NCBI GenBank assembly: GCA_947507965.1
Contig: CANNQU010000013.1
Span: forward strand, 1 to 56,808
Length of the DNA: 56,808 bases
Direction: 5' to 3'
From: Bacteroidota bacterium
GTDB taxonomy: Bacteria; Bacteroidota; Bacteroidia; UKL13-3
The notes beneath the pieces are model-generated. The model did no database searches and was not told the DNA's origin. It saw only the letters and a program-made list of their open reading frames with translations. Positions 1-56,808 of the stretch are shown here, one piece after another; position 1 is the first letter of the stretch; each line of letters begins with the position of its first letter. A program made the position numbers and the translations under genes.

Positions 1-136
1 AATACGTCAATGGTAACTTGTTCATGGACCTAGGATCTGCGAAAGGAGGGCTTCAGAATAGGAATGACGAAACAGCATTGATACGGTCTTTGCGGATCAT
101 TTTATTTTCGCCAGCACATCAAATACTGAAATACCC
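1..136. repeat. Dispersed intergenic repeat, copy A
   Basis: This stretch matches 49072-49207 almost base for base, in the same orientation, with scattered substitutions and a small indel. It is non-coding and runs off the left edge of the window. Read on the opposite strand it contains a form of the motif GTCATtCCT...CTGAAG...GGATCc that recurs through the repeat island at 48.7-49.2 kb. It lies directly upstream of the rplD promoter, where an intact S10 operon would have rplC. Confidence 0.85.
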
Positions 137-179
137 GATAAATTCTTTGCAATTCGTTTCTTATTTTGGAAAATAATGT

Positions 180-187
180 TACCTTTG
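180..187 (+). promoter_or_regulatory. Putative -7 box upstream of rplD
   Basis: TACCTTTG fits the Bacteroidota -7 consensus TAnnTTTG and lies 57 bases before the rplD start. No well-spaced TTTG -33 box was found, so only the -7 half is supported. Its presence suggests that the cluster starting with rplD is transcribed on its own. Confidence 0.5.
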
Positions 188-244
188 CACTCCATTTTTT
201 GGAAAGTATAGATTTTTCATAATCTGCAAAACCGTAAAACACAC

Positions 245-874
245 ATGGAACTTGGAATTTTAAGCATCACCGGAAACGATACAGGGCGCAAAGCAGCCTT
301 GAACGATGCCGTATTCGCTATCGAACCTAACGATCACGTTATTTGGTTAGATGTAAAACAATATCTGGCAAACCAGCGTCAAGGTACTCACAAGGCCAAG
401 ACGAAAAACGAAATTCACCGTACGACCAAAAAGTTGATGAAACAAAAAGGTACCGGAGGAGCTCGTAGAGGAAGCTTAAAATCACCTTTAGTGAGAGGTG
501 GTGGTCGGGTTTTTGGCCCTGTACCACGTGATTACTTCTTTAAAGTAAACCACAAAACCAAGCAATTAGCTCGTAAATCTGCTTTATCCTACAAAGCAAA
601 AGAAAATAACATTTTAGTTATCGAGGATTTCAATCTTGATACCGTTGGAACAAAACAGTATCTTACCATATTGAAAGACCTGAATATCACGGATAACAAA
701 AACCTGGTGTTATTGGGCGCACACAACGAAAATATTTACCTAAGCAGTCGTAACGTACAGAGAAATCAGGTACTTTTGGCTAACGATGTAAATACCTATG
801 CCATTTTGAACGCACAAAAATTGATCGTTACTGAAAGCGCCCTTAAAGCACTTACAGAGGTATTGGCAAAGTAA
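245..874 (+). CDS. rplD: 50S ribosomal protein L4 (uL4)
   Basis: Primary 23S rRNA-binding protein whose extended loop lines the peptide exit tunnel. The 209 residues match the usual length of about 205-210. The basic central segment with GTGGARRGSLKSP and GGGRVFGPVPRDY (roughly residues 67-95) is the conserved loop that reaches the tunnel. The ATG at 245 is the natural start, preceded by a -7-like promoter box. It heads the cluster here: the upstream neighbour is a dispersed repeat rather than rplC in the visible 244 bases. Identification is secure. Confidence 0.97.
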   Translation: MELGILSITGNDTGRKAALNDAVFAIEPNDHVIWLDVKQYLANQRQGTHKAKTKNEIHRTTKKLMKQKGTGGARRGSLKSPLVRGGGRVFGPVPRDYFFKVNHKTKQLARKSALSYKAKENNILVIEDFNLDTVGTKQYLTILKDLNITDNKNLVLLGAHNENIYLSSRNVQRNQVLLANDVNTYAILNAQKLIVTESALKALTEVLAK

Positions 875-965
875 ATTTCGTTCTCCTACATTTCAAACAC
901 AAAATTTAGAATTAATTAAACGTATAAAGGTTATATTTTACTGTTAGCTAAAATAAATTTCAACC

Positions 966-1256
966 ATGAGTATTTTAAAAAAGCCTGTTATTACAGAAAA
1001 AGCTACCGCTAAGAGCGATAAGCTTTCACAATTTAGTTTTAGGGTGGATGTTAATGCCGACAAACCGGCTATAAAGAAAGCCATCGAAAAAATGTATGGT
1101 GTCAATGTCGTTGGAGTAAGCACCTTGCGTTATGCTGGTAAGAAAGTAGTGAAAAATACGACCAAAGGATTAAGCATTGGGAGAAAAGAATCGTATAAGA
1201 AGGCTATCATCACCTTGCGTCCGGGACAAACCATTAAATTTTTCGAAAACGTTTAA
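966..1256 (+). CDS. rplW: 50S ribosomal protein L23 (uL23)
   Basis: Binds 23S rRNA domain III at the exit of the peptide tunnel and is the docking site for trigger factor and SRP. The 96 residues are typical. The N-terminus ILKKPVITEKAT is the family hallmark, and a basic C-terminal part (KAIITLRPGQTIKFF) follows. It lies 91 bases after rplD in the canonical order and is co-directional with rplB 28 bases downstream, so it is presumably co-transcribed. Confidence 0.97.
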   Translation: MSILKKPVITEKATAKSDKLSQFSFRVDVNADKPAIKKAIEKMYGVNVVGVSTLRYAGKKVVKNTTKGLSIGRKESYKKAIITLRPGQTIKFFENV

Positions 1257-1284
1257 TACATTAAACTACATAAAAAGTTAAGCC

Positions 1285-2109
1285 ATGCCGGTAATAAAAT
1301 TAAAACCCACCACTCCGGGTACACGCCATAAAATAAAAAACTCATACGTTGAGATAACCACCAACGTGCCTGAGAAATCGTTATTGATGCCCGTAAGTAA
1401 GTCGGGCGGACGTAATCAAACGGGTAAAATGACGATGCGATACATCGGAGGTGGTCATAAGAGACAATATCGTTTGATTGATTTCAAACGCGATAAACAT
1501 GGAATACCTGGAACGGTTAAATCAATTGAATATGATCCCAATCGTACCGGATTCATTGCGTTGATTATTTATGCCGATGGAGAGAAGCGTTATATTATTG
1601 CACCTCAAGGGTTAAAAGTAGATCAAAAGGTAATGAGTGGTACAGGCATATCTCCTGAAGTAGGAAATGCGATGTTATTAAGTGAAATTCCTTTGGGATC
1701 GATTATACATAATGTAGAGTTAAATCCAGGACAAGGTGCGAAGATTGTGCGTAGTGCCGGTGCCAGTGCACAATTGGCCGCGCGCGACGGGAAGTATGCA
1801 ACGGTGAAATTACCTTCCGGTGAAACTCGCAATATTTTGGTTACATGTATGGCCACTATTGGTACCGTGAGTAATGGTGATCATCAATTAGAACGTAAAG
1901 GAAAAGCGGGCGTTACGCGTTGGAAAGGCCGTCGTCCTCGTGTTCGAGGTGTTGCTATGAACCCTGTGGATCACCCAATGGGAGGAGGAGAAGGAAGAGC
2001 TTCCGGAGGTCACCCACGTTCACGCAAAGGATTAAAATCAAAAGGATTGAAAACACGTTACCCGAAAAAAGCATCTAACAGAGTAATCGTAGAACGTAGA
2101 AAGAAATAA
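1285..2109 (+). CDS. rplB: 50S ribosomal protein L2 (uL2)
   Basis: Large-subunit protein next to the peptidyl transferase centre and needed for subunit association. The 274 residues match the family. Conserved features include [19 protein letters not shown] (about residues 51-69), the SH3-like core, and the C-terminal [17 protein letters not shown] segment (about 224-240) containing the His conserved near the catalytic centre. Canonical position between rplW and rpsS. Confidence 0.98.
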
Positions 2110-2188
2110 TTCATTCATCATTGGTTTTGCCAATGAACCATAGTTAAAATGGATGTTGCAAAACATCAAATAAACAAATTTAAATAAT

Positions 2189-2458
2189 ATGCCAAGATCA
2201 CTAAAAAAAGGACCCTTCATTGATTACCACTTAATGGAAAAAGTGGTAAAGAACCTTGAAACAAAGAAGAAAACGGCCATCAAAACATGGAGCCGTCGTA
2301 GCTTAATTATTCCTGATTTTGTAGGCCAAACATTTGCCGTACATAACGGAAATAAGTTTATTCCGGTATATGTTACCGAGAATATGGTAGGGCATAAGTT
2401 GGGTGAGTTCGCTCCAACTCGTACATTTAAAGGTCATCCTGATAAAAAAGGTAATTAA
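2189..2458 (+). CDS. rpsS: 30S ribosomal protein S19 (uS19)
   Basis: Small-subunit head protein that pairs with S13. The 89 residues have the expected N-terminus [10 protein letters not shown] and the conserved block [20 protein letters not shown], then [16 protein letters not shown] near the C-terminus. It lies 79 bases after rplB and 28 before rplV, as in the canonical S10 operon. Confidence 0.97.
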
Positions 2459-2486
2459 AAATTAAACTCCATCACCAAATAACACC

Positions 2487-2831
2487 ATGGAAGCCGTAGC
2501 ACGTTTAAATAATTGCCCCAATAGCGCTCGTAAAATGCGCCTTGTGGCCGATAATATAAGAGGAATTAAAGTAGAAACTGCTCTTAATATTTTGAAGTTC
2601 AGCCCTAAGAAAGGATATGCCCCTTACATGTATAAGCTCTTGAAATCAGCTATTGCAAATTGGGAGGTAAAAAATCCAGCCGACCGTAATCAAATTGATA
2701 CCCTGGTAGTAAAAACGGTATTTGTTGATGCCGCAGCAATGGAGAAGCGTATGCTGCCTGCTCCACAAGGAAGAGGTTACAGAATACGCAAACGTACAAA
2801 TCATATAACAATAGTAGTCGATACAAAATAA
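2487..2831 (+). CDS. rplV: 50S ribosomal protein L22 (uL22)
   Basis: Binds all domains of 23S rRNA; its beta-hairpin lines the exit tunnel. The 114 residues are typical. The N-terminus has NSARKMRLVADNIRG and the C-terminus carries the hairpin segment MLPAPQGRGYRIRKRTNHITI (about residues 91-111). It lies only 6 bases before rpsC, so tight translational linkage is likely. Confidence 0.97.
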   Translation: MEAVARLNNCPNSARKMRLVADNIRGIKVETALNILKFSPKKGYAPYMYKLLKSAIANWEVKNPADRNQIDTLVVKTVFVDAAAMEKRMLPAPQGRGYRIRKRTNHITIVVDTK

Positions 2832-2837
2832 TACAAC

Positions 2838-3695
2838 ATGGGTCAAAAAGTCAATCCAATTGGTTTACGCTTAGGTATCATCCGCGGATGGGACAGCAAC
2901 TGGTACGGTGGTAATAACTACGCCGACAAAATTATTGAAGACGAAAAAATACGCAAGTATCTGTTGGTGCGTGTTCCTAAAGGGGGTATCGCTCGTTCGG
3001 TTATTGAGCGTACCTTGAAACGAATTACCATCACGATTCATACAGCCCGCCCAGGTATTGTTATTGGTAAAGGGGGGCAGGAAGTGGATAAAATCAAAGA
3101 AGAATTAAAACAACTTACCAAGAAAGAAGTTCAGATTAATATTTACGAAGTAAAAAAACCGGATCTGGATGCGAAGCTTGTTGCCGATAACGTAGCTTCT
3201 CAATTGGAAGCTCGTATTTCCTTTCGTCGTGCTGTGAAATCAGCCATTGCTGCTACCATGCGTGCAGGTGCTGAAGGGGTGAAAATCCGTGTTTCAGGCC
3301 GTATAGGAGGTGCGGAAATGGCACGTTCAGAACAATATAAAGAAGGAAGAACTCCGCTGCATACCCTTCGTGCTGATGTTGATTATGCATTAAGTGAAGC
3401 GTTAACGGTTTACGGTAAATTGGGTGTGAAAGTGTGGTTATGTCGTGGGGAAATTTATGGAAAGCGTGATTTATCGCCCAATGTAGGAATGGAAGCTCGT
3501 AATGAGGGAGGTAATGCTGCTGGTGGCTTCCGTGGAAGAGAGAGAAACGACGACCGTAGAGATCGTCCTGATCGTAGAGGTGGTGCCGGTGGTGGCGATA
3601 GAAGAGGTGGAGCTGGAGGCGGTGGCGATCGACGTGGTGGTGGAGGCGGTGCCGGTGGTAACCGTGGTGGTGGAGGCGGTGGTTTTAAACGCTAA
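2838..3695 (+). CDS. rpsC: 30S ribosomal protein S3 (uS3) with long Gly/Arg-rich tail
   Basis: Small-subunit head protein at the mRNA entry channel. The N-terminus [13 protein letters not shown] and the KH domain with [14 protein letters not shown] (about residues 73-86) are diagnostic, and the C-terminal S3 domain contains [18 protein letters not shown] usual S3 core ends near residue 220. Here about 65 further residues follow, made of repeated RGG/GGG and RDR-type units, basic and probably disordered. Gly/Arg-rich S3 tails occur in some Bacteroidota, but the length is notable. It is the last gene of the cluster: a terminator follows, and rplP and rpmC are missing. Confidence 0.96.
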
Positions 3696-3717
3696 TTTCC
3701 TTATTCTGAAAAATATA

Positions 3718-3753
3718 AATATCCGGTGTGTCTTGCATATCGGATATTTTTTG
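3718..3753 (+). terminator. Intrinsic terminator after rpsC
   Basis: A 13-bp stem (AATATCCGGTGTG with CATATCGGATATT, two G-T pairs) closes a 5-base loop and is followed directly by a run of T. It lies 22 bases after the rpsC stop and marks the end of the ribosomal cluster. Confidence 0.85.
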
Positions 3754-3824
3754 TTTTGACTTTCGTCATTTAAACGTATTATTGGCCGAGCTTTTGATTT
3801 ATTCACAACCATTATCTCCAATCT

Positions 3825-4541
3825 ATGCAACTCTATCTTTGGATAAATATAATCTGGTTGTTGCTCTCTATCGCATTCTCTTTTATAAAGAAAATCGCTT
3901 TTTATAAAGACTTTTTTTATGTTTTACCGGCGATCATCATTCCAGCTTTTTTATTTATTACCATTGATTATTTCTTCTGTGTTTGGGGTATATGGGGCTT
4001 TAATAAGCAGGATATTGCTGGCGTAATTTGGTTTGGGTTGCCCATGGAAAAGGTATTGTTTTATTTCATTGCTTCTTATTCTTCATTACTCCTTTATGCT
4101 GCCACCAAGGCTATGATCAGAAACGATATATTACGCTTATACCATCAATCGATAAGCGTTATTTTGGTTCTCCTTCTGACGGTCTTTTTTTTTGCTTTCC
4201 GTCAGAAGTTATTCACTTCTGTAACCGCCTTACTTTGCCTTGTTACCCTTACTTACCGAATGTGGATTGCATCGCCAAAATCGTTGTCACGATTTTATTT
4301 GGCGTATTTAATCGGTTTCATTCCGGTTGTTTTTTATTATTCGCTCCTTACGAGTCGTGGGATATTGTGGCATGACCCAAAACAAATTATTGGAATACAA
4401 ATGGGTGTGATACCCGTGGAGCATTCGCTTTATTTTCTCGCCTTGTTTTTAATGAATGTCGGTATCTATGATTATTTCAAAGTAAGAAAAGAAGCCAAAA
4501 GGGTTGACGATGATCAAAAAACTGAAGTCCCGCTGGGATGA
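3825..4541 (+). CDS. Lycopene cyclase domain membrane protein (CrtY-c/CrtY-d type)
   Basis: An integral membrane protein of 238 residues made of two similar halves (about 1-100 and 105-220), as in fused heterodimer-type lycopene cyclases, which convert lycopene to beta-carotene. The hallmark proline-acid motif occurs in both halves: FGLPMEKVLFY at 70-80 and GVIPVEHSLYF at 194-204. Each is preceded by a G-x-W-like element (GIWGFN at 55-60; GILWHD at 179-184). No phytoene synthase or desaturase gene is nearby, so the carotenoid role rests on the domain alone. It is separated from rpsC by a terminator and converges on the yitT-like gene. Confidence 0.8.
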   Translation: MQLYLWINIIWLLLSIAFSFIKKIAFYKDFFYVLPAIIIPAFLFITIDYFFCVWGIWGFNKQDIAGVIWFGLPMEKVLFYFIASYSSLLLYAATKAMIRNDILRLYHQSISVILVLLLTVFFFAFRQKLFTSVTALLCLVTLTYRMWIASPKSLSRFYLAYLIGFIPVVFYYSLLTSRGILWHDPKQIIGIQMGVIPVEHSLYFLALFLMNVGIYDYFKVRKEAKRVDDDQKTEVPLG

Positions 4542-4610
4542 ATCGCGGATACGGTAACGTAAGTTGTTTTAGTGCTCTATCAATTCGTCATTCGCTCCCG
4601 TTTCATCTTC

Positions 4611-5588
4611 TTAATTCTTATGCCTGCGTTTCTTAATCATTCCTCCTTTGGTATCTTTTATGCTATTCATAACGACGAAGGCATTAGGATCTATTTTGTC
4701 AATCTCTGCCGTGAGTTTGCTGATTTCCAAGCGAGTAATTACCGTATAAATAATATCCACATTGTTGGTAGGGCCGTGAACTCCATACCCTCGTTTCCCG
4801 TTATAAACGGTAACTCCTCTTCCTATTTTTTCTATAATAGCAACTCGAATTTCATCGCTATGTGCCGAAACAATGGTAACGCCCGTGTATTCTTCAATCC
4901 CCTCCAGAACAAACTCTAGTGTTTTGGAAGCGGTTAGATACGTAACCATAGAATAGAGCACACTATCGATGGTTAAATAAATCGCAGCGAAAGCAAAAAC
5001 AATAATATTGATGATGATAATGATATCTCCGATGGTGGTACTAAATTTTTTACTTAAGGTTATAGCGAGTATCTCTGTGCCGTCGAGTACTGCTCCTCCT
5101 CTTACGGCAAAGCCAATGCCCATCCCTAAAAAGAAGCCTCCAAAAACAGATACCAGCGTGTTGTCGTGGGTAATCTGCGGTAAATGTAACGTTGCCAATC
5201 CTATTGCTAATCCGCAAATGGCAAATATGGTTTTAAGCGCAAATGCTTTGCCTAGCAGGTTGTAGCCGAGAAGGATGAACGGAATGTTGACCAAAATTAA
5301 TAGAACCGAGAGTGAGATATGGGTAACCTCCGATATGAGTAATGCAATGCCTGTGGCACCGCCATCAATGAAGTTATTCGGGAGTAAAAAACTTTCGAGT
5401 CCGAAAGCCGCAGAGGCTATTCCAATCATGATCAAAAGACCATCTTTTAATAATGAAAATAACACTATTTTCAATTCAACGAATCCTTTGGCCTTTTCAA
5501 AGTTAGAATAGGCATGCTCTCTCTTTAAGTTACCTTTCTTATTTCGCAGAATGGTATTGATTATTATTTTAGACCAAATGGATTTCAT
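4611..5588 (-). CDS. YitT family membrane protein (DUF161 + DUF2179)
   Basis: A 325-residue protein with about five to six hydrophobic helices in residues 45-225, containing the family signature GLESFLLPNNFIDGGATGIA. A soluble C-terminal DUF2179 domain follows (IVSAHSDEIRVAII, then RGVTVYNGKRGYG). The family is widespread in Firmicutes and Bacteroidota; its transport substrate is not established. The first 45 residues are polar and poorly conserved, so a later start is possible. A -7-like box (CAAAGATA on the + strand, 5614-5621) lies 26 bases upstream. Confidence 0.88.
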   Translation of the reverse strand: MKSIWSKIIINTILRNKKGNLKREHAYSNFEKAKGFVELKIVLFSLLKDGLLIMIGIASAAFGLESFLLPNNFIDGGATGIALLISEVTHISLSVLLILVNIPFILLGYNLLGKAFALKTIFAICGLAIGLATLHLPQITHDNTLVSVFGGFFLGMGIGFAVRGGAVLDGTEILAITLSKKFSTTIGDIIIIINIIVFAFAAIYLTIDSVLYSMVTYLTASKTLEFVLEGIEEYTGVTIVSAHSDEIRVAIIEKIGRGVTVYNGKRGYGVHGPTNNVDIIYTVITRLEISKLTAEIDKIDPNAFVVMNSIKDTKGGMIKKRRHKN

Positions 5589-5613
5589 TCGTTAGATAGA
5601 AGAAATTAGAAAA

Positions 5614-5621
5614 CAAAGATA
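5614..5621 (-). promoter_or_regulatory. Putative -7 box for the yitT-like gene
   Basis: On the minus strand this reads TATCTTTG, matching TAnnTTTG, 26 bases before the 5588 start. No correctly spaced -33 box was recognised. Confidence 0.4.
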
Positions 5622-5713
5622 AGAGAAACAAAATTTGTTATGACGTAATCTTTACGGTAAAGGCTCAATACACGGTGTTTATAATGGTAATGGTAATATT
5701 TGTAAAAATAAAA

Positions 5714-5742
5714 TTGATAATTACTATTATTTCATATTTTTG
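5714..5742 (+). promoter_or_regulatory. Putative Bacteroidota promoter (TTG-N18-TATTTTTG)
   Basis: TTG at 5714-5716 and TATTTTTG at 5735-5742 are 18 bases apart, close to the usual spacing. The -7 box lies 28 bases before the start of the transglutaminase-like gene. Confidence 0.55.
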
Positions 5743-5770
5743 TTCCTGAACAATTATAAAAGAATTCACC

Positions 5771-7087
5771 ATGAAGTATTTAATTCTATCCCTTCTCATT
5801 AGCTTTACATTTTTCGGAAATTCACAAACCACTCCAAAATTACGTGGTTCGGAAAGCACCACGCCTAAAGGTGTAACCACCACCACAGCGCCTGCTAAAG
5901 CATCAACTACCAACCAAAAGGCAGTGAGTACTGCTTGGGAGCCCATCATTGAAATGGAGGGGAATATTTACACTTCCTATATTTATGCCGCCTCCCTGAT
6001 GCCCAACCGTTCGCAAGATAAAGACGAATATAAAGGCGACAAAAATGGGCAAATTGGTATTAAGGTTAAGCCTTCGGTGGCCAATTCACATATAAAAATT
6101 ACCATTGAGGCACCAGAAATAATGAATACAACGGTGTATGAAGAGGATTTAAAAGAAGTGAAGGACTATGAAATTTTTCCGGTTATTAAGTACAAGTATG
6201 ACGAATTACTAAAAATAAAACAAAACAAAATTGTAACCATCACGTTTAAACTAAGTATCAATGGCAAAGATGCAGGTGAAAAGCCAAAAGTAACGCCTAT
6301 AAAGGGCATCAACGAATGTTTACTGGGCTATATCCATCGTAACAACGCCACCGCTGTAAATATTACCGATTGGATGTGTGCCGCCTATGTTAATGAAAAC
6401 AATCCACTCTTGCAGGATGAGATATTACCTTTGGTGAAGAAGACGAATATCGTCAACCAAATGACGGGTTATTTAACCTATAGTGATGATAATACATCAA
6501 AGTGTACCGAAGATGTTTTCAAACAAGTGTTCTCGGTTTGGACGGCCTTACAGCAACGAGGTGTTAGTTATAGCAATATTACCGGAAGCAATGCCAATCA
6601 AAAAGTTTTTAGTCAATACATACGATTTACCAATGACGCATGGAAGTCGAACCAAGCTAATTGTGTTGATGGAACAGCGTTATTTGCCTCCATCTTATAT
6701 AAAATGGGTATTGAGCCGGTTATGGTATTGGTTCCAGGGCATTGCTTTCTGGGCTTCTATGATAGGCCTCGTACCAATAGCAAAGGCGAACAAATTCAAG
6801 ATCGTGAAAGCAATCTTTTCTTTTTAGAAACCACCATGATCGGTAGCAAAACGGTAGATGAATCAAAGATTTCCGCTCGTTTGTCGGATGCTTTTGATGC
6901 GATGCTCAGCGAGGAGGCGAAGAAAAATTTTGACTTCTCAAAGAAGTCATTTTTAGCGGCCCTGCTGGTTGGCGCTCAGGAAGCAAAAGATAACAAAGAT
7001 TTTTTTGGTGACCCTGCCAAGCATTGTCACATGATTGATGTAGATCAGGCTCGGAAGGAAGGTGTGACGGCTATTCCGGCCAACTAG
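5771..7087 (+). CDS. Secreted protein with transglutaminase-like (cysteine protease fold) domain
   Basis: 438 residues. The first 19 form a clear signal peptide ending FGNSQ, followed by a Thr/Ala-rich low-complexity segment (about 20-55). The C-terminal half has the transglutaminase-like arrangement: Cys298 in NCVDGTALFASILYKMG, His324 in VPGHCFLGFYD, and an acidic residue Glu353 in FFLETTMIG as the likely third member. Such Bacteroidota proteins may cleave or cross-link peptide bonds in the periplasm or at the surface, but no substrate is known. It has its own promoter. An uncharacterised N-terminal beta-rich region occupies about 60-190. Confidence 0.75.
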   Translation: MKYLILSLLISFTFFGNSQTTPKLRGSESTTPKGVTTTTAPAKASTTNQKAVSTAWEPIIEMEGNIYTSYIYAASLMPNRSQDKDEYKGDKNGQIGIKVKPSVANSHIKITIEAPEIMNTTVYEEDLKEVKDYEIFPVIKYKYDELLKIKQNKIVTITFKLSINGKDAGEKPKVTPIKGINECLLGYIHRNNATAVNITDWMCAAYVNENNPLLQDEILPLVKKTNIVNQMTGYLTYSDDNTSKCTEDVFKQVFSVWTALQQRGVSYSNITGSNANQKVFSQYIRFTNDAWKSNQANCVDGTALFASILYKMGIEPVMVLVPGHCFLGFYDRPRTNSKGEQIQDRESNLFFLETTMIGSKTVDESKISARLSDAFDAMLSEEAKKNFDFSKKSFLAALLVGAQEAKDNKDFFGDPAKHCHMIDVDQARKEGVTAIPAN

Positions 7088-7168
7088 TAAAATCGAATGC
7101 AGATTTGGATGGAGATCGTTTCGAGCAGCAGCAGCTACGTTTTAATTACTTTTATATAAACTATTTAC

Positions 7169-8251
7169 GTGTTGATAACGAAGTTTGACTGGTACATAAT
7201 AAAGAAATTTGTTCTTACCTTCATTTTTATTTTACTTGTTCTGATCGTAATATGTATCGTCTTCGATATTTCTGAAAAAATAGATGACTTTTTAGGGAAA
7301 GACATCCCTGTTTCAAAAATAATTTTTGAGTATTACTTTAATTTTATTCCTTGGCTGGTTAATACATTCAGTGCCTTATTTGTATTTATCACCGTTATTT
7401 TTTTTACCTCGGATATGGCCTCCAAAACCGAGTTCGTGGCTGCTTTGGCAGGCGGCATTAGCTTTAATAAATTAATACGCCCCTATCTTTTCGTGGCTAC
7501 CCTTATTGCCGTGTTTTCTTATTTGCTTAATAGTTATATACTGCCCAAATCGAACAAGAAACGTTTTAATTTTATGGTTCAATATATTAATAATAAGCGA
7601 AGTGGTTGGAGCCATAATATTCATCAACAAACATCACCGGGCCAATTTCTCTACATTCAAAATTTTAATGTGGAAGATAAAATTGGATATAAGTTCACGC
7701 TGGAGAAATTTCTTGATTCTCGTCTCTTGCAAAAGATAGAAGCCGACCGTATTGTTTGGAACGACACACTAAGAAACTGGAAGCTCGAAAACTTGGTTAT
7801 TCGGGACTTTGTGAATGGAGCCCAAAATATATCATCGGAAAAGGAGCGACTGGTGGAGCTTAACTATAAACCGGAAGATTTTGGAGAGAAAAGTACTGAC
7901 ATTACCACGATGACCGACCCGGAGTTGAAACGTTTTATTTCTTTACAGAAGGAGCGAGGGGTAGGCAATATCAAGGAGTATTATGTTGAGTTATACAAAC
8001 GAAAGGCACTGCCCTTTGCTGGAATCATTCTCGCTTTTATTGGCGTGTGTATTGCCTCTCGTAAGATACGCGGTGGCATAGGAATGCACCTGTTTTTGGG
8101 CATTGCATTAGCCTTTACCTATATTCTTATTATGCAGGTTTCCAATACTTTTGCTACCTACAGTAGCCTCAACCCGCTACTCGCCGTATGGGCGCCTAAT
8201 GGCATCTATTTTGTGATTGGACTGTTCATCTATCGATATGCCCCTAAATAA
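7169..8251 (+). CDS. LptF/LptG family LPS-export permease (YjgP/YjgQ)
   Basis: 360 residues in the family order: three N-terminal membrane helices (about 12-35, 50-75, 95-120), a periplasmic beta-jellyroll-type region (about 125-265), and three C-terminal helices (about 275-355). In the LptB2FG transporter such permeases extract LPS from the inner membrane. The signature FDWYIIKKFVLTF near the start and ASKTEFVAALAGGIS are typical. The start codon is GTG at 7169; TTG at 7172 is the only close alternative. Bacteroidota often encode the F and G proteins apart; which one this is cannot be decided here. It overlaps the next gene by 14 bases. Confidence 0.88.
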   Translation: MLITKFDWYIIKKFVLTFIFILLVLIVICIVFDISEKIDDFLGKDIPVSKIIFEYYFNFIPWLVNTFSALFVFITVIFFTSDMASKTEFVAALAGGISFNKLIRPYLFVATLIAVFSYLLNSYILPKSNKKRFNFMVQYINNKRSGWSHNIHQQTSPGQFLYIQNFNVEDKIGYKFTLEKFLDSRLLQKIEADRIVWNDTLRNWKLENLVIRDFVNGAQNISSEKERLVELNYKPEDFGEKSTDITTMTDPELKRFISLQKERGVGNIKEYYVELYKRKALPFAGIILAFIGVCIASRKIRGGIGMHLFLGIALAFTYILIMQVSNTFATYSSLNPLLAVWAPNGIYFVIGLFIYRYAPK

Positions 8252-9149
8252 CTCGAATTTAGCATCGCTAATCAACGTAAGAGGGCGTAAAACACCTTCA
8301 CCCTATGTGATGCTTCATGTTTTAGTCGTTATTTACGGCTTCACGCCAATTTTAGGTAAACTCATCAGTATTGACGCACTACCCTTGGTTTGGTGGCGTT
8401 TAATAATATCCACGGTGGTATTAACTGCCTACTTTAAATATCGGAAGATAAAGGTGGAGCTGGCATCAAAAGCCATGATAAGCATTTTATTAACAGGTTG
8501 TATTGTGGGCTTACACTGGGTGTCGTTTTATTATGCTATAAAAGTATCTAATATAAATACAGCCATGTGTGGTTTTGCTACCATGACTCTTTTTACCGCA
8601 TTGCTCGAGCCATTGTTTTTTAAACGCCGTATTGCTATGCTCGAGGTAATCTTAGGATTAAGCACAATGATGGGGTTATTCATTATTTCTTATACCAGTG
8701 CAGTCGTGATGAATGGAATTTACTTTGGGATTATCGCCGCCCTCACGGCTTCTTTGTTTGTGAATATTAATGTAAAACTAGCGCGTAAACATAATGCATA
8801 CGGCATCACCTTTTATGAGTTTATAGGGGCATTAGTTTTTGTATCCATAGTTTCCATTGGTTTTCAACAGCAGCCCTGGTTGATGCTTCAACAACCCATG
8901 GATATGTTTTGGTTATTGGTGTTAAGCGTAGTTTGTACGGTATTTCCTTTTTTAGAGGCAACTAAAATTGGCAAGCATATCAATCCTTTTACCATGATAT
9001 TGGTGAATAATTTGGAACCTGTTTATGGTATTGTATTGGCATTTTTAATTTTCAATAAAACAGAAGTAATGAATCTCTCCTTTTATGTTGGAGCCAGTAT
9101 TATTATTGCAGGAGTATTTATTTATCCAATATTTAGAAGGAAGGTTTAA
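8238..9149 (+). CDS. EamA/DMT superfamily transporter
   Basis: About 303 residues with roughly ten hydrophobic helices arranged as two EamA repeats, the usual layout of drug/metabolite exporters. Typical elements are LPLVWWRLIISTVVL in the first repeat and NNLEPVYGIVLAFLIF in the second. The ATG at 8238 is preferred because it overlaps the preceding permease stop by 14 bases; an in-frame ATG at 8217 would overlap by 35. The substrate is unknown. Its 3' end overlaps the convergent gene by 17 bases. Confidence 0.85.
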   Translation: MPLNNSNLASLINVRGRKTPSPYVMLHVLVVIYGFTPILGKLISIDALPLVWWRLIISTVVLTAYFKYRKIKVELASKAMISILLTGCIVGLHWVSFYYAIKVSNINTAMCGFATMTLFTALLEPLFFKRRIAMLEVILGLSTMMGLFIISYTSAVVMNGIYFGIIAALTASLFVNINVKLARKHNAYGITFYEFIGALVFVSIVSIGFQQQPWLMLQQPMDMFWLLVLSVVCTVFPFLEATKIGKHINPFTMILVNNLEPVYGIVLAFLIFNKTEVMNLSFYVGASIIIAGVFIYPIFRRKV

Positions 9150-10521
9150 TGGCTTCATACCATTTTAGCCCTTTGTAGGTTCCGTCTTCTATAGCGGTGG
9201 AATGATATTCTTGAATTAATCGAAAATCTCTGGGTGGTAAGGCTTTACATGATAAGTAGTACACTTTTGAATATTTCTCTAACGAAAACTTGGCTATTGA
9301 ATAGGTTGTCGAAAACGTCGTCAGTGGAGTGTTCAATGCAAGGTAATAGCCCACCGGCTCTCCCACCAGGAGGGTGGATACCGATTGATTAATTATTGGG
9401 TCGTTTTTAAATTGGTTAACTAAAGTTTCCGTCTCGTTATATTCTCTATTTCTAACCACCTGGGCCAATCGAAAGACAAACGGTATGGAAATAAAAAAAA
9501 TCATCAAGCCGGTTAGGTATGGCTTTGATACAAAACGATTTTTCTCTTTAAGATGTTTTATGATATAAGGAAACATCAAATACATGCAGGTTAAGAGCGG
9601 CACATTATAGCGATAATAATTTTCTGCAGTGAAGATTAAAAAGATAAGATAGACGACGAAAAGCAAGACGATTTTTTTAATTAATCGTTCTTTGAAAATT
9701 GCGGGGCTAGCACTGAAATACAGACTTAAAAAAAACAGTAAGATAACCCAGGGCTGATAAAGATAAGGGTATGGTAAACCTCGTGAATAAAAGTGCGTAA
9801 GGCGATAATACAGACTATGTTGTGACGAAAGAAGGCTCCCATCCATAAAAAGCTGGGAGGCGAGTTCGTGAATTTTAAAATGGATGCTAAAAAGAAAGAG
9901 AAACAGGGGGAAAATAACGGATATTGTTGCCAGGATATTTAGCCTCACGTTCTTTTTTTTATAAAGGAAAAACAACAAGGTAATGGCAATTATCCAAGCA
10001 GGAGGGTGCGTTAGCAATAAACAACCCACAATAAAACCCTTTATTATGGTCGAAAAAATGTTTTGATTTTTCAGCTCAAAAAAGAAATAGAGAAGAATTA
10101 ATAAAACCTGTAAAATTTCACTTCTTCCGGATAAAGTAGCGTCCCATAATCCTTTGTCGTTAATAAATAATAAAACCGTAAGTAAGGGTAAATTCGTATT
10201 CTTAAATCGTGCTTTTGTAATTTTATAGATAAGCCAGGTGCATAAAATAAAGACAAGCACAAAAGGAAGGCGGTGATATAAAATGTTATTCGGTAGGAGA
10301 TAAAGAAAGGGTAGCCGAAATACGGTGATGGCTGGAAGATAGGCCATAAAGTGTAATTCTGTACCCGCTGCAACCCATAGTTTGGAGCTGTAATTGCCAT
10401 GGGTGAAATTAATGCCGGGGTCCAATAACATGATTTCGTCGAGGCCCACCACCCCATGTTTTGCCATATACACAAAAGCGCAAAAGAAGAGGGCAACATA
10501 AATTACGGTAAATTTCTTCAT
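9133..10521 (-). CDS. Multi-spanning GT-C-like membrane glycosyltransferase (putative)
   Basis: 462 residues with about ten to twelve membrane helices and a short soluble C-terminal part from about residue 370. Near the N-terminus a first helix is followed by a loop with HGVVGLDEIMLLDPG, containing the acidic pair that GT-C enzymes (PMT, ArnT) carry in their first extracellular loop. Such enzymes move sugars from polyprenyl-phosphate carriers onto envelope glycans or proteins. The assignment is by architecture; no diagnostic signature beyond the acidic pair is evident. No other glycan genes flank it. Confidence 0.6.
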   Translation of the reverse strand: MKKFTVIYVALFFCAFVYMAKHGVVGLDEIMLLDPGINFTHGNYSSKLWVAAGTELHFMAYLPAITVFRLPFLYLLPNNILYHRLPFVLVFILCTWLIYKITKARFKNTNLPLLTVLLFINDKGLWDATLSGRSEILQVLLILLYFFFELKNQNIFSTIIKGFIVGCLLLTHPPAWIIAITLLFFLYKKKNVRLNILATISVIFPLFLFLFSIHFKIHELASQLFMDGSLLSSQHSLYYRLTHFYSRGLPYPYLYQPWVILLFFLSLYFSASPAIFKERLIKKIVLLFVVYLIFLIFTAENYYRYNVPLLTCMYLMFPYIIKHLKEKNRFVSKPYLTGLMIFFISIPFVFRLAQVVRNREYNETETLVNQFKNDPIINQSVSTLLVGEPVGYYLALNTPLTTFSTTYSIAKFSLEKYSKVYYLSCKALPPRDFRLIQEYHSTAIEDGTYKGLKWYEAIKPSF

Positions 10522-10750
10522 TAATAAATTTTTCCCTTTTGGTATACCGGGTGTAAAATTATCAATAAATGGTCATCCTGTTGATATTAAATTTCGAGCT
10601 GGTTTTAGCGTGATGGAGAGGGTCGGAATACTTCTGTTGGTTAAGCGTTTTAAATAAGGAGGAGAGCAAATCATGGCCTGGTAAAAAAGTTCATGATTTT
10701 GATCTTTACTTTAGCTATTTTTGACAAAATAATGGAGCATTTTTATCAAA
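10522..10750. other. Intergenic region between divergent genes
   Basis: These 229 bases separate the GT-C-like gene (minus) from the small-protein/ftsE group (plus). Apart from a plausible -7 box near 10716 nothing recognisable was seen. Confidence 0.5.
10698..10723 (+). promoter_or_regulatory. Weak putative promoter before the small protein/ftsE operon
   Basis: TATTTTTG at 10716-10723 fits the -7 consensus. TTTG at 10698-10701 is a possible -33 element, but the 14-base gap is short. The box is 63 bases before the likely start at 10787. Confidence 0.4.
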
Positions 10751-10786
10751 ATGAAGATGGTGAAACAAAAGGGTATATTTGATGTC

Positions 10787-10993
10787 ATGTATTATCTTAT
10801 AAAAATAAAAGGGAAAGCAAATATCCCTGATTACGTGCAGCTTCGCGACAGCGATTTTACCCTAGTGGCCTATTGTCGGGTGGATCGACCTGAAAAAGCA
10901 TTGCAGAAGGCCGGATTTGGAGCTCAAATGGAGTTGATAAAAATGCATATCGATGAAATTCCTTTTGGTAAATTGCACCCCATAGAAATCTAA
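10787..10993 (+). CDS. Small conserved-looking protein upstream of FtsE
   Basis: 68 residues from the ATG at 10787 (start MYYLIKIKGKANIPDYVQLR). In-frame ATGs at 10751 and 10757 would add up to 12 residues. It is soluble and mixed alpha/beta in appearance, with no signal peptide, membrane helix or catalytic motif that I recognise. It ends 5 bases before ftsE, so translational coupling is likely and a partner role with the ABC ATPase is possible. Function unknown. Confidence 0.7.
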   Translation: MYYLIKIKGKANIPDYVQLRDSDFTLVAYCRVDRPEKALQKAGFGAQMELIKMHIDEIPFGKLHPIEI

Positions 10994-10998
10994 AAATA

Positions 10999-11676
10999 AT
11001 GAGTAAAGAACTAGTTATTCATCTTAAAGATGCCGATATTTTTCAAGGAAACAATTTGATCTTAGACGATGTAAATATTGAAATATATAAAGGCGATTTT
11101 ATTTATATCATCGGCAAGACCGGAACCGGCAAGTCGAGCCTTTTAAAGGTATTATATGCCGATGTGCTGTTAGACCGAGGTGAGGCCACTATTGCTGGAT
11201 ATGATTTGCGTAAAATTAAAACGAATCAGATTCCATTTTTGAGGAGGAAATTGGGGATTGTATTTCAAGATTTTCAATTGCTAACGGATAGAAGTGTTTA
11301 CGATAATCTCGAGTACGTTTTGCAAGCCACCGGGTGGAAAAATAAGCTGGAAATAAAGAATCGAATAAGCGAAGTATTAAGTAAAGTTCAACTTAGCACC
11401 AAGGAGTATAAGTTTCCTCATGAGTTATCGGGAGGAGAACAGCAAAGGGTAGTTATTGCCCGCGCACTTTTAAATAATCCCGAAGTAATTCTAGCCGATG
11501 AACCTACGGGAAACCTGGATCCGGAGGTAAGTGATGAGATTATGAAGCTTCTCATCGAGATTAGTCAGGGCGGTACAGCTATTTTAATTGCAACGCATGA
11601 TTACCGGCTCATCAATAAGTTTTTCGGCAAAGTATATCGTTGCGAAAACAATCGAATTTTGGAAGTCCCTGTTTAA
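10999..11676 (+). CDS. ftsE: FtsE-like ABC transporter ATP-binding protein
   Basis: 225 residues with the complete ABC ATPase set: Walker A GKTGTGKS at 39-46, Q-loop Gln90 in VFQDFQLL, signature LSGGEQQ at 143-149, Walker B VILADE at 163-168 with catalytic Glu168, and switch His200 in ATHD. Closest in style to FtsE, which with FtsX controls cell-wall hydrolases at division. No ftsX lies adjacent, whereas many other phyla have ftsEX pairs. A LolD/MacB-type ATPase is the main alternative. Confidence 0.82.
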
Positions 11677-11689
11677 ATCAAATTCAGCC

Positions 11690-13090
11690 ATGAAGATACA
11701 ATTTTTCGGAGCCGCGCAAACCGTTACTGGTTCAAAACATTTGTTAACGTTGGAAAGCGGGTATAAGGTTTTATTAGACTGTGGAATGTTTCAAGGGATG
11801 GGGCCGGAAGGAATAAAAAGGAATCAGGATTTTGGTTTCGATGCCGCCGAAGTTGATTGTGTCATCTTATCGCATGCCCATATTGACCATTCGGGCTTGC
11901 TCCCGAAATTGTATGCAGAAGGTTTCAACGGTAAAATTTATTGTACGCCGGCCACCGCCGATTTATGTGGAATAATGCTTCGCGACAGTGCTTTTATTCA
12001 GGTTAGCGATTTGAAATATATTAATAGAAGAAGAGCTAAAAAAGGCGAATCATTATTGAATCCACTATATACCATGGAGGATGCGGAGGCCGTTTTAGGA
12101 AATCTATTTCATGTTAATTATCTTGAACCATTTTTGATCAACGACGAAATTACTTTTAATTTTACCGATCAAGGTCATCTGTTAGGAAGTGCTGCTATAA
12201 ATATTAGTATTAAAGAAAAGGCAAGAACATTCACCCTTACGTTTACCGGCGATATCGGGCGTCCCAATGATCAATTACTTCGTGGGCCGGAAAAATTTCC
12301 GCAAGCCGATTATATCCTATGTGAGAGCACATACGGCGATCGCCTCCATGAGAAAATTCAAGGCGCCGAAGAACGTCTATTAAAGATTGTACGAGAAACC
12401 TGTGTGGTAAATAAAGGGAAACTCATCATACCTGCTTTTAGTGTCGACCGTACGCAGGAACTCGTTTTTGCCCTTGATAAAATGGAACATGCTGGCCTGT
12501 TACCACGTATCAAAGTTTTTGTAGATAGCCCACTGAGTGTTAATGCAACCCGTATAATGCGCAAACACCGAGAGTGTTTTAATGACACGTTATTGAACTA
12601 TTTAAAAACCGATGAAGACCCTTTTGGCTTTGATAATTTGGAGTATGTAAGTAGCGTTATTAGAAGTAAGGAATTAAATGATATTAAAGAACCGTGTATC
12701 ATCATCTCTTCGAGCGGAATGGCTGAAGCCGGGCGAGTAAAGCATCATATTGCCAATACTATTAAAAAGAAAAGCACCACCATTCTAATCGTTGGATACT
12801 GCTCCCCCGGAAGTTTGGGCAGCGAGTTGAAAACAGGTAAAAAGGAGGTTCGTATTTTTGGCGAGATATACCCCGTTAATGCCCATGTGGAGGTGATTGA
12901 TAGCTACAGTGCTCATGCAGATTATAGTGAAATGATTGCGTATTTGGGTTGCCAAGAAGCGAAAAAGGTAAAACAAATGTTTTTAGTTCATGGTGAATTG
13001 CTCACGCAAACATCGTTTAAAAGACGATTGGAAGAAGTAGGATTTGAGGCCGTTTCCATCCCGAAATATTTAGAGGAAATAAGTATTTAA
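11690..13090 (+). CDS. Metallo-beta-lactamase/beta-CASP RNA nuclease family protein
   Basis: 466 residues from the ATG at 11690, 13 bases after ftsE. Zinc-binding motifs are complete: SHAHIDHSGL with His62, His64, Asp66 and His67; His163 in DQGHLLGS; Asp188 in TGDIGR. The beta-CASP insert contains CESTYGDR, IPAFSVDRTQE and ISSSGMAEAGR, followed by SAHADYSEM, and His434 in FLVHGE is the final metal ligand. The family includes CPSF73-like and archaeal-type endo/exoribonucleases, so a role in RNA processing or decay is likely. An upstream in-frame ATG at 11588 lies inside ftsE and is unlikely. Confidence 0.9.
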   Translation: MKIQFFGAAQTVTGSKHLLTLESGYKVLLDCGMFQGMGPEGIKRNQDFGFDAAEVDCVILSHAHIDHSGLLPKLYAEGFNGKIYCTPATADLCGIMLRDSAFIQVSDLKYINRRRAKKGESLLNPLYTMEDAEAVLGNLFHVNYLEPFLINDEITFNFTDQGHLLGSAAINISIKEKARTFTLTFTGDIGRPNDQLLRGPEKFPQADYILCESTYGDRLHEKIQGAEERLLKIVRETCVVNKGKLIIPAFSVDRTQELVFALDKMEHAGLLPRIKVFVDSPLSVNATRIMRKHRECFNDTLLNYLKTDEDPFGFDNLEYVSSVIRSKELNDIKEPCIIISSSGMAEAGRVKHHIANTIKKKSTTILIVGYCSPGSLGSELKTGKKEVRIFGEIYPVNAHVEVIDSYSAHADYSEMIAYLGCQEAKKVKQMFLVHGELLTQTSFKRRLEEVGFEAVSIPKYLEEISI

Positions 13091-13144
13091 ACGATGCCAT
13101 TTTATGGGTATTCATAAGCTTTAGAAACAACCATTTTCAATTCG

Positions 13145-14263
13145 ATGCAATTCAGCTTTCATTTTATAGTTAAGAATAAATTTTTGTTCATTATGCTCAG
13201 TGTAATGACGTTAATTTCATTTAACTTAAATTCTCAGCCACTCTACCCATATTGGGATCAGTACAATAGTCACTTTAATATTTACGATAATGGACAACTG
13301 AAAAACTTGGAACCGAGAGAACCTAAAAGTTTTAAGTCGGGGAATAATATTTGTGCTTATGTAACCGATGTACTCGACTTTAAAATTTATTCCAATGGCA
13401 AGAGTAAACTGATTTCTAAATTTCTGCCCAAAAGTTACGACTGTAGCGATGCCTTAGTGGCGTGGACTTCTGGTGTTGCATCCTACGTTTATTACGATGG
13501 AAACATAAAAAAGCTTTGCGATGCATGTCTTGGATTTACCATTAATGATAGCATGCTCTCCTTCACCGATCGGTACGGTTTCTTTAATATATTCTTTGAT
13601 AATAAAATTCGCAACTTGGATATTTCACCATCATCGAATACGATATTAGGCCGTAATTTAGTTGCTTTTGTTGATCGGCATAACCAACTTCGGGTATGGT
13701 GCAAGGATACCAACGTAAGCTTGGAATATTTTAGTGATACCTTGAAGTTTGCTTGTGGGCTAAATACCGTAGGTTTTATCGACGCAACAAATCGGTTACG
13801 AGTGTTTTATAAAAGGCAAGTATTTACTCTGGATAAGCTTCGGCCAAAGAATTTTGTGGTAGGAGATGATATGGTAGCCTGGGTGGATCAAAATAGTAAT
13901 TTGAAATTATTTCATAAAGGAAATATCTTTGTCTTGGAGAAATACGATCCTGGTTTTTTTAATATTGTTGATGGTGTGATGTACTATCGAAGCATGCAAA
14001 ATGAGCTTAAAATTTTCGAAAATGGGAAAGGTAAAATCATTGAAAATTATTTTCCGACTCAATTCTCCGGACGAAATACAACGTTGGTTTATATGGATTT
14101 TCGTAATCGACTCAAAGCCTATACGGCTGGGCAAGTATTCAATGTAAGCGACGACATCGTTACTTCATTCAAGGTCTTCCCCGATTTAATTGTTTATTAT
14201 AGCAACGCAAAGAGTCTTACCTTCTGGAGCAATGGAGAGCGAATTGAAGTACAGCTCAATTGA
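13145..14263 (+). CDS. Secreted repeat protein, probable beta-propeller
   Basis: 372 residues. A hydrophobic N-terminal segment ends near LNSQ (about residue 31) and looks like a signal peptide; an internal ATG at 13193 (MLSVMTL) would give a tidier one. The rest consists of about eight imperfect repeats of 42-45 residues with the pattern F-x-x-G-x-N-x-V-A-x-V-D-x-x-N-x-L-x-V-F-x-x-G. This suggests a WD40- or TolB-like propeller. There is no T9SS tail and no catalytic motif. Function unknown; possibly a periplasmic binding scaffold. Confidence 0.6.
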   Translation: MQFSFHFIVKNKFLFIMLSVMTLISFNLNSQPLYPYWDQYNSHFNIYDNGQLKNLEPREPKSFKSGNNICAYVTDVLDFKIYSNGKSKLISKFLPKSYDCSDALVAWTSGVASYVYYDGNIKKLCDACLGFTINDSMLSFTDRYGFFNIFFDNKIRNLDISPSSNTILGRNLVAFVDRHNQLRVWCKDTNVSLEYFSDTLKFACGLNTVGFIDATNRLRVFYKRQVFTLDKLRPKNFVVGDDMVAWVDQNSNLKLFHKGNIFVLEKYDPGFFNIVDGVMYYRSMQNELKIFENGKGKIIENYFPTQFSGRNTTLVYMDFRNRLKAYTAGQVFNVSDDIVTSFKVFPDLIVYYSNAKSLTFWSNGERIEVQLN

Positions 14264-14312
14264 ATGCTTTTACGGCAAATTCTAACGTCATAGGGTTTCA
14301 CTTTTAAACGCG

Positions 14313-14927
14313 CTATGATTCATCGTAACGCGCGATGGTGAAGAAAAAAAAGGAAACCTTTAATTCATTTAATTGTTTTTCTTTCGAGCGGGGTATTGAA
14401 AATTTAATTTGAATATTTTCATTGTAAATCGATGAAATGATTTTGGCATTCAAAATTTTCATCATTCGATGTAATTCTTTTTCATGTGCCATATCGCAAT
14501 GTAATTTATAGGTGTCTTCGATGATTATTTCGATGGCCGTTGAAACCTTAAGAGCGGCTCGGCCAGCCTCATTATAGGCGCCTATTAATCCATGTACTCC
14601 AAGCATTGTGCCTCCAAAATATCGAACTACCACAACTGCAATATTCGTTAAGTCGTTAGCAATAATGGCCCGTAATATCGGTTTTCCAGCGGTATTGGCA
14701 GGTTCACCATCGTCGCTGCTTTTCTGGAAACTTTTATCCGGATGCAGTATCAAAGCGTAGCAATGATGTGTTGCATCAGGATAGGTGAGTTTAATATGAT
14801 GAAGCTGAATTTTAAATTCATCCTCATTTTTTACCGGGAAGGCAATGGCGAAAAACTTACTTCCTTTCACCTTATAAAGTGCTTCCGACTTCGCTACGAT
14901 GGTTTTATAGCTAGTGCTAAATAACAT
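14313..14927 (-). CDS. YigZ/IMPACT family protein (UPF0029)
   Basis: 204 residues, matching the family's usual 200-210. The IMPACT domain signatures are present: SSDDGEPANTAGKPIL and VVVVRYFGGTMLGVHGLIG, followed by a ferredoxin-like C-terminal DUF1949-type part. E. coli YigZ is structurally known but its molecular role is not settled; the eukaryotic IMPACT homologue regulates translation. It overlaps the upstream EamA gene by 11 bases, so it is probably the third gene of a ribD-EamA-yigZ operon. Confidence 0.9.
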   Translation of the reverse strand: MLFSTSYKTIVAKSEALYKVKGSKFFAIAFPVKNEDEFKIQLHHIKLTYPDATHHCYALILHPDKSFQKSSDDGEPANTAGKPILRAIIANDLTNIAVVVVRYFGGTMLGVHGLIGAYNEAGRAALKVSTAIEIIIEDTYKLHCDMAHEKELHRMMKILNAKIISSIYNENIQIKFSIPRSKEKQLNELKVSFFFFTIARYDES

Positions 14928-15798
14928 AGTTTTGCATCGCTAAAACTAAAATACTTAAGATGGAGAGAATGACCCCAATATAGTTTATGGTGCGTAATCG
15001 TTCGTGGAAGAGTATGATGGCTATGAACGTTGCAAGTAAAAGCACACCCACATTAATGAGAGGGAATACCACCGTACTTGGTAGTAATGGGTTATGAAGC
15101 GATTCAACCACAAAAATAAAGGAGAAGTAATTGAGCACACCCAGGAGGATGCCGGCGATTACACTGCGATAAGAAATATGGGGTTTTATTCGAAGGCTTT
15201 GAAGTATCCAATAGAGTGTTCCTAATACCGCGGCGCTCGCATAACATACCATCATTACCCATTGCGGAGGAACACCCGTTGCATAGAAATTGTTTTCAAT
15301 ATATTTGAAGGAGGTATCAACCAATCCACTGCCAGCAAACACCGCAGCGATAAGCAAAATGGACTTCATATTTCGCGACTTTAATTCGTTGTTTTTTGGT
15401 TGTATAACGGTGAGCACTACGCCAATCATGGCCAATACAATAGCGGTGAATTTTAACAGGGTCATCTGTTCACCAACAAAAATTACCGCGTACGTAAGGG
15501 GTATGATGAGCGACATTTTTGAGGCTATCATACTGGTGATAACCGATATTTTTTGTGCGGTAATACTGGTTGCCACAAACGTAAGAATGAATAATAATCC
15601 CATTCCTGAAGCGAATTTAAACCAATTGTCGCTAGGGTTTATTTCGAAATTTTTTTCCGCAAACAGATAGCTGGTGAATGCCGCTACGAAGTAATTAACC
15701 AAGATGGCATGAAAGGTATTGACTTTAAGTTTTACAAATAATTTAAAACTTATGACTAACGACGCAGAAAAAAGGATAGCAAGGAAAATTAGAATCAT
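14917..15798 (-). CDS. EamA/DMT superfamily transporter
   Basis: 293 residues with about ten membrane helices in two EamA repeats, resembling the previous EamA gene only in general layout. Residues VIFVGEQMTLLKFTAIVLAM end the first repeat and AIILFHERLRTINYIGVILS the second. Its start overlaps ribD by four bases (ATGA), so it is translationally coupled to riboflavin synthesis. Flavin-precursor export is an untested possibility; otherwise the substrate is unknown. Confidence 0.85.
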   Translation of the reverse strand: MILIFLAILFSASLVISFKLFVKLKVNTFHAILVNYFVAAFTSYLFAEKNFEINPSDNWFKFASGMGLLFILTFVATSITAQKISVITSMIASKMSLIIPLTYAVIFVGEQMTLLKFTAIVLAMIGVVLTVIQPKNNELKSRNMKSILLIAAVFAGSGLVDTSFKYIENNFYATGVPPQWVMMVCYASAAVLGTLYWILQSLRIKPHISYRSVIAGILLGVLNYFSFIFVVESLHNPLLPSTVVFPLINVGVLLLATFIAIILFHERLRTINYIGVILSILSILVLAMQNYVI

Positions 15799-16859
15799 GA
15801 GGCCGTTGTGTTTTTATAAATGGTTAAGGTGTCGGTTGCTATTTTTTCTTCCGAAATTATTTTTGCATCTTTCGCTTGTAAAGGGCTTTTAATACCTTTC
15901 CCCCATGAAGTTGTAGACGTAAAGATTCTCGATTCATCCCATAAATTAGCATCGTAAAATGATTGCAATGTAGCCGCTCCGCCTTCAATAATAATGCTTT
16001 GAAGATTGTTTTCAAGTACTATTTCCAACATCTCTTTTAGAAAAGCAGGTGCGTTAAAATCAATTTCAAGGAAGGTGCAATTTAAGATTCGCGTCGATTT
16101 ATTTTTCTGAGTAAAAACGATTGTATTTTGCGTGGTGTCGTAGATATTATTGGAAAATGGAACTTTTAAATCTTTATCCAATAGTATTCGTGTTGGATTG
16201 TTTCCTCCAAAAAACCGGGTATTAAGCTTTGGGTTGTCAAGTAATGCCGTATTTGTACCTACCAGTATGGCACTTTCTTCGGAGCGCCAACGATGTGTTA
16301 ATTGCTGCGACTCGCGACGACTGATTTGGCGTGATGTGCTGATGTCGTGCGTTGCATCTAATCCAATATATCCATCGGCTGTTTGAGCATATTTTAAAAT
16401 TATATAGGGCCGTTTTTTTTCCAGTGAAGTAATAAATCGTTTGTTCAACTCCAAACATTGCTCTTTGCATACGTCGAGGATAACATCAACCCCATGTGCT
16501 TTAAGGGTAGCGATGCCTCTTCCGGCCACCTCCTTAAATGGATCGAGACATCCGATGACAACCCTTTTTATTCCTTTTTCGATGATGAGATCTGCACAAG
16601 GGGGCGTTTTCCCGAAATGCGAACACGGTTCCAGGTTTACATAAAGGGTTCCATCTTTTAGAAGCGCTTCATCGGTGCTGTTGATGGCATTCACCTCCGC
16701 GTGCGCGGCTCCAAATTGATGATGATAACCTTCCCCTATTATTTTCCCATTTAGCTCTATAACGGCACCTACCATCGGGTTTGGAGCCACATTCCCCAGG
16801 CCAAGTTTAGCGAGTTGAATACAGCGTTGCATGAATTGTGCGTGTAAAAATTGGGGCAT
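15795..16859 (-). CDS. ribD: Bifunctional riboflavin biosynthesis deaminase/reductase RibD
   Basis: 354 residues with both domains. The N-terminal cytidine-deaminase-like domain has the zinc-site HAE (His53, Glu55) and PCSHFGKTPPC (Cys79, Cys88). The C-terminal reductase domain begins near 145 (KRPYIILKYAQTADGYIG) and contains IIIEGGAATLQSFYD. It catalyses the second and third steps from GTP to riboflavin. No other rib gene and no FMN riboswitch was recognised nearby. It is first in a minus-strand operon and is divergent from prmC. Confidence 0.95.
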   Translation of the reverse strand: MPQFLHAQFMQRCIQLAKLGLGNVAPNPMVGAVIELNGKIIGEGYHHQFGAAHAEVNAINSTDEALLKDGTLYVNLEPCSHFGKTPPCADLIIEKGIKRVVIGCLDPFKEVAGRGIATLKAHGVDVILDVCKEQCLELNKRFITSLEKKRPYIILKYAQTADGYIGLDATHDISTSRQISRRESQQLTHRWRSEESAILVGTNTALLDNPKLNTRFFGGNNPTRILLDKDLKVPFSNNIYDTTQNTIVFTQKNKSTRILNCTFLEIDFNAPAFLKEMLEIVLENNLQSIIIEGGAATLQSFYDANLWDESRIFTSTTSWGKGIKSPLQAKDAKIISEEKIATDTLTIYKNTTAS

Positions 16860-16941
16860 AAATAAATAAAGTCTAGATTCTACTAATGTACCATGAATAA
16901 GTTTAATTTGTAGGCGATTATACGAGGTAAATTAATTAAAT

Positions 16942-16949
16942 TATTTTTG
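16942..16949 (+). promoter_or_regulatory. Putative -7 box for prmC
   Basis: TATTTTTG matches TAnnTTTG exactly and lies only 13 bases before the prmC ATG, implying a very short leader. No well-placed -33 box was found. Confidence 0.45.
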
Positions 16950-16962
16950 CGAAAATAACTAA

Positions 16963-17838
16963 ATGACATTAAAAGATACGGAACAATATTTAATCCATCG
17001 GATTTTGTTGCATTATAACTATGATGAAGCGAAGTCGATTTCAAAAATGGCGTTACAATTTATTTTAAAACTTAGTAATTTAAACTATTCTTTAAGTTAT
17101 CGCAATGAAGTTCCGGCAGCGGCTTTCACAACAATTCATGAATTTATTAACCGACTGCAATGGGGCGAGCCGATTCAATATATTACCGGAGTCGCTCATT
17201 TTATGGATTGTGATTTTATGGTTTCTCCCGACGTTTTAATTCCTCGTCGGGAAACAGAGGAATTGGTTGATTTGATTGTGCAGGAGAATAATCACCGATC
17301 GCCCATTACCATACTCGACATTGGCACGGGCAGTGGTTGTATTGCCATTATGCTGAGTAAATATTTAAATGATGCAAAAGTTTTTGCCATTGACATTTCC
17401 GATAAAGCACTGGATATCGCTTCCCGAAATGCAATGAAACTTAAAGCAGAATTAACGTTGTTGCAAGCCAACATTTTAGAGACGGAAGAATTGAAATTCG
17501 ACACCTTTGATGTTATCGTAAGTAATCCACCGTATGTAATGGAAAAGGAGAAAGAATTAATGCATAAAAACGTACTAAATTATGAGCCACATTTGGCTTT
17601 ATTTGTACCTGATTTTAATGCCTTATTGTTTTATCACAAAATCGCCAATTTGGCTCAAAAATGTTTAAATCCAAAAGGACATTTATATTTCGAAATTAAC
17701 GAAAATAGGGCAGCGGAAGTGTGTGAAATATTATCACTAAATAATTTCATTAACATCGAAATACGGAAGGATATGCAAGGAAAAAATCGCATGGTTAAGG
17801 GGGAGATTTCCAATGGCAAAAAAGGAGAAGTCATTTAG
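16963..17838 (+). CDS. prmC: Peptide chain release factor N5-glutamine methyltransferase
   Basis: 291 residues. It methylates the Gln of the GGQ motif in RF1 and RF2 using S-adenosylmethionine. An N-terminal helical substrate-binding domain precedes the PRRETEELV block (94-102). The SAM loop is DIGTGSGCIAI (about 119-129) and the catalytic NPPY is at 188-191. No prfA or hemK-type neighbour is visible. Divergent from ribD across 103 bases. Confidence 0.95.
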   Translation: MTLKDTEQYLIHRILLHYNYDEAKSISKMALQFILKLSNLNYSLSYRNEVPAAAFTTIHEFINRLQWGEPIQYITGVAHFMDCDFMVSPDVLIPRRETEELVDLIVQENNHRSPITILDIGTGSGCIAIMLSKYLNDAKVFAIDISDKALDIASRNAMKLKAELTLLQANILETEELKFDTFDVIVSNPPYVMEKEKELMHKNVLNYEPHLALFVPDFNALLFYHKIANLAQKCLNPKGHLYFEINENRAAEVCEILSLNNFINIEIRKDMQGKNRMVKGEISNGKKGEVI

Positions 17839-17897
17839 GAATTTAAAGTTTACTTACAACGTTTTTCGGCACCTAGTTTACGGTTCATACCGAGTGC

Positions 17898-19121
17898 TTA
17901 TTCGTCGCGTATATTTTGTATTTTCAATGCTGTTTTAGCCGGATAAATCGAGGCCATAATTCCAATTAGTAAGGCTACCAATAAAGTTAAAATAATATCG
18001 AACCACTGCACTACAATGGGGTAAGCGTCGACAACAAAAGTAGTGCCATTGCCACCTAGTTTTATCAAGCCGTATTGTTTTTGTGCGATACAAAGTGCAA
18101 GCCCAAAACTGATGCCAATAATGCTTCCAAGGGAGGCAATTAAAAGCCCTTCACCCAGAACAATATTTCGTATTTTATGGGTCGGCATTCCGATGGCATG
18201 CAGGATGCTAAAATCTTTTTTCTTTTCAATCACAATCATCAGCAAGGAGCCAATTAAATTAAAGGAAACAATAAGTAAAATAAAAGCCAAAATTAAAAAG
18301 GCGATCCACTTTTCTATCTTCATTAATTTATATAAAGAAGCGTGTTGTTCTGCTCTGCTTTCCACGTTGTATTCCGGTCCAATAATTTGTTTTATTTTAT
18401 TGATCAGTAATGGGATATTTGTATTTTTTTTGGTGGTTATTTCTAAGGCACTAACTTCGTCGGTATATTCCAATATTTCACGTGCAAATTTTATAGGCAC
18501 CAAGATATATTTCTCATCAATTTCTTGTTGAATTCCAAACACGCCACTCGGGTAAATAAATTGGTTATTAAAACTACTCTCGGGATTCAATGGATCGAAT
18601 TGTTCGCGTTTGGGCACATATACTTGTACCGGAGTGAGTTCGTCACTGCAATTGATATCGAGTTTCGACGCCAAGCCACTACCCAAACAACAAAAATTGG
18701 AGCTATCGTTGAGTAACATCGTGCCATCCAACAACATCGAATCAAGACGAGTGGCTTCAACAAAGCCGTTACTCACTGCTTTGATGGTAGCAATGGTTTG
18801 CTTGTCATTGTATTTTAACAATACGTTTTCCTCTACTATTTCATTATAAAATGCGATGTTCTGGTTCGTTTTTAGCGAGTCAAAGGGTATGTTTTTGGTG
18901 TGTATTACTTTGCCTTGCTTCGGCGTAATTTTAATGTCAGCATCGAAGGTACTATACAATGCCACTACGAGTCCTACAAAACCATTCAGTGCCGATAAAA
19001 CAATGATCATGGCAGCAGTGCATACGGCGAAACCGGTGGATGTTATTAAGGTTATAATATTTATTGCGTTCCTCGATTTCCTGGAAAATAAATAGCGTTT
19101 CGAAAATATGAAAGAGTTCAT
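17898..19121 (-). CDS. ABC transporter permease, LolC/LolE-like (FtsX fold)
   Basis: 407 residues from the ATG at 19121. The N-terminus MNSFIFSKRYLFSRKSRNAI is typical of Bacteroidota LolC/E-type permeases; an in-frame ATG at 19181 adds 20 hydrophobic residues and is less likely. One N-terminal helix (about 28-50), a large periplasmic MacB-like domain (about 55-260), then three C-terminal helices with the FtsX domain (about 275-400). The family releases lipoproteins from the inner membrane to LolA. No lolD-like ATPase is adjacent; the FtsE-like ATPase at 11 kb is a distant candidate only. Confidence 0.85.
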   Translation of the reverse strand: MNSFIFSKRYLFSRKSRNAINIITLITSTGFAVCTAAMIIVLSALNGFVGLVVALYSTFDADIKITPKQGKVIHTKNIPFDSLKTNQNIAFYNEIVEENVLLKYNDKQTIATIKAVSNGFVEATRLDSMLLDGTMLLNDSSNFCCLGSGLASKLDINCSDELTPVQVYVPKREQFDPLNPESSFNNQFIYPSGVFGIQQEIDEKYILVPIKFAREILEYTDEVSALEITTKKNTNIPLLINKIKQIIGPEYNVESRAEQHASLYKLMKIEKWIAFLILAFILLIVSFNLIGSLLMIVIEKKKDFSILHAIGMPTHKIRNIVLGEGLLIASLGSIIGISFGLALCIAQKQYGLIKLGGNGTTFVVDAYPIVVQWFDIILTLLVALLIGIMASIYPAKTALKIQNIRDE

Positions 19122-19224
19122 GAATAACAGGGAAAGGAATAGAAAAAAGACATCATGGAGGCCATTAAATAATTGCGACAATAATACAGAATATCTCAGA
19201 AATCATACGCTGATCAATTTGAAA

Positions 19225-19467
19225 TCAGGATGCATCTTGTTTTATTTTCCATCGACGCCATACCGCGTATGAGAAAATTGCAATGGATAGAAAAGGAACG
19301 CCTAATAAATAAAGAATTCCCATATTTAAACCGGCAGCAACCGTACTGCCATTTTGAGCACCGGTATCTACAATCGTTTTACACATAGCGCATTGCGCAT
19401 TCATGTCTCGAAAGACGAGGTGGAAAAATAGAAAGATAATAATTCGCAAGAGGATTCGGGTATTCAT
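19225..19467 (-). CDS. Small membrane protein with CAMC motif
   Basis: 80 residues from the ATG at 19467. A signal-like hydrophobic segment (about 5-18) ends before DMNAQCAMCKTIVDTGA. A single membrane helix (about 50-70) and a basic tail WRRWKIKQ follow. The CxxC pair just after the signal peptide could bind metal or be redox active in the periplasm. Small proteins of this shape recur in Bacteroidota without known function. An in-frame ATG at 19527 would remove the neat signal peptide. It lies between the TPR gene and the LolC/E-like gene, all on the minus strand. Confidence 0.7.
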   Translation of the reverse strand: MNTRILLRIIIFLFFHLVFRDMNAQCAMCKTIVDTGAQNGSTVAAGLNMGILYLLGVPFLSIAIFSYAVWRRWKIKQDAS

Positions 19468-19544
19468 TGGATACGGCGAATTTAAAGGTTTTAGAAACAT
19501 CAAAAAAATATTTATTGCTTTCAGCATCTCCTTTTTCTCTGATT

Positions 19545-19856
19545 TTAAAGGAGTTCGTCCAACGCACTTTGGAGTTCACTTAAGGTATGCCTGTCTTTTT
19601 GACTTCGGGCAATGGAAATTCCTTCTTGATAACATTCGATGGCCGTATCGGTTCTATCTAATCGCTCATAGAGTTTGCCCAATTGATAATATAAGGCAAG
19701 GTAGTCTGGTTTATCTGCTTTTAATTCAGTAAAATGTCGTAATGCTTCTATATCATCATTTCGGCTAACATATTCCAGTGCGATGCCATACTTCAAAAAG
19801 GCGTCGTGAGGCATTTCGGTGATTAGTTTTAAAAGTTGTGTTAATCGGTCGGTCAT
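19545..19856 (-). CDS. Tetratricopeptide repeat protein
   Basis: 103 residues from the ATG at 19856 (MTDRLTQLLKLI). Two to three TPR-like helical pairs are visible: FLKYGIALEYVSRNDDIEAL, ALYYQLGKLYERLDRTDTAI and ISIARSQKDRHTLSELQSAL. No signal peptide, so cytoplasmic. An in-frame ATG at 19970 would place the start upstream of the inferred minus promoter and is less likely. Probably a protein-interaction module; partners unknown. Divergent from etfB. Confidence 0.75.
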   Translation of the reverse strand: MTDRLTQLLKLITEMPHDAFLKYGIALEYVSRNDDIEALRHFTELKADKPDYLALYYQLGKLYERLDRTDTAIECYQEGISIARSQKDRHTLSELQSALDELL

Positions 19857-19903
19857 AGATGCTATGGTTTTAATCCGTAAATTCAATCTTTCTCTTTTTG
19901 GAT

Positions 19904-19932
19904 TTTGTGCCAAAATTATTTTGTTATTTTTG
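19904..19932 (+). promoter_or_regulatory. Putative promoter for etfBA
   Basis: TTTG at 19904-19907, a 17-base gap, and TATTTTTG at 19925-19932 form a good match to the Bacteroidota promoter pattern. It lies 59 bases before the etfB ATG and is interleaved with an opposing promoter for the TPR gene. Confidence 0.65.
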
Positions 19933-19943
19933 CACGATTCAAA
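19911..19943 (-). promoter_or_regulatory. Putative divergent promoter for the TPR gene
   Basis: On the minus strand TTTG (19943-19940), a 21-base gap and TAATTTTG (19918-19911) fit the promoter pattern. The two opposing promoters share the same 40 bases, so RNA polymerase could hardly occupy both at once. Confidence 0.5.
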
Positions 19944-19991
19944 AGAAAAGGGATGCATTGAATTTTGCATCGCTCTAAATTTTATGCAAAT

Positions 19992-20726
19992 ATGAAGATT
20001 TTAGTTTGTTTGAGCGTTGTACCTGATACAACAACAAAAATTACTTTCGTTGAAGGAGATACGAAATTTAATACAGCCGGTGTAACTTGGATCATGAATC
20101 CGTATGACGAAATGGCTTTAACCCGCGCACTTGAGTTAACCGAGCAATATACTGGTACGGTGACCACCATTACCGTTGGACTTTTGGAAACGGAAGCTGT
20201 AATACGTAAGGCACTGGCCGTAGGTGCTTCCGATGCCGTACGTGTGGATGCCGCCCCATTGGATGCCATGCAAGTAGCAAATGAAATTGCGGCCTATGCC
20301 AGGATTGAAAAGTATGATTTAATTTTTACCGGAAGAGAGAGCATCGACTATAATGGAGGCTTGGTTGCCGGGTTAATCGGAGAGCTATTGGAAATACCGA
20401 GTGTGAATGTGGTAACAAAAATCGAAATACAGGGTACAACGGCCACACTGGAACGCGATATTGATGGTGGGCGGGAGGTACTTGAAAGCTCGATTCCGTT
20501 GGTATTAAGTGCCCAGAAAGAATTTTCTGAACCTCGTATTCCTAATATGCGAGGAATAATGGCAGCGCGATCAAAACCTTTAAAGGTTATAGGGGCCGTT
20601 GCAACCAATACAACGAGTTTCGTACAATACGAGATGCCCGTGGCAAAGCAAGGAGTAAAAATGATATCAGCAGAAAATGCAGGAGAAATCATCGGGTTGT
20701 TACACCACGAAGCAAAGGTTATATAA
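19992..20726 (+). CDS. etfB: Electron transfer flavoprotein subunit beta
   Basis: 244 residues from the ATG at 19992, matching the family start MKILVCLSVVPDTT; an in-frame ATG at 19965 is less likely. With EtfA it forms the FAD/AMP heterodimer that carries electrons from acyl-CoA and other dehydrogenases to the quinone pool. Family features include MNPYDEMALTRALEL, the AMP-binding region GLLETEAVIRKALAVGASDA, and the recognition segment around DGGREVLESSIPLVLSA. Followed 55 bases later by etfA, with its own promoter. Confidence 0.95.
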   Translation: MKILVCLSVVPDTTTKITFVEGDTKFNTAGVTWIMNPYDEMALTRALELTEQYTGTVTTITVGLLETEAVIRKALAVGASDAVRVDAAPLDAMQVANEIAAYARIEKYDLIFTGRESIDYNGGLVAGLIGELLEIPSVNVVTKIEIQGTTATLERDIDGGREVLESSIPLVLSAQKEFSEPRIPNMRGIMAARSKPLKVIGAVATNTTSFVQYEMPVAKQGVKMISAENAGEIIGLLHHEAKVI

Positions 20727-20781
20727 ATAAAAAATACATTAAATTAATCCGATGAAAATCGGTCATCAAATCGAAGTAATT

Positions 20782-21720
20782 ATGATTTTAGTATATTTAG
20801 AAATAGCAGAAGGCAAAATAAAGAAATCCAGTTTGGAGGCAGTAAATTTTGCACACCAATTAGGTGAAGAGGTTGTTGCTTTAGCCATTGGCGATGTTAG
20901 CGACACATTGCTTGCGGCGGTAGGGAGCTATGGAGCTCAAAAGGTATGGCATGTATCGCAAAGCGAATTTGAAAATAACACCTATGCCTCAATTCTTGCG
21001 TTAGCGGCACAAGAAACCGGAGCGAAATCGATTGTTATCAGTAACACCTATGCGGGCAAAGCCATTGCTCCAAGATTAGCGGTGAAATTAAAGGCATCGA
21101 TAATCAGTGGGGTAATTGATACGCCTCAAAATAGCCGATATAAAAAAGGTGTTTTTTCGGGTAAAGCATTTGCCTATGTTTCGTCTTCAAGCGCCATCAA
21201 CATTATTACGTTAACACCAAATTCATTTAGCATAGAATCTTTCGGTACAGAGGCGTCGGTAGCATCAAAAGATTATCAAATTTCTACGGCTACTCCAGCA
21301 ACAAAATCGATAGAAAAAATAAAGGCAGGAGGTAAAATACCCCTCACCGAGGCCGAGTCGGTGGTGAGTGCTGGACGAGGCATGAAGGCTCCCGAAAACT
21401 GGGTGATGATTGAAGAGCTTGCAACGTTGCTGGGTGCCGCTACCGCATGTTCAAAGCCGGTTAGTGATATGCATTGGCGACCCCATACAGAGCATGTCGG
21501 TCAAACCGGTATCACCATAAAACCAAACTTATATATTGCCATCGGTATCAGTGGTGCCATTCAACATTTAGCAGGCGTAAGCAGCAGTAAAATTATTCTT
21601 GCCATAAACAAAGATCCAGAGGCACCCATTTTTAAAATAGCGGATTATGGGATCGTGGGAGACGCTTTCGAGATTTTACCTAAGGTTATTGAAGCAGCAA
21701 AAGCGCTTAAAAAGGTTTAA
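20782..21720 (+). CDS. etfA: Electron transfer flavoprotein subunit alpha
   Basis: 312 residues from the ATG at 20782 (MILVYLEIAEGKIKKSSLEA), the usual family start; an in-frame ATG at 20752 adds ten residues. The C-terminal FAD-binding domain is complete: VVSAGRGMKAPENW, HTEHVGQTGITIKPNLYIAI, GISGAIQHLAGVSSSKIILA and NKDPEAPIFKIADYGIVGD. Partner of etfB. No acyl-CoA dehydrogenase or ETF-quinone oxidoreductase gene is adjacent. Confidence 0.96.
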   Translation: MILVYLEIAEGKIKKSSLEAVNFAHQLGEEVVALAIGDVSDTLLAAVGSYGAQKVWHVSQSEFENNTYASILALAAQETGAKSIVISNTYAGKAIAPRLAVKLKASIISGVIDTPQNSRYKKGVFSGKAFAYVSSSSAINIITLTPNSFSIESFGTEASVASKDYQISTATPATKSIEKIKAGGKIPLTEAESVVSAGRGMKAPENWVMIEELATLLGAATACSKPVSDMHWRPHTEHVGQTGITIKPNLYIAIGISGAIQHLAGVSSSKIILAINKDPEAPIFKIADYGIVGDAFEILPKVIEAAKALKKV

Positions 21721-21733
21721 TAAGTCAAGGGAA

Positions 21734-22303
21734 ATGAAAATACAATTAACCTTTTTTACCTTAATGGCCGGGCATACTCATGGTTCGTATAATTTGGTAT
21801 TGAAGGAAGTGGATGGGATTCGCAAACTACCCATCATCGTTGGAACATTCGAAGCACAATCGATCGCTACAGAAATTGAAGGAATATCGCCTCAACGACC
21901 CCTAACTCATGATCTGATGGTTGCGATGCTAAATGGCCTTGAGGTGGAGCTGAAAGAAGTACTGATTTATGATTTACGAAATGGCGTTTTCTTCGCACGA
22001 TTGATTTTATCAAAAGCAGGATTAACGTATGATATCGATGCTCGAACCTCTGATGCCGTTGCGATTGCCATTCGAACCAAGTCGCCCATTTTTATTGAAG
22101 AACATTTGATGCAGGAGATTGGTATTGATGAGAAAGAATTTCAATCGACCAGCACCAATGTAAAACCGGCAAATGCTATCGAGAGCAACGACTACACACA
22201 ATACACACGAGCTCAATTGAAAAGCATGCTCGAGCAAGCCGTAGAAGCAGAAAACTATGTAAAGGCGGCATTGATTCGGGATGAATTAAATAAAAATAAA
22301 TAA
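21734..22303 (+). CDS. Bifunctional nuclease family protein (DUF151) with UVR motif
   Basis: 189 residues from the ATG at 21734, 13 bases after etfA; an earlier in-frame ATG at 21647 overlaps etfA out of frame and is unlikely. The DUF151 domain (about 1-130) shows LPIIVGTFEAQSIATEIEG and DARTSDAVAIAIR. A C-terminal UvrB/UvrC-like helical hairpin (about 148-187) contains LKSMLEQAVEAENYVKAALI. Plant members have DNase/RNase activity; the bacterial role is little studied. The gene order etfB-etfA-DUF151 is seen in other Bacteroidota. Confidence 0.88.
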   Translation: MKIQLTFFTLMAGHTHGSYNLVLKEVDGIRKLPIIVGTFEAQSIATEIEGISPQRPLTHDLMVAMLNGLEVELKEVLIYDLRNGVFFARLILSKAGLTYDIDARTSDAVAIAIRTKSPIFIEEHLMQEIGIDEKEFQSTSTNVKPANAIESNDYTQYTRAQLKSMLEQAVEAENYVKAALIRDELNKNK

Positions 22304-22762
22304 GATATTTTCTTCTTTTTTGAGTCTTGTCAACAGGCAATTTATACATGAATGAGAATGGTAAGTGATTTTGGGTTTTTCGGAAAATCGTCCTAGTTAT
22401 GCACATCAACGAAATTTCTGTATAATAATAATGAAATTTGCCGGGCAGGAATCTACAGGTCGTTCCATTTTAGCCAAGTCGTATCTTGCAACCCCTAATT
22501 AATAACGATTCTTTAACGATTATTGCACTTAGGCATGAAACAGAGGATCGACTTGCATGGCGTGTTTTTTATTTTATTTTAACACCCTAAAAGCAAGTTA
22601 ATACGACTCATTTTCAGTTTATAAGGAAATATCAACAACTCAAAAAAAATTTTGTTATTACGATTTTATCCCTATTTTTGCGACATTATGCAAATTGAAG
22701 TGAGAGTTCATTCTCGTTAATTTGTATGATTAACAAAAGTTAAAAAATAAATTTTTATTAGT
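22304..22762. other. Long intergenic leader before the giant adhesin
   Basis: 459 bases without a convincing gene. Only very short reading frames occur (for example 23 codons from an ATG near 22431). It contains the adhesin promoter near 22651-22680, leaving an A/T-rich leader of about 75 bases. The remaining 350 bases hold nothing recognised but leave ample room for regulatory sites. Confidence 0.6.
22651..22680 (+). promoter_or_regulatory. Putative promoter of the giant adhesin gene
   Basis: TTTG at 22651-22654, an 18-base gap, and TATTTTTG at 22673-22680 fit the Bacteroidota consensus well. Transcription would start about 75 bases before the ATG at 22763. Confidence 0.65.
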
Positions 22763-25700
22763 ATGACCAAATATTTATCCTCGAATCGAAATCATTTTTA
22801 TGCATTCCTCCTTACCATAGCCATGCTATTTGCAGGGTTGGGAAATGCAAATGCTCAGTGTCCTGCCGCTGGTTACACCGGATCAGGTGGGCCTTATTGT
22901 GTTTCCGGATCACCGGGATTTACCTTGCAGTCAAATGCATCAAACCCCAATGTAATTAAATGGCAATATTCAATTGACTTTGGGTCATCGTGGGTAGATA
23001 TTCCTGCTTCAGGTACTTCTACTTATGCTCCGGCTACATTTCCTGGAGGAGTTTATCAAATTATTTATTATCAGGCAATTATTGTGAATTGTTTGGGTTT
23101 TGGAGCTACTCCAACTCCAAGTAGTAGTCCAGCCGGACCTATCACGGTTGTTCCACTTCCTGTAGCTGGCTCATTTTCATTTACCTCAGGCACCAATGCT
23201 ACCGCCACTACTATCTGTAATGGAGGTGCTGCGACTTATTCGTTGACAGGTGCCAACAATTTGTTGGTTGCTCCACCGGATATCATCACCACAACATATA
23301 CAGTTACCACAAACAACGGTTCGGTTGGTGGTACTCAGGTATTTACTCGTACTTCAACGACTGCTGGTAATTTGGTTATTAATCCTACCAATGCTACCGC
23401 AAGTATTCAAAGCATCACCTATACCGTTACCGCTACCAATGGTACTTGTACGCCGGTTATTATAGGCACCGTCACCACCTGTGTTTATCCTACCATTATA
23501 GCAGGTAGTTTAAGTTCTACTTCGGTTTCATTATGCTCCGGTCAATCGGCTACCTTATCGTTACCCGGTTTTACTAATTTAGTGCCTACAGGAGCCTGCA
23601 CAGGAACAACCTATGCGCTTACAACCAATGTAGGTAGTTTATCTGGATCGTGTGGTACCATCACTCATGGTATTGGTGGTGCATTCACTACCGGTAGCGC
23701 ACCAGGTACGGTAACCATTACGCCGCTTAACTCAACCAATCAAATTCAAACCATACGATATACGGCTACGGTAACCAACGGCCCTTGTGCCAGTGTTCCT
23801 GTTTTTGTTGATGTGGCCATTTCACCTAATATCACTCCTGCAGGTATTGCTGTAAATACTCCAACACCTACTATATGTACCGGCGCAACAGCTACGGTAA
23901 ATATTACGAATCTATTATGTGCTACCGGATATAATTCCGCTTTCACTTCGATCACCGTTTCTGCCCCTACTTTTGGTGGATTAGGAGCGGCGAATATGGG
24001 AAGTGGTGTAGCGTCAGCCGTTACTAAAGCTGCCACATCGGCATTTTTCACAGTTAGTCCTACCATCAGCCAGTGTGCCATTGGTACTGCTGCATATAAT
24101 ATCTTCGCTCAAAACGCGCCTTGTGCGGCACCTGTTCTTATTGGTAGTATAAGCATAACCGTTTACCCTACCATTATTGCACCGGCTGCTAGTGTTACCG
24201 GTACCGGTACTATATGTACAGGAGCTAGTGTAACAAGCGTTACTACTGGAGCATGTGGAAATGGTTATACCCTTTCCGGTGGTTTTACTTCCTATACCAT
24301 CAGCGTATTTTCGGCAGGTGCCAATATTACAGCAAATGGCTTACCTGGAACACTTACAAACAATACCGGAAGCTTTACCGTTGCTCCAACCAATTTAACT
24401 TGTAATAATTCGGCCAATGCCATCACCTATCAAATCAATGCCATCAATCTTGCAACATGTGCTACAGCAGTAGCCGGTACCTTTACGGTAACGGTAACGC
24501 CTTCTCCTGTTGTCAACGGTCAGGTATTTAGTTTAACGGATGGAGCAATTACCAAGGTTTGTGATGGGGCAAGTGTTGTTATTACTCCTAATAATGTATG
24601 TGCAGGTGCTACTTATTTATGGGAACGTCAAATTGACGGAGGCGGTTATGTATTTTTCGGAAACGTCGCTGGACCACTAAGCAGTTTAGCCATGAATTCT
24701 GGCGCATGTATAGCAAGTACCTACGATTTCCGCTTAACAGTAACCTTTGGCACTTGTAGTCTAACGGCTAATTTAGCTCCAATTACAGTGTATCCGGTTA
24801 TTACAGCAACAACGGCGGTTGCGCCGGCAACTATTTGTTCGGGTGGTTCGGTTAACTTTTCAACCTCTTCTATCGGTTGTGAGCAAGCTGGAGCTACTTA
24901 CGAATTATTACAGAATGGCGTAATGGTTGTTACCAATTCAACCAGCAGAGCTTCATTCCTTGCGGCCATTACTAGCTATAGCCCTCCGGTAAACTATACT
25001 TGTGCCAACGTAATTTATAACTATAGTATAAGAGTTACGAATAATGCTGCAGGAGCAGGTTGTACTACCACTTCAGCAACGACAGCAGTAACGGTTAACC
25101 CGGCACCTTCTAATGGTGCTGCCATGGCCATGTCGGTTACTTCTACGCTTTCGATATGTAGTGGAAACACGGCAACAATAACCACCAACAGGTGTGCCGC
25201 TACAACAGCGGGAACTTGGTTGGTGTCTATTAATGGAGCAGGTTATATTAACATCGCAGCGGCTGTTCCGGCTATTATTATGACCGATAATGGTAATGGT
25301 ACGTATACCACCAATGGTTTAACCACCACTCTTTGTAATACCATCACTTATGGATTTAGAAATACGTTTACTTCGGCTATAGGTGCTTGTGCTGTAACCG
25401 TTAACACATCCAATGTGGTTACGGTTTTCCCAGCTCCAATAACTACCATTCCTACCATTACAGCTTCTTCTGGTACCTTGGTTGCTCCGTTTTTCAATAC
25501 TGATATTTGTACTGCAATAAATAGTGTTACGATTACTTCTCCTGTTCCTGTTTGCGGTAGTATTACCACTTGGGAATATTCTAATAATGGTGGAGCAAGT
25601 TGGTTTGCTATCGCATCATCGGCATCTAATACATTAACACTTACGAATGTACCTCAAAACAGAATTTACAGAGCTATTATATCGAATGGAGCGTTATGTG

Positions 25701-28700
25701 CAACCATCCCATCGTCGACGGTAACGGTTACGGTGAATGTGGTAGCAGGTGGAACGCCTACTACAGCCACTCCTGTAATTTGTACAGGTTCATCAGCAAC
25801 CATTACCTTAGCCGGACAATTAGGAAATATTATTGACTGGCAATCAGCTCCGACTTCTGCTTTTGGAGCCATCACTTCATTAGCAACCACAGCGAATCCG
25901 ATAACGGTTTCACCTATTGCTGATATCTGGTATAGAGCCCAAATGGCTTCAGGAGTTTGTACCACATTCTCTGCACCAATTCTTATCACCGTTAGTCCGG
26001 CTACTGTAGCAGGTACTATTACGGGTGCACCAGCTGTACCATCTACACAATGCTCACCAGCGAGTGGTGCTTTAACTTTAGGTGGTGGTACGGTAGGCAC
26101 CGTGCAACGTTGGGAATATTCAATTGATGCAGGAGCAACCTGGATTAATATAACCAATACCAGTACTACTCAAAACTACAGTGGTTTAACCCAAACAACG
26201 CAATATCGTGCCTTAGTAAAAAGTGGCGCTTGTGCTGATGCTTATTCCAATACCGTAGTTATAACGGTTAACCCAGCACCTATTGCCACGATAGGCGCGG
26301 CATTGAATACACTTTGTGTTGGTTCATCTACCACACTTTCAGGCACAGCTACTCCGGTTGTTGCAGGTGTTACCTTATATACGATTACGGCGAGTGCAGG
26401 TGTTTCACCAGTATATGCCAGTTCATTAATTGCCCCTACGTTCCCACTTTCGGTAACTCCGGGCGTAACGACTACTTATACGTATACGATTACTACTGCA
26501 CCATGTGCACCAGTTAGTGCTACGACTACCGTAACGGTAATTCCACAGCCAACCATATTAACATTTGCTCCGGTTACTTCGCCCGTGTGTGCTACGGCTA
26601 GTTCAGTTTTAACTTTCACTACCGGCGCAACGGTTGCAGGCGTGTCAAGTTATAAAATTGTTTCCAATTATCCTACTGCAGGATCAGAGGTTTATGCTGC
26701 CAATACAACAGCACCAAACAGCCCTCTAACAGTAGATCCTACGAATGTAAATCCAAACGGTACAACGACTTACACGTTCAGTATTACATCGGCACCTTGT
26801 GCAGCAACAACAGCCACGACAACCATCACTGTTAATCCGGTACCTACAGTAACGTTAACATCTGCCTTGTCGACAGTTTGCTTCACCTCTAATTCAACAA
26901 CTATTTCAGGAACAGCGAGCCCAGTATTAGCAGGTATAACTACTTACAAGGTAGGAACAACTTCAGGTGGTTTCGAACTTTATGGAACCACTGCAGCAGG
27001 GTTAATTGCTGCACCGACATTTCCATTAACGGTTACGCCGACTAGTACCACTACCTATTATTACACGGTAATGAATGGCGCTTGTGCACCAGTGATAACC
27101 AGTACAACAATTGTTGTTATACCACAGCCTACGATTCCTACTTTCAGTTCGCCTTCACCAATTTGTGCAACGTCAAGTGTGGCATTAACATTCTCTACTG
27201 GAGCTACCGTTGCCGGAGTATCGAGTTATAAAATCACGTCGAACTATCCGACAGCCGGATCTGAGGTTTATGCTGCTAATACTACAGCACCAACTAGTCC
27301 ATTGACTGTTGATGCCACGAATGTTAATCCGAATGGAACAACTCAATATACTTTCACGGTAACTTCAGCCCCTTGTGGTGCTACAACTTCTGCGTTAACT
27401 GTTACAGTTCATCCGGTTCCAACAGTTACACTTACTGGTGCAAATGCAGCAATATGTATTGGATCATCTACTACACTATCAGGAACATCAACACCGGTAG
27501 TTGCAGGTACAACGGCCTATAAAATTGGAACTACTTCGGGAGGATTTGATATCTACGGAACTACGGCAGCAGGGCTAGTAGCTCCTCCAACCTTCCCATT
27601 ATCGGTTACTCCAGCCGTAACGACTACGTATTACTATTCAGTTTCTAATGGAGCTTGTGCACCGGTAATTGCAAGTGTAACCGTTATTGTTATTCCACAA
27701 CCAACGGCTACCATATCATCTCCATCGCCAATATGTGCTACTTCAAGTACGGTATTAACACTATCGACCGGAAGTACCGTAGCAGGATTAACCAGCTATA
27801 AAATAGTTTCAAGTTATCCAACAGCAGGTTCGGAAGTGTATACGGCTAACACCACAGCGCCAACCAGCCCATTAACAGTGAGTTCAACGTATGTTAATCC
27901 GAACGGAAACACAACGTACACTTTCACACTAACTTCTGCACCATGTGCCGCCACGTCGGTATCAACCACCGTTACCGTACATCCGGTGCCTGCGGTTACG
28001 CTTACGGGTGCAAATGCAGCAATATGTATTGGTTCATCAACGACGCTTTCTGGAACGTCAACTCCAGTTGTGGCAGCTACTACCACGTACAAAATTGGAA
28101 CCACTTCGGGAGGATTTGATATTTACGGAACTACGGCATCGGGTTTAACTACCGCTCCTACTTTCCCGTTATCGGTTACTCCTGCGGTAACAACTACTTA
28201 TTACTATTCAGTTTCGAATGGTGCTTGTGCACCGGTAATTGCAAGTGTAACGGTTATCGTTATTCCGCAACCAACGGCTACCCTTACATCACCTTCGCCT
28301 ATATGTGCTACGAGTAGCACCGTATTAACATTCACCACCGGAAGCACGGTAGCAGGATTAACGAGCTATAAAATTGTTTCAAGTTATCCAGCAGCAGGTT
28401 CAGAAGTGTATGCGGCTAACACCACAGCACCAACCAGCCCATTAACAGTGGATGCAACAAATGTTAATCCAAACGGAAACACAACCTACACCTTTACGCT
28501 AACCTCTGCACCATGTGCAGCTACATCGGTATCAACAACGGTTACGGTACATCCAGTACCAGCGGTTACACTTACCGGTGCAAATGCCTCAATATGTATT
28601 GGTTCATCGACTACACTTTCTGGAACTTCAACTCCAGTTGTGGCAGCTACTACCACGTACAAAATTGGAACCACTTCGGGAGGATTTGATATTTACGGAA

Positions 28701-31700
28701 CTACGGCATCGGGTTTAACTACCGCTCCTACCTTCCCGTTATCGGTTACTCCAGCGGTAACAACTACCTATTACTATTCGGTTTCCAATGGTGCTTGTGC
28801 GCCGGTAATAGCAAGTGTAACCGTGGTTGTTATTCCTCAACCAACAGCTACCCTTACATCGCCTTCGCCAATATGTGCTACAACAAGTACCGTATTAACA
28901 TTTACCACAGGAAGCACGGTAGCAGGATTAACGAGCTATAAAATTGTTTCAAGTTATCCAACAGCAGGTTCGGAAGTATATGCGGCTAACACCACAGCAC
29001 CAACCAGCCCATTGACAGTGAGTTCAACGTATGTTAATCCGAACGGAAACACAACGTACACCTTTACGCTAACGTCTGCACCATGTGCCGCTACGTCGGT
29101 ATCAACTACGGTTACGGTACACCCAGTGCCAACGGTTGCTGTTACCTCTGCTAATTCGTCTATTTGTATTGGTTCATCAACTACCCTAACAGGTACTGCA
29201 ACTCCGGTTGTTGCAGGAGTTACATCATATATTATAACATCGAGTTTATTAGGAGCCATATATGCAAGTTCATTTATTGCACCTACATTCCCATTCTCAG
29301 TTACTCCAGCAGCTACTACAACCTATACGTATTCGGTAATGAATGGAGCTTGTGCTGCTGTAACGGCAACGGTTACGGTAGTTGTAATACCACAACCAAC
29401 AGCTACCTTGACATCGCCATCGCCAATATGTGCTACTCAAAGCACCGTATTGACCTTTTCTACAGGAAGTACGATAGCGGGATTAACGACCTATAAGATT
29501 ACTTCTGATTATCCATCAGCAGGTTCAGCTGTTTATGCAACAAATACTGCTGCTCCATCAAGCCCACTTACGGTTAATCCAACAAACATTAATCCAAATG
29601 GTGTAACAAATTATACGTACACGGTAACCTCGGCACCTTGCGGAGCTACAACGGCTTCGGTGGCTGTAACCGTTCATCCTGTTCCAACCGTTACGGTTAA
29701 TGCGGCCAACGCATCTATTTGTATTGGTTCATCGACTACCCTTTCGGGTACATCAACTCCAGTGGTTGCAGGTACTACTACCTACAAAATTGGAACTACT
29801 TCGGGAGGATTTGATATTTATGGAACAACGGTTGCAGGTTTAACAACGGCTCCTACGTTTCCATTCTCGGTTACTCCGGTAGCGACTACTACCTATTACT
29901 ACTCCGTTTCAAATGGTGCTTGTGCGCCGGTTGTTGCAAGTGTAACGGTGGTTGTTATTCCTCAGCCTACCGCAACTATTTCATCACCTACACCGATATG
30001 CGCTACCACGAGTACAGTATTAACATTCTCAACAGGAAGCACGGTGGCTGGTTTAACCACCTATAAGATTACGTCAAGTTATCCGTCAGCAGGGTCAGCA
30101 GTATATGCTACCAATACTACGGCACCAGTAAGTCCATTAACGGTTGATCCTACCAATATTAACCCGAATGGAACGACTACGTATACTTACACGGTTACTT
30201 CCGCACCTTGTGGAGCAACAACCGCTTCTACCAGTGTGGTTGTTCATCCAGTACCAACGGTTGGTCTTACTTCAGCCGATGCATCAATATGTATTGGTTC
30301 ATCAACAACCTTAACAGGAAGCTCAACACCAGTGGTTGCAGGTGTAACTACGTACACACTTACTTCAAATTTAACGGGTACTCTTTATGCTAGTTCATTT
30401 ATAGCACCTACGTTCCCTTACTCAGTTACTCCAGCTGCAACAACGACTTACACCTATTCGGTTCAGAATGGTGCTTGTACACCGGTTACTGCAACGGTTA
30501 CCGTAGTGGTTATTCCACAGCCAACGGCAAGCATATCATCGCCTTCGCCAATTTGTGCAACGACAACAACTGTATTAACGTTCTCAACAGGAAGTACAGT
30601 GGCTGGTTTAACAACATATAAAATCACTTCTGATTATCCATCAGCAGGGTCGGCAGTATATGCTACCAATACTACGGCACCAGCGAGTCCGTTAACAGTT
30701 AATCCTACGAATATTAACCCGAACGGAGTTACCAATTATACTTACACCGTAACATCTGCACCTTGTGCATCTACCACGGCTTCGGTTGCTGTAACTGTAC
30801 GCCCGGTACCTACCGCTCTAATAACACTTGCTCCAACAACGATTTGTTTGAACGATAATACTAAATTGTATTATACCATAGGCAATGTGGTTGGTGGAAT
30901 TACCACTTACGCGATTGGAACTACACCAGGTGCAACCAATATTATTTCCACCACTCCTATTGTTAGCAGTGGTACATTTAAAGATTCATTGGTTGTGACT
31001 CCTCCGGTAGGCATTACTACTTATTATTTAACAGTTACTACGGGCCCTTGTACTGCAGTATCTTCAAATGCTTCAGTAACAGTAAATCCTACTACCGTTG
31101 GTGGTTCGCTTTCTGCCGGTGTTATCATTTGTCCTTCTTCAGCAAATTCTAACACGTTCTCATTGAGTGGACAAGTTGGATCTGTGGTGAAATGGCAACA
31201 GTCAACAAATAACGGAACCACATGGTCTGATATTTCTAATACGTTAACTACCTACACGGCTACCAATATATCGGTATCTACCATCTATCGTGTTGTTGTT
31301 CAAAGTGGTGTTTGTCCTTCTCAAAATTCTGCTACTACTGGTATTTATGTAAATACTAATCCAATAGCTGACTTTACTAACACTACGGTATGTTTCAACA
31401 CTCCTCCTACCGTGTTCTCAAATAACACAACGCCGGGAACTACGATAACATCATTATTACCTGCACCGTTACAAGCATTATACAATATTGTTGGTGGAGC
31501 GGTAAGCACAACAACTACTTATGCATGGGTATTCGGCGATCCAACAAGCGCATCAAATACATCTACTTTGACAAGTCCTTCACACGCTTACACTTCTGCT
31601 GGAACGTATAGCGCAACGTTAGTGTCCACTACAAATACTTTAGTGGGTGCTTCAACGGTAGCTTCTTGTTCAAATTCGGTAACAAAATCGGTAACGGTTA

Positions 31701-34700
31701 ATCAGGTTACTACATCCGATTATACAACTTCACCAGTTTGTTTTGGAGGAGCTAGTCCGGTAAATATTGTAAACTACAATAGTGCTAATACCTATTCTAT
31801 CATATGGGGAGATGCTACTGCGGCTCAAACGCCTGTTGCGGCTACCACAACCCGTACCTATACTAATCCTGGACAATATTCGGTTCGTTTAAGATTAACC
31901 AATATTTACGGATGTAGCGATAGTATCACGAAGAGTGTTACTGCATGGGCTTTACCTGTAACTACAGGTGTGAACATTACCAATACAGCACCTTGCGTTG
32001 GAACTTCAATTACCTTTACTCCGGTTGGAGATGCTGGTGGAACAACATTTGTAATTAATCCATTAACAGGTGTTGCAACAGCAACGGTTGCTAATGCGGC
32101 TACTATTTCATCATACGCTTGGGAATTTGGCGATGGCAACACGGCAAATACTCGTATAGCTACTAATACTTATGCAGCGGCAGGTACTTATACTGTTAAA
32201 TTAACGATTACCAATAGTAATGGTTGTTCTCAGTTATTTATTTTCACTGCTACTCCGGTTACGGTTCAGCCGCTTCCTGTTGCAAGCTTCACCAATACTA
32301 CTGTATGCTTTGGTATCAGCACCACGTTTAATAGTACGTCAACGGTTGCATCAGGTAGTATTACCGGATGGGCTTGGAATTTTGGCGACCCATCAACTGC
32401 TGGTAATAATACTTCAACTAGTGCAAACCCTACGCATCTTTATAGTGCTCCAGGTACTTACACGGTAAATCACACGGTTACTACTGCCGCTGGTTGTACC
32501 CATACTACAACGGTTCAAGTTACTGTTTATCCTTTACCATTGGTAAGCTTTAATGCAAGTGCCCTTAGTGCATGTGCTGGAAGTACCATAACCTTTAACA
32601 GCACGAGTACCATTAGTTCTGGTAGTTTCACTTACGATTGGAGAGTTTCGGATAATGCCGGTAACTTTAATTTTGGTGGTGGAACGGTTTCAGCTAACGC
32701 TTCTTTGGTTCAAACATTTGCTACAGCAGGCACATATAACATACGTTTATACGCTCAATCGGCGAATGGTTGCAGAGATTCAGCTACAAGAAATGTAACG
32801 ATCAATGCGAACCCAACTGCGGTAATCGTTGTGAATCCTGCTTCAAATCAAATCTGTATCTATGAGGCATTCACCTTTACCAGCACCGGTTCATTGGCTG
32901 GTTCTGGAACGATAAGCTCTTATGCATGGACTTTTGGCGACGGAAGCACAAGCACTGCGGCTAATCCTGCGGCTAAATCGTATGCTAGTCCTGGTACTTA
33001 CACTGTTGGTCTTGTTATTACCAATAGTAATGGTTGTACGAATACCACTTCCAAAGTGGTTATTGTAAATCCTAAACCAGTGGTTAACTTTACTTCATCT
33101 AACGTTTGCTATGGTTACACCATGAACTTTACCGATGCTTCAACAACAGGGGTGGGTACTACCTATCTATGGAACTTTGGAGATCTTGCTTCTGGAGCTT
33201 TAAATACAGCAACAACTCAAAATACGTCTCATGACTTTACTACTGCCGGAACATTTACCGTTAAATTGATTGTAACGAATGGCTCCGGATGTAAAGATTC
33301 ACTTTCTAAATTGGTAACCGTTTGGCCTCGTCCAGTGGCTGACTTTAAAGCCGACACGGTATGTGAAGGTGGTGTAACATCGTTTACCAATCTTTCTACC
33401 ATTGCAAGTGGCTCAATGAGTTTCTTATGGAACTTCGGCGATGCTGCCAATACGACTTCAATTGCATCGGATCCTACATTCATGTACACACCAGGGGTTT
33501 ATTCAGTTAAATTAATTGTAACCTCAGGCTTTGGTTGTATCGACTCGGTTCGTAAATTGATTTTAGTAAAAGCTAATCCAAAACCAATATTTGTTGCTGC
33601 TAATGCTTGCTTACGTGATGCTATCACATTAGATACCACCGGATCAAACGGATCCGCTACGGTTACGCTACTTGTTGATTATGGCGATGGCTCGGCTCCT
33701 ACGGCTTCATTAACGCATACCTATACCATGAGTGGTGTATATACCGTTACACTAACTATGTTAGATAATGGTTGTACTTCAACAATATCAAAAGTGGTTA
33801 CCATTTTCGACTTACCTCTGCCTAGTTTCAGTGTGTCAGCGTATACCATTTGTGTAAATGCCGTGGATACCTTCAGTAATACATCAAGTATTGCAAGTGG
33901 CACTATCGTTTCTAATAAATGGGAAGTAATAAACGCTTCGAACACGGTTGTAGCTGCGGTTACATACAGTGCAAATCAAGAGTTCATTTATGCATTCAAC
34001 ACAGCCGGTATCTATCGTGTTAAATTAACAGCAACAAGCAATAACGGTTGCGTTGATACGGTGAGCAAAACGGTAACCGTAAATGCATTACCTACGGTAG
34101 CGATTAACTCAATAAACTTCTTAGTTCAAGCGTTCCACGCTTGTTTAGGAACGCCACATCAATTAACCAGCACTGGTTCTACTGCGGGAAGTGGAACAAT
34201 CGCTTCGTATTATTGGGATTTCGGAGATGGCAATACCTCTTCAAGTCAAAATCCTATCTATGCTTACAAAGCAGTAGGAACTTACACGGTTACCTTGGTA
34301 ATTACCAATAGTAATGGCTGTACGTTTAGCAAAACGCAAAGTGTGGTTGTTGACCCTATCCCAGATGCAACGATTAGACCAAGCAATTTCCCAATCCAAA
34401 CTTGTAATGGAACACCATTCACATTTACTGGACCTTCGGGAGCTGGATACAATTATGTATGGACTAGAAACGGTGTCGTGTTGGGAACTACCCAAGTATT
34501 AACCGTCAATCCTCCTACCTCTGGATGGTACTATTTAGCGGTAACTTCAAGCTTTGGTTGTACGAAAGTTGACTCTGCTTATTTAACGGTTAACCCTCTT
34601 CCAGTAATCATCTTGAGTGATAAGCACCCAATCATCAGCAAAGGCTGGAACAAGCAAATCAATGCAGCGGTTACAGGTCCAAACCCTACCTTCACGTATC

Positions 34701-35164
34701 TTTGGACTGCACAAGATGCAAGCATTAAAACAATCATCAGTAACAATGCTATTCCAAACCCTGTGTTAACACCTCCAAATGATGTTTTAAGTTACTACTT
34801 CGTGGTAACCGTAACCGATCAGAAAGGTTGTATTCAACGCGACACGGTTTATTTTACCATGTTGGAAGATTATAATTTGAAGCCGACCAATTTGATGACA
34901 CCTAACGGAGACGGTAAAAATGATATCTTCTGGATTGAAAACATTGATACCTATACCGATGCTGATGTTACTATCTTTAATCGTTGGGGTAACGTGGTTT
35001 ACCAAACTACCGATTATGCTAAACAGCCTTGGAATGGTACCTTCAATAATACCGGTGGTGAATTGCCAGATGGTACCTACTACTATATCATACGAACTGT
35101 ATATAAGGTTGATGGTAAAGATTTAATCTACAAAGGCCATATAACAATATTAAGAGGCAGATAA
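22763..35164 (+). CDS. Giant secreted Ig/PKD-repeat adhesin with type B T9SS sorting domain
   Basis: 4133 residues. A signal peptide (about 1-32, ending GNANAQ) is followed by Ig-like modules of about 90-110 residues (33-1173), each with paired cysteines. Residues 1174-2683 are eight near-identical tandem units of 185-192 residues. After two transitional modules come about eleven PKD-like domains (about 2868-3856) with motifs such as WNFGD, WEFGDGN and HTYT, then two Ig-like modules. The end (about 4034-4133; TPNGDGKNDIFWIENID, IFNRWGNVVY, LPDGTYYYII) is a CHU_C/type B sorting domain directing export by the type IX secretion system. Very rich in Thr/Ser/Ala. No catalytic domain was seen, so adhesion or a surface filament role is likely, as for SprB. 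The PorP-OmpA gene follows. Confidence 0.92.
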   Translation: MTKYLSSNRNHFYAFLLTIAMLFAGLGNANAQCPAAGYTGSGGPYCVSGSPGFTLQSNASNPNVIKWQYSIDFGSSWVDIPASGTSTYAPATFPGGVYQIIYYQAIIVNCLGFGATPTPSSSPAGPITVVPLPVAGSFSFTSGTNATATTICNGGAATYSLTGANNLLVAPPDIITTTYTVTTNNGSVGGTQVFTRTSTTAGNLVINPTNATASIQSITYTVTATNGTCTPVIIGTVTTCVYPTIIAGSLSSTSVSLCSGQSATLSLPGFTNLVPTGACTGTTYALTTNVGSLSGSCGTITHGIGGAFTTGSAPGTVTITPLNSTNQIQTIRYTATVTNGPCASVPVFVDVAISPNITPAGIAVNTPTPTICTGATATVNITNLLCATGYNSAFTSITVSAPTFGGLGAANMGSGVASAVTKAATSAFFTVSPTISQCAIGTAAYNIFAQNAPCAAPVLIGSISITVYPTIIAPAASVTGTGTICTGASVTSVTTGACGNGYTLSGGFTSYTISVFSAGANITANGLPGTLTNNTGSFTVAPTNLTCNNSANAITYQINAINLATCATAVAGTFTVTVTPSPVVNGQVFSLTDGAITKVCDGASVVITPNNVCAGATYLWERQIDGGGYVFFGNVAGPLSSLAMNSGACIASTYDFRLTVTFGTCSLTANLAPITVYPVITATTAVAPATICSGGSVNFSTSSIGCEQAGATYELLQNGVMVVTNSTSRASFLAAITSYSPPVNYTCANVIYNYSIRVTNNAAGAGCTTTSATTAVTVNPAPSNGAAMAMSVTSTLSICSGNTATITTNRCAATTAGTWLVSINGAGYINIAAAVPAIIMTDNGNGTYTTNGLTTTLCNTITYGFRNTFTSAIGACAVTVNTSNVVTVFPAPITTIPTITASSGTLVAPFFNTDICTAINSVTITSPVPVCGSITTWEYSNNGGASWFAIASSASNTLTLTNVPQNRIYRAIISNGALCATIPSSTVTVTVNVVAGGTPTTATPVICTGSSATITLAGQLGNIIDWQSAPTSAFGAITSLATTANPITVSPIADIWYRAQMASGVCTTFSAPILITVSPATVAGTITGAPAVPSTQCSPASGALTLGGGTVGTVQRWEYSIDAGATWINITNTSTTQNYSGLTQTTQYRALVKSGACADAYSNTVVITVNPAPIATIGAALNTLCVGSSTTLSGTATPVVAGVTLYTITASAGVSPVYASSLIAPTFPLSVTPGVTTTYTYTITTAPCAPVSATTTVTVIPQPTILTFAPVTSPVCATASSVLTFTTGATVAGVSSYKIVSNYPTAGSEVYAANTTAPNSPLTVDPTNVNPNGTTTYTFSITSAPCAATTATTTITVNPVPTVTLTSALSTVCFTSNSTTISGTASPVLAGITTYKVGTTSGGFELYGTTAAGLIAAPTFPLTVTPTSTTTYYYTVMNGACAPVITSTTIVVIPQPTIPTFSSPSPICATSSVALTFSTGATVAGVSSYKITSNYPTAGSEVYAANTTAPTSPLTVDATNVNPNGTTQYTFTVTSAPCGATTSALTVTVHPVPTVTLTGANAAICIGSSTTLSGTSTPVVAGTTAYKIGTTSGGFDIYGTTAAGLVAPPTFPLSVTPAVTTTYYYSVSNGACAPVIASVTVIVIPQPTATISSPSPICATSSTVLTLSTGSTVAGLTSYKIVSSYPTAGSEVYTANTTAPTSPLTVSSTYVNPNGNTTYTFTLTSAPCAATSVSTTVTVHPVPAVTLTGANAAICIGSSTTLSGTSTPVVAATTTYKIGTTSGGFDIYGTTASGLTTAPTFPLSVTPAVTTTYYYSVSNGACAPVIASVTVIVIPQPTATLTSPSPICATSSTVLTFTTGSTVAGLTSYKIVSSYPAAGSEVYAANTTAPTSPLTVDATNVNPNGNTTYTFTLTSAPCAATSVSTTVTVHPVPAVTLTGANASICIGSSTTLSGTSTPVVAATTTYKIGTTSGGFDIYGTTASGLTTAPTFPLSVTPAVTTTYYYSVSNGACAPVIASVTVVVIPQPTATLTSPSPICATTSTVLTFTTGSTVAGLTSYKIVSSYPTAGSEVYAANTTAPTSPLTVSSTYVNPNGNTTYTFTLTSAPCAATSVSTTVTVHPVPTVAVTSANSSICIGSSTTLTGTATPVVAGVTSYIITSSLLGAIYASSFIAPTFPFSVTPAATTTYTYSVMNGACAAVTATVTVVVIPQPTATLTSPSPICATQSTVLTFSTGSTIAGLTTYKITSDYPSAGSAVYATNTAAPSSPLTVNPTNINPNGVTNYTYTVTSAPCGATTASVAVTVHPVPTVTVNAANASICIGSSTTLSGTSTPVVAGTTTYKIGTTSGGFDIYGTTVAGLTTAPTFPFSVTPVATTTYYYSVSNGACAPVVASVTVVVIPQPTATISSPTPICATTSTVLTFSTGSTVAGLTTYKITSSYPSAGSAVYATNTTAPVSPLTVDPTNINPNGTTTYTYTVTSAPCGATTASTSVVVHPVPTVGLTSADASICIGSSTTLTGSSTPVVAGVTTYTLTSNLTGTLYASSFIAPTFPYSVTPAATTTYTYSVQNGACTPVTATVTVVVIPQPTASISSPSPICATTTTVLTFSTGSTVAGLTTYKITSDYPSAGSAVYATNTTAPASPLTVNPTNINPNGVTNYTYTVTSAPCASTTASVAVTVRPVPTALITLAPTTICLNDNTKLYYTIGNVVGGITTYAIGTTPGATNIISTTPIVSSGTFKDSLVVTPPVGITTYYLTVTTGPCTAVSSNASVTVNPTTVGGSLSAGVIICPSSANSNTFSLSGQVGSVVKWQQSTNNGTTWSDISNTLTTYTATNISVSTIYRVVVQSGVCPSQNSATTGIYVNTNPIADFTNTTVCFNTPPTVFSNNTTPGTTITSLLPAPLQALYNIVGGAVSTTTTYAWVFGDPTSASNTSTLTSPSHAYTSAGTYSATLVSTTNTLVGASTVASCSNSVTKSVTVNQVTTSDYTTSPVCFGGASPVNIVNYNSANTYSIIWGDATAAQTPVAATTTRTYTNPGQYSVRLRLTNIYGCSDSITKSVTAWALPVTTGVNITNTAPCVGTSITFTPVGDAGGTTFVINPLTGVATATVANAATISSYAWEFGDGNTANTRIATNTYAAAGTYTVKLTITNSNGCSQLFIFTATPVTVQPLPVASFTNTTVCFGISTTFNSTSTVASGSITGWAWNFGDPSTAGNNTSTSANPTHLYSAPGTYTVNHTVTTAAGCTHTTTVQVTVYPLPLVSFNASALSACAGSTITFNSTSTISSGSFTYDWRVSDNAGNFNFGGGTVSANASLVQTFATAGTYNIRLYAQSANGCRDSATRNVTINANPTAVIVVNPASNQICIYEAFTFTSTGSLAGSGTISSYAWTFGDGSTSTAANPAAKSYASPGTYTVGLVITNSNGCTNTTSKVVIVNPKPVVNFTSSNVCYGYTMNFTDASTTGVGTTYLWNFGDLASGALNTATTQNTSHDFTTAGTFTVKLIVTNGSGCKDSLSKLVTVWPRPVADFKADTVCEGGVTSFTNLSTIASGSMSFLWNFGDAANTTSIASDPTFMYTPGVYSVKLIVTSGFGCIDSVRKLILVKANPKPIFVAANACLRDAITLDTTGSNGSATVTLLVDYGDGSAPTASLTHTYTMSGVYTVTLTMLDNGCTSTISKVVTIFDLPLPSFSVSAYTICVNAVDTFSNTSSIASGTIVSNKWEVINASNTVVAAVTYSANQEFIYAFNTAGIYRVKLTATSNNGCVDTVSKTVTVNALPTVAINSINFLVQAFHACLGTPHQLTSTGSTAGSGTIASYYWDFGDGNTSSSQNPIYAYKAVGTYTVTLVITNSNGCTFSKTQSVVVDPIPDATIRPSNFPIQTCNGTPFTFTGPSGAGYNYVWTRNGVVLGTTQVLTVNPPTSGWYYLAVTSSFGCTKVDSAYLTVNPLPVIILSDKHPIISKGWNKQINAAVTGPNPTFTYLWTAQDASIKTIISNNAIPNPVLTPPNDVLSYYFVVTVTDQKGCIQRDTVYFTMLEDYNLKPTNLMTPNGDGKNDIFWIENIDTYTDADVTIFNRWGNVVYQTTDYAKQPWNGTFNNTGGELPDGTYYYIIRTVYKVDGKDLIYKGHITILRGR
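26282..30811 (+). repeat. Eight tandem in-frame repeats of 555-576 bp
   Basis: Unit starts are at about 26282, 26846, 27422, 27992, 28562, 29132, 29687 and 30257. The unit length is 570 bp for most, 564 and 576 for the first two, and 555 for the sixth and eighth, which carry a shorter first half (YASSFIAPTFP type). Units three to six are closest; 28057-28161 and 28627-28731 are identical over 105 bases. Each unit encodes two different Ig-like halves, one starting near CIGSSTTLSGT and one near PSPICATSS. Confidence 0.92.
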
Positions 35165-35178
35165 TAAATAAACCCTTT

Positions 35179-35206
35179 CACTTTGGTACATTTTAGTACC
35201 AAAGTG
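35179..35206 (+). terminator. Hairpin between adhesin and PorP-OmpA genes
   Basis: CACTTTGGTAC and GTACCAAAGTG form a perfect 11-bp stem around a 6-base loop, extended outside by CCCT/AGGGG pairing. There is no T-run after it, so it may act as a partial terminator, attenuator or RNA-stability element rather than a full stop. It lies 14 bases after the adhesin stop. Confidence 0.6.
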
Positions 35207-35268
35207 TAGGGGATAACAAACAAATAATCAAACCATAAAATCAAGTTCGTAAAAAAAGTCATAATAAT

Positions 35269-36801
35269 ATGAAAAAGTTAATATTTACACTTGCTGCATT
35301 ACTAAGTTTAATGAGTACTAGTTATTCTCAACAAATACAGTTGTCGAGTACCTATAATTACAATAAATTTATTATTAATCCAGCGTTAACCGGAATCTAT
35401 AAGCGACCACAGCTTTTTCTGGTACACAGAAACCAATATACAGCAATGCCAGGTAACCCGGTTACTAGCGCACTTACGGTAGAATCGGCATTGAAAAACG
35501 ATAAAATCGGGTTGGGTGGTATGCTCTATAGCGATGCATTAGGAATAACAAATACCATCGGAGCTAAGTTTTCGTATGCCTATAAATTGAAGCTGAATAC
35601 GGATGCATGTTTAGGCTTAGGTTTAGGCGTTGGGGTAAATCGTTTAGGAATTAACTTTAGTTCTGCCGAAGTAATAGATCAAGGTGACTTGGCCATCTAT
35701 AACTTTAATGCAATGAATAAGGTAACTTTTGATGCTGTTGGTGGTGCTAATTTCTCTTGGCGCAAATTAAATGTAGGGTTCGCAATTCCTAATTTGATCA
35801 ACACCAAAGCGAAATTCCACAAAAACGATTCCTTGATTTCCAGTAGTTCTTATTTCACTTACGCACGTAATATTGCGGCTAATTTGAGTTACGATTTTAC
35901 ATTGACAAATGATGGAAGGCATTCATTGTCTCCTTCCGTTTTGTTTAAACGTGACCTTGTAAAAAAGACTACAAAACCTGTGACAGGAAACAAAGACAAC
36001 AGTCTTCCTTGGCAGTTGGATGTTAATGTAATGTATGATTACATGAAGAAATATTGGGTTGGTGCTGCTTATCGTACCGATTACGGTGTGATTGCTCAAG
36101 TAGGAGCTAAGCTATTTGATCAACTTACCGTTGGTTACGCGTATGATTTTCATACGAATAAGGCTTGGAGTGGTTCTACTTTGGTGGGTCAAACGCATGA
36201 AATTATTTTAGGATATGAGTTCGGTAAGAAAATTGCAGATCTTACAAAGCAGGTTAACAAATTAGATACTACAGTTCAAGAAGTAGTTAAGAAAACGGAC
36301 GAATTGGATAGTACCCTTAGAGATACGAAGAAGAAGATGGAGAAGATGAACAACGAATTACGTAAACGTGATGATGATAATTTCCAGAACTTGAAAAAAG
36401 AATTGGATAAAACCAATGCCGATCTTGAAGAATTACGTAAGATGGTTAACAAAAATGGTAGCACCTACAATTTAAATCGTATTTATTTCAAAACAGATAA
36501 AAGCGATTTGCTACCAGGTTCTATGGATGAGTTGGATGAATTACTTAGTGTGTTAAACAAATATCCGAATATGAGTATTAAAATAATGGGACATACAGAC
36601 AGTCGTAACAGTGAATCATACAATCAAAAATTGTCAGAGAAAAGAGCTAAAGCAGTGTATGATTATTTGGTTGCGAAAGGCATTAGTGCCGACCGTTTAG
36701 AGTATGCCGGTTACGGTAAGAAATATCCTATCGCTGATAACACCAATGAAACAGGTATGCAATTGAATCGTCGTGTTCAAGTTAAAGTTACCAAGTTTTA
36801 A
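35269..36801 (+). CDS. PorP/SprF-family T9SS protein fused to coiled coil and OmpA domain
   Basis: 510 residues. A signal peptide (about 1-21, ending TSYSQ) precedes a PorP/SprF-type outer-membrane beta-barrel domain (about 22-320) with the family start NKFIINPALTGIYKRPQLFL and repeated amphipathic strands. A heptad-rich coiled coil (about 325-400; TKQVNKLDTTVQEVVKKTDE) leads to an OmpA domain (about 403-510). The peptidoglycan-binding residues are Asp444 in GHTDSR and Arg459 in SEKRAKAV. SprF helps export the giant adhesin SprB; PorP-type proteins work with the T9SS. Position right after a type B cargo argues for the same role here, with a built-in anchor to the cell wall. A strong terminator follows. 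Confidence 0.9.
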   Translation: MKKLIFTLAALLSLMSTSYSQQIQLSSTYNYNKFIINPALTGIYKRPQLFLVHRNQYTAMPGNPVTSALTVESALKNDKIGLGGMLYSDALGITNTIGAKFSYAYKLKLNTDACLGLGLGVGVNRLGINFSSAEVIDQGDLAIYNFNAMNKVTFDAVGGANFSWRKLNVGFAIPNLINTKAKFHKNDSLISSSSYFTYARNIAANLSYDFTLTNDGRHSLSPSVLFKRDLVKKTTKPVTGNKDNSLPWQLDVNVMYDYMKKYWVGAAYRTDYGVIAQVGAKLFDQLTVGYAYDFHTNKAWSGSTLVGQTHEIILGYEFGKKIADLTKQVNKLDTTVQEVVKKTDELDSTLRDTKKKMEKMNNELRKRDDDNFQNLKKELDKTNADLEELRKMVNKNGSTYNLNRIYFKTDKSDLLPGSMDELDELLSVLNKYPNMSIKIMGHTDSRNSESYNQKLSEKRAKAVYDYLVAKGISADRLEYAGYGKKYPIADNTNETGMQLNRRVQVKVTKF

Positions 36802-36818
36802 CCGAGTATTAAATTAAT

Positions 36819-36854
36819 AAAAAAGGTCGCTCTCTTATGAGAGCGACCTTTTTT
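36819..36854 (+). terminator. Strong intrinsic terminator
   Basis: GGTCGCTCTC pairs with GAGAGCGACC around the loop TTAT, and flanking A6/T6 extend this to a 16-bp perfect stem ending in T. It lies 18 bases after the PorP-OmpA stop and is nearly symmetric, so it could work in both directions. Confidence 0.95.
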
Positions 36855-36857
36855 ATT

Positions 36858-36865
36858 TAACTTTG
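36858..36865 (+). promoter_or_regulatory. Putative -7 box between terminator and next gene
   Basis: TAACTTTG matches TAnnTTTG and begins 4 bases after the terminator stem. Only 4 bases separate it from the ATG at 36870, so the transcript would be leaderless or nearly so. A -33 element would fall inside the terminator hairpin, and none is evident. Confidence 0.4.
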
Positions 36866-36869
36866 CCGC

Positions 36870-37676
36870 ATGTATCGCAAACAGATTATTAACGACCTAA
36901 AGCAAAACCTACAAAAAATTTCGCAGGTTATTATTCTAATCGAACAATATGACCACTCGGAGGCTGGGGTAGAATTAGATTTAATGCAAAAAAACGTGGC
37001 TCTTCTTTATGAGAATTATGTAAAACTTAAACTGAGTTATGAAAAAAGAGTAATCGACGAAACAAGGGCACATTCTAGTCCTTCTGTTAGCGTGCCTCCT
37101 TTAGCGGTTATTCCTGCTGTGGAATTGGTGTTGCCTAACGTTGAAGAAGTGATTGCCCCGCAGGCTCAACCTAGTCTTGGATTTAATTTTAACTTAGGCG
37201 ACGACGAAGGCAAAATAAATCAGAGGATGGAGAGCAAGGATGAAAAAAACACCCCCGTTTCTGGTGATTTTAGTTTGAATCAGGCCATTGATGAAGCTTT
37301 GAATATTGCATTAAAGCAAACGACTCACACGAAAGTAGAATCGCCAAAAGTGTTGGAGAATGAAATGGACAAATCGATTAACGACCATTTTTCGTCGTTG
37401 AAAACAGATATTAACTTAGCAGATAAACATTTGAGAATTGCCATCACGGATTTGTCAAAAGAAATATCCTTAAATAAAAAATTTGCTTTTGTGAATGAAT
37501 TATTTAATGGAAATATGGATCATTATAGTACCGCCATCCAGCAACTTAATACCATTGGAAGTGCTGATTATGCACGGAAATATATCAATGAGTTAAAGGT
37601 GAATTTGAAATGGAATCGGGAGAATCCGGCAGTGGCCGAGTTTGTTGATATGGTAGAGCGCAGATGGGAACGATAG
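36870..37676 (+). CDS. Cytoplasmic coiled-coil protein of unknown function
   Basis: 268 residues with no signal peptide or membrane helix. An N-terminal helical region (about 1-62) is followed by a Pro/Val-rich low-complexity linker (about 70-105), and a C-terminal helical domain (about 170-265) contains ISLNKKFAFVNELFNGNMDH and YARKYINELKVNLKWNRENP. The C-terminal pattern recurs in uncharacterised Bacteroidota proteins, to my knowledge without an assigned role. It is one base before bshB1, so the two are translated together. The next in-frame Met is at residue 39, which supports the ATG at 36870. Confidence 0.7.
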   Translation: MYRKQIINDLKQNLQKISQVIILIEQYDHSEAGVELDLMQKNVALLYENYVKLKLSYEKRVIDETRAHSSPSVSVPPLAVIPAVELVLPNVEEVIAPQAQPSLGFNFNLGDDEGKINQRMESKDEKNTPVSGDFSLNQAIDEALNIALKQTTHTKVESPKVLENEMDKSINDHFSSLKTDINLADKHLRIAITDLSKEISLNKKFAFVNELFNGNMDHYSTAIQQLNTIGSADYARKYINELKVNLKWNRENPAVAEFVDMVERRWER

Positions 37677-37677
37677 T

Positions 37678-38400
37678 ATGATGAAATTAAATATTTTGGC
37701 TTTTGCAGCCCATCCTGATGATGTTGAACTTAGTTGTAGTGGAACAATTCTAAAACATATTAAGCTCGGCTATAAGGTAGGCATCATCGATTTAACATCC
37801 GGAGAGCTAGGCACTCGCGGGACGGCCGATATTCGGTCGTTGGAAAGTAAAGAAGCGTCGAGCGTTATGGGAATACACGTTAGAGAGAACTTACAGATGA
37901 AGGATGGTTTTTTTAGAAATGATGAAGACCATCAACGAATTCTCATAAAAGCGATTCGGAAGTATCAGCCTGATATTGTATTGTGCAATGCCATTACGGA
38001 TCGTCATATCGATCATGGAAGAGGTGCTCAGTTGGAATCAGATGCCTGCTTTCTTTCTGGGTTAAGTAAAATTGAAACTTTTGATGACGCTGGCGTCTTG
38101 CAAGAAGCCTGGCGACCTAAATCTGTTTATCACTATATTCAAGATCATTTTATCGTTCCCGACCTTCTCGTGGATATATCAGAAGAATGGGAACATAAGC
38201 TTAAAACCATTTCGTGTTTTAAAAGTCAATTCTATGACCCTCATTCGATAGAACCATTGACTCCGATAGCGACCAAAGAATTTATGGAGTTTTTACCGGC
38301 ACGTGCTTTAAATTTTGGTAGAATTATAGGCGTTAGGTATGCTGAAGGCTTTACGGTTATAAAGGGAATAGGGGTCAACGATTTAACGAAACTAATTTAA
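37678..38400 (+). CDS. bshB1: Bacillithiol biosynthesis deacetylase BshB1
   Basis: 240 residues of the PIG-L/LmbE deacetylase fold, which removes the acetyl group from GlcNAc-malate in bacillithiol synthesis. Zinc and catalytic residues are visible: AHPDD with His12, Asp14 and Asp15, and DRHIDHGRG with His113. The length and the SGELGTRGT segment fit the BshB1 branch in Bacteroidota. Start ATG at 37678 or the adjacent ATG at 37681. No bshA or bshC lies in the window. The stop codon sits inside a short 14-bp tandem repeat. Confidence 0.92.
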   Translation: MMKLNILAFAAHPDDVELSCSGTILKHIKLGYKVGIIDLTSGELGTRGTADIRSLESKEASSVMGIHVRENLQMKDGFFRNDEDHQRILIKAIRKYQPDIVLCNAITDRHIDHGRGAQLESDACFLSGLSKIETFDDAGVLQEAWRPKSVYHYIQDHFIVPDLLVDISEEWEHKLKTISCFKSQFYDPHSIEPLTPIATKEFMEFLPARALNFGRIIGVRYAEGFTVIKGIGVNDLTKLI

Positions 38401-38420
38401 CGAAACTAATTTAACGAAAA
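38381..38420 (+). repeat. 14-bp tandem repeat across the bshB1 stop
   Basis: The unit ATTTAACGAAACTA occurs twice in full (38381-38394, 38395-38408), then partially to about 38420. The period is not a multiple of three, and the TAA stop of bshB1 (38398-38400) lies in the second unit, so slippage would change the C-terminus. Confidence 0.85.
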
Positions 38421-38465
38421 GACTCGATTATCCTCGAAGGATACTCGCCCGTCATTATTGATTAC

Positions 38466-38903
38466 ATGAATTTTATACCTAAAAATCCTAATTTCATTCA
38501 GGCCATCGAATCGGTTCTGAAAATGCAAAACTTCATGCATCTGATTGGTTTTAAATTTACTAAAATGGAAGCGGGATATATGGAAGGTGAATTGCCTTTT
38601 AAAGAAGTATTGAGGCAACAGTCGGGTATTTTACACGGAGGCGTTATCGCTACCTTAGCCGACGTTGTTTGTGGCATTGCAGCCTATTCTCTAGTCGCCG
38701 AAAATGAATATGTGGTAACGAGCGACCTAAAAGTATCGTATCTTAATCCAGGGGTAGGGAATCGTATTTTAGCTAAAGGTTGGGTTATTAAAGCCGGGAA
38801 CCGAATGCTATTCTGCGAAGCCGAAATAATAGATGCGGAGAGCCAGCTTCTCATCGCAAAATCGAGTGCAACCATGGTCATAATTTCTAAAGTAGTATCG
38901 TGA
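38466..38903 (+). CDS. PaaI-family hotdog-fold thioesterase
   Basis: 145 residues, the usual length for the family. The characteristic HGGV (57-60) and the following ATLADVVCGIAAYS with acidic Asp66 identify the acyl-CoA thioesterase active site; later strands read VVTSDLKVSYLNP. It would hydrolyse acyl- or aryl-CoA, with substrate unknown. The stop overlaps the start of lipB by one base (TGATG), so the two are translationally coupled. Confidence 0.88.
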   Translation: MNFIPKNPNFIQAIESVLKMQNFMHLIGFKFTKMEAGYMEGELPFKEVLRQQSGILHGGVIATLADVVCGIAAYSLVAENEYVVTSDLKVSYLNPGVGNRILAKGWVIKAGNRMLFCEAEIIDAESQLLIAKSSATMVIISKVVS

Positions 38904-39598
38904 TGCCCGAAGTTAATTTTGAAGATATGGGGCTTATTGATTACCAGCTAGCGTGGGATTATCAAGAGAAATTATTACACCAGAATTCCGAAATTAAACT
39001 CACCAACAGGCAGTCGGTAAACAAAACGAAGACATCCAATACCTTGTTATTTTGTGAGCATCCTCACGTTTATACCTTAGGAAGAAGTGGCGACCAGAAA
39101 AATTTATTACTAACGGATAGCGATTTAAAGCGGGTGAGCGCAATATTTGTCAAAAACAATAGGGGAGGAGATATTACCTACCATGGCCCCGGGCAAATTG
39201 TAGGATATCCTATTTTCGATTTGGAGTATTTCTATACCGATTTACATCGGTACCTTCGATCATTAGAAGAGGCGATCATTAATACGTTAAAGCACTATCA
39301 TCTTGTTGCCGGAAGGATTGCGGGCTTAACCGGTGTTTGGATTGATGGTGAGATTCCAGGTAGAGAACGGAAAATATGTGCCATTGGCGTTCGTTGTAGT
39401 CGCTGGATTACCATGCATGGCTTCGCCTTTAATATCAATACGCAACTCGAATACTTTAATCATATAATACCCTGCGGTATTCATAACAAGGCGGTAACGA
39501 GCCTGCAGCAAGAGCTTCAGAGAACGGTGAATATGGAAGAAGTAAAGCAAATATTGAAAAATGAATTAGCGGCGCAATTCGGATATCTTTACCTCTAG
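38903..39598 (+). CDS. lipB: Octanoyl-[acyl-carrier-protein]:protein octanoyltransferase LipB
   Basis: 231 residues from the ATG at 38903; a GTG at 38900 is a poorer start. LipB moves octanoate from ACP to lipoyl domains as the first step of lipoate synthesis. The signature RGGDITYHGPGQ is at 87-98. The conserved Lys157 in RKICAIGVR and the catalytic thiol Cys191 in IIPCGI are both present. No lipA was seen. It is last in the run starting at 36870. Confidence 0.95.
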   Translation: MPEVNFEDMGLIDYQLAWDYQEKLLHQNSEIKLTNRQSVNKTKTSNTLLFCEHPHVYTLGRSGDQKNLLLTDSDLKRVSAIFVKNNRGGDITYHGPGQIVGYPIFDLEYFYTDLHRYLRSLEEAIINTLKHYHLVAGRIAGLTGVWIDGEIPGRERKICAIGVRCSRWITMHGFAFNINTQLEYFNHIIPCGIHNKAVTSLQQELQRTVNMEEVKQILKNELAAQFGYLYL

Positions 39599-39826
39599 TT
39601 GTTTCTTATAAAATAGCAGAATGCTTTTAGCTAAAAAGGAGCATTGGAAACGAGTCGGTTCTTTGGTGTGTTTGAAATTATTTTTGGGAAGTCGTTGTTT
39701 TTTGTACGAACTTTGCATTGATAATTTGACTCGCCAATTAGATAAGGGTATATTTTTTCATTATTTGATTGCTCGAAAAGAGGCCCTATCTATAGCTATT
39801 ATTAATTCATATTTATTCAATTCATC

Positions 39827-41743
39827 ATGGACATCTTCACTGTTTTTTCTGACTACTGGATTATTATTTGCATCCTGCTCAGTATCGTGTTCTACAAATT
39901 TGTATTACGCGTTTTCTTTGGTATGGTACTGGTTCCTGAAGACCGTATTGGCCTGGTAACAAAAAAATTCGTACTCGTAGGAGCTAATCGTAGTCTTCCC
40001 GATGGCAAAATTATTGCTACCAAAGGGGAAGCAGGGTATCAGGCGAGAACGCTAGCTCCAGGCTTATATTGGTTTATGTGGCCTTGGCAATTTGGTGTTC
40101 AAATGGTGCCTTTTACGATTGTTCCGGAAGGGAAAATTGGATTGGTACTGTCAAAAGATGGGGCGGAAATACCTACAGGAAGGATATTAGCAAGAAAAGT
40201 GGATAGCGATAATTTCCAGGATGCGATCAAGTTTTTGGAAAACGGTGGTCAACGTGGAAGGCAAACAGCCTATATCACGGCTGGGTCGTATCGTTTAAAT
40301 TCCTATTTGTACGACATTACCATCACCGACCAGATCATCATTCATGAAAACATGCTAGGTATTGTAACCACCATGGATGGCGACCCAATTCCTACCGGTA
40401 GAATTGCTGGAAAAGAAATTGATGGGCATAATAACTTTCAGGATATTGACACTTTTCTTGCCCACGGTGGGTGTCGTGGATTGCAACCTCAGATGGTTTT
40501 AGCCGGTAGTTATTATATTAATCCTTGGGCTGTTCAATTAGAGGAAACGCCCATGACGGATGTTCCCATTGGTTATGTTGGAGTAGTGATCAGTTATATT
40601 GGCGATGATGGTAAGGATATGACCGGGGATACCTTCAAACATGGAAATATTGTAGGGAAAGGGTTTCGAGGTGTATGGATGGAGCCACTTGGCCCCGGTA
40701 AGTATCCATTAAATAAATATACGATGAAACTGGAGTTGGTACCTACCACTAACCTGGTATTAAATTGGGCCAATGCCCGTAGTGAAAGTCATGCGTTAGA
40801 TAAAAATTTAAGCACCATTACGGTTCGAAGTAAAGATGGTTTTCCATTTAATTTAGATGTAGCACAAATAATTCATATCCCTGCTAATGAAGCCCCAAAG
40901 GTGATTGCACGTTTTGGTAGCATGAATAATTTGGTGTCGCAAGTGCTCGAGCCTACCATCGGAAATTATTTCCGTAACTCGGCCCAGGATAGCGATGTTA
41001 TTAGCTTCCTAAGCACCCGTAAAGAACGTCAGGAAAGTGCTAAATCGCATATTGGCAAAGTACTGGAAGAATACAATGTGAATGCCGTAGATACCTTAAT
41101 TGGAGATATTGTTCCGCCGGAGGCACTGATGAAAACCTTAACGGATCGTAAAATTGCACAAGAAGAAGAGAAAACATATGAAACGCAACGTATGGCCCAG
41201 GAGAAACGTCAAGGGATGGAAAAGGAAACGGCTATTGCCGATATGCAGAAAGAAATTGTAAAAGCACAACAGAGTGTAGAAATTGCGCAGCGTACTGCCG
41301 ATGCAACGGTAAAGAAGGCGGAAGGCGATGCCACTAGTTTGAAGCTTAATGTAACCGCCGAAAGTGAAGCCATCAAATTACGTGCTGCAGCGCAAGCCGA
41401 ATCGACCAAAATGAATGCCATTGCTGAAGCAGAGCGAATTGCAAAAACAGGAAATGCAGAAGCAGAGAAAATTTTATCGATTGGTAAAAGTACGGCCGAA
41501 GCCTATGAATTGCAAGTACGTGCCATGGGTGGAGATAACTTTACGCGTTATAAAATTACAGAAGAAATTGGAAAAGGAAACATTAAAATAATTCCTGACA
41601 TCATCATAGGAGGTGGCAACGGAAGTGCTACCGATGGCTCATTGAGTGGCTTAATGGGCTTGAAGTTAATGGAGATGATGAGTGAGAAGAAAGAACTCCC
41701 GGTGGTGGTTGCAAAAGAGAAAATAGAAGAAAAGAAAAAGTAA
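39827..41743 (+). CDS. SPFH/band-7 (flotillin-like) protein with four-fold N-terminal repeat
   Basis: 638 residues. One N-terminal membrane helix (about 10-32) anchors the protein. Residues 36-305 are four imperfect repeats of 60-75 residues, starting VPEDRIGLV, VPEGKIGLV, HENMLGIVT and VPIGYVGVV and ending LAPGLYWF, ITAGSYRLN, VLAGSYYIN and LGPGKYPLN. An SPFH/band-7 domain follows (about 306-440), then an Ala/Glu/Lys-rich coiled coil (about 440-590) and a Gly-rich, basic tail. SPFH proteins form membrane-bound cages or scaffolds that organise membranes and proteases. The start at 39827 leaves a gene-free 228-bp upstream region. Function of this form is unknown. Confidence 0.85.
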   Translation: MDIFTVFSDYWIIICILLSIVFYKFVLRVFFGMVLVPEDRIGLVTKKFVLVGANRSLPDGKIIATKGEAGYQARTLAPGLYWFMWPWQFGVQMVPFTIVPEGKIGLVLSKDGAEIPTGRILARKVDSDNFQDAIKFLENGGQRGRQTAYITAGSYRLNSYLYDITITDQIIIHENMLGIVTTMDGDPIPTGRIAGKEIDGHNNFQDIDTFLAHGGCRGLQPQMVLAGSYYINPWAVQLEETPMTDVPIGYVGVVISYIGDDGKDMTGDTFKHGNIVGKGFRGVWMEPLGPGKYPLNKYTMKLELVPTTNLVLNWANARSESHALDKNLSTITVRSKDGFPFNLDVAQIIHIPANEAPKVIARFGSMNNLVSQVLEPTIGNYFRNSAQDSDVISFLSTRKERQESAKSHIGKVLEEYNVNAVDTLIGDIVPPEALMKTLTDRKIAQEEEKTYETQRMAQEKRQGMEKETAIADMQKEIVKAQQSVEIAQRTADATVKKAEGDATSLKLNVTAESEAIKLRAAAQAESTKMNAIAEAERIAKTGNAEAEKILSIGKSTAEAYELQVRAMGGDNFTRYKITEEIGKGNIKIIPDIIIGGGNGSATDGSLSGLMGLKLMEMMSEKKELPVVVAKEKIEEKKK

Positions 41744-41769
41744 TTCTTTCGTTACTATTTTAAAACAAG

Positions 41770-41792
41770 CAAAAGGCCAAGGGTTCCTTTTG
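41770..41792. terminator. Weak bidirectional hairpin between convergent genes
   Basis: CAAAAGG and CCTTTTG form a 7-bp stem around 9 bases, between the SPFH gene (plus) and the Rieske gene (minus). The stem is AT-rich and short. Confidence 0.35.
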
Positions 41793-41860
41793 AAGTTCTG
41801 GCGACTCACAAGCTCATTCCCTTTATAACAGGTAATTTATTACGTCATCCTGGTTCTTTT

Positions 41861-42283
41861 TCAACGAATAAAAATAATTATTTTGTCGTCCGTTAATTGG
41901 GTCTTGAATTTTTTTAGCGGGTGTATGGCGGGGCCTTTGATGGCGTCGCCGTGGGTGTCAAATTTACTTCCGTGCAGCGTGCACTCGAAACTATTGCCAG
42001 TTGAAAAAAGAGTGTTCTCGCCATGAGTGCATTTTAATAGCAATGCCGTATACGTTCCATCTTTTTCTTTTCGCAAAGCGATATCAAATTCTACCTCTTG
42101 GGCACGCACCAAGAGTAATGAACTTTTGGCAAAGCTAGAAATAGGAACCGAAATTTGGTTCTCTTTTAAGGTTGTTTTATATATCGAATAGGGAGCACAA
42201 GAGGTTATGGTTGAAAGTACGAAGCCTGCACTGGCGAGTAAACATAGGGAGCAGGAGGTTTTTAAAAACGCTTTACGTTGCAT
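41861..42283 (-). CDS. Rieske [2Fe-2S] lipoprotein-like protein
   Basis: 140 residues. The N-terminus has a hydrophobic stretch ending TITSC, so Cys29 may be a lipidated cysteine. The Rieske cluster ligands are complete: Cys85 and His87 in KCTHGE, and Cys101 and His104 in CTLHGSKF. The segment GPAIHPLKKF after it is the usual proline-loop region. The protein is small and has no cytochrome b partner nearby, so an envelope electron carrier is more likely than a bc1 subunit. It follows the porin-like gene by 9 bases on the same strand. Confidence 0.85.
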   Translation of the reverse strand: MQRKAFLKTSCSLCLLASAGFVLSTITSCAPYSIYKTTLKENQISVPISSFAKSSLLLVRAQEVEFDIALRKEKDGTYTALLLKCTHGENTLFSTGNSFECTLHGSKFDTHGDAIKGPAIHPLKKFKTQLTDDKIIIFIR

Positions 42284-42292
42284 AGTCGATGG

Positions 42293-43516
42293 TTAAAAGC
42301 TATACCCTATGCCCAAATAAAAAAAGCGATTGCCTTTTTGGTAAACGGGGGGAGTCGTGCTGGGAGGGTTAATGAGTAGCGGATTTTCGGGTCCCGTTTG
42401 CTGAAAGCGCAGATCCGCCTTGATGGATATATTGGGAATGGGCAAAAAATGAATTCCGGTGGTTAGATGTTGCTGTTGCAGGGTTTTATCCATAACCCCA
42501 TTATTGGGTATCGTAGCATTCAAATCTAGCCATTCATAACGAACAAATAAAAGCAATTGCTTCGCTTGAGGTGAAGACATTTTTTGAAATAGGTTATATG
42601 AAAGTTCGGCATACGCACCAAAAGCTGTTTTAGGGGTGTTAGAATGGTAGGCATTATTAATTTTAGCGGCATCCGGAATTGAAATCATACTTCCTAACAG
42701 ACGTAATGAAAATCCTTCTAACTCATATTGAATATCGGCTTCGCCAAGAAACACCGGAGTACCCAAAATGCCAGCAGAAAGTTTTAAGGTATCGGCGATA
42801 CGCTTTGCCACTCCAACGGTACCCCCATAATAACCGCTTAAATGTGCCTTGAAACTATTTTTAGAGCATTGGATAGCGCCGGTAACGGCCAAATTATTGG
42901 CACTCGCATTACTTCCTTCCATTCGGCCTTTTCTTATAACAGTGCCATGTTTAAATGCTGCAGAATTTAAGCCATTGATGATACTAAGTGAATATGAAAT
43001 AGGTACACGATTTAATGTTCCAAAAAAGCCAACTCCTAACTCACGCCAGGTGGTCGGTATAATTTTCGATTCTACTTGGGGGCGCTCATTAGAATGGAAA
43101 GAATTCGGCAGATGATTTTCGTTTATTATTCCGATGCTTGGAATAAAAAGTCCCGTTACAAAATAATTCGTTGGGTTTATTTTGAATTTTAAATAACATT
43201 GTTCTAAAGCCACTTCTCCGCCTATATCACCTCCCGCAACTTTGGCATCTTCCACTTCCAGTTCACTCAGCAGAGAAATATTCTTACTAAACTTATGCCC
43301 TACGAATACTACAAATCGCTCCATATTTAGGGTCGCCTGTTGGCTGTTGTTATCGCGTTTGTAATACGCATTTCCATACCCTCCGATGGTTGTTGTGGTT
43401 AGCGCAGCGATGCTATCATTCGTTGCTTGCGCTTCGGTGTTATGTGCCTGTTGCGCGTTGGCCGATAAGAGTGACAATATAAATAAATGGGTAACTATGA
43501 TTCGTTTCAGCTGCAT
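42293..43516 (-). CDS. Putative outer-membrane porin (beta-barrel)
   Basis: 407 residues with a signal peptide (about 1-21, ending LSANAQ) and a C-terminus FYLGIGYSF, ending in an aromatic residue as outer-membrane barrels do. Alternating strands run throughout, beginning TTIGGYGNAYYKR. It resembles porins of the phosphate-selective or general type found in Bacteroidota, but the substrate cannot be read. It lies directly before the Rieske gene, with a promoter-like -7 box 26 bases upstream. Confidence 0.7.
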   Translation of the reverse strand: MQLKRIIVTHLFILSLLSANAQQAHNTEAQATNDSIAALTTTTIGGYGNAYYKRDNNSQQATLNMERFVVFVGHKFSKNISLLSELEVEDAKVAGGDIGGEVALEQCYLKFKINPTNYFVTGLFIPSIGIINENHLPNSFHSNERPQVESKIIPTTWRELGVGFFGTLNRVPISYSLSIINGLNSAAFKHGTVIRKGRMEGSNASANNLAVTGAIQCSKNSFKAHLSGYYGGTVGVAKRIADTLKLSAGILGTPVFLGEADIQYELEGFSLRLLGSMISIPDAAKINNAYHSNTPKTAFGAYAELSYNLFQKMSSPQAKQLLLFVRYEWLDLNATIPNNGVMDKTLQQQHLTTGIHFLPIPNISIKADLRFQQTGPENPLLINPPSTTPPVYQKGNRFFYLGIGYSF

Positions 43517-43542
43517 GGATGGTTTATTGATCGTAAATAGCG

Positions 43543-43550
43543 CAAAAATA
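43543..43550 (-). promoter_or_regulatory. Putative -7 box for the porin-Rieske pair
   Basis: On the minus strand this reads TATTTTTG, matching TAnnTTTG, 26 bases before the porin start. No -33 box was recognised. Confidence 0.4.
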
Positions 43551-43614
43551 GTCTATTTGGAATAAATCTAAAGAGATATTTGGATGGGTTATTTCTTCCG
43601 TCTAAAAAAAGAGT

Positions 43615-44328
43615 CTAAATCATGCAAGCCACCCCCACTCCGATAGCAATAGCAAGTAATTTTAGGCGGCTAAAACTGTGGTTTTCGCTATTTTCAAATA
43701 AAATAGTAGTTGATATATGCAGGAAAGTACCTACAACAAGGGCTAAAATCAGATGTAGTGTATTGGTGGTGAAAAAGGAAAATTGATAGAGAAGGTTACT
43801 ACAGTAGATGCCTAGTAACGACATGCTGGCATAAGGAATTAAGACGAGCAAGGTGGTTGCTAATGTGGTGCGATTATGGCGCAGTAAGGTTATAAGGGTG
43901 AAGGCTGCAGGAGCCTCATGCAAGGCCACCCCATAAATTAAATTGCTCCTTTGGTCGGCGTTTAAGATTCCAATATTACTTAAAGGCATTCCTTCAATAA
44001 AACTATGAATACAAAGTCCTAAAATAATTCCTAAGGGCAATCTATTTTTTCTGTGTACCGAATGCAAATGGCCATGTTCAATTCCTTTGGTGAAATATTC
44101 CAACACGATTTGAAAAAAGAAGCCAGCCAGGATGAACATGCCAATATTTATGGCACCCTGCTGCTGATAAAGGGAAGGCAATATATCAATCATGGTCACA
44201 GAAAAGAGGAATGCGCCACTAAACGCTAAAAACAGTTTTAGTACATCTTTATTTACACTGCTTACGCTTAGCGCAATAGTGCCACCAAGCATGGGTAATA
44301 AAAACAAGAGCGGGTATCGTAAATCCAT
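43615..44328 (-). CDS. ZIP family divalent metal transporter
   Basis: 237 residues with about eight membrane helices. The metal-binding helix motifs are present: HSFIEGMPL (His108, Glu112) and ALHEAPAAF (His137, Glu138). A His-rich loop EHGHLHSVHRK (84-94) between helices is typical of ZIP proteins. Likely imports zinc or another divalent metal. It lies 18 bases after the PAP2 gene and about 100 bases before the porin-Rieske pair. Confidence 0.9.
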   Translation of the reverse strand: MDLRYPLLFLLPMLGGTIALSVSSVNKDVLKLFLAFSGAFLFSVTMIDILPSLYQQQGAINIGMFILAGFFFQIVLEYFTKGIEHGHLHSVHRKNRLPLGIILGLCIHSFIEGMPLSNIGILNADQRSNLIYGVALHEAPAAFTLITLLRHNRTTLATTLLVLIPYASMSLLGIYCSNLLYQFSFFTTNTLHLILALVVGTFLHISTTILFENSENHSFSRLKLLAIAIGVGVACMI

Positions 44329-44346
44329 AACAGTAGTTGGTTGATA

Positions 44347-44922
44347 TTAATGGCTGAAATATTTTTTAAAATATCGTTTTATTATAGCATGTGCAAAGAT
44401 ACTTATCGTAATTCCTAAACAGGCACCGGCAGCAATGTCGAGAGGGTAATGAACCCCCACATAAACTTGTGCCAATGAAATACTACCAGCCCAAAACAGG
44501 CCCAAAAGGAGCATCCATTTTCTTCGGCTATAAAAAAACATACTGAGTGCAACGGCTATCGCAAAATGATTCGCAGCATGGCTTGAGGTGAAGCTATATC
44601 CTCTATTATTACAATCAATGAGCGGCTTAAATTGTTTTGCTATCATTGGCTCCTCGCAAGGGCGAAGCCTTTCAAAAAGGGGTTTGGCTACATGCGAACT
44701 AATGGCATCGCTTAAAACAAAACATAAAATGGCAATCCCCACCATTCGAAGTCCAGCCCATCGGAATTTTATAGTAAGAAACATGACGATCAACAGATAA
44801 AGAGGGTACCAATTCTTTTTTTCGCGTAACCAGGGCATAACCTGGTCAAGGAGGTTAGAATGGCAATGCTGTTGTATCCATAAAAACAGTTGCTGGTCGA
44901 GTTGGATGAAATAGTCAATCAT
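44347..44922 (-). CDS. PAP2-family phosphatase (undecaprenyl-diphosphatase-like)
   Basis: 191 residues with about five to six helices and the three PAP2 motifs: KPLFERLRP (80-88), SFTSSHA with His115, and VYVGVHYPLD with His158 and Asp162. The usual Arg of the third motif is replaced by Gln152, a substitution also seen in other small Bacteroidota members to my recollection. It probably dephosphorylates a lipid pyrophosphate such as undecaprenyl diphosphate in peptidoglycan recycling. It lies 3 bases after the methyltransferase gene. Confidence 0.88.
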   Translation of the reverse strand: MIDYFIQLDQQLFLWIQQHCHSNLLDQVMPWLREKKNWYPLYLLIVMFLTIKFRWAGLRMVGIAILCFVLSDAISSHVAKPLFERLRPCEEPMIAKQFKPLIDCNNRGYSFTSSHAANHFAIAVALSMFFYSRRKWMLLLGLFWAGSISLAQVYVGVHYPLDIAAGACLGITISIFAHAIIKRYFKKYFSH

Positions 44923-44925
44923 GGT

Positions 44926-45690
44926 TCAATTCTTCTGTGCAATAATAATAACTCTATCGCTTTGTTGGGTAAGTTGCTCTAGGCTATAGTTCCCGAATAC
45001 ATCAACCATTCGAAAACCACAGAGGCTCAACATCGCTTCAAAATCTTTTATGGTATAGGCTGCTACCCGTTCTTCAAAATGAAAATCCTTCTCATCGGCA
45101 GTAAAATCGATGGTTTTAATGATGTATTTCTCGATTATCTTTTTAGAAATAACAAATTCTATTTCGTCTCTTTTTTCTACGCCTTGGTAAGGAAGTGTAG
45201 GTGCTATTTTTTCAATATTAAAGTAATCGAGTATCAACAGTCCATCGGGCTTCAATTGCTGATGGCAAGCTTGAAGCACCTTCTCGTCGTCGAGTGGCGA
45301 ATCGAAATAGCCGAAGCTGGTAAATAAATTAAAGATATAGTCGAATTGAAGTGGATAAACTACATGGCGCATATCGTGTACCTCAAAATGGAGACTGCTA
45401 TTTTCATGTTTTTTGGCTTCCGCTATCGAGTTCGTTGAAAGGTCAACCCCTAGAACATCAAGCCCCGATTTGTTCAGCGTAATTGAATGTCGTCCAGCAC
45501 CACAGGCTAAATCCAGCGCCTTGCTTCCAGTGGCTGGGTTAAGGTAGCGAAGGAGTTGGCTGATAAAGGCTTCGGCCTCCTCGTAATTACGTTTATTGTA
45601 TAAAAGATGATAGAATGTGGTGTTAAACCAAACCGAGAACCACTTATTTTGTTCGCTTTTTTCTAATGCAGGTTGGTTTTTCTTGTTCAC
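44926..45690 (-). CDS. Class I SAM-dependent methyltransferase
   Basis: 254 residues. The SAM-binding loop ALDLACGAGRHSI (about 57-69) and the acidic LDVLGVDLSTNSI strand are clear. An N-terminal helical segment and a C-terminal part with LLILDYFNIEKI complete a Methyltransf_25-type fold. Substrate unknown. It heads the minus-strand run with the PAP2 and ZIP genes and is divergent from the glmM-like gene; a -7 box at 45714-45721 could drive it. Confidence 0.85.
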   Translation of the reverse strand: MNKKNQPALEKSEQNKWFSVWFNTTFYHLLYNKRNYEEAEAFISQLLRYLNPATGSKALDLACGAGRHSITLNKSGLDVLGVDLSTNSIAEAKKHENSSLHFEVHDMRHVVYPLQFDYIFNLFTSFGYFDSPLDDEKVLQACHQQLKPDGLLILDYFNIEKIAPTLPYQGVEKRDEIEFVISKKIIEKYIIKTIDFTADEKDFHFEERVAAYTIKDFEAMLSLCGFRMVDVFGNYSLEQLTQQSDRVIIIAQKN

Positions 45691-45713
45691 GTATTAAGGA
45701 ATAGGTATCTTCG

Positions 45714-45721
45714 CAAAGATA
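45714..45721 (-). promoter_or_regulatory. Putative -7 box for the methyltransferase operon
   Basis: On the minus strand this reads TATCTTTG, matching TAnnTTTG, 24 bases before the 45690 start. No -33 box at normal spacing was found. Confidence 0.45.
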
Positions 45722-45743
45722 AATTAAAATAAAACAAAGATAC

Positions 45744-47126
45744 GTGAGTTTAATAGCATCAATTTCTGGAATAAGAGGCACCATTGGAGGGGAAGTAGAT
45801 AAAAACTTAACCCCCATCGATATCGTAAAGTTTACTTCTGCTTACGCTACCTGGATATTTAAAGGAACAGAGAATAAGCCTAAGGTGGTCGTCGGTAGAG
45901 ACGCACGAATTTCAGGTGCCATGGTTAGCCAATTGGTGATTGGCACGTTGATTTCGATGGGCATCGATGTGGTTGATATTGGTTTAACCACAACGCCAAC
46001 ACTTGCGCTGGCTGTAGTTGATGAAGCGGCTGATGGCGGCATTGTTATTACCGCAAGCCACAATACAAAGGAATGGAATGCCTTAAAACTGTTAAATTCT
46101 GGTGGAGAGTTTATCTCAGAGAAAGAAGGTGAAACGATAAAAAAGATTGCTGAGAAGGGCGCTTTTACCTATGCTAGTGTTGAAAAACTTGGATTTCTTT
46201 CGGAGAACCAAGAATATATCGCAAAACATATTGAGAAGATTTTAGCTTTGAACTTGGTGGATGTGGAGAGCATTAAGGCGAAAGAGTATAAAATAGTGAT
46301 TGATGGTGTAAATTCTACTGGAGGCATTGCCTTGCCTCCTTTGCTCTACGCATTGGGTGTTAAGGAAGTGGTGGAGCTCTATTGTACTCCCAATGGATCT
46401 TTTCCACATAATCCCGAGCCATTACCTCAAAATCTTTCCCAGCTTGCCTCCGATGTTAAGTTTCATAAAGCACAACTTGGCATTGCCGTCGACCCTGATG
46501 TCGATCGTTTGTGTTTTGTTAACGATAATGGTGATTTTTTCGGGGAGGAATATACTTTGGTGGCAATTGCCGATTATATCTTGAAAAACAAAAAGGGACC
46601 AACTGTGTCTAATCTTTCCAGCTCTTGGGCATTACGCGATATTACCTTAAAAAATGGAGGTAAATATTTCGCGAGCGCCGTGGGCGAAGTAAATGTGGTG
46701 AAGGAGATGAAAAAACAAAAAGCGGTGATCGGAGGTGAAGGAAATGGAGGTGTTATTTATCCTGAGCTGCATTATGGTAGAGATGCGATGGTAGGTATTG
46801 CCTTGTTTTTGTCGCATCTGGCAAAATCAGGTAAAAATTCATCCGTTCTGCGGTCGATGTACCCTAATTATTATATGTCGAAATCGAAGATTGAGTTGAC
46901 GGAAGGGATTGATTTGGATAAAATAATTGACGGAATTAAAGAGCAGTATAAAAAACAAAATTTAATTACTATCGATGGTTTGAAAATTGAATTCGAGAAC
47001 GAATGGGTGCACTTACGCCGGTCGAATACCGAATCAATTATTAGAATATATACGGAAAGTCAGTCACAGTCTACCTCTGATTTTTTAGCGAAAAAAATTA
47101 TGGAGGATATTAAAGCTTTAATGTAA
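45744..47126 (+). CDS. glmM: Phosphoglucosamine mutase/phosphohexomutase
   Basis: 460 residues of the alpha-D-phosphohexomutase family. The catalytic phosphoserine is Ser105 in ITASHNTKEW; the metal loop is DPDVDR (Asp250, Asp252, Asp254); the sugar-binding GEGNGG and the phosphate-binding RRSNTESIIRIY follow. GlmM makes glucosamine-1-phosphate for UDP-GlcNAc. A phosphomannomutase cannot be excluded by sequence reading alone. The start codon is GTG at 45744. Confidence 0.85.
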   Translation: MSLIASISGIRGTIGGEVDKNLTPIDIVKFTSAYATWIFKGTENKPKVVVGRDARISGAMVSQLVIGTLISMGIDVVDIGLTTTPTLALAVVDEAADGGIVITASHNTKEWNALKLLNSGGEFISEKEGETIKKIAEKGAFTYASVEKLGFLSENQEYIAKHIEKILALNLVDVESIKAKEYKIVIDGVNSTGGIALPPLLYALGVKEVVELYCTPNGSFPHNPEPLPQNLSQLASDVKFHKAQLGIAVDPDVDRLCFVNDNGDFFGEEYTLVAIADYILKNKKGPTVSNLSSSWALRDITLKNGGKYFASAVGEVNVVKEMKKQKAVIGGEGNGGVIYPELHYGRDAMVGIALFLSHLAKSGKNSSVLRSMYPNYYMSKSKIELTEGIDLDKIIDGIKEQYKKQNLITIDGLKIEFENEWVHLRRSNTESIIRIYTESQSQSTSDFLAKKIMEDIKALM

Positions 47127-47197
47127 ATCACGTAGATTTTCATCTTCGGTATTCTCATTCCATGCTCCTATTAAAATTGTAATCAAAAAATCAAAAC

Positions 47198-48301
47198 ATG
47201 GCCTTACAATGTGGTATTGTCGGACTTCCTAATGTGGGGAAGTCAACTCTTTTTAATTGCTTAAGTAATGCAAAAGCGCAAGCAGCTAATTTTCCTTTTT
47301 GCACCATTGAGCCCAATATTGGGGTAATCACCGTACCGGATGAGCGTTTGACAAAATTGTCGGAGTTTGTACTGCCTCAGCGAATAGTGCCAACAACTAT
47401 TGAAATCGTAGATATTGCAGGCCTTGTTAAGGGCGCTAGTAAGGGCGAAGGATTAGGAAATCAGTTTCTTGGAAATATTCGTTCAACCGATGCCATAATT
47501 CATGTGGTGCGATGTTTTGATGATGACAACGTAATACATGTTGACGGTAATGTAAACCCATTACGCGACAAGGAAATTATAGATACCGAATTACAACTTA
47601 AAGATTTAGACACCGTAGAAAAACGCCTCGTTAAAGTGTCAAAACAAGCGAAAGTAGGTAATGATCCATTGGCAAAAAAGGAGGCCGATTTGCTTTTACG
47701 GATAAAAACAATGCTAGAATCAGGCAAGTCGGCTCGAGTGGTAACTCCACAGAATGAGGAGGAGCGAAAGCTAATTGCCGACTTTCAGTTGCTTACCACC
47801 AAGCCGGTATTGTATTTATGCAATGTCGATGAGAAGTCGGTCGTTCATGGCAATGCCTATGTTGAAATAATTCGCAATGCGGTAAAAGATGAAAATGCTG
47901 AAGTGCTCATCATCTCTGCGGCCATCGAATCGGATATCGCCGAATTAGAGTCATATGAAGACAAGCAAGTTTTTTTGCAAGATTTAGGTTTGACGGAGCC
48001 GGGGGTTAATAAACTTATTAAATCGGCGTATAAACTGCTTAACCTAATAACCTATTTTACTGCCGGAGTTCAGGAGGTGAGAGCCTGGACGATAACCAGA
48101 GGATGGAAAGCCCCTCAGGCAGCGAGTGTCATCCATACCGATTTTGAAAAAGGATTTATTCGAGCGGAAGTAATACGATACCATGACTTTATCAGCTTGA
48201 AGAGCGAAGCAGCGGTAAAAGAGGCTGGTAAGATGGGAATAGAAGGTAAGGAATACCTTGTGCAAGATGGCGACATCATGCACTTTCGCTTTAATGTATA
48301 G
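47198..48301 (+). CDS. ychF: YchF/Obg-like ATPase
   Basis: 367 residues, the family's usual length. The P-loop GLPNVGKST is at 9-17, followed by the switch region DIAGLVKGASKGEGLGNQFL typical of YchF. The base-specificity motif is the non-standard NVDE instead of NKxD, which underlies ATP rather than GTP preference. A coiled-coil insert (about 125-195) and C-terminal TGS domain (about 280-365) complete the protein. It binds ribosomes and is linked to oxidative-stress control. Confidence 0.96.
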   Translation: MALQCGIVGLPNVGKSTLFNCLSNAKAQAANFPFCTIEPNIGVITVPDERLTKLSEFVLPQRIVPTTIEIVDIAGLVKGASKGEGLGNQFLGNIRSTDAIIHVVRCFDDDNVIHVDGNVNPLRDKEIIDTELQLKDLDTVEKRLVKVSKQAKVGNDPLAKKEADLLLRIKTMLESGKSARVVTPQNEEERKLIADFQLLTTKPVLYLCNVDEKSVVHGNAYVEIIRNAVKDENAEVLIISAAIESDIAELESYEDKQVFLQDLGLTEPGVNKLIKSAYKLLNLITYFTAGVQEVRAWTITRGWKAPQAASVIHTDFEKGFIRAEVIRYHDFISLKSEAAVKEAGKMGIEGKEYLVQDGDIMHFRFNV

Positions 48302-48338
48302 TCTTTAACGAGGCAATTCCGTTTTATACTACATTTTC

Positions 48339-48470
48339 CTATTTAGAAAATAAACTTAAAATCTCGTCAGAATAAAAGGCGCCGGCTACTATTAAAGCAA
48401 CCACAATAATAAACATAGCTTCAAAAATGTACAGTTTGGTTGTTTCTTCTTCTTGGGGTACTTTTTCCAT
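48339..48470 (-). CDS. 43-residue single-pass membrane protein (putative)
   Basis: The frame runs from ATG (48470) to TAG (48339). The N-terminus is acidic (MEKVPQEEETTK), one hydrophobic helix spans about residues 18-32 (AMFIIVVALIVAGAF), and the C-terminus is DEILSLFSK. A charged head plus one clean helix is unlikely in random sequence, and an in-frame stop lies just upstream. Too short for family recognition; small subunits of respiratory complexes have this shape. Confidence 0.5.
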   Translation of the reverse strand: MEKVPQEEETTKLYIFEAMFIIVVALIVAGAFYSDEILSLFSK

Positions 48471-48688
48471 TTTGTCGTGGTTTTATGAATTATTGATTTT
48501 TTAAGCGCAATAATTGTTCCAAAAGCTATAATTACCAAAAATAACGAGTAAGCGGGTTGTAGTGGGAGGGTAAATCCATAATTGATGTGCTAGGTTAAGC
48601 TTAATTTCCTATGCTGGTTAAGTAAGAACATAGAAACCTTGTCTCTGCCATTAATCTTGGATAGATGTTTTTTAAGATGAAATACAAT

Positions 48689-48970
48689 AGATCCCTCCTT
48701 CTTCTTGATGAACCATACAACAGAGTCAATACCTCCATTCTTCCGTCGCTTCAAGAGTGTGTTGATGGCATCAGATGAATGGCATTTATAGTGCTTTTTT
48801 TTGAGATCCTTCCTTTGTCAGGATGACCATACAACAGGGTCAATACCTCCGTTCTTCCGTCGCTTCAAGAGTGTGTTGATGGCATCAGATGAATGGCATT
48901 TATAGTGCTTTTTTTTGAGATCCCTCCTTCTTCTGGACAATACCATGGGGTCAATTACTCCAATTTCTAT
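48689..48970. repeat. Tandem repeat of 114-116 bp (two full copies plus part)
   Basis: Copies begin at 48689, 48805 and 48919, each opening with GATCC and a pyrimidine-rich stretch. The first two share an almost unbroken block from CATACAACAG to TTTTTTTTGAGATCC; the third fades after about 50 bases. Confidence 0.9.
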
Positions 48971-49071
48971 GTCCCATCATTCGGTCGTACATTCTCCTTA
49001 ATAATCAGTGTTGTATTGTCATCCTGACGAAGGAAGGATCTCATTCTTAAAGGGAATAACGTTAGCAACAA

Positions 49072-49207
49072 AATAACGTCAATGGTAACTTGTTCTTGGA
49101 TCTAGGATCTCAAAATGAGGGCTTCAGAATAGGAATGACGAAACATCATTGATACGATGCTTGCGGATCATTTTATTTTCGCCAACACATCAAATGCTGA
49201 AATATCC
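49072..49207. repeat. Dispersed intergenic repeat, copy B
   Basis: Near-identical to window bases 1-136 in the same orientation. It ends about 10 bases beyond the 3' end of the M4 peptidase gene. Confidence 0.88.
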
Positions 49208-49217
49208 TAGAGGGTAT

Positions 49218-52200
49218 TTAACGAATTAAAACTTTTTGATGACGAGGAATGTTTAAATCATCATAAAACGATAACACATAAATGCTCTTTTCTAGGTTAC
49301 TCAAATCCATCTCAAAGTAATTGGTATTGGGTAACAAGATCGTACTCACCAGTGCTCCTTTTAAATCTTTAACTTCTACTCTTGTGCGTTTTTTTGCTGT
49401 ATATACCATGAAAATTCCAGAGGATGGATTTGGATATAAGGCCATCTCAGAAGATACTTCGTTCTCTTTTATACCCGTGTTCCAAGTGCTGAAACGTAGG
49501 TTGTCGAAGGTGTAGCCGGTGTATTGTTGCGTATTAATCGTGCTGTTCTGGTCTTGTTGCCCGATACGAATTTGAAAGCTTGAGCTTAGTGTTTGTTTTG
49601 CTGAGTCTAAATAGTAATTTAGATTATAGATTGGAGTTGTTTTTCCCGAGCCTGGGATGGTTTTGTTGGCAAACAAATCAAAAAATTTAATCCATTTAGC
49701 GGTGTCACAACCACGAGTCCAAACGGCATCGTTTGGATATTTTTTGTCGCCGTGTTGTGTGTAGGTGAAACGAAAAAGTAAGGGAGAAGGCAAGTTCGCT
49801 ATCGCGCTCATATTATAGGTAAGAGTCAAGAAATTGGTCTGAGGTAAGGTATCGAAAAGCCAGTTTCTATCGCTTTTGTCGAGTGTTATGGCGCGTGTTC
49901 CTCCTCCAAAATCGGTGCCGGCGAAGGTTCTTAAACGGCACTGTGGCGAGGTGTTCTCATAGTCGGTGCGAGTGCTTCCGCCTACACCAAATGTTTTCGT
50001 GTAAAGCCATACGTCGGCCATCGCATCGAAATTATCGATCAATGGCAACGACACCGGTGGGTTGTCTACTTGTTGGATGGTTATTATTAGGGTGTCGTTT
50101 TCTTTAACCCCATCCAAACCATCAGCGATCCAAATACTAAGGGTGCTGGTACCCGCCTGCGACAAGTCGAATGGGCCTACGGTGGTGATGGCTGTACCAC
50201 CAGTTAAACTTACATTTTTACTTGTAACAGCGCCGTTGTTAAGCTTGTATTTAAGGGTTGTGGATGTTCCAGGTTGGGTACCAACACTCGTTACATTTAA
50301 CGTCACATTTTGACTGCTCTTCAACTCCGAAGAAGTATTTTTTCTTCCAAATATTCTATCACTTGGAGCATCCAACTTAAAATCGTTGGCTGTTTTTGCA
50401 ATACATTGCCAGTTCAATTCAAACCCTTTTCCACCGATTAAAAAGTCGCTGGTTTGACGTAAGGTGGCAGCCCCCGTTTTACAGATGATGCTTCCACCAT
50501 TTGGGAGTGCGTTGCCGGTATATTTGCCGATTAGTTTCCCCAAGGTGTCAACGCCGTCATAAACATATAAAAAATCGAAATTATTTTCAAAGTCGAATTC
50601 ATTGAAGGTAAGCTTCAATACCGATGCATTGGCTGGGGTAATACTCCTTACGCTGTAAATAAGGTTATCATAATCACTGGTATCACCATCATCGCTCAAT
50701 AAGCCCGAGCATGCAGTTAATGGAATGCCGACACCGCTTTTGGGCATTCTGTTCAATTGGCACTCACGCAATGCGGGATCGATTTTTATATATTGAGTTA
50801 ACGTAATAGAGTCTTTATCAATTGTATTGCAACTTGAAGAAACAAGTTTCACTGAAAAATTCGCGACGGTAGTATAAGTATGTGTTGGATTGGTTTGCAA
50901 TGACGTTTGGCCATCACCAAAATCCCAAACACTGGCATTGGAGTTGGCGCTATTATTGTAAAATTGTACCGTTAAAGGAACATTACATGCCGTGTGTTTG
51001 GTTGAAGTAAAAGCCGATTTTACCGCTGTATCACTACCCCCAACGCCAACGGCTTGCCATGCGTTGATTACTTGCATTACTTCATTGCTGCAATCGCCAA
51101 AGAGTTGTTTCGCTGCCAGGATACTATAAAAGCGAGCATCATCATAATTGGATAAAGGAGTTAAGAAGGTGGTTAAACTAAGAAAGGAAATTTGTGCGGC
51201 GTTTAGATATCCGATGCTATCGACTTTAAATTTAAAGCCATTATCATTGGTGCCGGTGTCGCCATGGCACAATAGATAAAACCATTTATTTTGTACGCCA
51301 CTATTATAATGTACTCCTCCATTATCCGATTTGTTGCTTACCCAATATTGCCCTTTATAAGTGTTCGGGTTTTGGTATTGCTTGGGGTTGCTCATATCGC
51401 GTAAGGCGGTTCCACCGGGCCCAAATTGTTCGCCCATTTTAAAATTTGCAGTGGCAGAGCTAGTATAGAAATCAATGGCTACTCCAAAGATGTCGCTAAA
51501 CGACTCATTGAGTGCTCCACTCTCATTACTGTAAACTAATGCTGCTGTTTTTTGTGTTAAGCCATGGGTAATTTCATGTCCACATACGTCGAGTGAGGTT
51601 AATGGCAGATAGCCACTTCCCCCATCTCCATACGTCATGAAATAGCCGTTCCAAAAGGCATTGACATAATTGGTGCTATAGTGAACATAAGAAATTAATT
51701 TAAATCCGTTGTTGTCAATGCTATTTCTATTAAATACATTTTTAAAAAAGTCGTATGTTTTTTCTGTCCCCCAATGTACATCTCCTGCTACCTCATCAAA
51801 GTTAGAGTTATAATTTGTCCAGTTGTTGTCTGCGTCATAAAAGTCGGTGGCCGTAGTATATATCGAGCCTTTTTGCATGTTATACGTTTCTATGCCTTGG
51901 CCGGACCCTCTAACGGTTTCTCGTAAACGATAGGTGCCCGGTTGTACGCTATCGGTAGTAATATTTTGTGTTCCGCTATATTTTGTATTTGCTTTTCCAG
52001 GTATATCGGTAGTTTCAATTCGATCCTCAATAAATAAAATATCCAATGTCATGGCATCGAGATAATATATTTTTCTTGATAACGGTTTTATGGCAAAGAG
52101 GTCGACGGCATAAACTAATCTGGTGGTATGATAAACCTCGTTGAGTTGTGATGGGAGAATAACCAGATATGGAGGAGGATTAAAAGTATTTGATGCGTTG

Positions 52201-52685
52201 CCTGAAATAGATTGCAGCCAGGCATTCGCATCAGGCTTCTGAAAGTAATAGACGGTGTTTTTGTTTTTCGACAGGATGACTTCTAAGGCCTCTTTGCCTG
52301 AATGCATTATAATTGGCGATTTAGGGGTTTCAAATACGGCACCATTGCAAGATGTGATGATCCCATTTTGCTCATGAGCAATAAACATACTTCCTAACAA
52401 GGCAATACCATTTTCCTCCTGAATATAACGATAATGTTTGTTGCCAATCGGGTCGGTTTCTATGTTTAGTAACCTAAAGCTAACCTTCTCAAAGCCTTTC
52501 ACTAATTTTATTTTCACCAAAAAATTTTCACTGGTAATCGAGCGACTAGTAAATACAATATATTCTGGCAAGTCACTTAATTTATTGTATCGTTCTACAG
52601 AATAGAAATTTTCAATTGATGTTGATTTTTGTCCATTGGAAACCAGGATTAAAAGTAAGAAAATAAAAATGAAAATAGGCTTCAT
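49218..52685 (-). CDS. Secreted M4 (thermolysin-like) metallopeptidase with T9SS type A tail
   Basis: 1155 residues. Signal peptide about 1-19. The propeptide (FTP/PepSY-like, about 30-220) precedes the M4 catalytic domain (about 235-560). Zinc ligands and catalytic Glu are in HEITH (His370, Glu371, His374) and NESFSD (Glu394); GGVHYNSGV carries the late active-site His. Then come a PKD domain (about 565-640; WDFGDGQT, HTYT), a CUB-like domain (about 650-765; FDFLYVYDG), further beta-rich modules, and a C-terminal type A sorting domain (ALYPNPSSGIF, about 1083 on). Substrates are extracellular proteins. Downstream is the repeat island. Confidence 0.93.
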   Translation of the reverse strand: MKPIFIFIFLLLILVSNGQKSTSIENFYSVERYNKLSDLPEYIVFTSRSITSENFLVKIKLVKGFEKVSFRLLNIETDPIGNKHYRYIQEENGIALLGSMFIAHEQNGIITSCNGAVFETPKSPIIMHSGKEALEVILSKNKNTVYYFQKPDANAWLQSISGNASNTFNPPPYLVILPSQLNEVYHTTRLVYAVDLFAIKPLSRKIYYLDAMTLDILFIEDRIETTDIPGKANTKYSGTQNITTDSVQPGTYRLRETVRGSGQGIETYNMQKGSIYTTATDFYDADNNWTNYNSNFDEVAGDVHWGTEKTYDFFKNVFNRNSIDNNGFKLISYVHYSTNYVNAFWNGYFMTYGDGGSGYLPLTSLDVCGHEITHGLTQKTAALVYSNESGALNESFSDIFGVAIDFYTSSATANFKMGEQFGPGGTALRDMSNPKQYQNPNTYKGQYWVSNKSDNGGVHYNSGVQNKWFYLLCHGDTGTNDNGFKFKVDSIGYLNAAQISFLSLTTFLTPLSNYDDARFYSILAAKQLFGDCSNEVMQVINAWQAVGVGGSDTAVKSAFTSTKHTACNVPLTVQFYNNSANSNASVWDFGDGQTSLQTNPTHTYTTVANFSVKLVSSSCNTIDKDSITLTQYIKIDPALRECQLNRMPKSGVGIPLTACSGLLSDDGDTSDYDNLIYSVRSITPANASVLKLTFNEFDFENNFDFLYVYDGVDTLGKLIGKYTGNALPNGGSIICKTGAATLRQTSDFLIGGKGFELNWQCIAKTANDFKLDAPSDRIFGRKNTSSELKSSQNVTLNVTSVGTQPGTSTTLKYKLNNGAVTSKNVSLTGGTAITTVGPFDLSQAGTSTLSIWIADGLDGVKENDTLIITIQQVDNPPVSLPLIDNFDAMADVWLYTKTFGVGGSTRTDYENTSPQCRLRTFAGTDFGGGTRAITLDKSDRNWLFDTLPQTNFLTLTYNMSAIANLPSPLLFRFTYTQHGDKKYPNDAVWTRGCDTAKWIKFFDLFANKTIPGSGKTTPIYNLNYYLDSAKQTLSSSFQIRIGQQDQNSTINTQQYTGYTFDNLRFSTWNTGIKENEVSSEMALYPNPSSGIFMVYTAKKRTRVEVKDLKGALVSTILLPNTNYFEMDLSNLEKSIYVLSFYDDLNIPRHQKVLIR

Positions 52686-52755
52686 CAGGTTGTGTTTAAA
52701 TGCTGCAATTTACAAGTTTTCTATAATGGTAAATAAATCTTTTCTTTGCTTATCT

Positions 52756-53238
52756 ATGTCAAATAAATTTTCATTCAATAAAAGTTTAACCAAAGAGGAA
52801 GCCTATTCGCAGCTTCTACCTCAAATTCGTGCATTGGTAGAAGGGGAGGTCGATTTAATTGCCAATTTAGCCAATATAAGTGCTGTTCTTAAAGAATCCT
52901 TCGGTTGGTGGTGGGTTGGATTTTATTTCGTACGGGAAACGGAGTTGGTGTTAGGCCCTTTTCAAGGCCCCATCGCGTGCACCCGAATTGCATTTGGTAA
53001 AGGGGTTTGTGGCCATGCCTGGAAGCAAAAGCAATCGATAATGGTTGATGATGTAAATTTATATGAAGGTCATATTGCCTGCAGTAGCTCGTCTCAATCG
53101 GAGATTGTTATTCCAATTATGAAAAATAATGAGGTAATTGCCTTATTGGATATTGATTCCGAAAATTGGGCACAGTTTGATACCATCGATAAAAAATATT
53201 TGGAGGAATTGTCGAGGGGTATTGCATTACTTTTTTAA
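52756..53238 (+). CDS. msrC: Free methionine-(R)-sulfoxide reductase (GAF domain)
   Basis: 160 residues from the ATG at 52756; in-frame ATGs at 52726 and further upstream are possible but overlap the promoter side of the divergent peptidase gene. The fRMsr cysteines are all present: Cys75 in GPIACTRI, Cys85 in GKGVCGHA and Cys109 in GHIACSSSSQSEIVIPI. It reduces free Met-R-sulfoxide using thioredoxin. It ends 6 bases before the MFS gene, so the two are likely co-transcribed. Confidence 0.92.
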   Translation: MSNKFSFNKSLTKEEAYSQLLPQIRALVEGEVDLIANLANISAVLKESFGWWWVGFYFVRETELVLGPFQGPIACTRIAFGKGVCGHAWKQKQSIMVDDVNLYEGHIACSSSSQSEIVIPIMKNNEVIALLDIDSENWAQFDTIDKKYLEELSRGIALLF

Positions 53239-53244
53239 AACAGC

Positions 53245-54462
53245 ATGAAACAAAGAAATTTAGTACTCTTAGTTATCGTAGCCTCCTTGGGCTATTTCGT
53301 TGACATTTATGATTTGATCATCTATAATATTGTAAAGAAACAAAGCTTGGCCGATATCGGTATCGTAGGCGATGCCTTCAAACAAAATGAAACCTATTTG
53401 TTTAATATTCAAATGACCGGGATGTTATTAGGTGGATTATTATGGGGCATATTGGGTGATAAAAAAGGGAGATTGAAGGTTTTGTTCGGATCCATTTTGT
53501 TGTACTCCATTGCTAATATTGCCAATGCCTATGTTGTTAATGTAAGCCAGTATGCTTTGTGCAGGTTCATTGCCGGTATTGGTTTGGCAGGTGAGTTGGG
53601 TGCAGGCGTTACGTTAGTAGTGGAAGTAATGGATAAGAAAAACAGAGGTTATGGCACCATGATTATTGTTACCTTCGGTGCCTTAGGTGCTGTTGCCGCC
53701 TATTTCATAAGTAATTCATCGGGTTGGCAGAGTGCCTATATTACCGGTGGTATCATGGGATTATTACTTTTGGCCATGCGTATTGGTATTTCCGAATCAG
53801 GAATGTATAAGGGGCTCACGGAAAGTGATGTTAAGCGCGGCGACTTTATGATGTTGATAAATGACCGACAACGACTTAAAAAGTACCTGGCATGCATTGG
53901 AATTGGCTTGCCGATTTGGTACGTGGTCGGTATCCTGATTAATTTAGGCGAACGATTCGCTGCCTTGAAAGTAATTGATGGGGATGCAATTGTAACAGGC
54001 AAATGTGTTCTTTATGCATACCTTGGATTGTCGGCTGGCGATTTGTTGAGTGGCCTGTTGAGCCAGCTTTTGCAAAGTCGTAAGAAGGTCGTTCTATTAT
54101 GCTTGGCCTTCATTACCATCATGGTTACCTACTTTATTTTTACCACCTCCATGACGTCAGGTCAATTTTATTTTACTTGTTTTCTATTGGGTACTTCGGT
54201 TGGATTTTGGGCTTTATTTGTTACTATTGCTGCGGAGCAATTTGGCACCAATCTAAGATCAACGGTTGCCAATACCGTTCCTAATTTTGTGCGAGGTGCC
54301 GTTGTGTTAATCACTATTTCCTTTACCTATTTGCAAACCTACATTGGGGTAAACGATGCCGCACTATGGGTAGGTGCCGTATGTGTTTTATTATCGCTAG
54401 TCTCGGTGCTCTATGTGAAAGAAACATTTAGTCAGGATCTTAATTATTTTGAGATCGATTAA
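53245..54462 (+). CDS. MFS transporter (sugar/metabolite:H+ symporter-like)
   Basis: 405 residues with about twelve membrane helices. The family motif GDKKGRLKV after helix 2 is clear, together with RFIAGIGLAGELGAG in helix 4 and SESGMYKGL before the central loop. This matches the metabolite:H+ symporter branch (ShiA/ProP-like). The substrate is unknown. The GH92 gene starts 34 bases later. Confidence 0.88.
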   Translation: MKQRNLVLLVIVASLGYFVDIYDLIIYNIVKKQSLADIGIVGDAFKQNETYLFNIQMTGMLLGGLLWGILGDKKGRLKVLFGSILLYSIANIANAYVVNVSQYALCRFIAGIGLAGELGAGVTLVVEVMDKKNRGYGTMIIVTFGALGAVAAYFISNSSGWQSAYITGGIMGLLLLAMRIGISESGMYKGLTESDVKRGDFMMLINDRQRLKKYLACIGIGLPIWYVVGILINLGERFAALKVIDGDAIVTGKCVLYAYLGLSAGDLLSGLLSQLLQSRKKVVLLCLAFITIMVTYFIFTTSMTSGQFYFTCFLLGTSVGFWALFVTIAAEQFGTNLRSTVANTVPNFVRGAVVLITISFTYLQTYIGVNDAALWVGAVCVLLSLVSVLYVKETFSQDLNYFEID

Positions 54463-54496
54463 AAATAAATTTCAATGGATATAGAATAATCAGTTT

Positions 54497-56808
54497 ATGA
54501 AAGTATTGATTTCTTTTGTTTTTTCTGTCGTCGTTTTCGCTGCGAATGCTCAGAATAATTATTCACAATGGGTAAATCCAATGATTGGCACCGGTGGGCA
54601 CGGTCATACTTTTCCAGGAGCAACGCTTCCTTTTGCCATGGTGCAACTGAGCCCCGATACACGTATTGATGGCAGTTGGGATGGTTGTAGTGGCTATCAT
54701 TACAGCGATTCTATCATCTATGGCTTTTCGCATACCCATCTCAGTGGCACCGGTTGCAGCGATTATGGCGACATCGCGTTTATGCCTACCTATTCAAGCA
54801 AAGCAGATGACACAAGTGCAGAGGATGCACTCCTGTCTTCAACGTTTAATCATAAAAATGAAATTTCAAAAGCAGGCTATTATTCTGTTATCCTTAACCA
54901 AGGCATTAAAGTAGAATTAACATCCACCACTCGTGTTGGGCTGCAACGCTATACCTATGCAAAGAGCGGATATGCTTGGATTACGTTGGATTTAAAACAT
55001 CGTGATGAGTTAGTGCAAGGCCGCATTAATTCGTATAATAAAAGTGCTTTTTCCGGTTTTCGTCGTTCTAAAGCTTGGGCACAAGATCAGTTGGTTTACT
55101 TTTATTTTGAGGTTAACAAAGAGGCTGAACAAGTTATTATCATCACCAACGAGCTAGGCGAAACAAAATTAAAACTCGGATATCACGTTCATGCCGGCGA
55201 TATAATTTTGGTAAAAACGGCCCTTTCTAGTACGGATGAAGCAGGGGCTAAGGTTAATTTAGAAAAGGAATTGCCAGTCTGGGATTTTGAAAAAACAAAA
55301 CAAGAGGCAACTGTTGCATGGAATGTAGAACTAAATCGGATAAAAGCTTACGGCGGTACCAAGGACGATAAAATTAATTTTTATACCGCCTTATACCATT
55401 GTATGATTCACCCTAATATAATGAATGATGTGGATGGGCGTTACCGAGGGCGCGACCAACAAATTCATAAAACCGATGGCTTCGATTATTATACGGTTTT
55501 TTCGTTATGGGATACCTATCGAGCCCTTCACCCCCTTCTTAACATCATCGACAAAAAACGATCTCGTGATTTTATTCTCACCTTCAAAGCCCAGTTTGAG
55601 CAGAGTGGTCGCCTACCGATGTGGGAGTTATGGGGTAATGAAACCAACTGCATGATTGGGTTTCATAGTGTAAGCGTTGTTTTGGATGCGTATCAAAAAG
55701 GAGCGATTGGTTCGGAGGCGTTGAATGCTTTATATACCGCGGTAAAAACAGAAGCGATGAGTACTCGCTTTGGCTTAAGCAGCTTTCGAAAAAATGGTTT
55801 CTTGTCAGTAGAAGATGAAAGTGAGAGCGTTTCAAAAACATTGGAGTACAGTTATGATATGTATTGCGTTGCTACCATTGCCTATCTTACGCATCACGAG
55901 GAAGATGCGGCCTATTTTGGGAAGTTAGCCGGCTCTTGGAAAAATGTTTACGATGTGCAAACGGGTTTCATGCGTCCCCGAAAAAATGGAGGATGGCTTA
56001 CTCCATTTGACCCGAAGCAAGTTAATAATCATTATACTGAAGCCAATGCCTGGCAGTATTCGTTTGCGGTGCCTCAGCAGTATGAGAAGATTTACGACAT
56101 CAATAAATTGTCACAACTTTTTAATAGCGACTCCAAAACTACCGGTCGCGATCAATCGGATATTAGCGGAATGATCGGTCAATATGCCCATGGTAATGAG
56201 CCCAGCCACCATATTCCCTATTTGTTTAATGCTATTGATTCGACATCAAAATATGTAAAAGAAATCTGCCGTTCATTGTACAAGCCTACACCCGAAGGAC
56301 TATGTGGCAATGAGGATTGTGGGCAGATGAGTGCATGGTATGTGTTTAGCGCCATGGGTTTTTATCCTGTTAACCCCGCTTCCAATGAGATGGTTTTCGG
56401 TACGATGCTTTTTGATAGTGTTCGATTCAACTACCAGGAGTCAACCTCCATCATATACAAAAACAAAAAATCAGAGGGGGGCAATGAATTCACAAAATCG
56501 AATTATTTTCTTTTATCGAGAGGACCCGAAAATTACTACTATGGTTTTGCGCCATTGTCTGAAACCACGAGCGGTGCACCTGCTCTGGTAGAACTTTCGG
56601 CACCCATCATTGAATCGGAGAGAGAAGTTTTTAAAGATAAAATGAAGATTAATCTACGTGTGAACCATCTTCAGAAGTTGAATGTGATTTATCGTGAGGC
56701 GCTCACCCGCGGAGCAATCTACTATACACTTGATGCCACCTTGCCAACCATAAAATCCAATAAGTATAGGGATGCAGATTCGCTTGAGATCAGAGAAAAT
56801 ACAGTAGT
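54497..56808 (+). CDS. GH92 alpha-mannosidase (3'-truncated by window end)
   Basis: The frame is open from the ATG at 54497 to the last base, 770 codons. A signal peptide (about 1-19, ending AANAQ) is followed by the GH92 N-terminal domain: GTGGHGHTFPGATLPFAMVQ, then GFSHTHLSGTGCSDYGDI. The catalytic half contains GNEPSHHIPY and GNEDCGQMSAWYVFSAMGFY, with the general acid Glu in NED. The part at the end (AIYYTLDATLPT) looks like a chitobiase C-terminal-type domain. GH92 enzymes are Ca-dependent exo-mannosidases acting on N-glycans or mannans. Whether a T9SS tail follows cannot be seen. Confidence 0.94.
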   Translation, partial: MKVLISFVFSVVVFAANAQNNYSQWVNPMIGTGGHGHTFPGATLPFAMVQLSPDTRIDGSWDGCSGYHYSDSIIYGFSHTHLSGTGCSDYGDIAFMPTYSSKADDTSAEDALLSSTFNHKNEISKAGYYSVILNQGIKVELTSTTRVGLQRYTYAKSGYAWITLDLKHRDELVQGRINSYNKSAFSGFRRSKAWAQDQLVYFYFEVNKEAEQVIIITNELGETKLKLGYHVHAGDIILVKTALSSTDEAGAKVNLEKELPVWDFEKTKQEATVAWNVELNRIKAYGGTKDDKINFYTALYHCMIHPNIMNDVDGRYRGRDQQIHKTDGFDYYTVFSLWDTYRALHPLLNIIDKKRSRDFILTFKAQFEQSGRLPMWELWGNETNCMIGFHSVSVVLDAYQKGAIGSEALNALYTAVKTEAMSTRFGLSSFRKNGFLSVEDESESVSKTLEYSYDMYCVATIAYLTHHEEDAAYFGKLAGSWKNVYDVQTGFMRPRKNGGWLTPFDPKQVNNHYTEANAWQYSFAVPQQYEKIYDINKLSQLFNSDSKTTGRDQSDISGMIGQYAHGNEPSHHIPYLFNAIDSTSKYVKEICRSLYKPTPEGLCGNEDCGQMSAWYVFSAMGFYPVNPASNEMVFGTMLFDSVRFNYQESTSIIYKNKKSEGGNEFTKSNYFLLSRGPENYYYGFAPLSETTSGAPALVELSAPIIESEREVFKDKMKINLRVNHLQKLNVIYREALTRGAIYYTLDATLPTIKSNKYRDADSLEIRENTV

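Follow-up and report, generated by a model that had tools for sequence, protein, structure and literature searches.

A giant type B cargo and a PorP/SprF carrier with a predicted peptidoglycan-binding tail: a candidate static, wall-anchored adhesin pair in a Bacteroidota genome

Some type B T9SS cargos are mobile at the cell surface and others stationary, which raises the question of how each kind is anchored. Such cargos are bound by cognate PorP/SprF carriers, which keep them anchored (PMC9143113, PMC12618676). SprF is tied to the moving track via a Cys-X-Cys motif in its periplasmic C-tail, which forms a disulfide with GldK, and with SprF devoid of this motif SprB is exported but nearly stationary (PMC12635249). 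In P. gingivalis, PorE, PorP and PG1035 form a complex in which PorP binds PorE (PMC9143113), and the OmpA domain of PorE binds peptidoglycan (PMC9143113, PMC7192894). The static cargo-PorP-PorE-wall model so far rests on P. gingivalis pull-downs and on speculation for F. johnsoniae. The locus studied here lies in a window of 56,808 nt, the whole stretch of DNA that was analysed, and consists of two consecutive plus-strand genes, an adhesin gene followed by a gene for a PorP-OmpA carrier (Table 1). It raises the question of whether the adhesin is held or moved by its partner. With a probability of about 0.78, we read the locus as a dedicated type B T9SS cargo and a carrier whose periplasmic tail would grip peptidoglycan, yielding a static wall-anchored adhesin; this reading draws on sequence, structure models and analogy with characterized pairs.

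Table 1. Features of the adhesin/carrier locus and their positions in the window.
Feature	Position	Strand	Basis or remarks
Adhesin gene	22763..35164	+	4,133 aa; ORF call, profile matches, orthologues in 3 relatives
Type B C-terminal sorting domain of adhesin	34883..35161	+	CHU_C E 1.5e-24
Intercistronic RNA hairpin	35173..35212	+	8 nt past adhesin stop codon; no U-tract
PorP-OmpA carrier gene	35269..36801	+	510 aa; ORF call, PorP_SprF and OmpA profile matches
PorP/SprF outer-membrane barrel, FadL/PorV-like fold	35326..36222	+	PF11751/TIGR03519, AlphaFold2, structural matches
Long single helix aa 322-395, proposed periplasmic spacer	36232..36453	+	AlphaFold2 model
OmpA peptidoglycan-binding domain with Asp444, Asn452, Arg459 triad (binding predicted)	36466..36798	+	PF00691, structural matches

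The first-pass annotation had described a 4133-residue secreted Ig/PKD protein with a type B sorting domain. The open reading frame and the profile matches bear out its length, its PKD domains (PF18911 (PKD_4), E 1e-119, and also PF00801) and its type B T9SS sorting domain, which matches CHU_C/TIGR04131 over aa 4041-4131; the N-terminal signal peptide was judged by eye. The "Ig" part proved instead to be a divergent, degenerate repeat with a period of ~190 aa in the protein, and a tandem-repeat finder returned no repeats in the adhesin DNA, where the copies are too diverged. The C-terminal sorting domain (CTD) shares 75-80% identity with its counterparts in the three orthologous adhesins, whereas none of 20 other type B CTDs compared from the host genome exceeds 42% identity to it. 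Crosstalk between carriers is known between CTDs of high identity (PMC12618676). Because the other CTDs of the host fall short of such identity, the adhesin and the PorP-OmpA carrier look like a dedicated cognate pair at the sequence level, and sharing of this carrier with the 20 other cargos compared is unsupported. Above the cut-off, the host genome has ~25 matches to type B CTDs but only three PorP/SprF barrels, which leaves most of these cargos as orphans with no linked carrier.

The carrier starts 105 bp after the end of the adhesin gene on the same strand, an arrangement that is the same in three relatives. That one gene combines a PorP/SprF barrel, a long helix and an OmpA domain, as had been proposed, is confirmed by profiles and by an AlphaFold2 model. 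The barrel (aa 1-318) matches PorP_SprF in PF11751/TIGR03519 (E 3e-57) with 175 bits against a cut-off of 22.3 for PF11751 and 194 against 90.6 for TIGR03519, and the OmpA domain (aa 406-501) matches PF00691 (E 8e-23, 81 bits against a cut-off of 27.2). The model, built from 41 related sequences, has a mean pLDDT of 81 and a pTM of 0.57. It shows a signal helix, a barrel of ~14 strands, a 74-residue helix and a compact C-terminal domain; the helix would span ~11 nm if straight, and pLDDT drops to 54-70 at its end. In Foldseek searches, the barrel matches FadL and chain F of the T9SS translocon structure 8gl6 (8gl6_F), which we take to be the PorV shuttle, and the C-terminal domain matches the Capnocytophaga OmpA 5wtp (44% identity), PorE 6top and Pal/OmpA domains. 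The carrier is thus modelled as an outer-membrane barrel of the FadL/PorV type with a signal peptide. Its sole cysteine, C114, lies in the barrel and is not conserved; the C-tail contains neither a Cys-X-Cys motif nor any other cysteine. Profiles and model reveal none of the TPR, beta-propeller and CRD domains of PorE in the carrier, which has the barrel and helix instead.

In the crystal structure of PorE, Asp576, Asn584 and Arg591 bind the stem peptide (PMC7192894). Asp444, Asn452 and Arg459 of the carrier have the same spacing (+8/+15), and all three are invariant in the carrier and its three orthologues. From this sequence match and the modelled fold, we infer that the OmpA domain of the carrier binds the peptidoglycan stem peptide. 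The Asp of the triad is absent in 5 of the 24 OmpA-type tails of our survey, so standard peptidoglycan binding need not apply to all such tails.

The adhesin/carrier pair, flanked by the same genes each time, is present in four of five genomes of the genus; the assembly of the fifth is fragmented and has a completeness of 89%. In the three other genomes the carrier is open, 71-83% identical and next to the same neighbours. A frame or assembly artefact, or a chance fusion, is ruled out by the open fused gene conserved in four genomes. The three other pair-bearing genomes are uncultured Bacteroidetes MAGs, with a lake origin as judged from bin names; the host of the window is likewise regarded as an uncultured lake bacterium. 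A genome of the same genus (G020) also carries a second, distantly related PorP-OmpA carrier (L034:2396-7252, minus strand), which adjoins a 1,050-aa Kelch/PKD type B cargo and has an OmpA domain that lost the usual peptidoglycan-binding residues.

Between adhesin and carrier, the predicted RNA hairpin has a folding energy of -24.6 kcal/mol (z -6.4) in the window and recurs in all four genus loci (window, L031, L032 and L033; -23 to -26 kcal/mol, z -5.4 to -6.7). The stem sequences differ strongly among these loci and the structure is kept; possible roles are protection or processing of the long adhesin transcript, or control of the adhesin-to-carrier ratio. Just 5' of the carrier start (window about 35238-35268), a ~20-nt leader, ATCAAGTTCGTAAAAAA, is near-identical in the four genus genomes, and the intergenic DNA outside it differs among them. 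Directly 3' of the carrier, a 268-aa ORF (36870-37676) is kept in the four genomes and is followed by bshB1; it has no Pfam or NCBIfam match and probably belongs to the bacillithiol side rather than to the adhesin pair.

To place the carrier among its relatives, a profile from four fused proteins was run over 395 genomes of the class. The survey set comprised 60 long-tailed loci plus tail-less controls; a systematic sample added 40 loci from a PF11751 search, not ranked by likeness to the fused form. Neighbour genes were analysed with profiles built for the survey, and carriers with tails of ≥90 aa were called extended. Long C-terminal tails occur on 75 PorP/SprF barrels (25 OmpA, 44 SPOR, one both). 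The 72 extended carriers comprise 23 with OmpA, 44 with SPOR, one with both (L098) and four with other tails, three of which contain a carboxypeptidase-regulatory-like domain. By Pfam at E 0.01, OmpA is found in 23/69 and SPOR in 32/69 extended tails, and several SPOR matches exceed the Pfam gathering score. The one SPOR-tailed carrier that was modelled is likewise built from a barrel, then a helix and a small domain at the C-terminus. Two unrelated peptidoglycan-binding folds, OmpA and SPOR, thus occur at the same tail position. Most barrels lack an extended tail, which was present on 3 of 42 in the systematic sample, and none of the extended carriers surveyed contains a Cys-X-Cys motif. An architecture unique to the window locus is ruled out by this survey.

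The gene order of the locus was sought across the class, as the first-pass annotation had suggested. A type B cargo gene lies directly upstream on the same strand of 66/72 extended carriers and elsewhere in the operon of 4/72, while 2/72 sit at contig ends. All 70 evaluable extended carriers are therefore cargo-linked, together with 3/3 in fresh genomes, and no PorP-OmpA gene apart from a type B cargo was encountered among them, so the refuting observation named in the first-pass annotation did not occur. Cargo linkage is a general rule for the PorP/SprF family (PMC12618676) and so does not single out the fused form. Two further arrangements were observed. L098:4811-8563 (minus strand) encodes a 1,250-aa carrier with a PorP barrel, OmpA, long coiled-coil stretches and a C-terminal SPOR, that is, two wall-binding modules in one protein, 3' of a type B cargo. 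In L080:4363-7557 (minus strand), L097:4919-7946 and L114:4945-8429, tandem PorP carriers share one operon, one with a SPOR tail and the next with a carboxypeptidase-regulatory-like tail, which suggests a heteromeric carrier pair.

The relation of tails to PorE-like neighbours was read against a tree of 172 barrels built with FastTree, many of whose nodes are modestly supported. In this tree, 24/25 PorE-linked carriers fall in one clade, and the deepest split, as drawn, separates all extended carriers from that clade. A separate OmpA/PorE-like gene is found downstream of 0/72 extended and 8/25 tail-less cargo-linked carriers (systematic sample; Fisher p 7e-6), an association that is largely clade-level given the single clade, so that the p-value overstates independence; with PorE-linked carriers forming nearly one clade, we downgraded this complementarity as an independent statistical test. 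The same limit applies to a C-terminal PR[YF][FLY] ending, which was first spotted in the same data (11/12 tail-less carriers with a PorE-like neighbour versus 3/53 others) and then checked on 13 other genomes (motif and PorE 11, motif only 1, PorE only 2, neither 21; p 2e-6). Tail-less carriers with a PorE-like OmpA gene downstream, nearly all of which have PR[YF]F as their last residues, are seen at L181-L185, L191, L193, L200, L204 and 11 loci among L222-L248. PR[YF]F is possibly a PorE docking motif, though it is found mostly in one clade. OmpA and SPOR tails are intermixed among the extended carriers, and the tree implies a minimum of 11 switches between tail-less, OmpA and SPOR states. 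The window barrel lies outside the PorE-linked clade, in a group (support 92, not starred) with carriers from another family that have OmpA tails. Some tail-less cargo carriers have no PorE either, which shows that anchoring to the wall is not required in every case.

The pair had further been proposed as a self-contained module with an exporter tied to the cell wall. Self-contained it is not: SprA, a PorU-like C25 peptidase, a GldJ-like lipoprotein (score just under the NCBIfam cut-off), GldK and GldL are encoded on other contigs of the host genome. The second host PorP barrel adjoins the GldJ-like gene and has two cysteines in its tail; the third adjoins gldK/gldL and has one. The cognate pair with a wall-tied carrier is supported. 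The partner belongs with the carriers, or shuttles, and is not an exporter. In the proposed mechanism, the adhesin would be exported via the ordinary T9SS translocon of the genome and handed to the PorP/SprF barrel, where, by analogy with published pairs, it would stay bound at the surface by its CTD. The periplasmic end of the barrel would continue as the long helix reaching the cell wall, and the OmpA domain at the helix end would grip the peptidoglycan stem peptide. The carrier would then be one member of a widespread group with an exchangeable wall-binding C-tail module, OmpA or SPOR.

The first-pass annotation had left it undecided whether the carrier transmits force to the adhesin or holds it. 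If it transmitted force, the wall-bound carrier would play the part that SprF plays for SprB and connect the adhesin to a motor or moving track. A track may exist, as the host has GldK, GldL and the GldJ-like lipoprotein, and MotB-type motor proteins, which score weakly here, likewise contain OmpA domains. However, SprF coupling needs the tail Cys-X-Cys (PMC12635249), which is absent here and from all extended carriers surveyed, and a peptidoglycan grip opposes lateral movement; force transmission is therefore highly improbable. Since SprF moves SprB via its tail cysteine pair and the carrier tail has a peptidoglycan-binding domain and no cysteine, holding is favoured, and by this analogy the adhesin is probably held in place rather than moved for gliding.

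Alternatively, the OmpA or SPOR tail could be a general outer-membrane-to-wall tether or a device that localises the barrel, with the adhesin carried passively. This would fit the usual roles of both domains, since OmpA-family proteins generally tether the outer membrane and SPOR domains as a rule bring proteins to septal peptidoglycan. The cargo linkage of every evaluable extended carrier and the specificity of the adhesin CTD for this carrier lineage make such a device rather unlikely. A recent fusion of neighbouring porP and porE-like genes in the genus, without special meaning, would draw on the common order of PorP followed by a PorE-like gene, also seen in the window's family (L043, L045). 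Yet the window barrel groups with other extended carriers, away from the PorE-linked ones, and the TPR and propeller domains of PorE are missing from it, so we give a local fusion hardly any credence.

Built-in peptidoglycan-binding domains of two unrelated folds at the same position give independent comparative support to the static model, and the fused carriers make this model testable with one gene. More tentatively, and at slightly below even odds, the C-tail may be an exchangeable attachment code that determines how the adhesin outside behaves, in which cysteines lead to the gliding track, PR[YF]F to PorE-like anchors, and built-in OmpA or SPOR to immobile wall anchoring. If so, a SPOR tail might even direct its adhesin to the site of division.

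A type B cargo and PorP/SprF carrier with OmpA-mediated wall anchoring is already known. In the open-access literature searched, we found no description of PorP-OmpA or PorP-SPOR carriers, nor of the one-chain form, its recurrence or the SPOR alternative, which is no proof of novelty. Like classical OmpA, the window carrier combines an outer-membrane barrel with a C-terminal peptidoglycan-binding domain, whereas its barrel belongs to the larger, FadL/PorV-like PorP/SprF family and is linked to a T9SS cargo. As in F. johnsoniae SprB/SprF, a very large repetitive type B adhesin is followed directly downstream by a PorP/SprF carrier (PMC12635249, PMC12618676). In contrast, SprF has a short C-tail with Cys-X-Cys, forms the GldK disulfide and moves, while the window carrier has a cysteine-free tail with a predicted wall-binding domain. 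Similar to the locus, F. johnsoniae Fjoh_3952/3951/3950 have been proposed to form a static complex of a type B cargo, an SprF-like carrier and a PorE-like anchor (PMC12618676); there, three genes are involved and the anchor is a separate protein, whereas the window has two genes. The P. gingivalis PG1035-PorP-PorE complex likewise joins a PorP barrel for a type B cargo to a peptidoglycan-binding OmpA domain with the same D/N/R residues (PMC9143113, PMC7192894). In P. gingivalis, the peptidoglycan link is the separate lipoprotein PorE with its TPR, propeller and CRD domains, whereas in the window a helix and an OmpA domain lie in the carrier's own C-tail, and one chain would do what PorP plus PorE are proposed to do.
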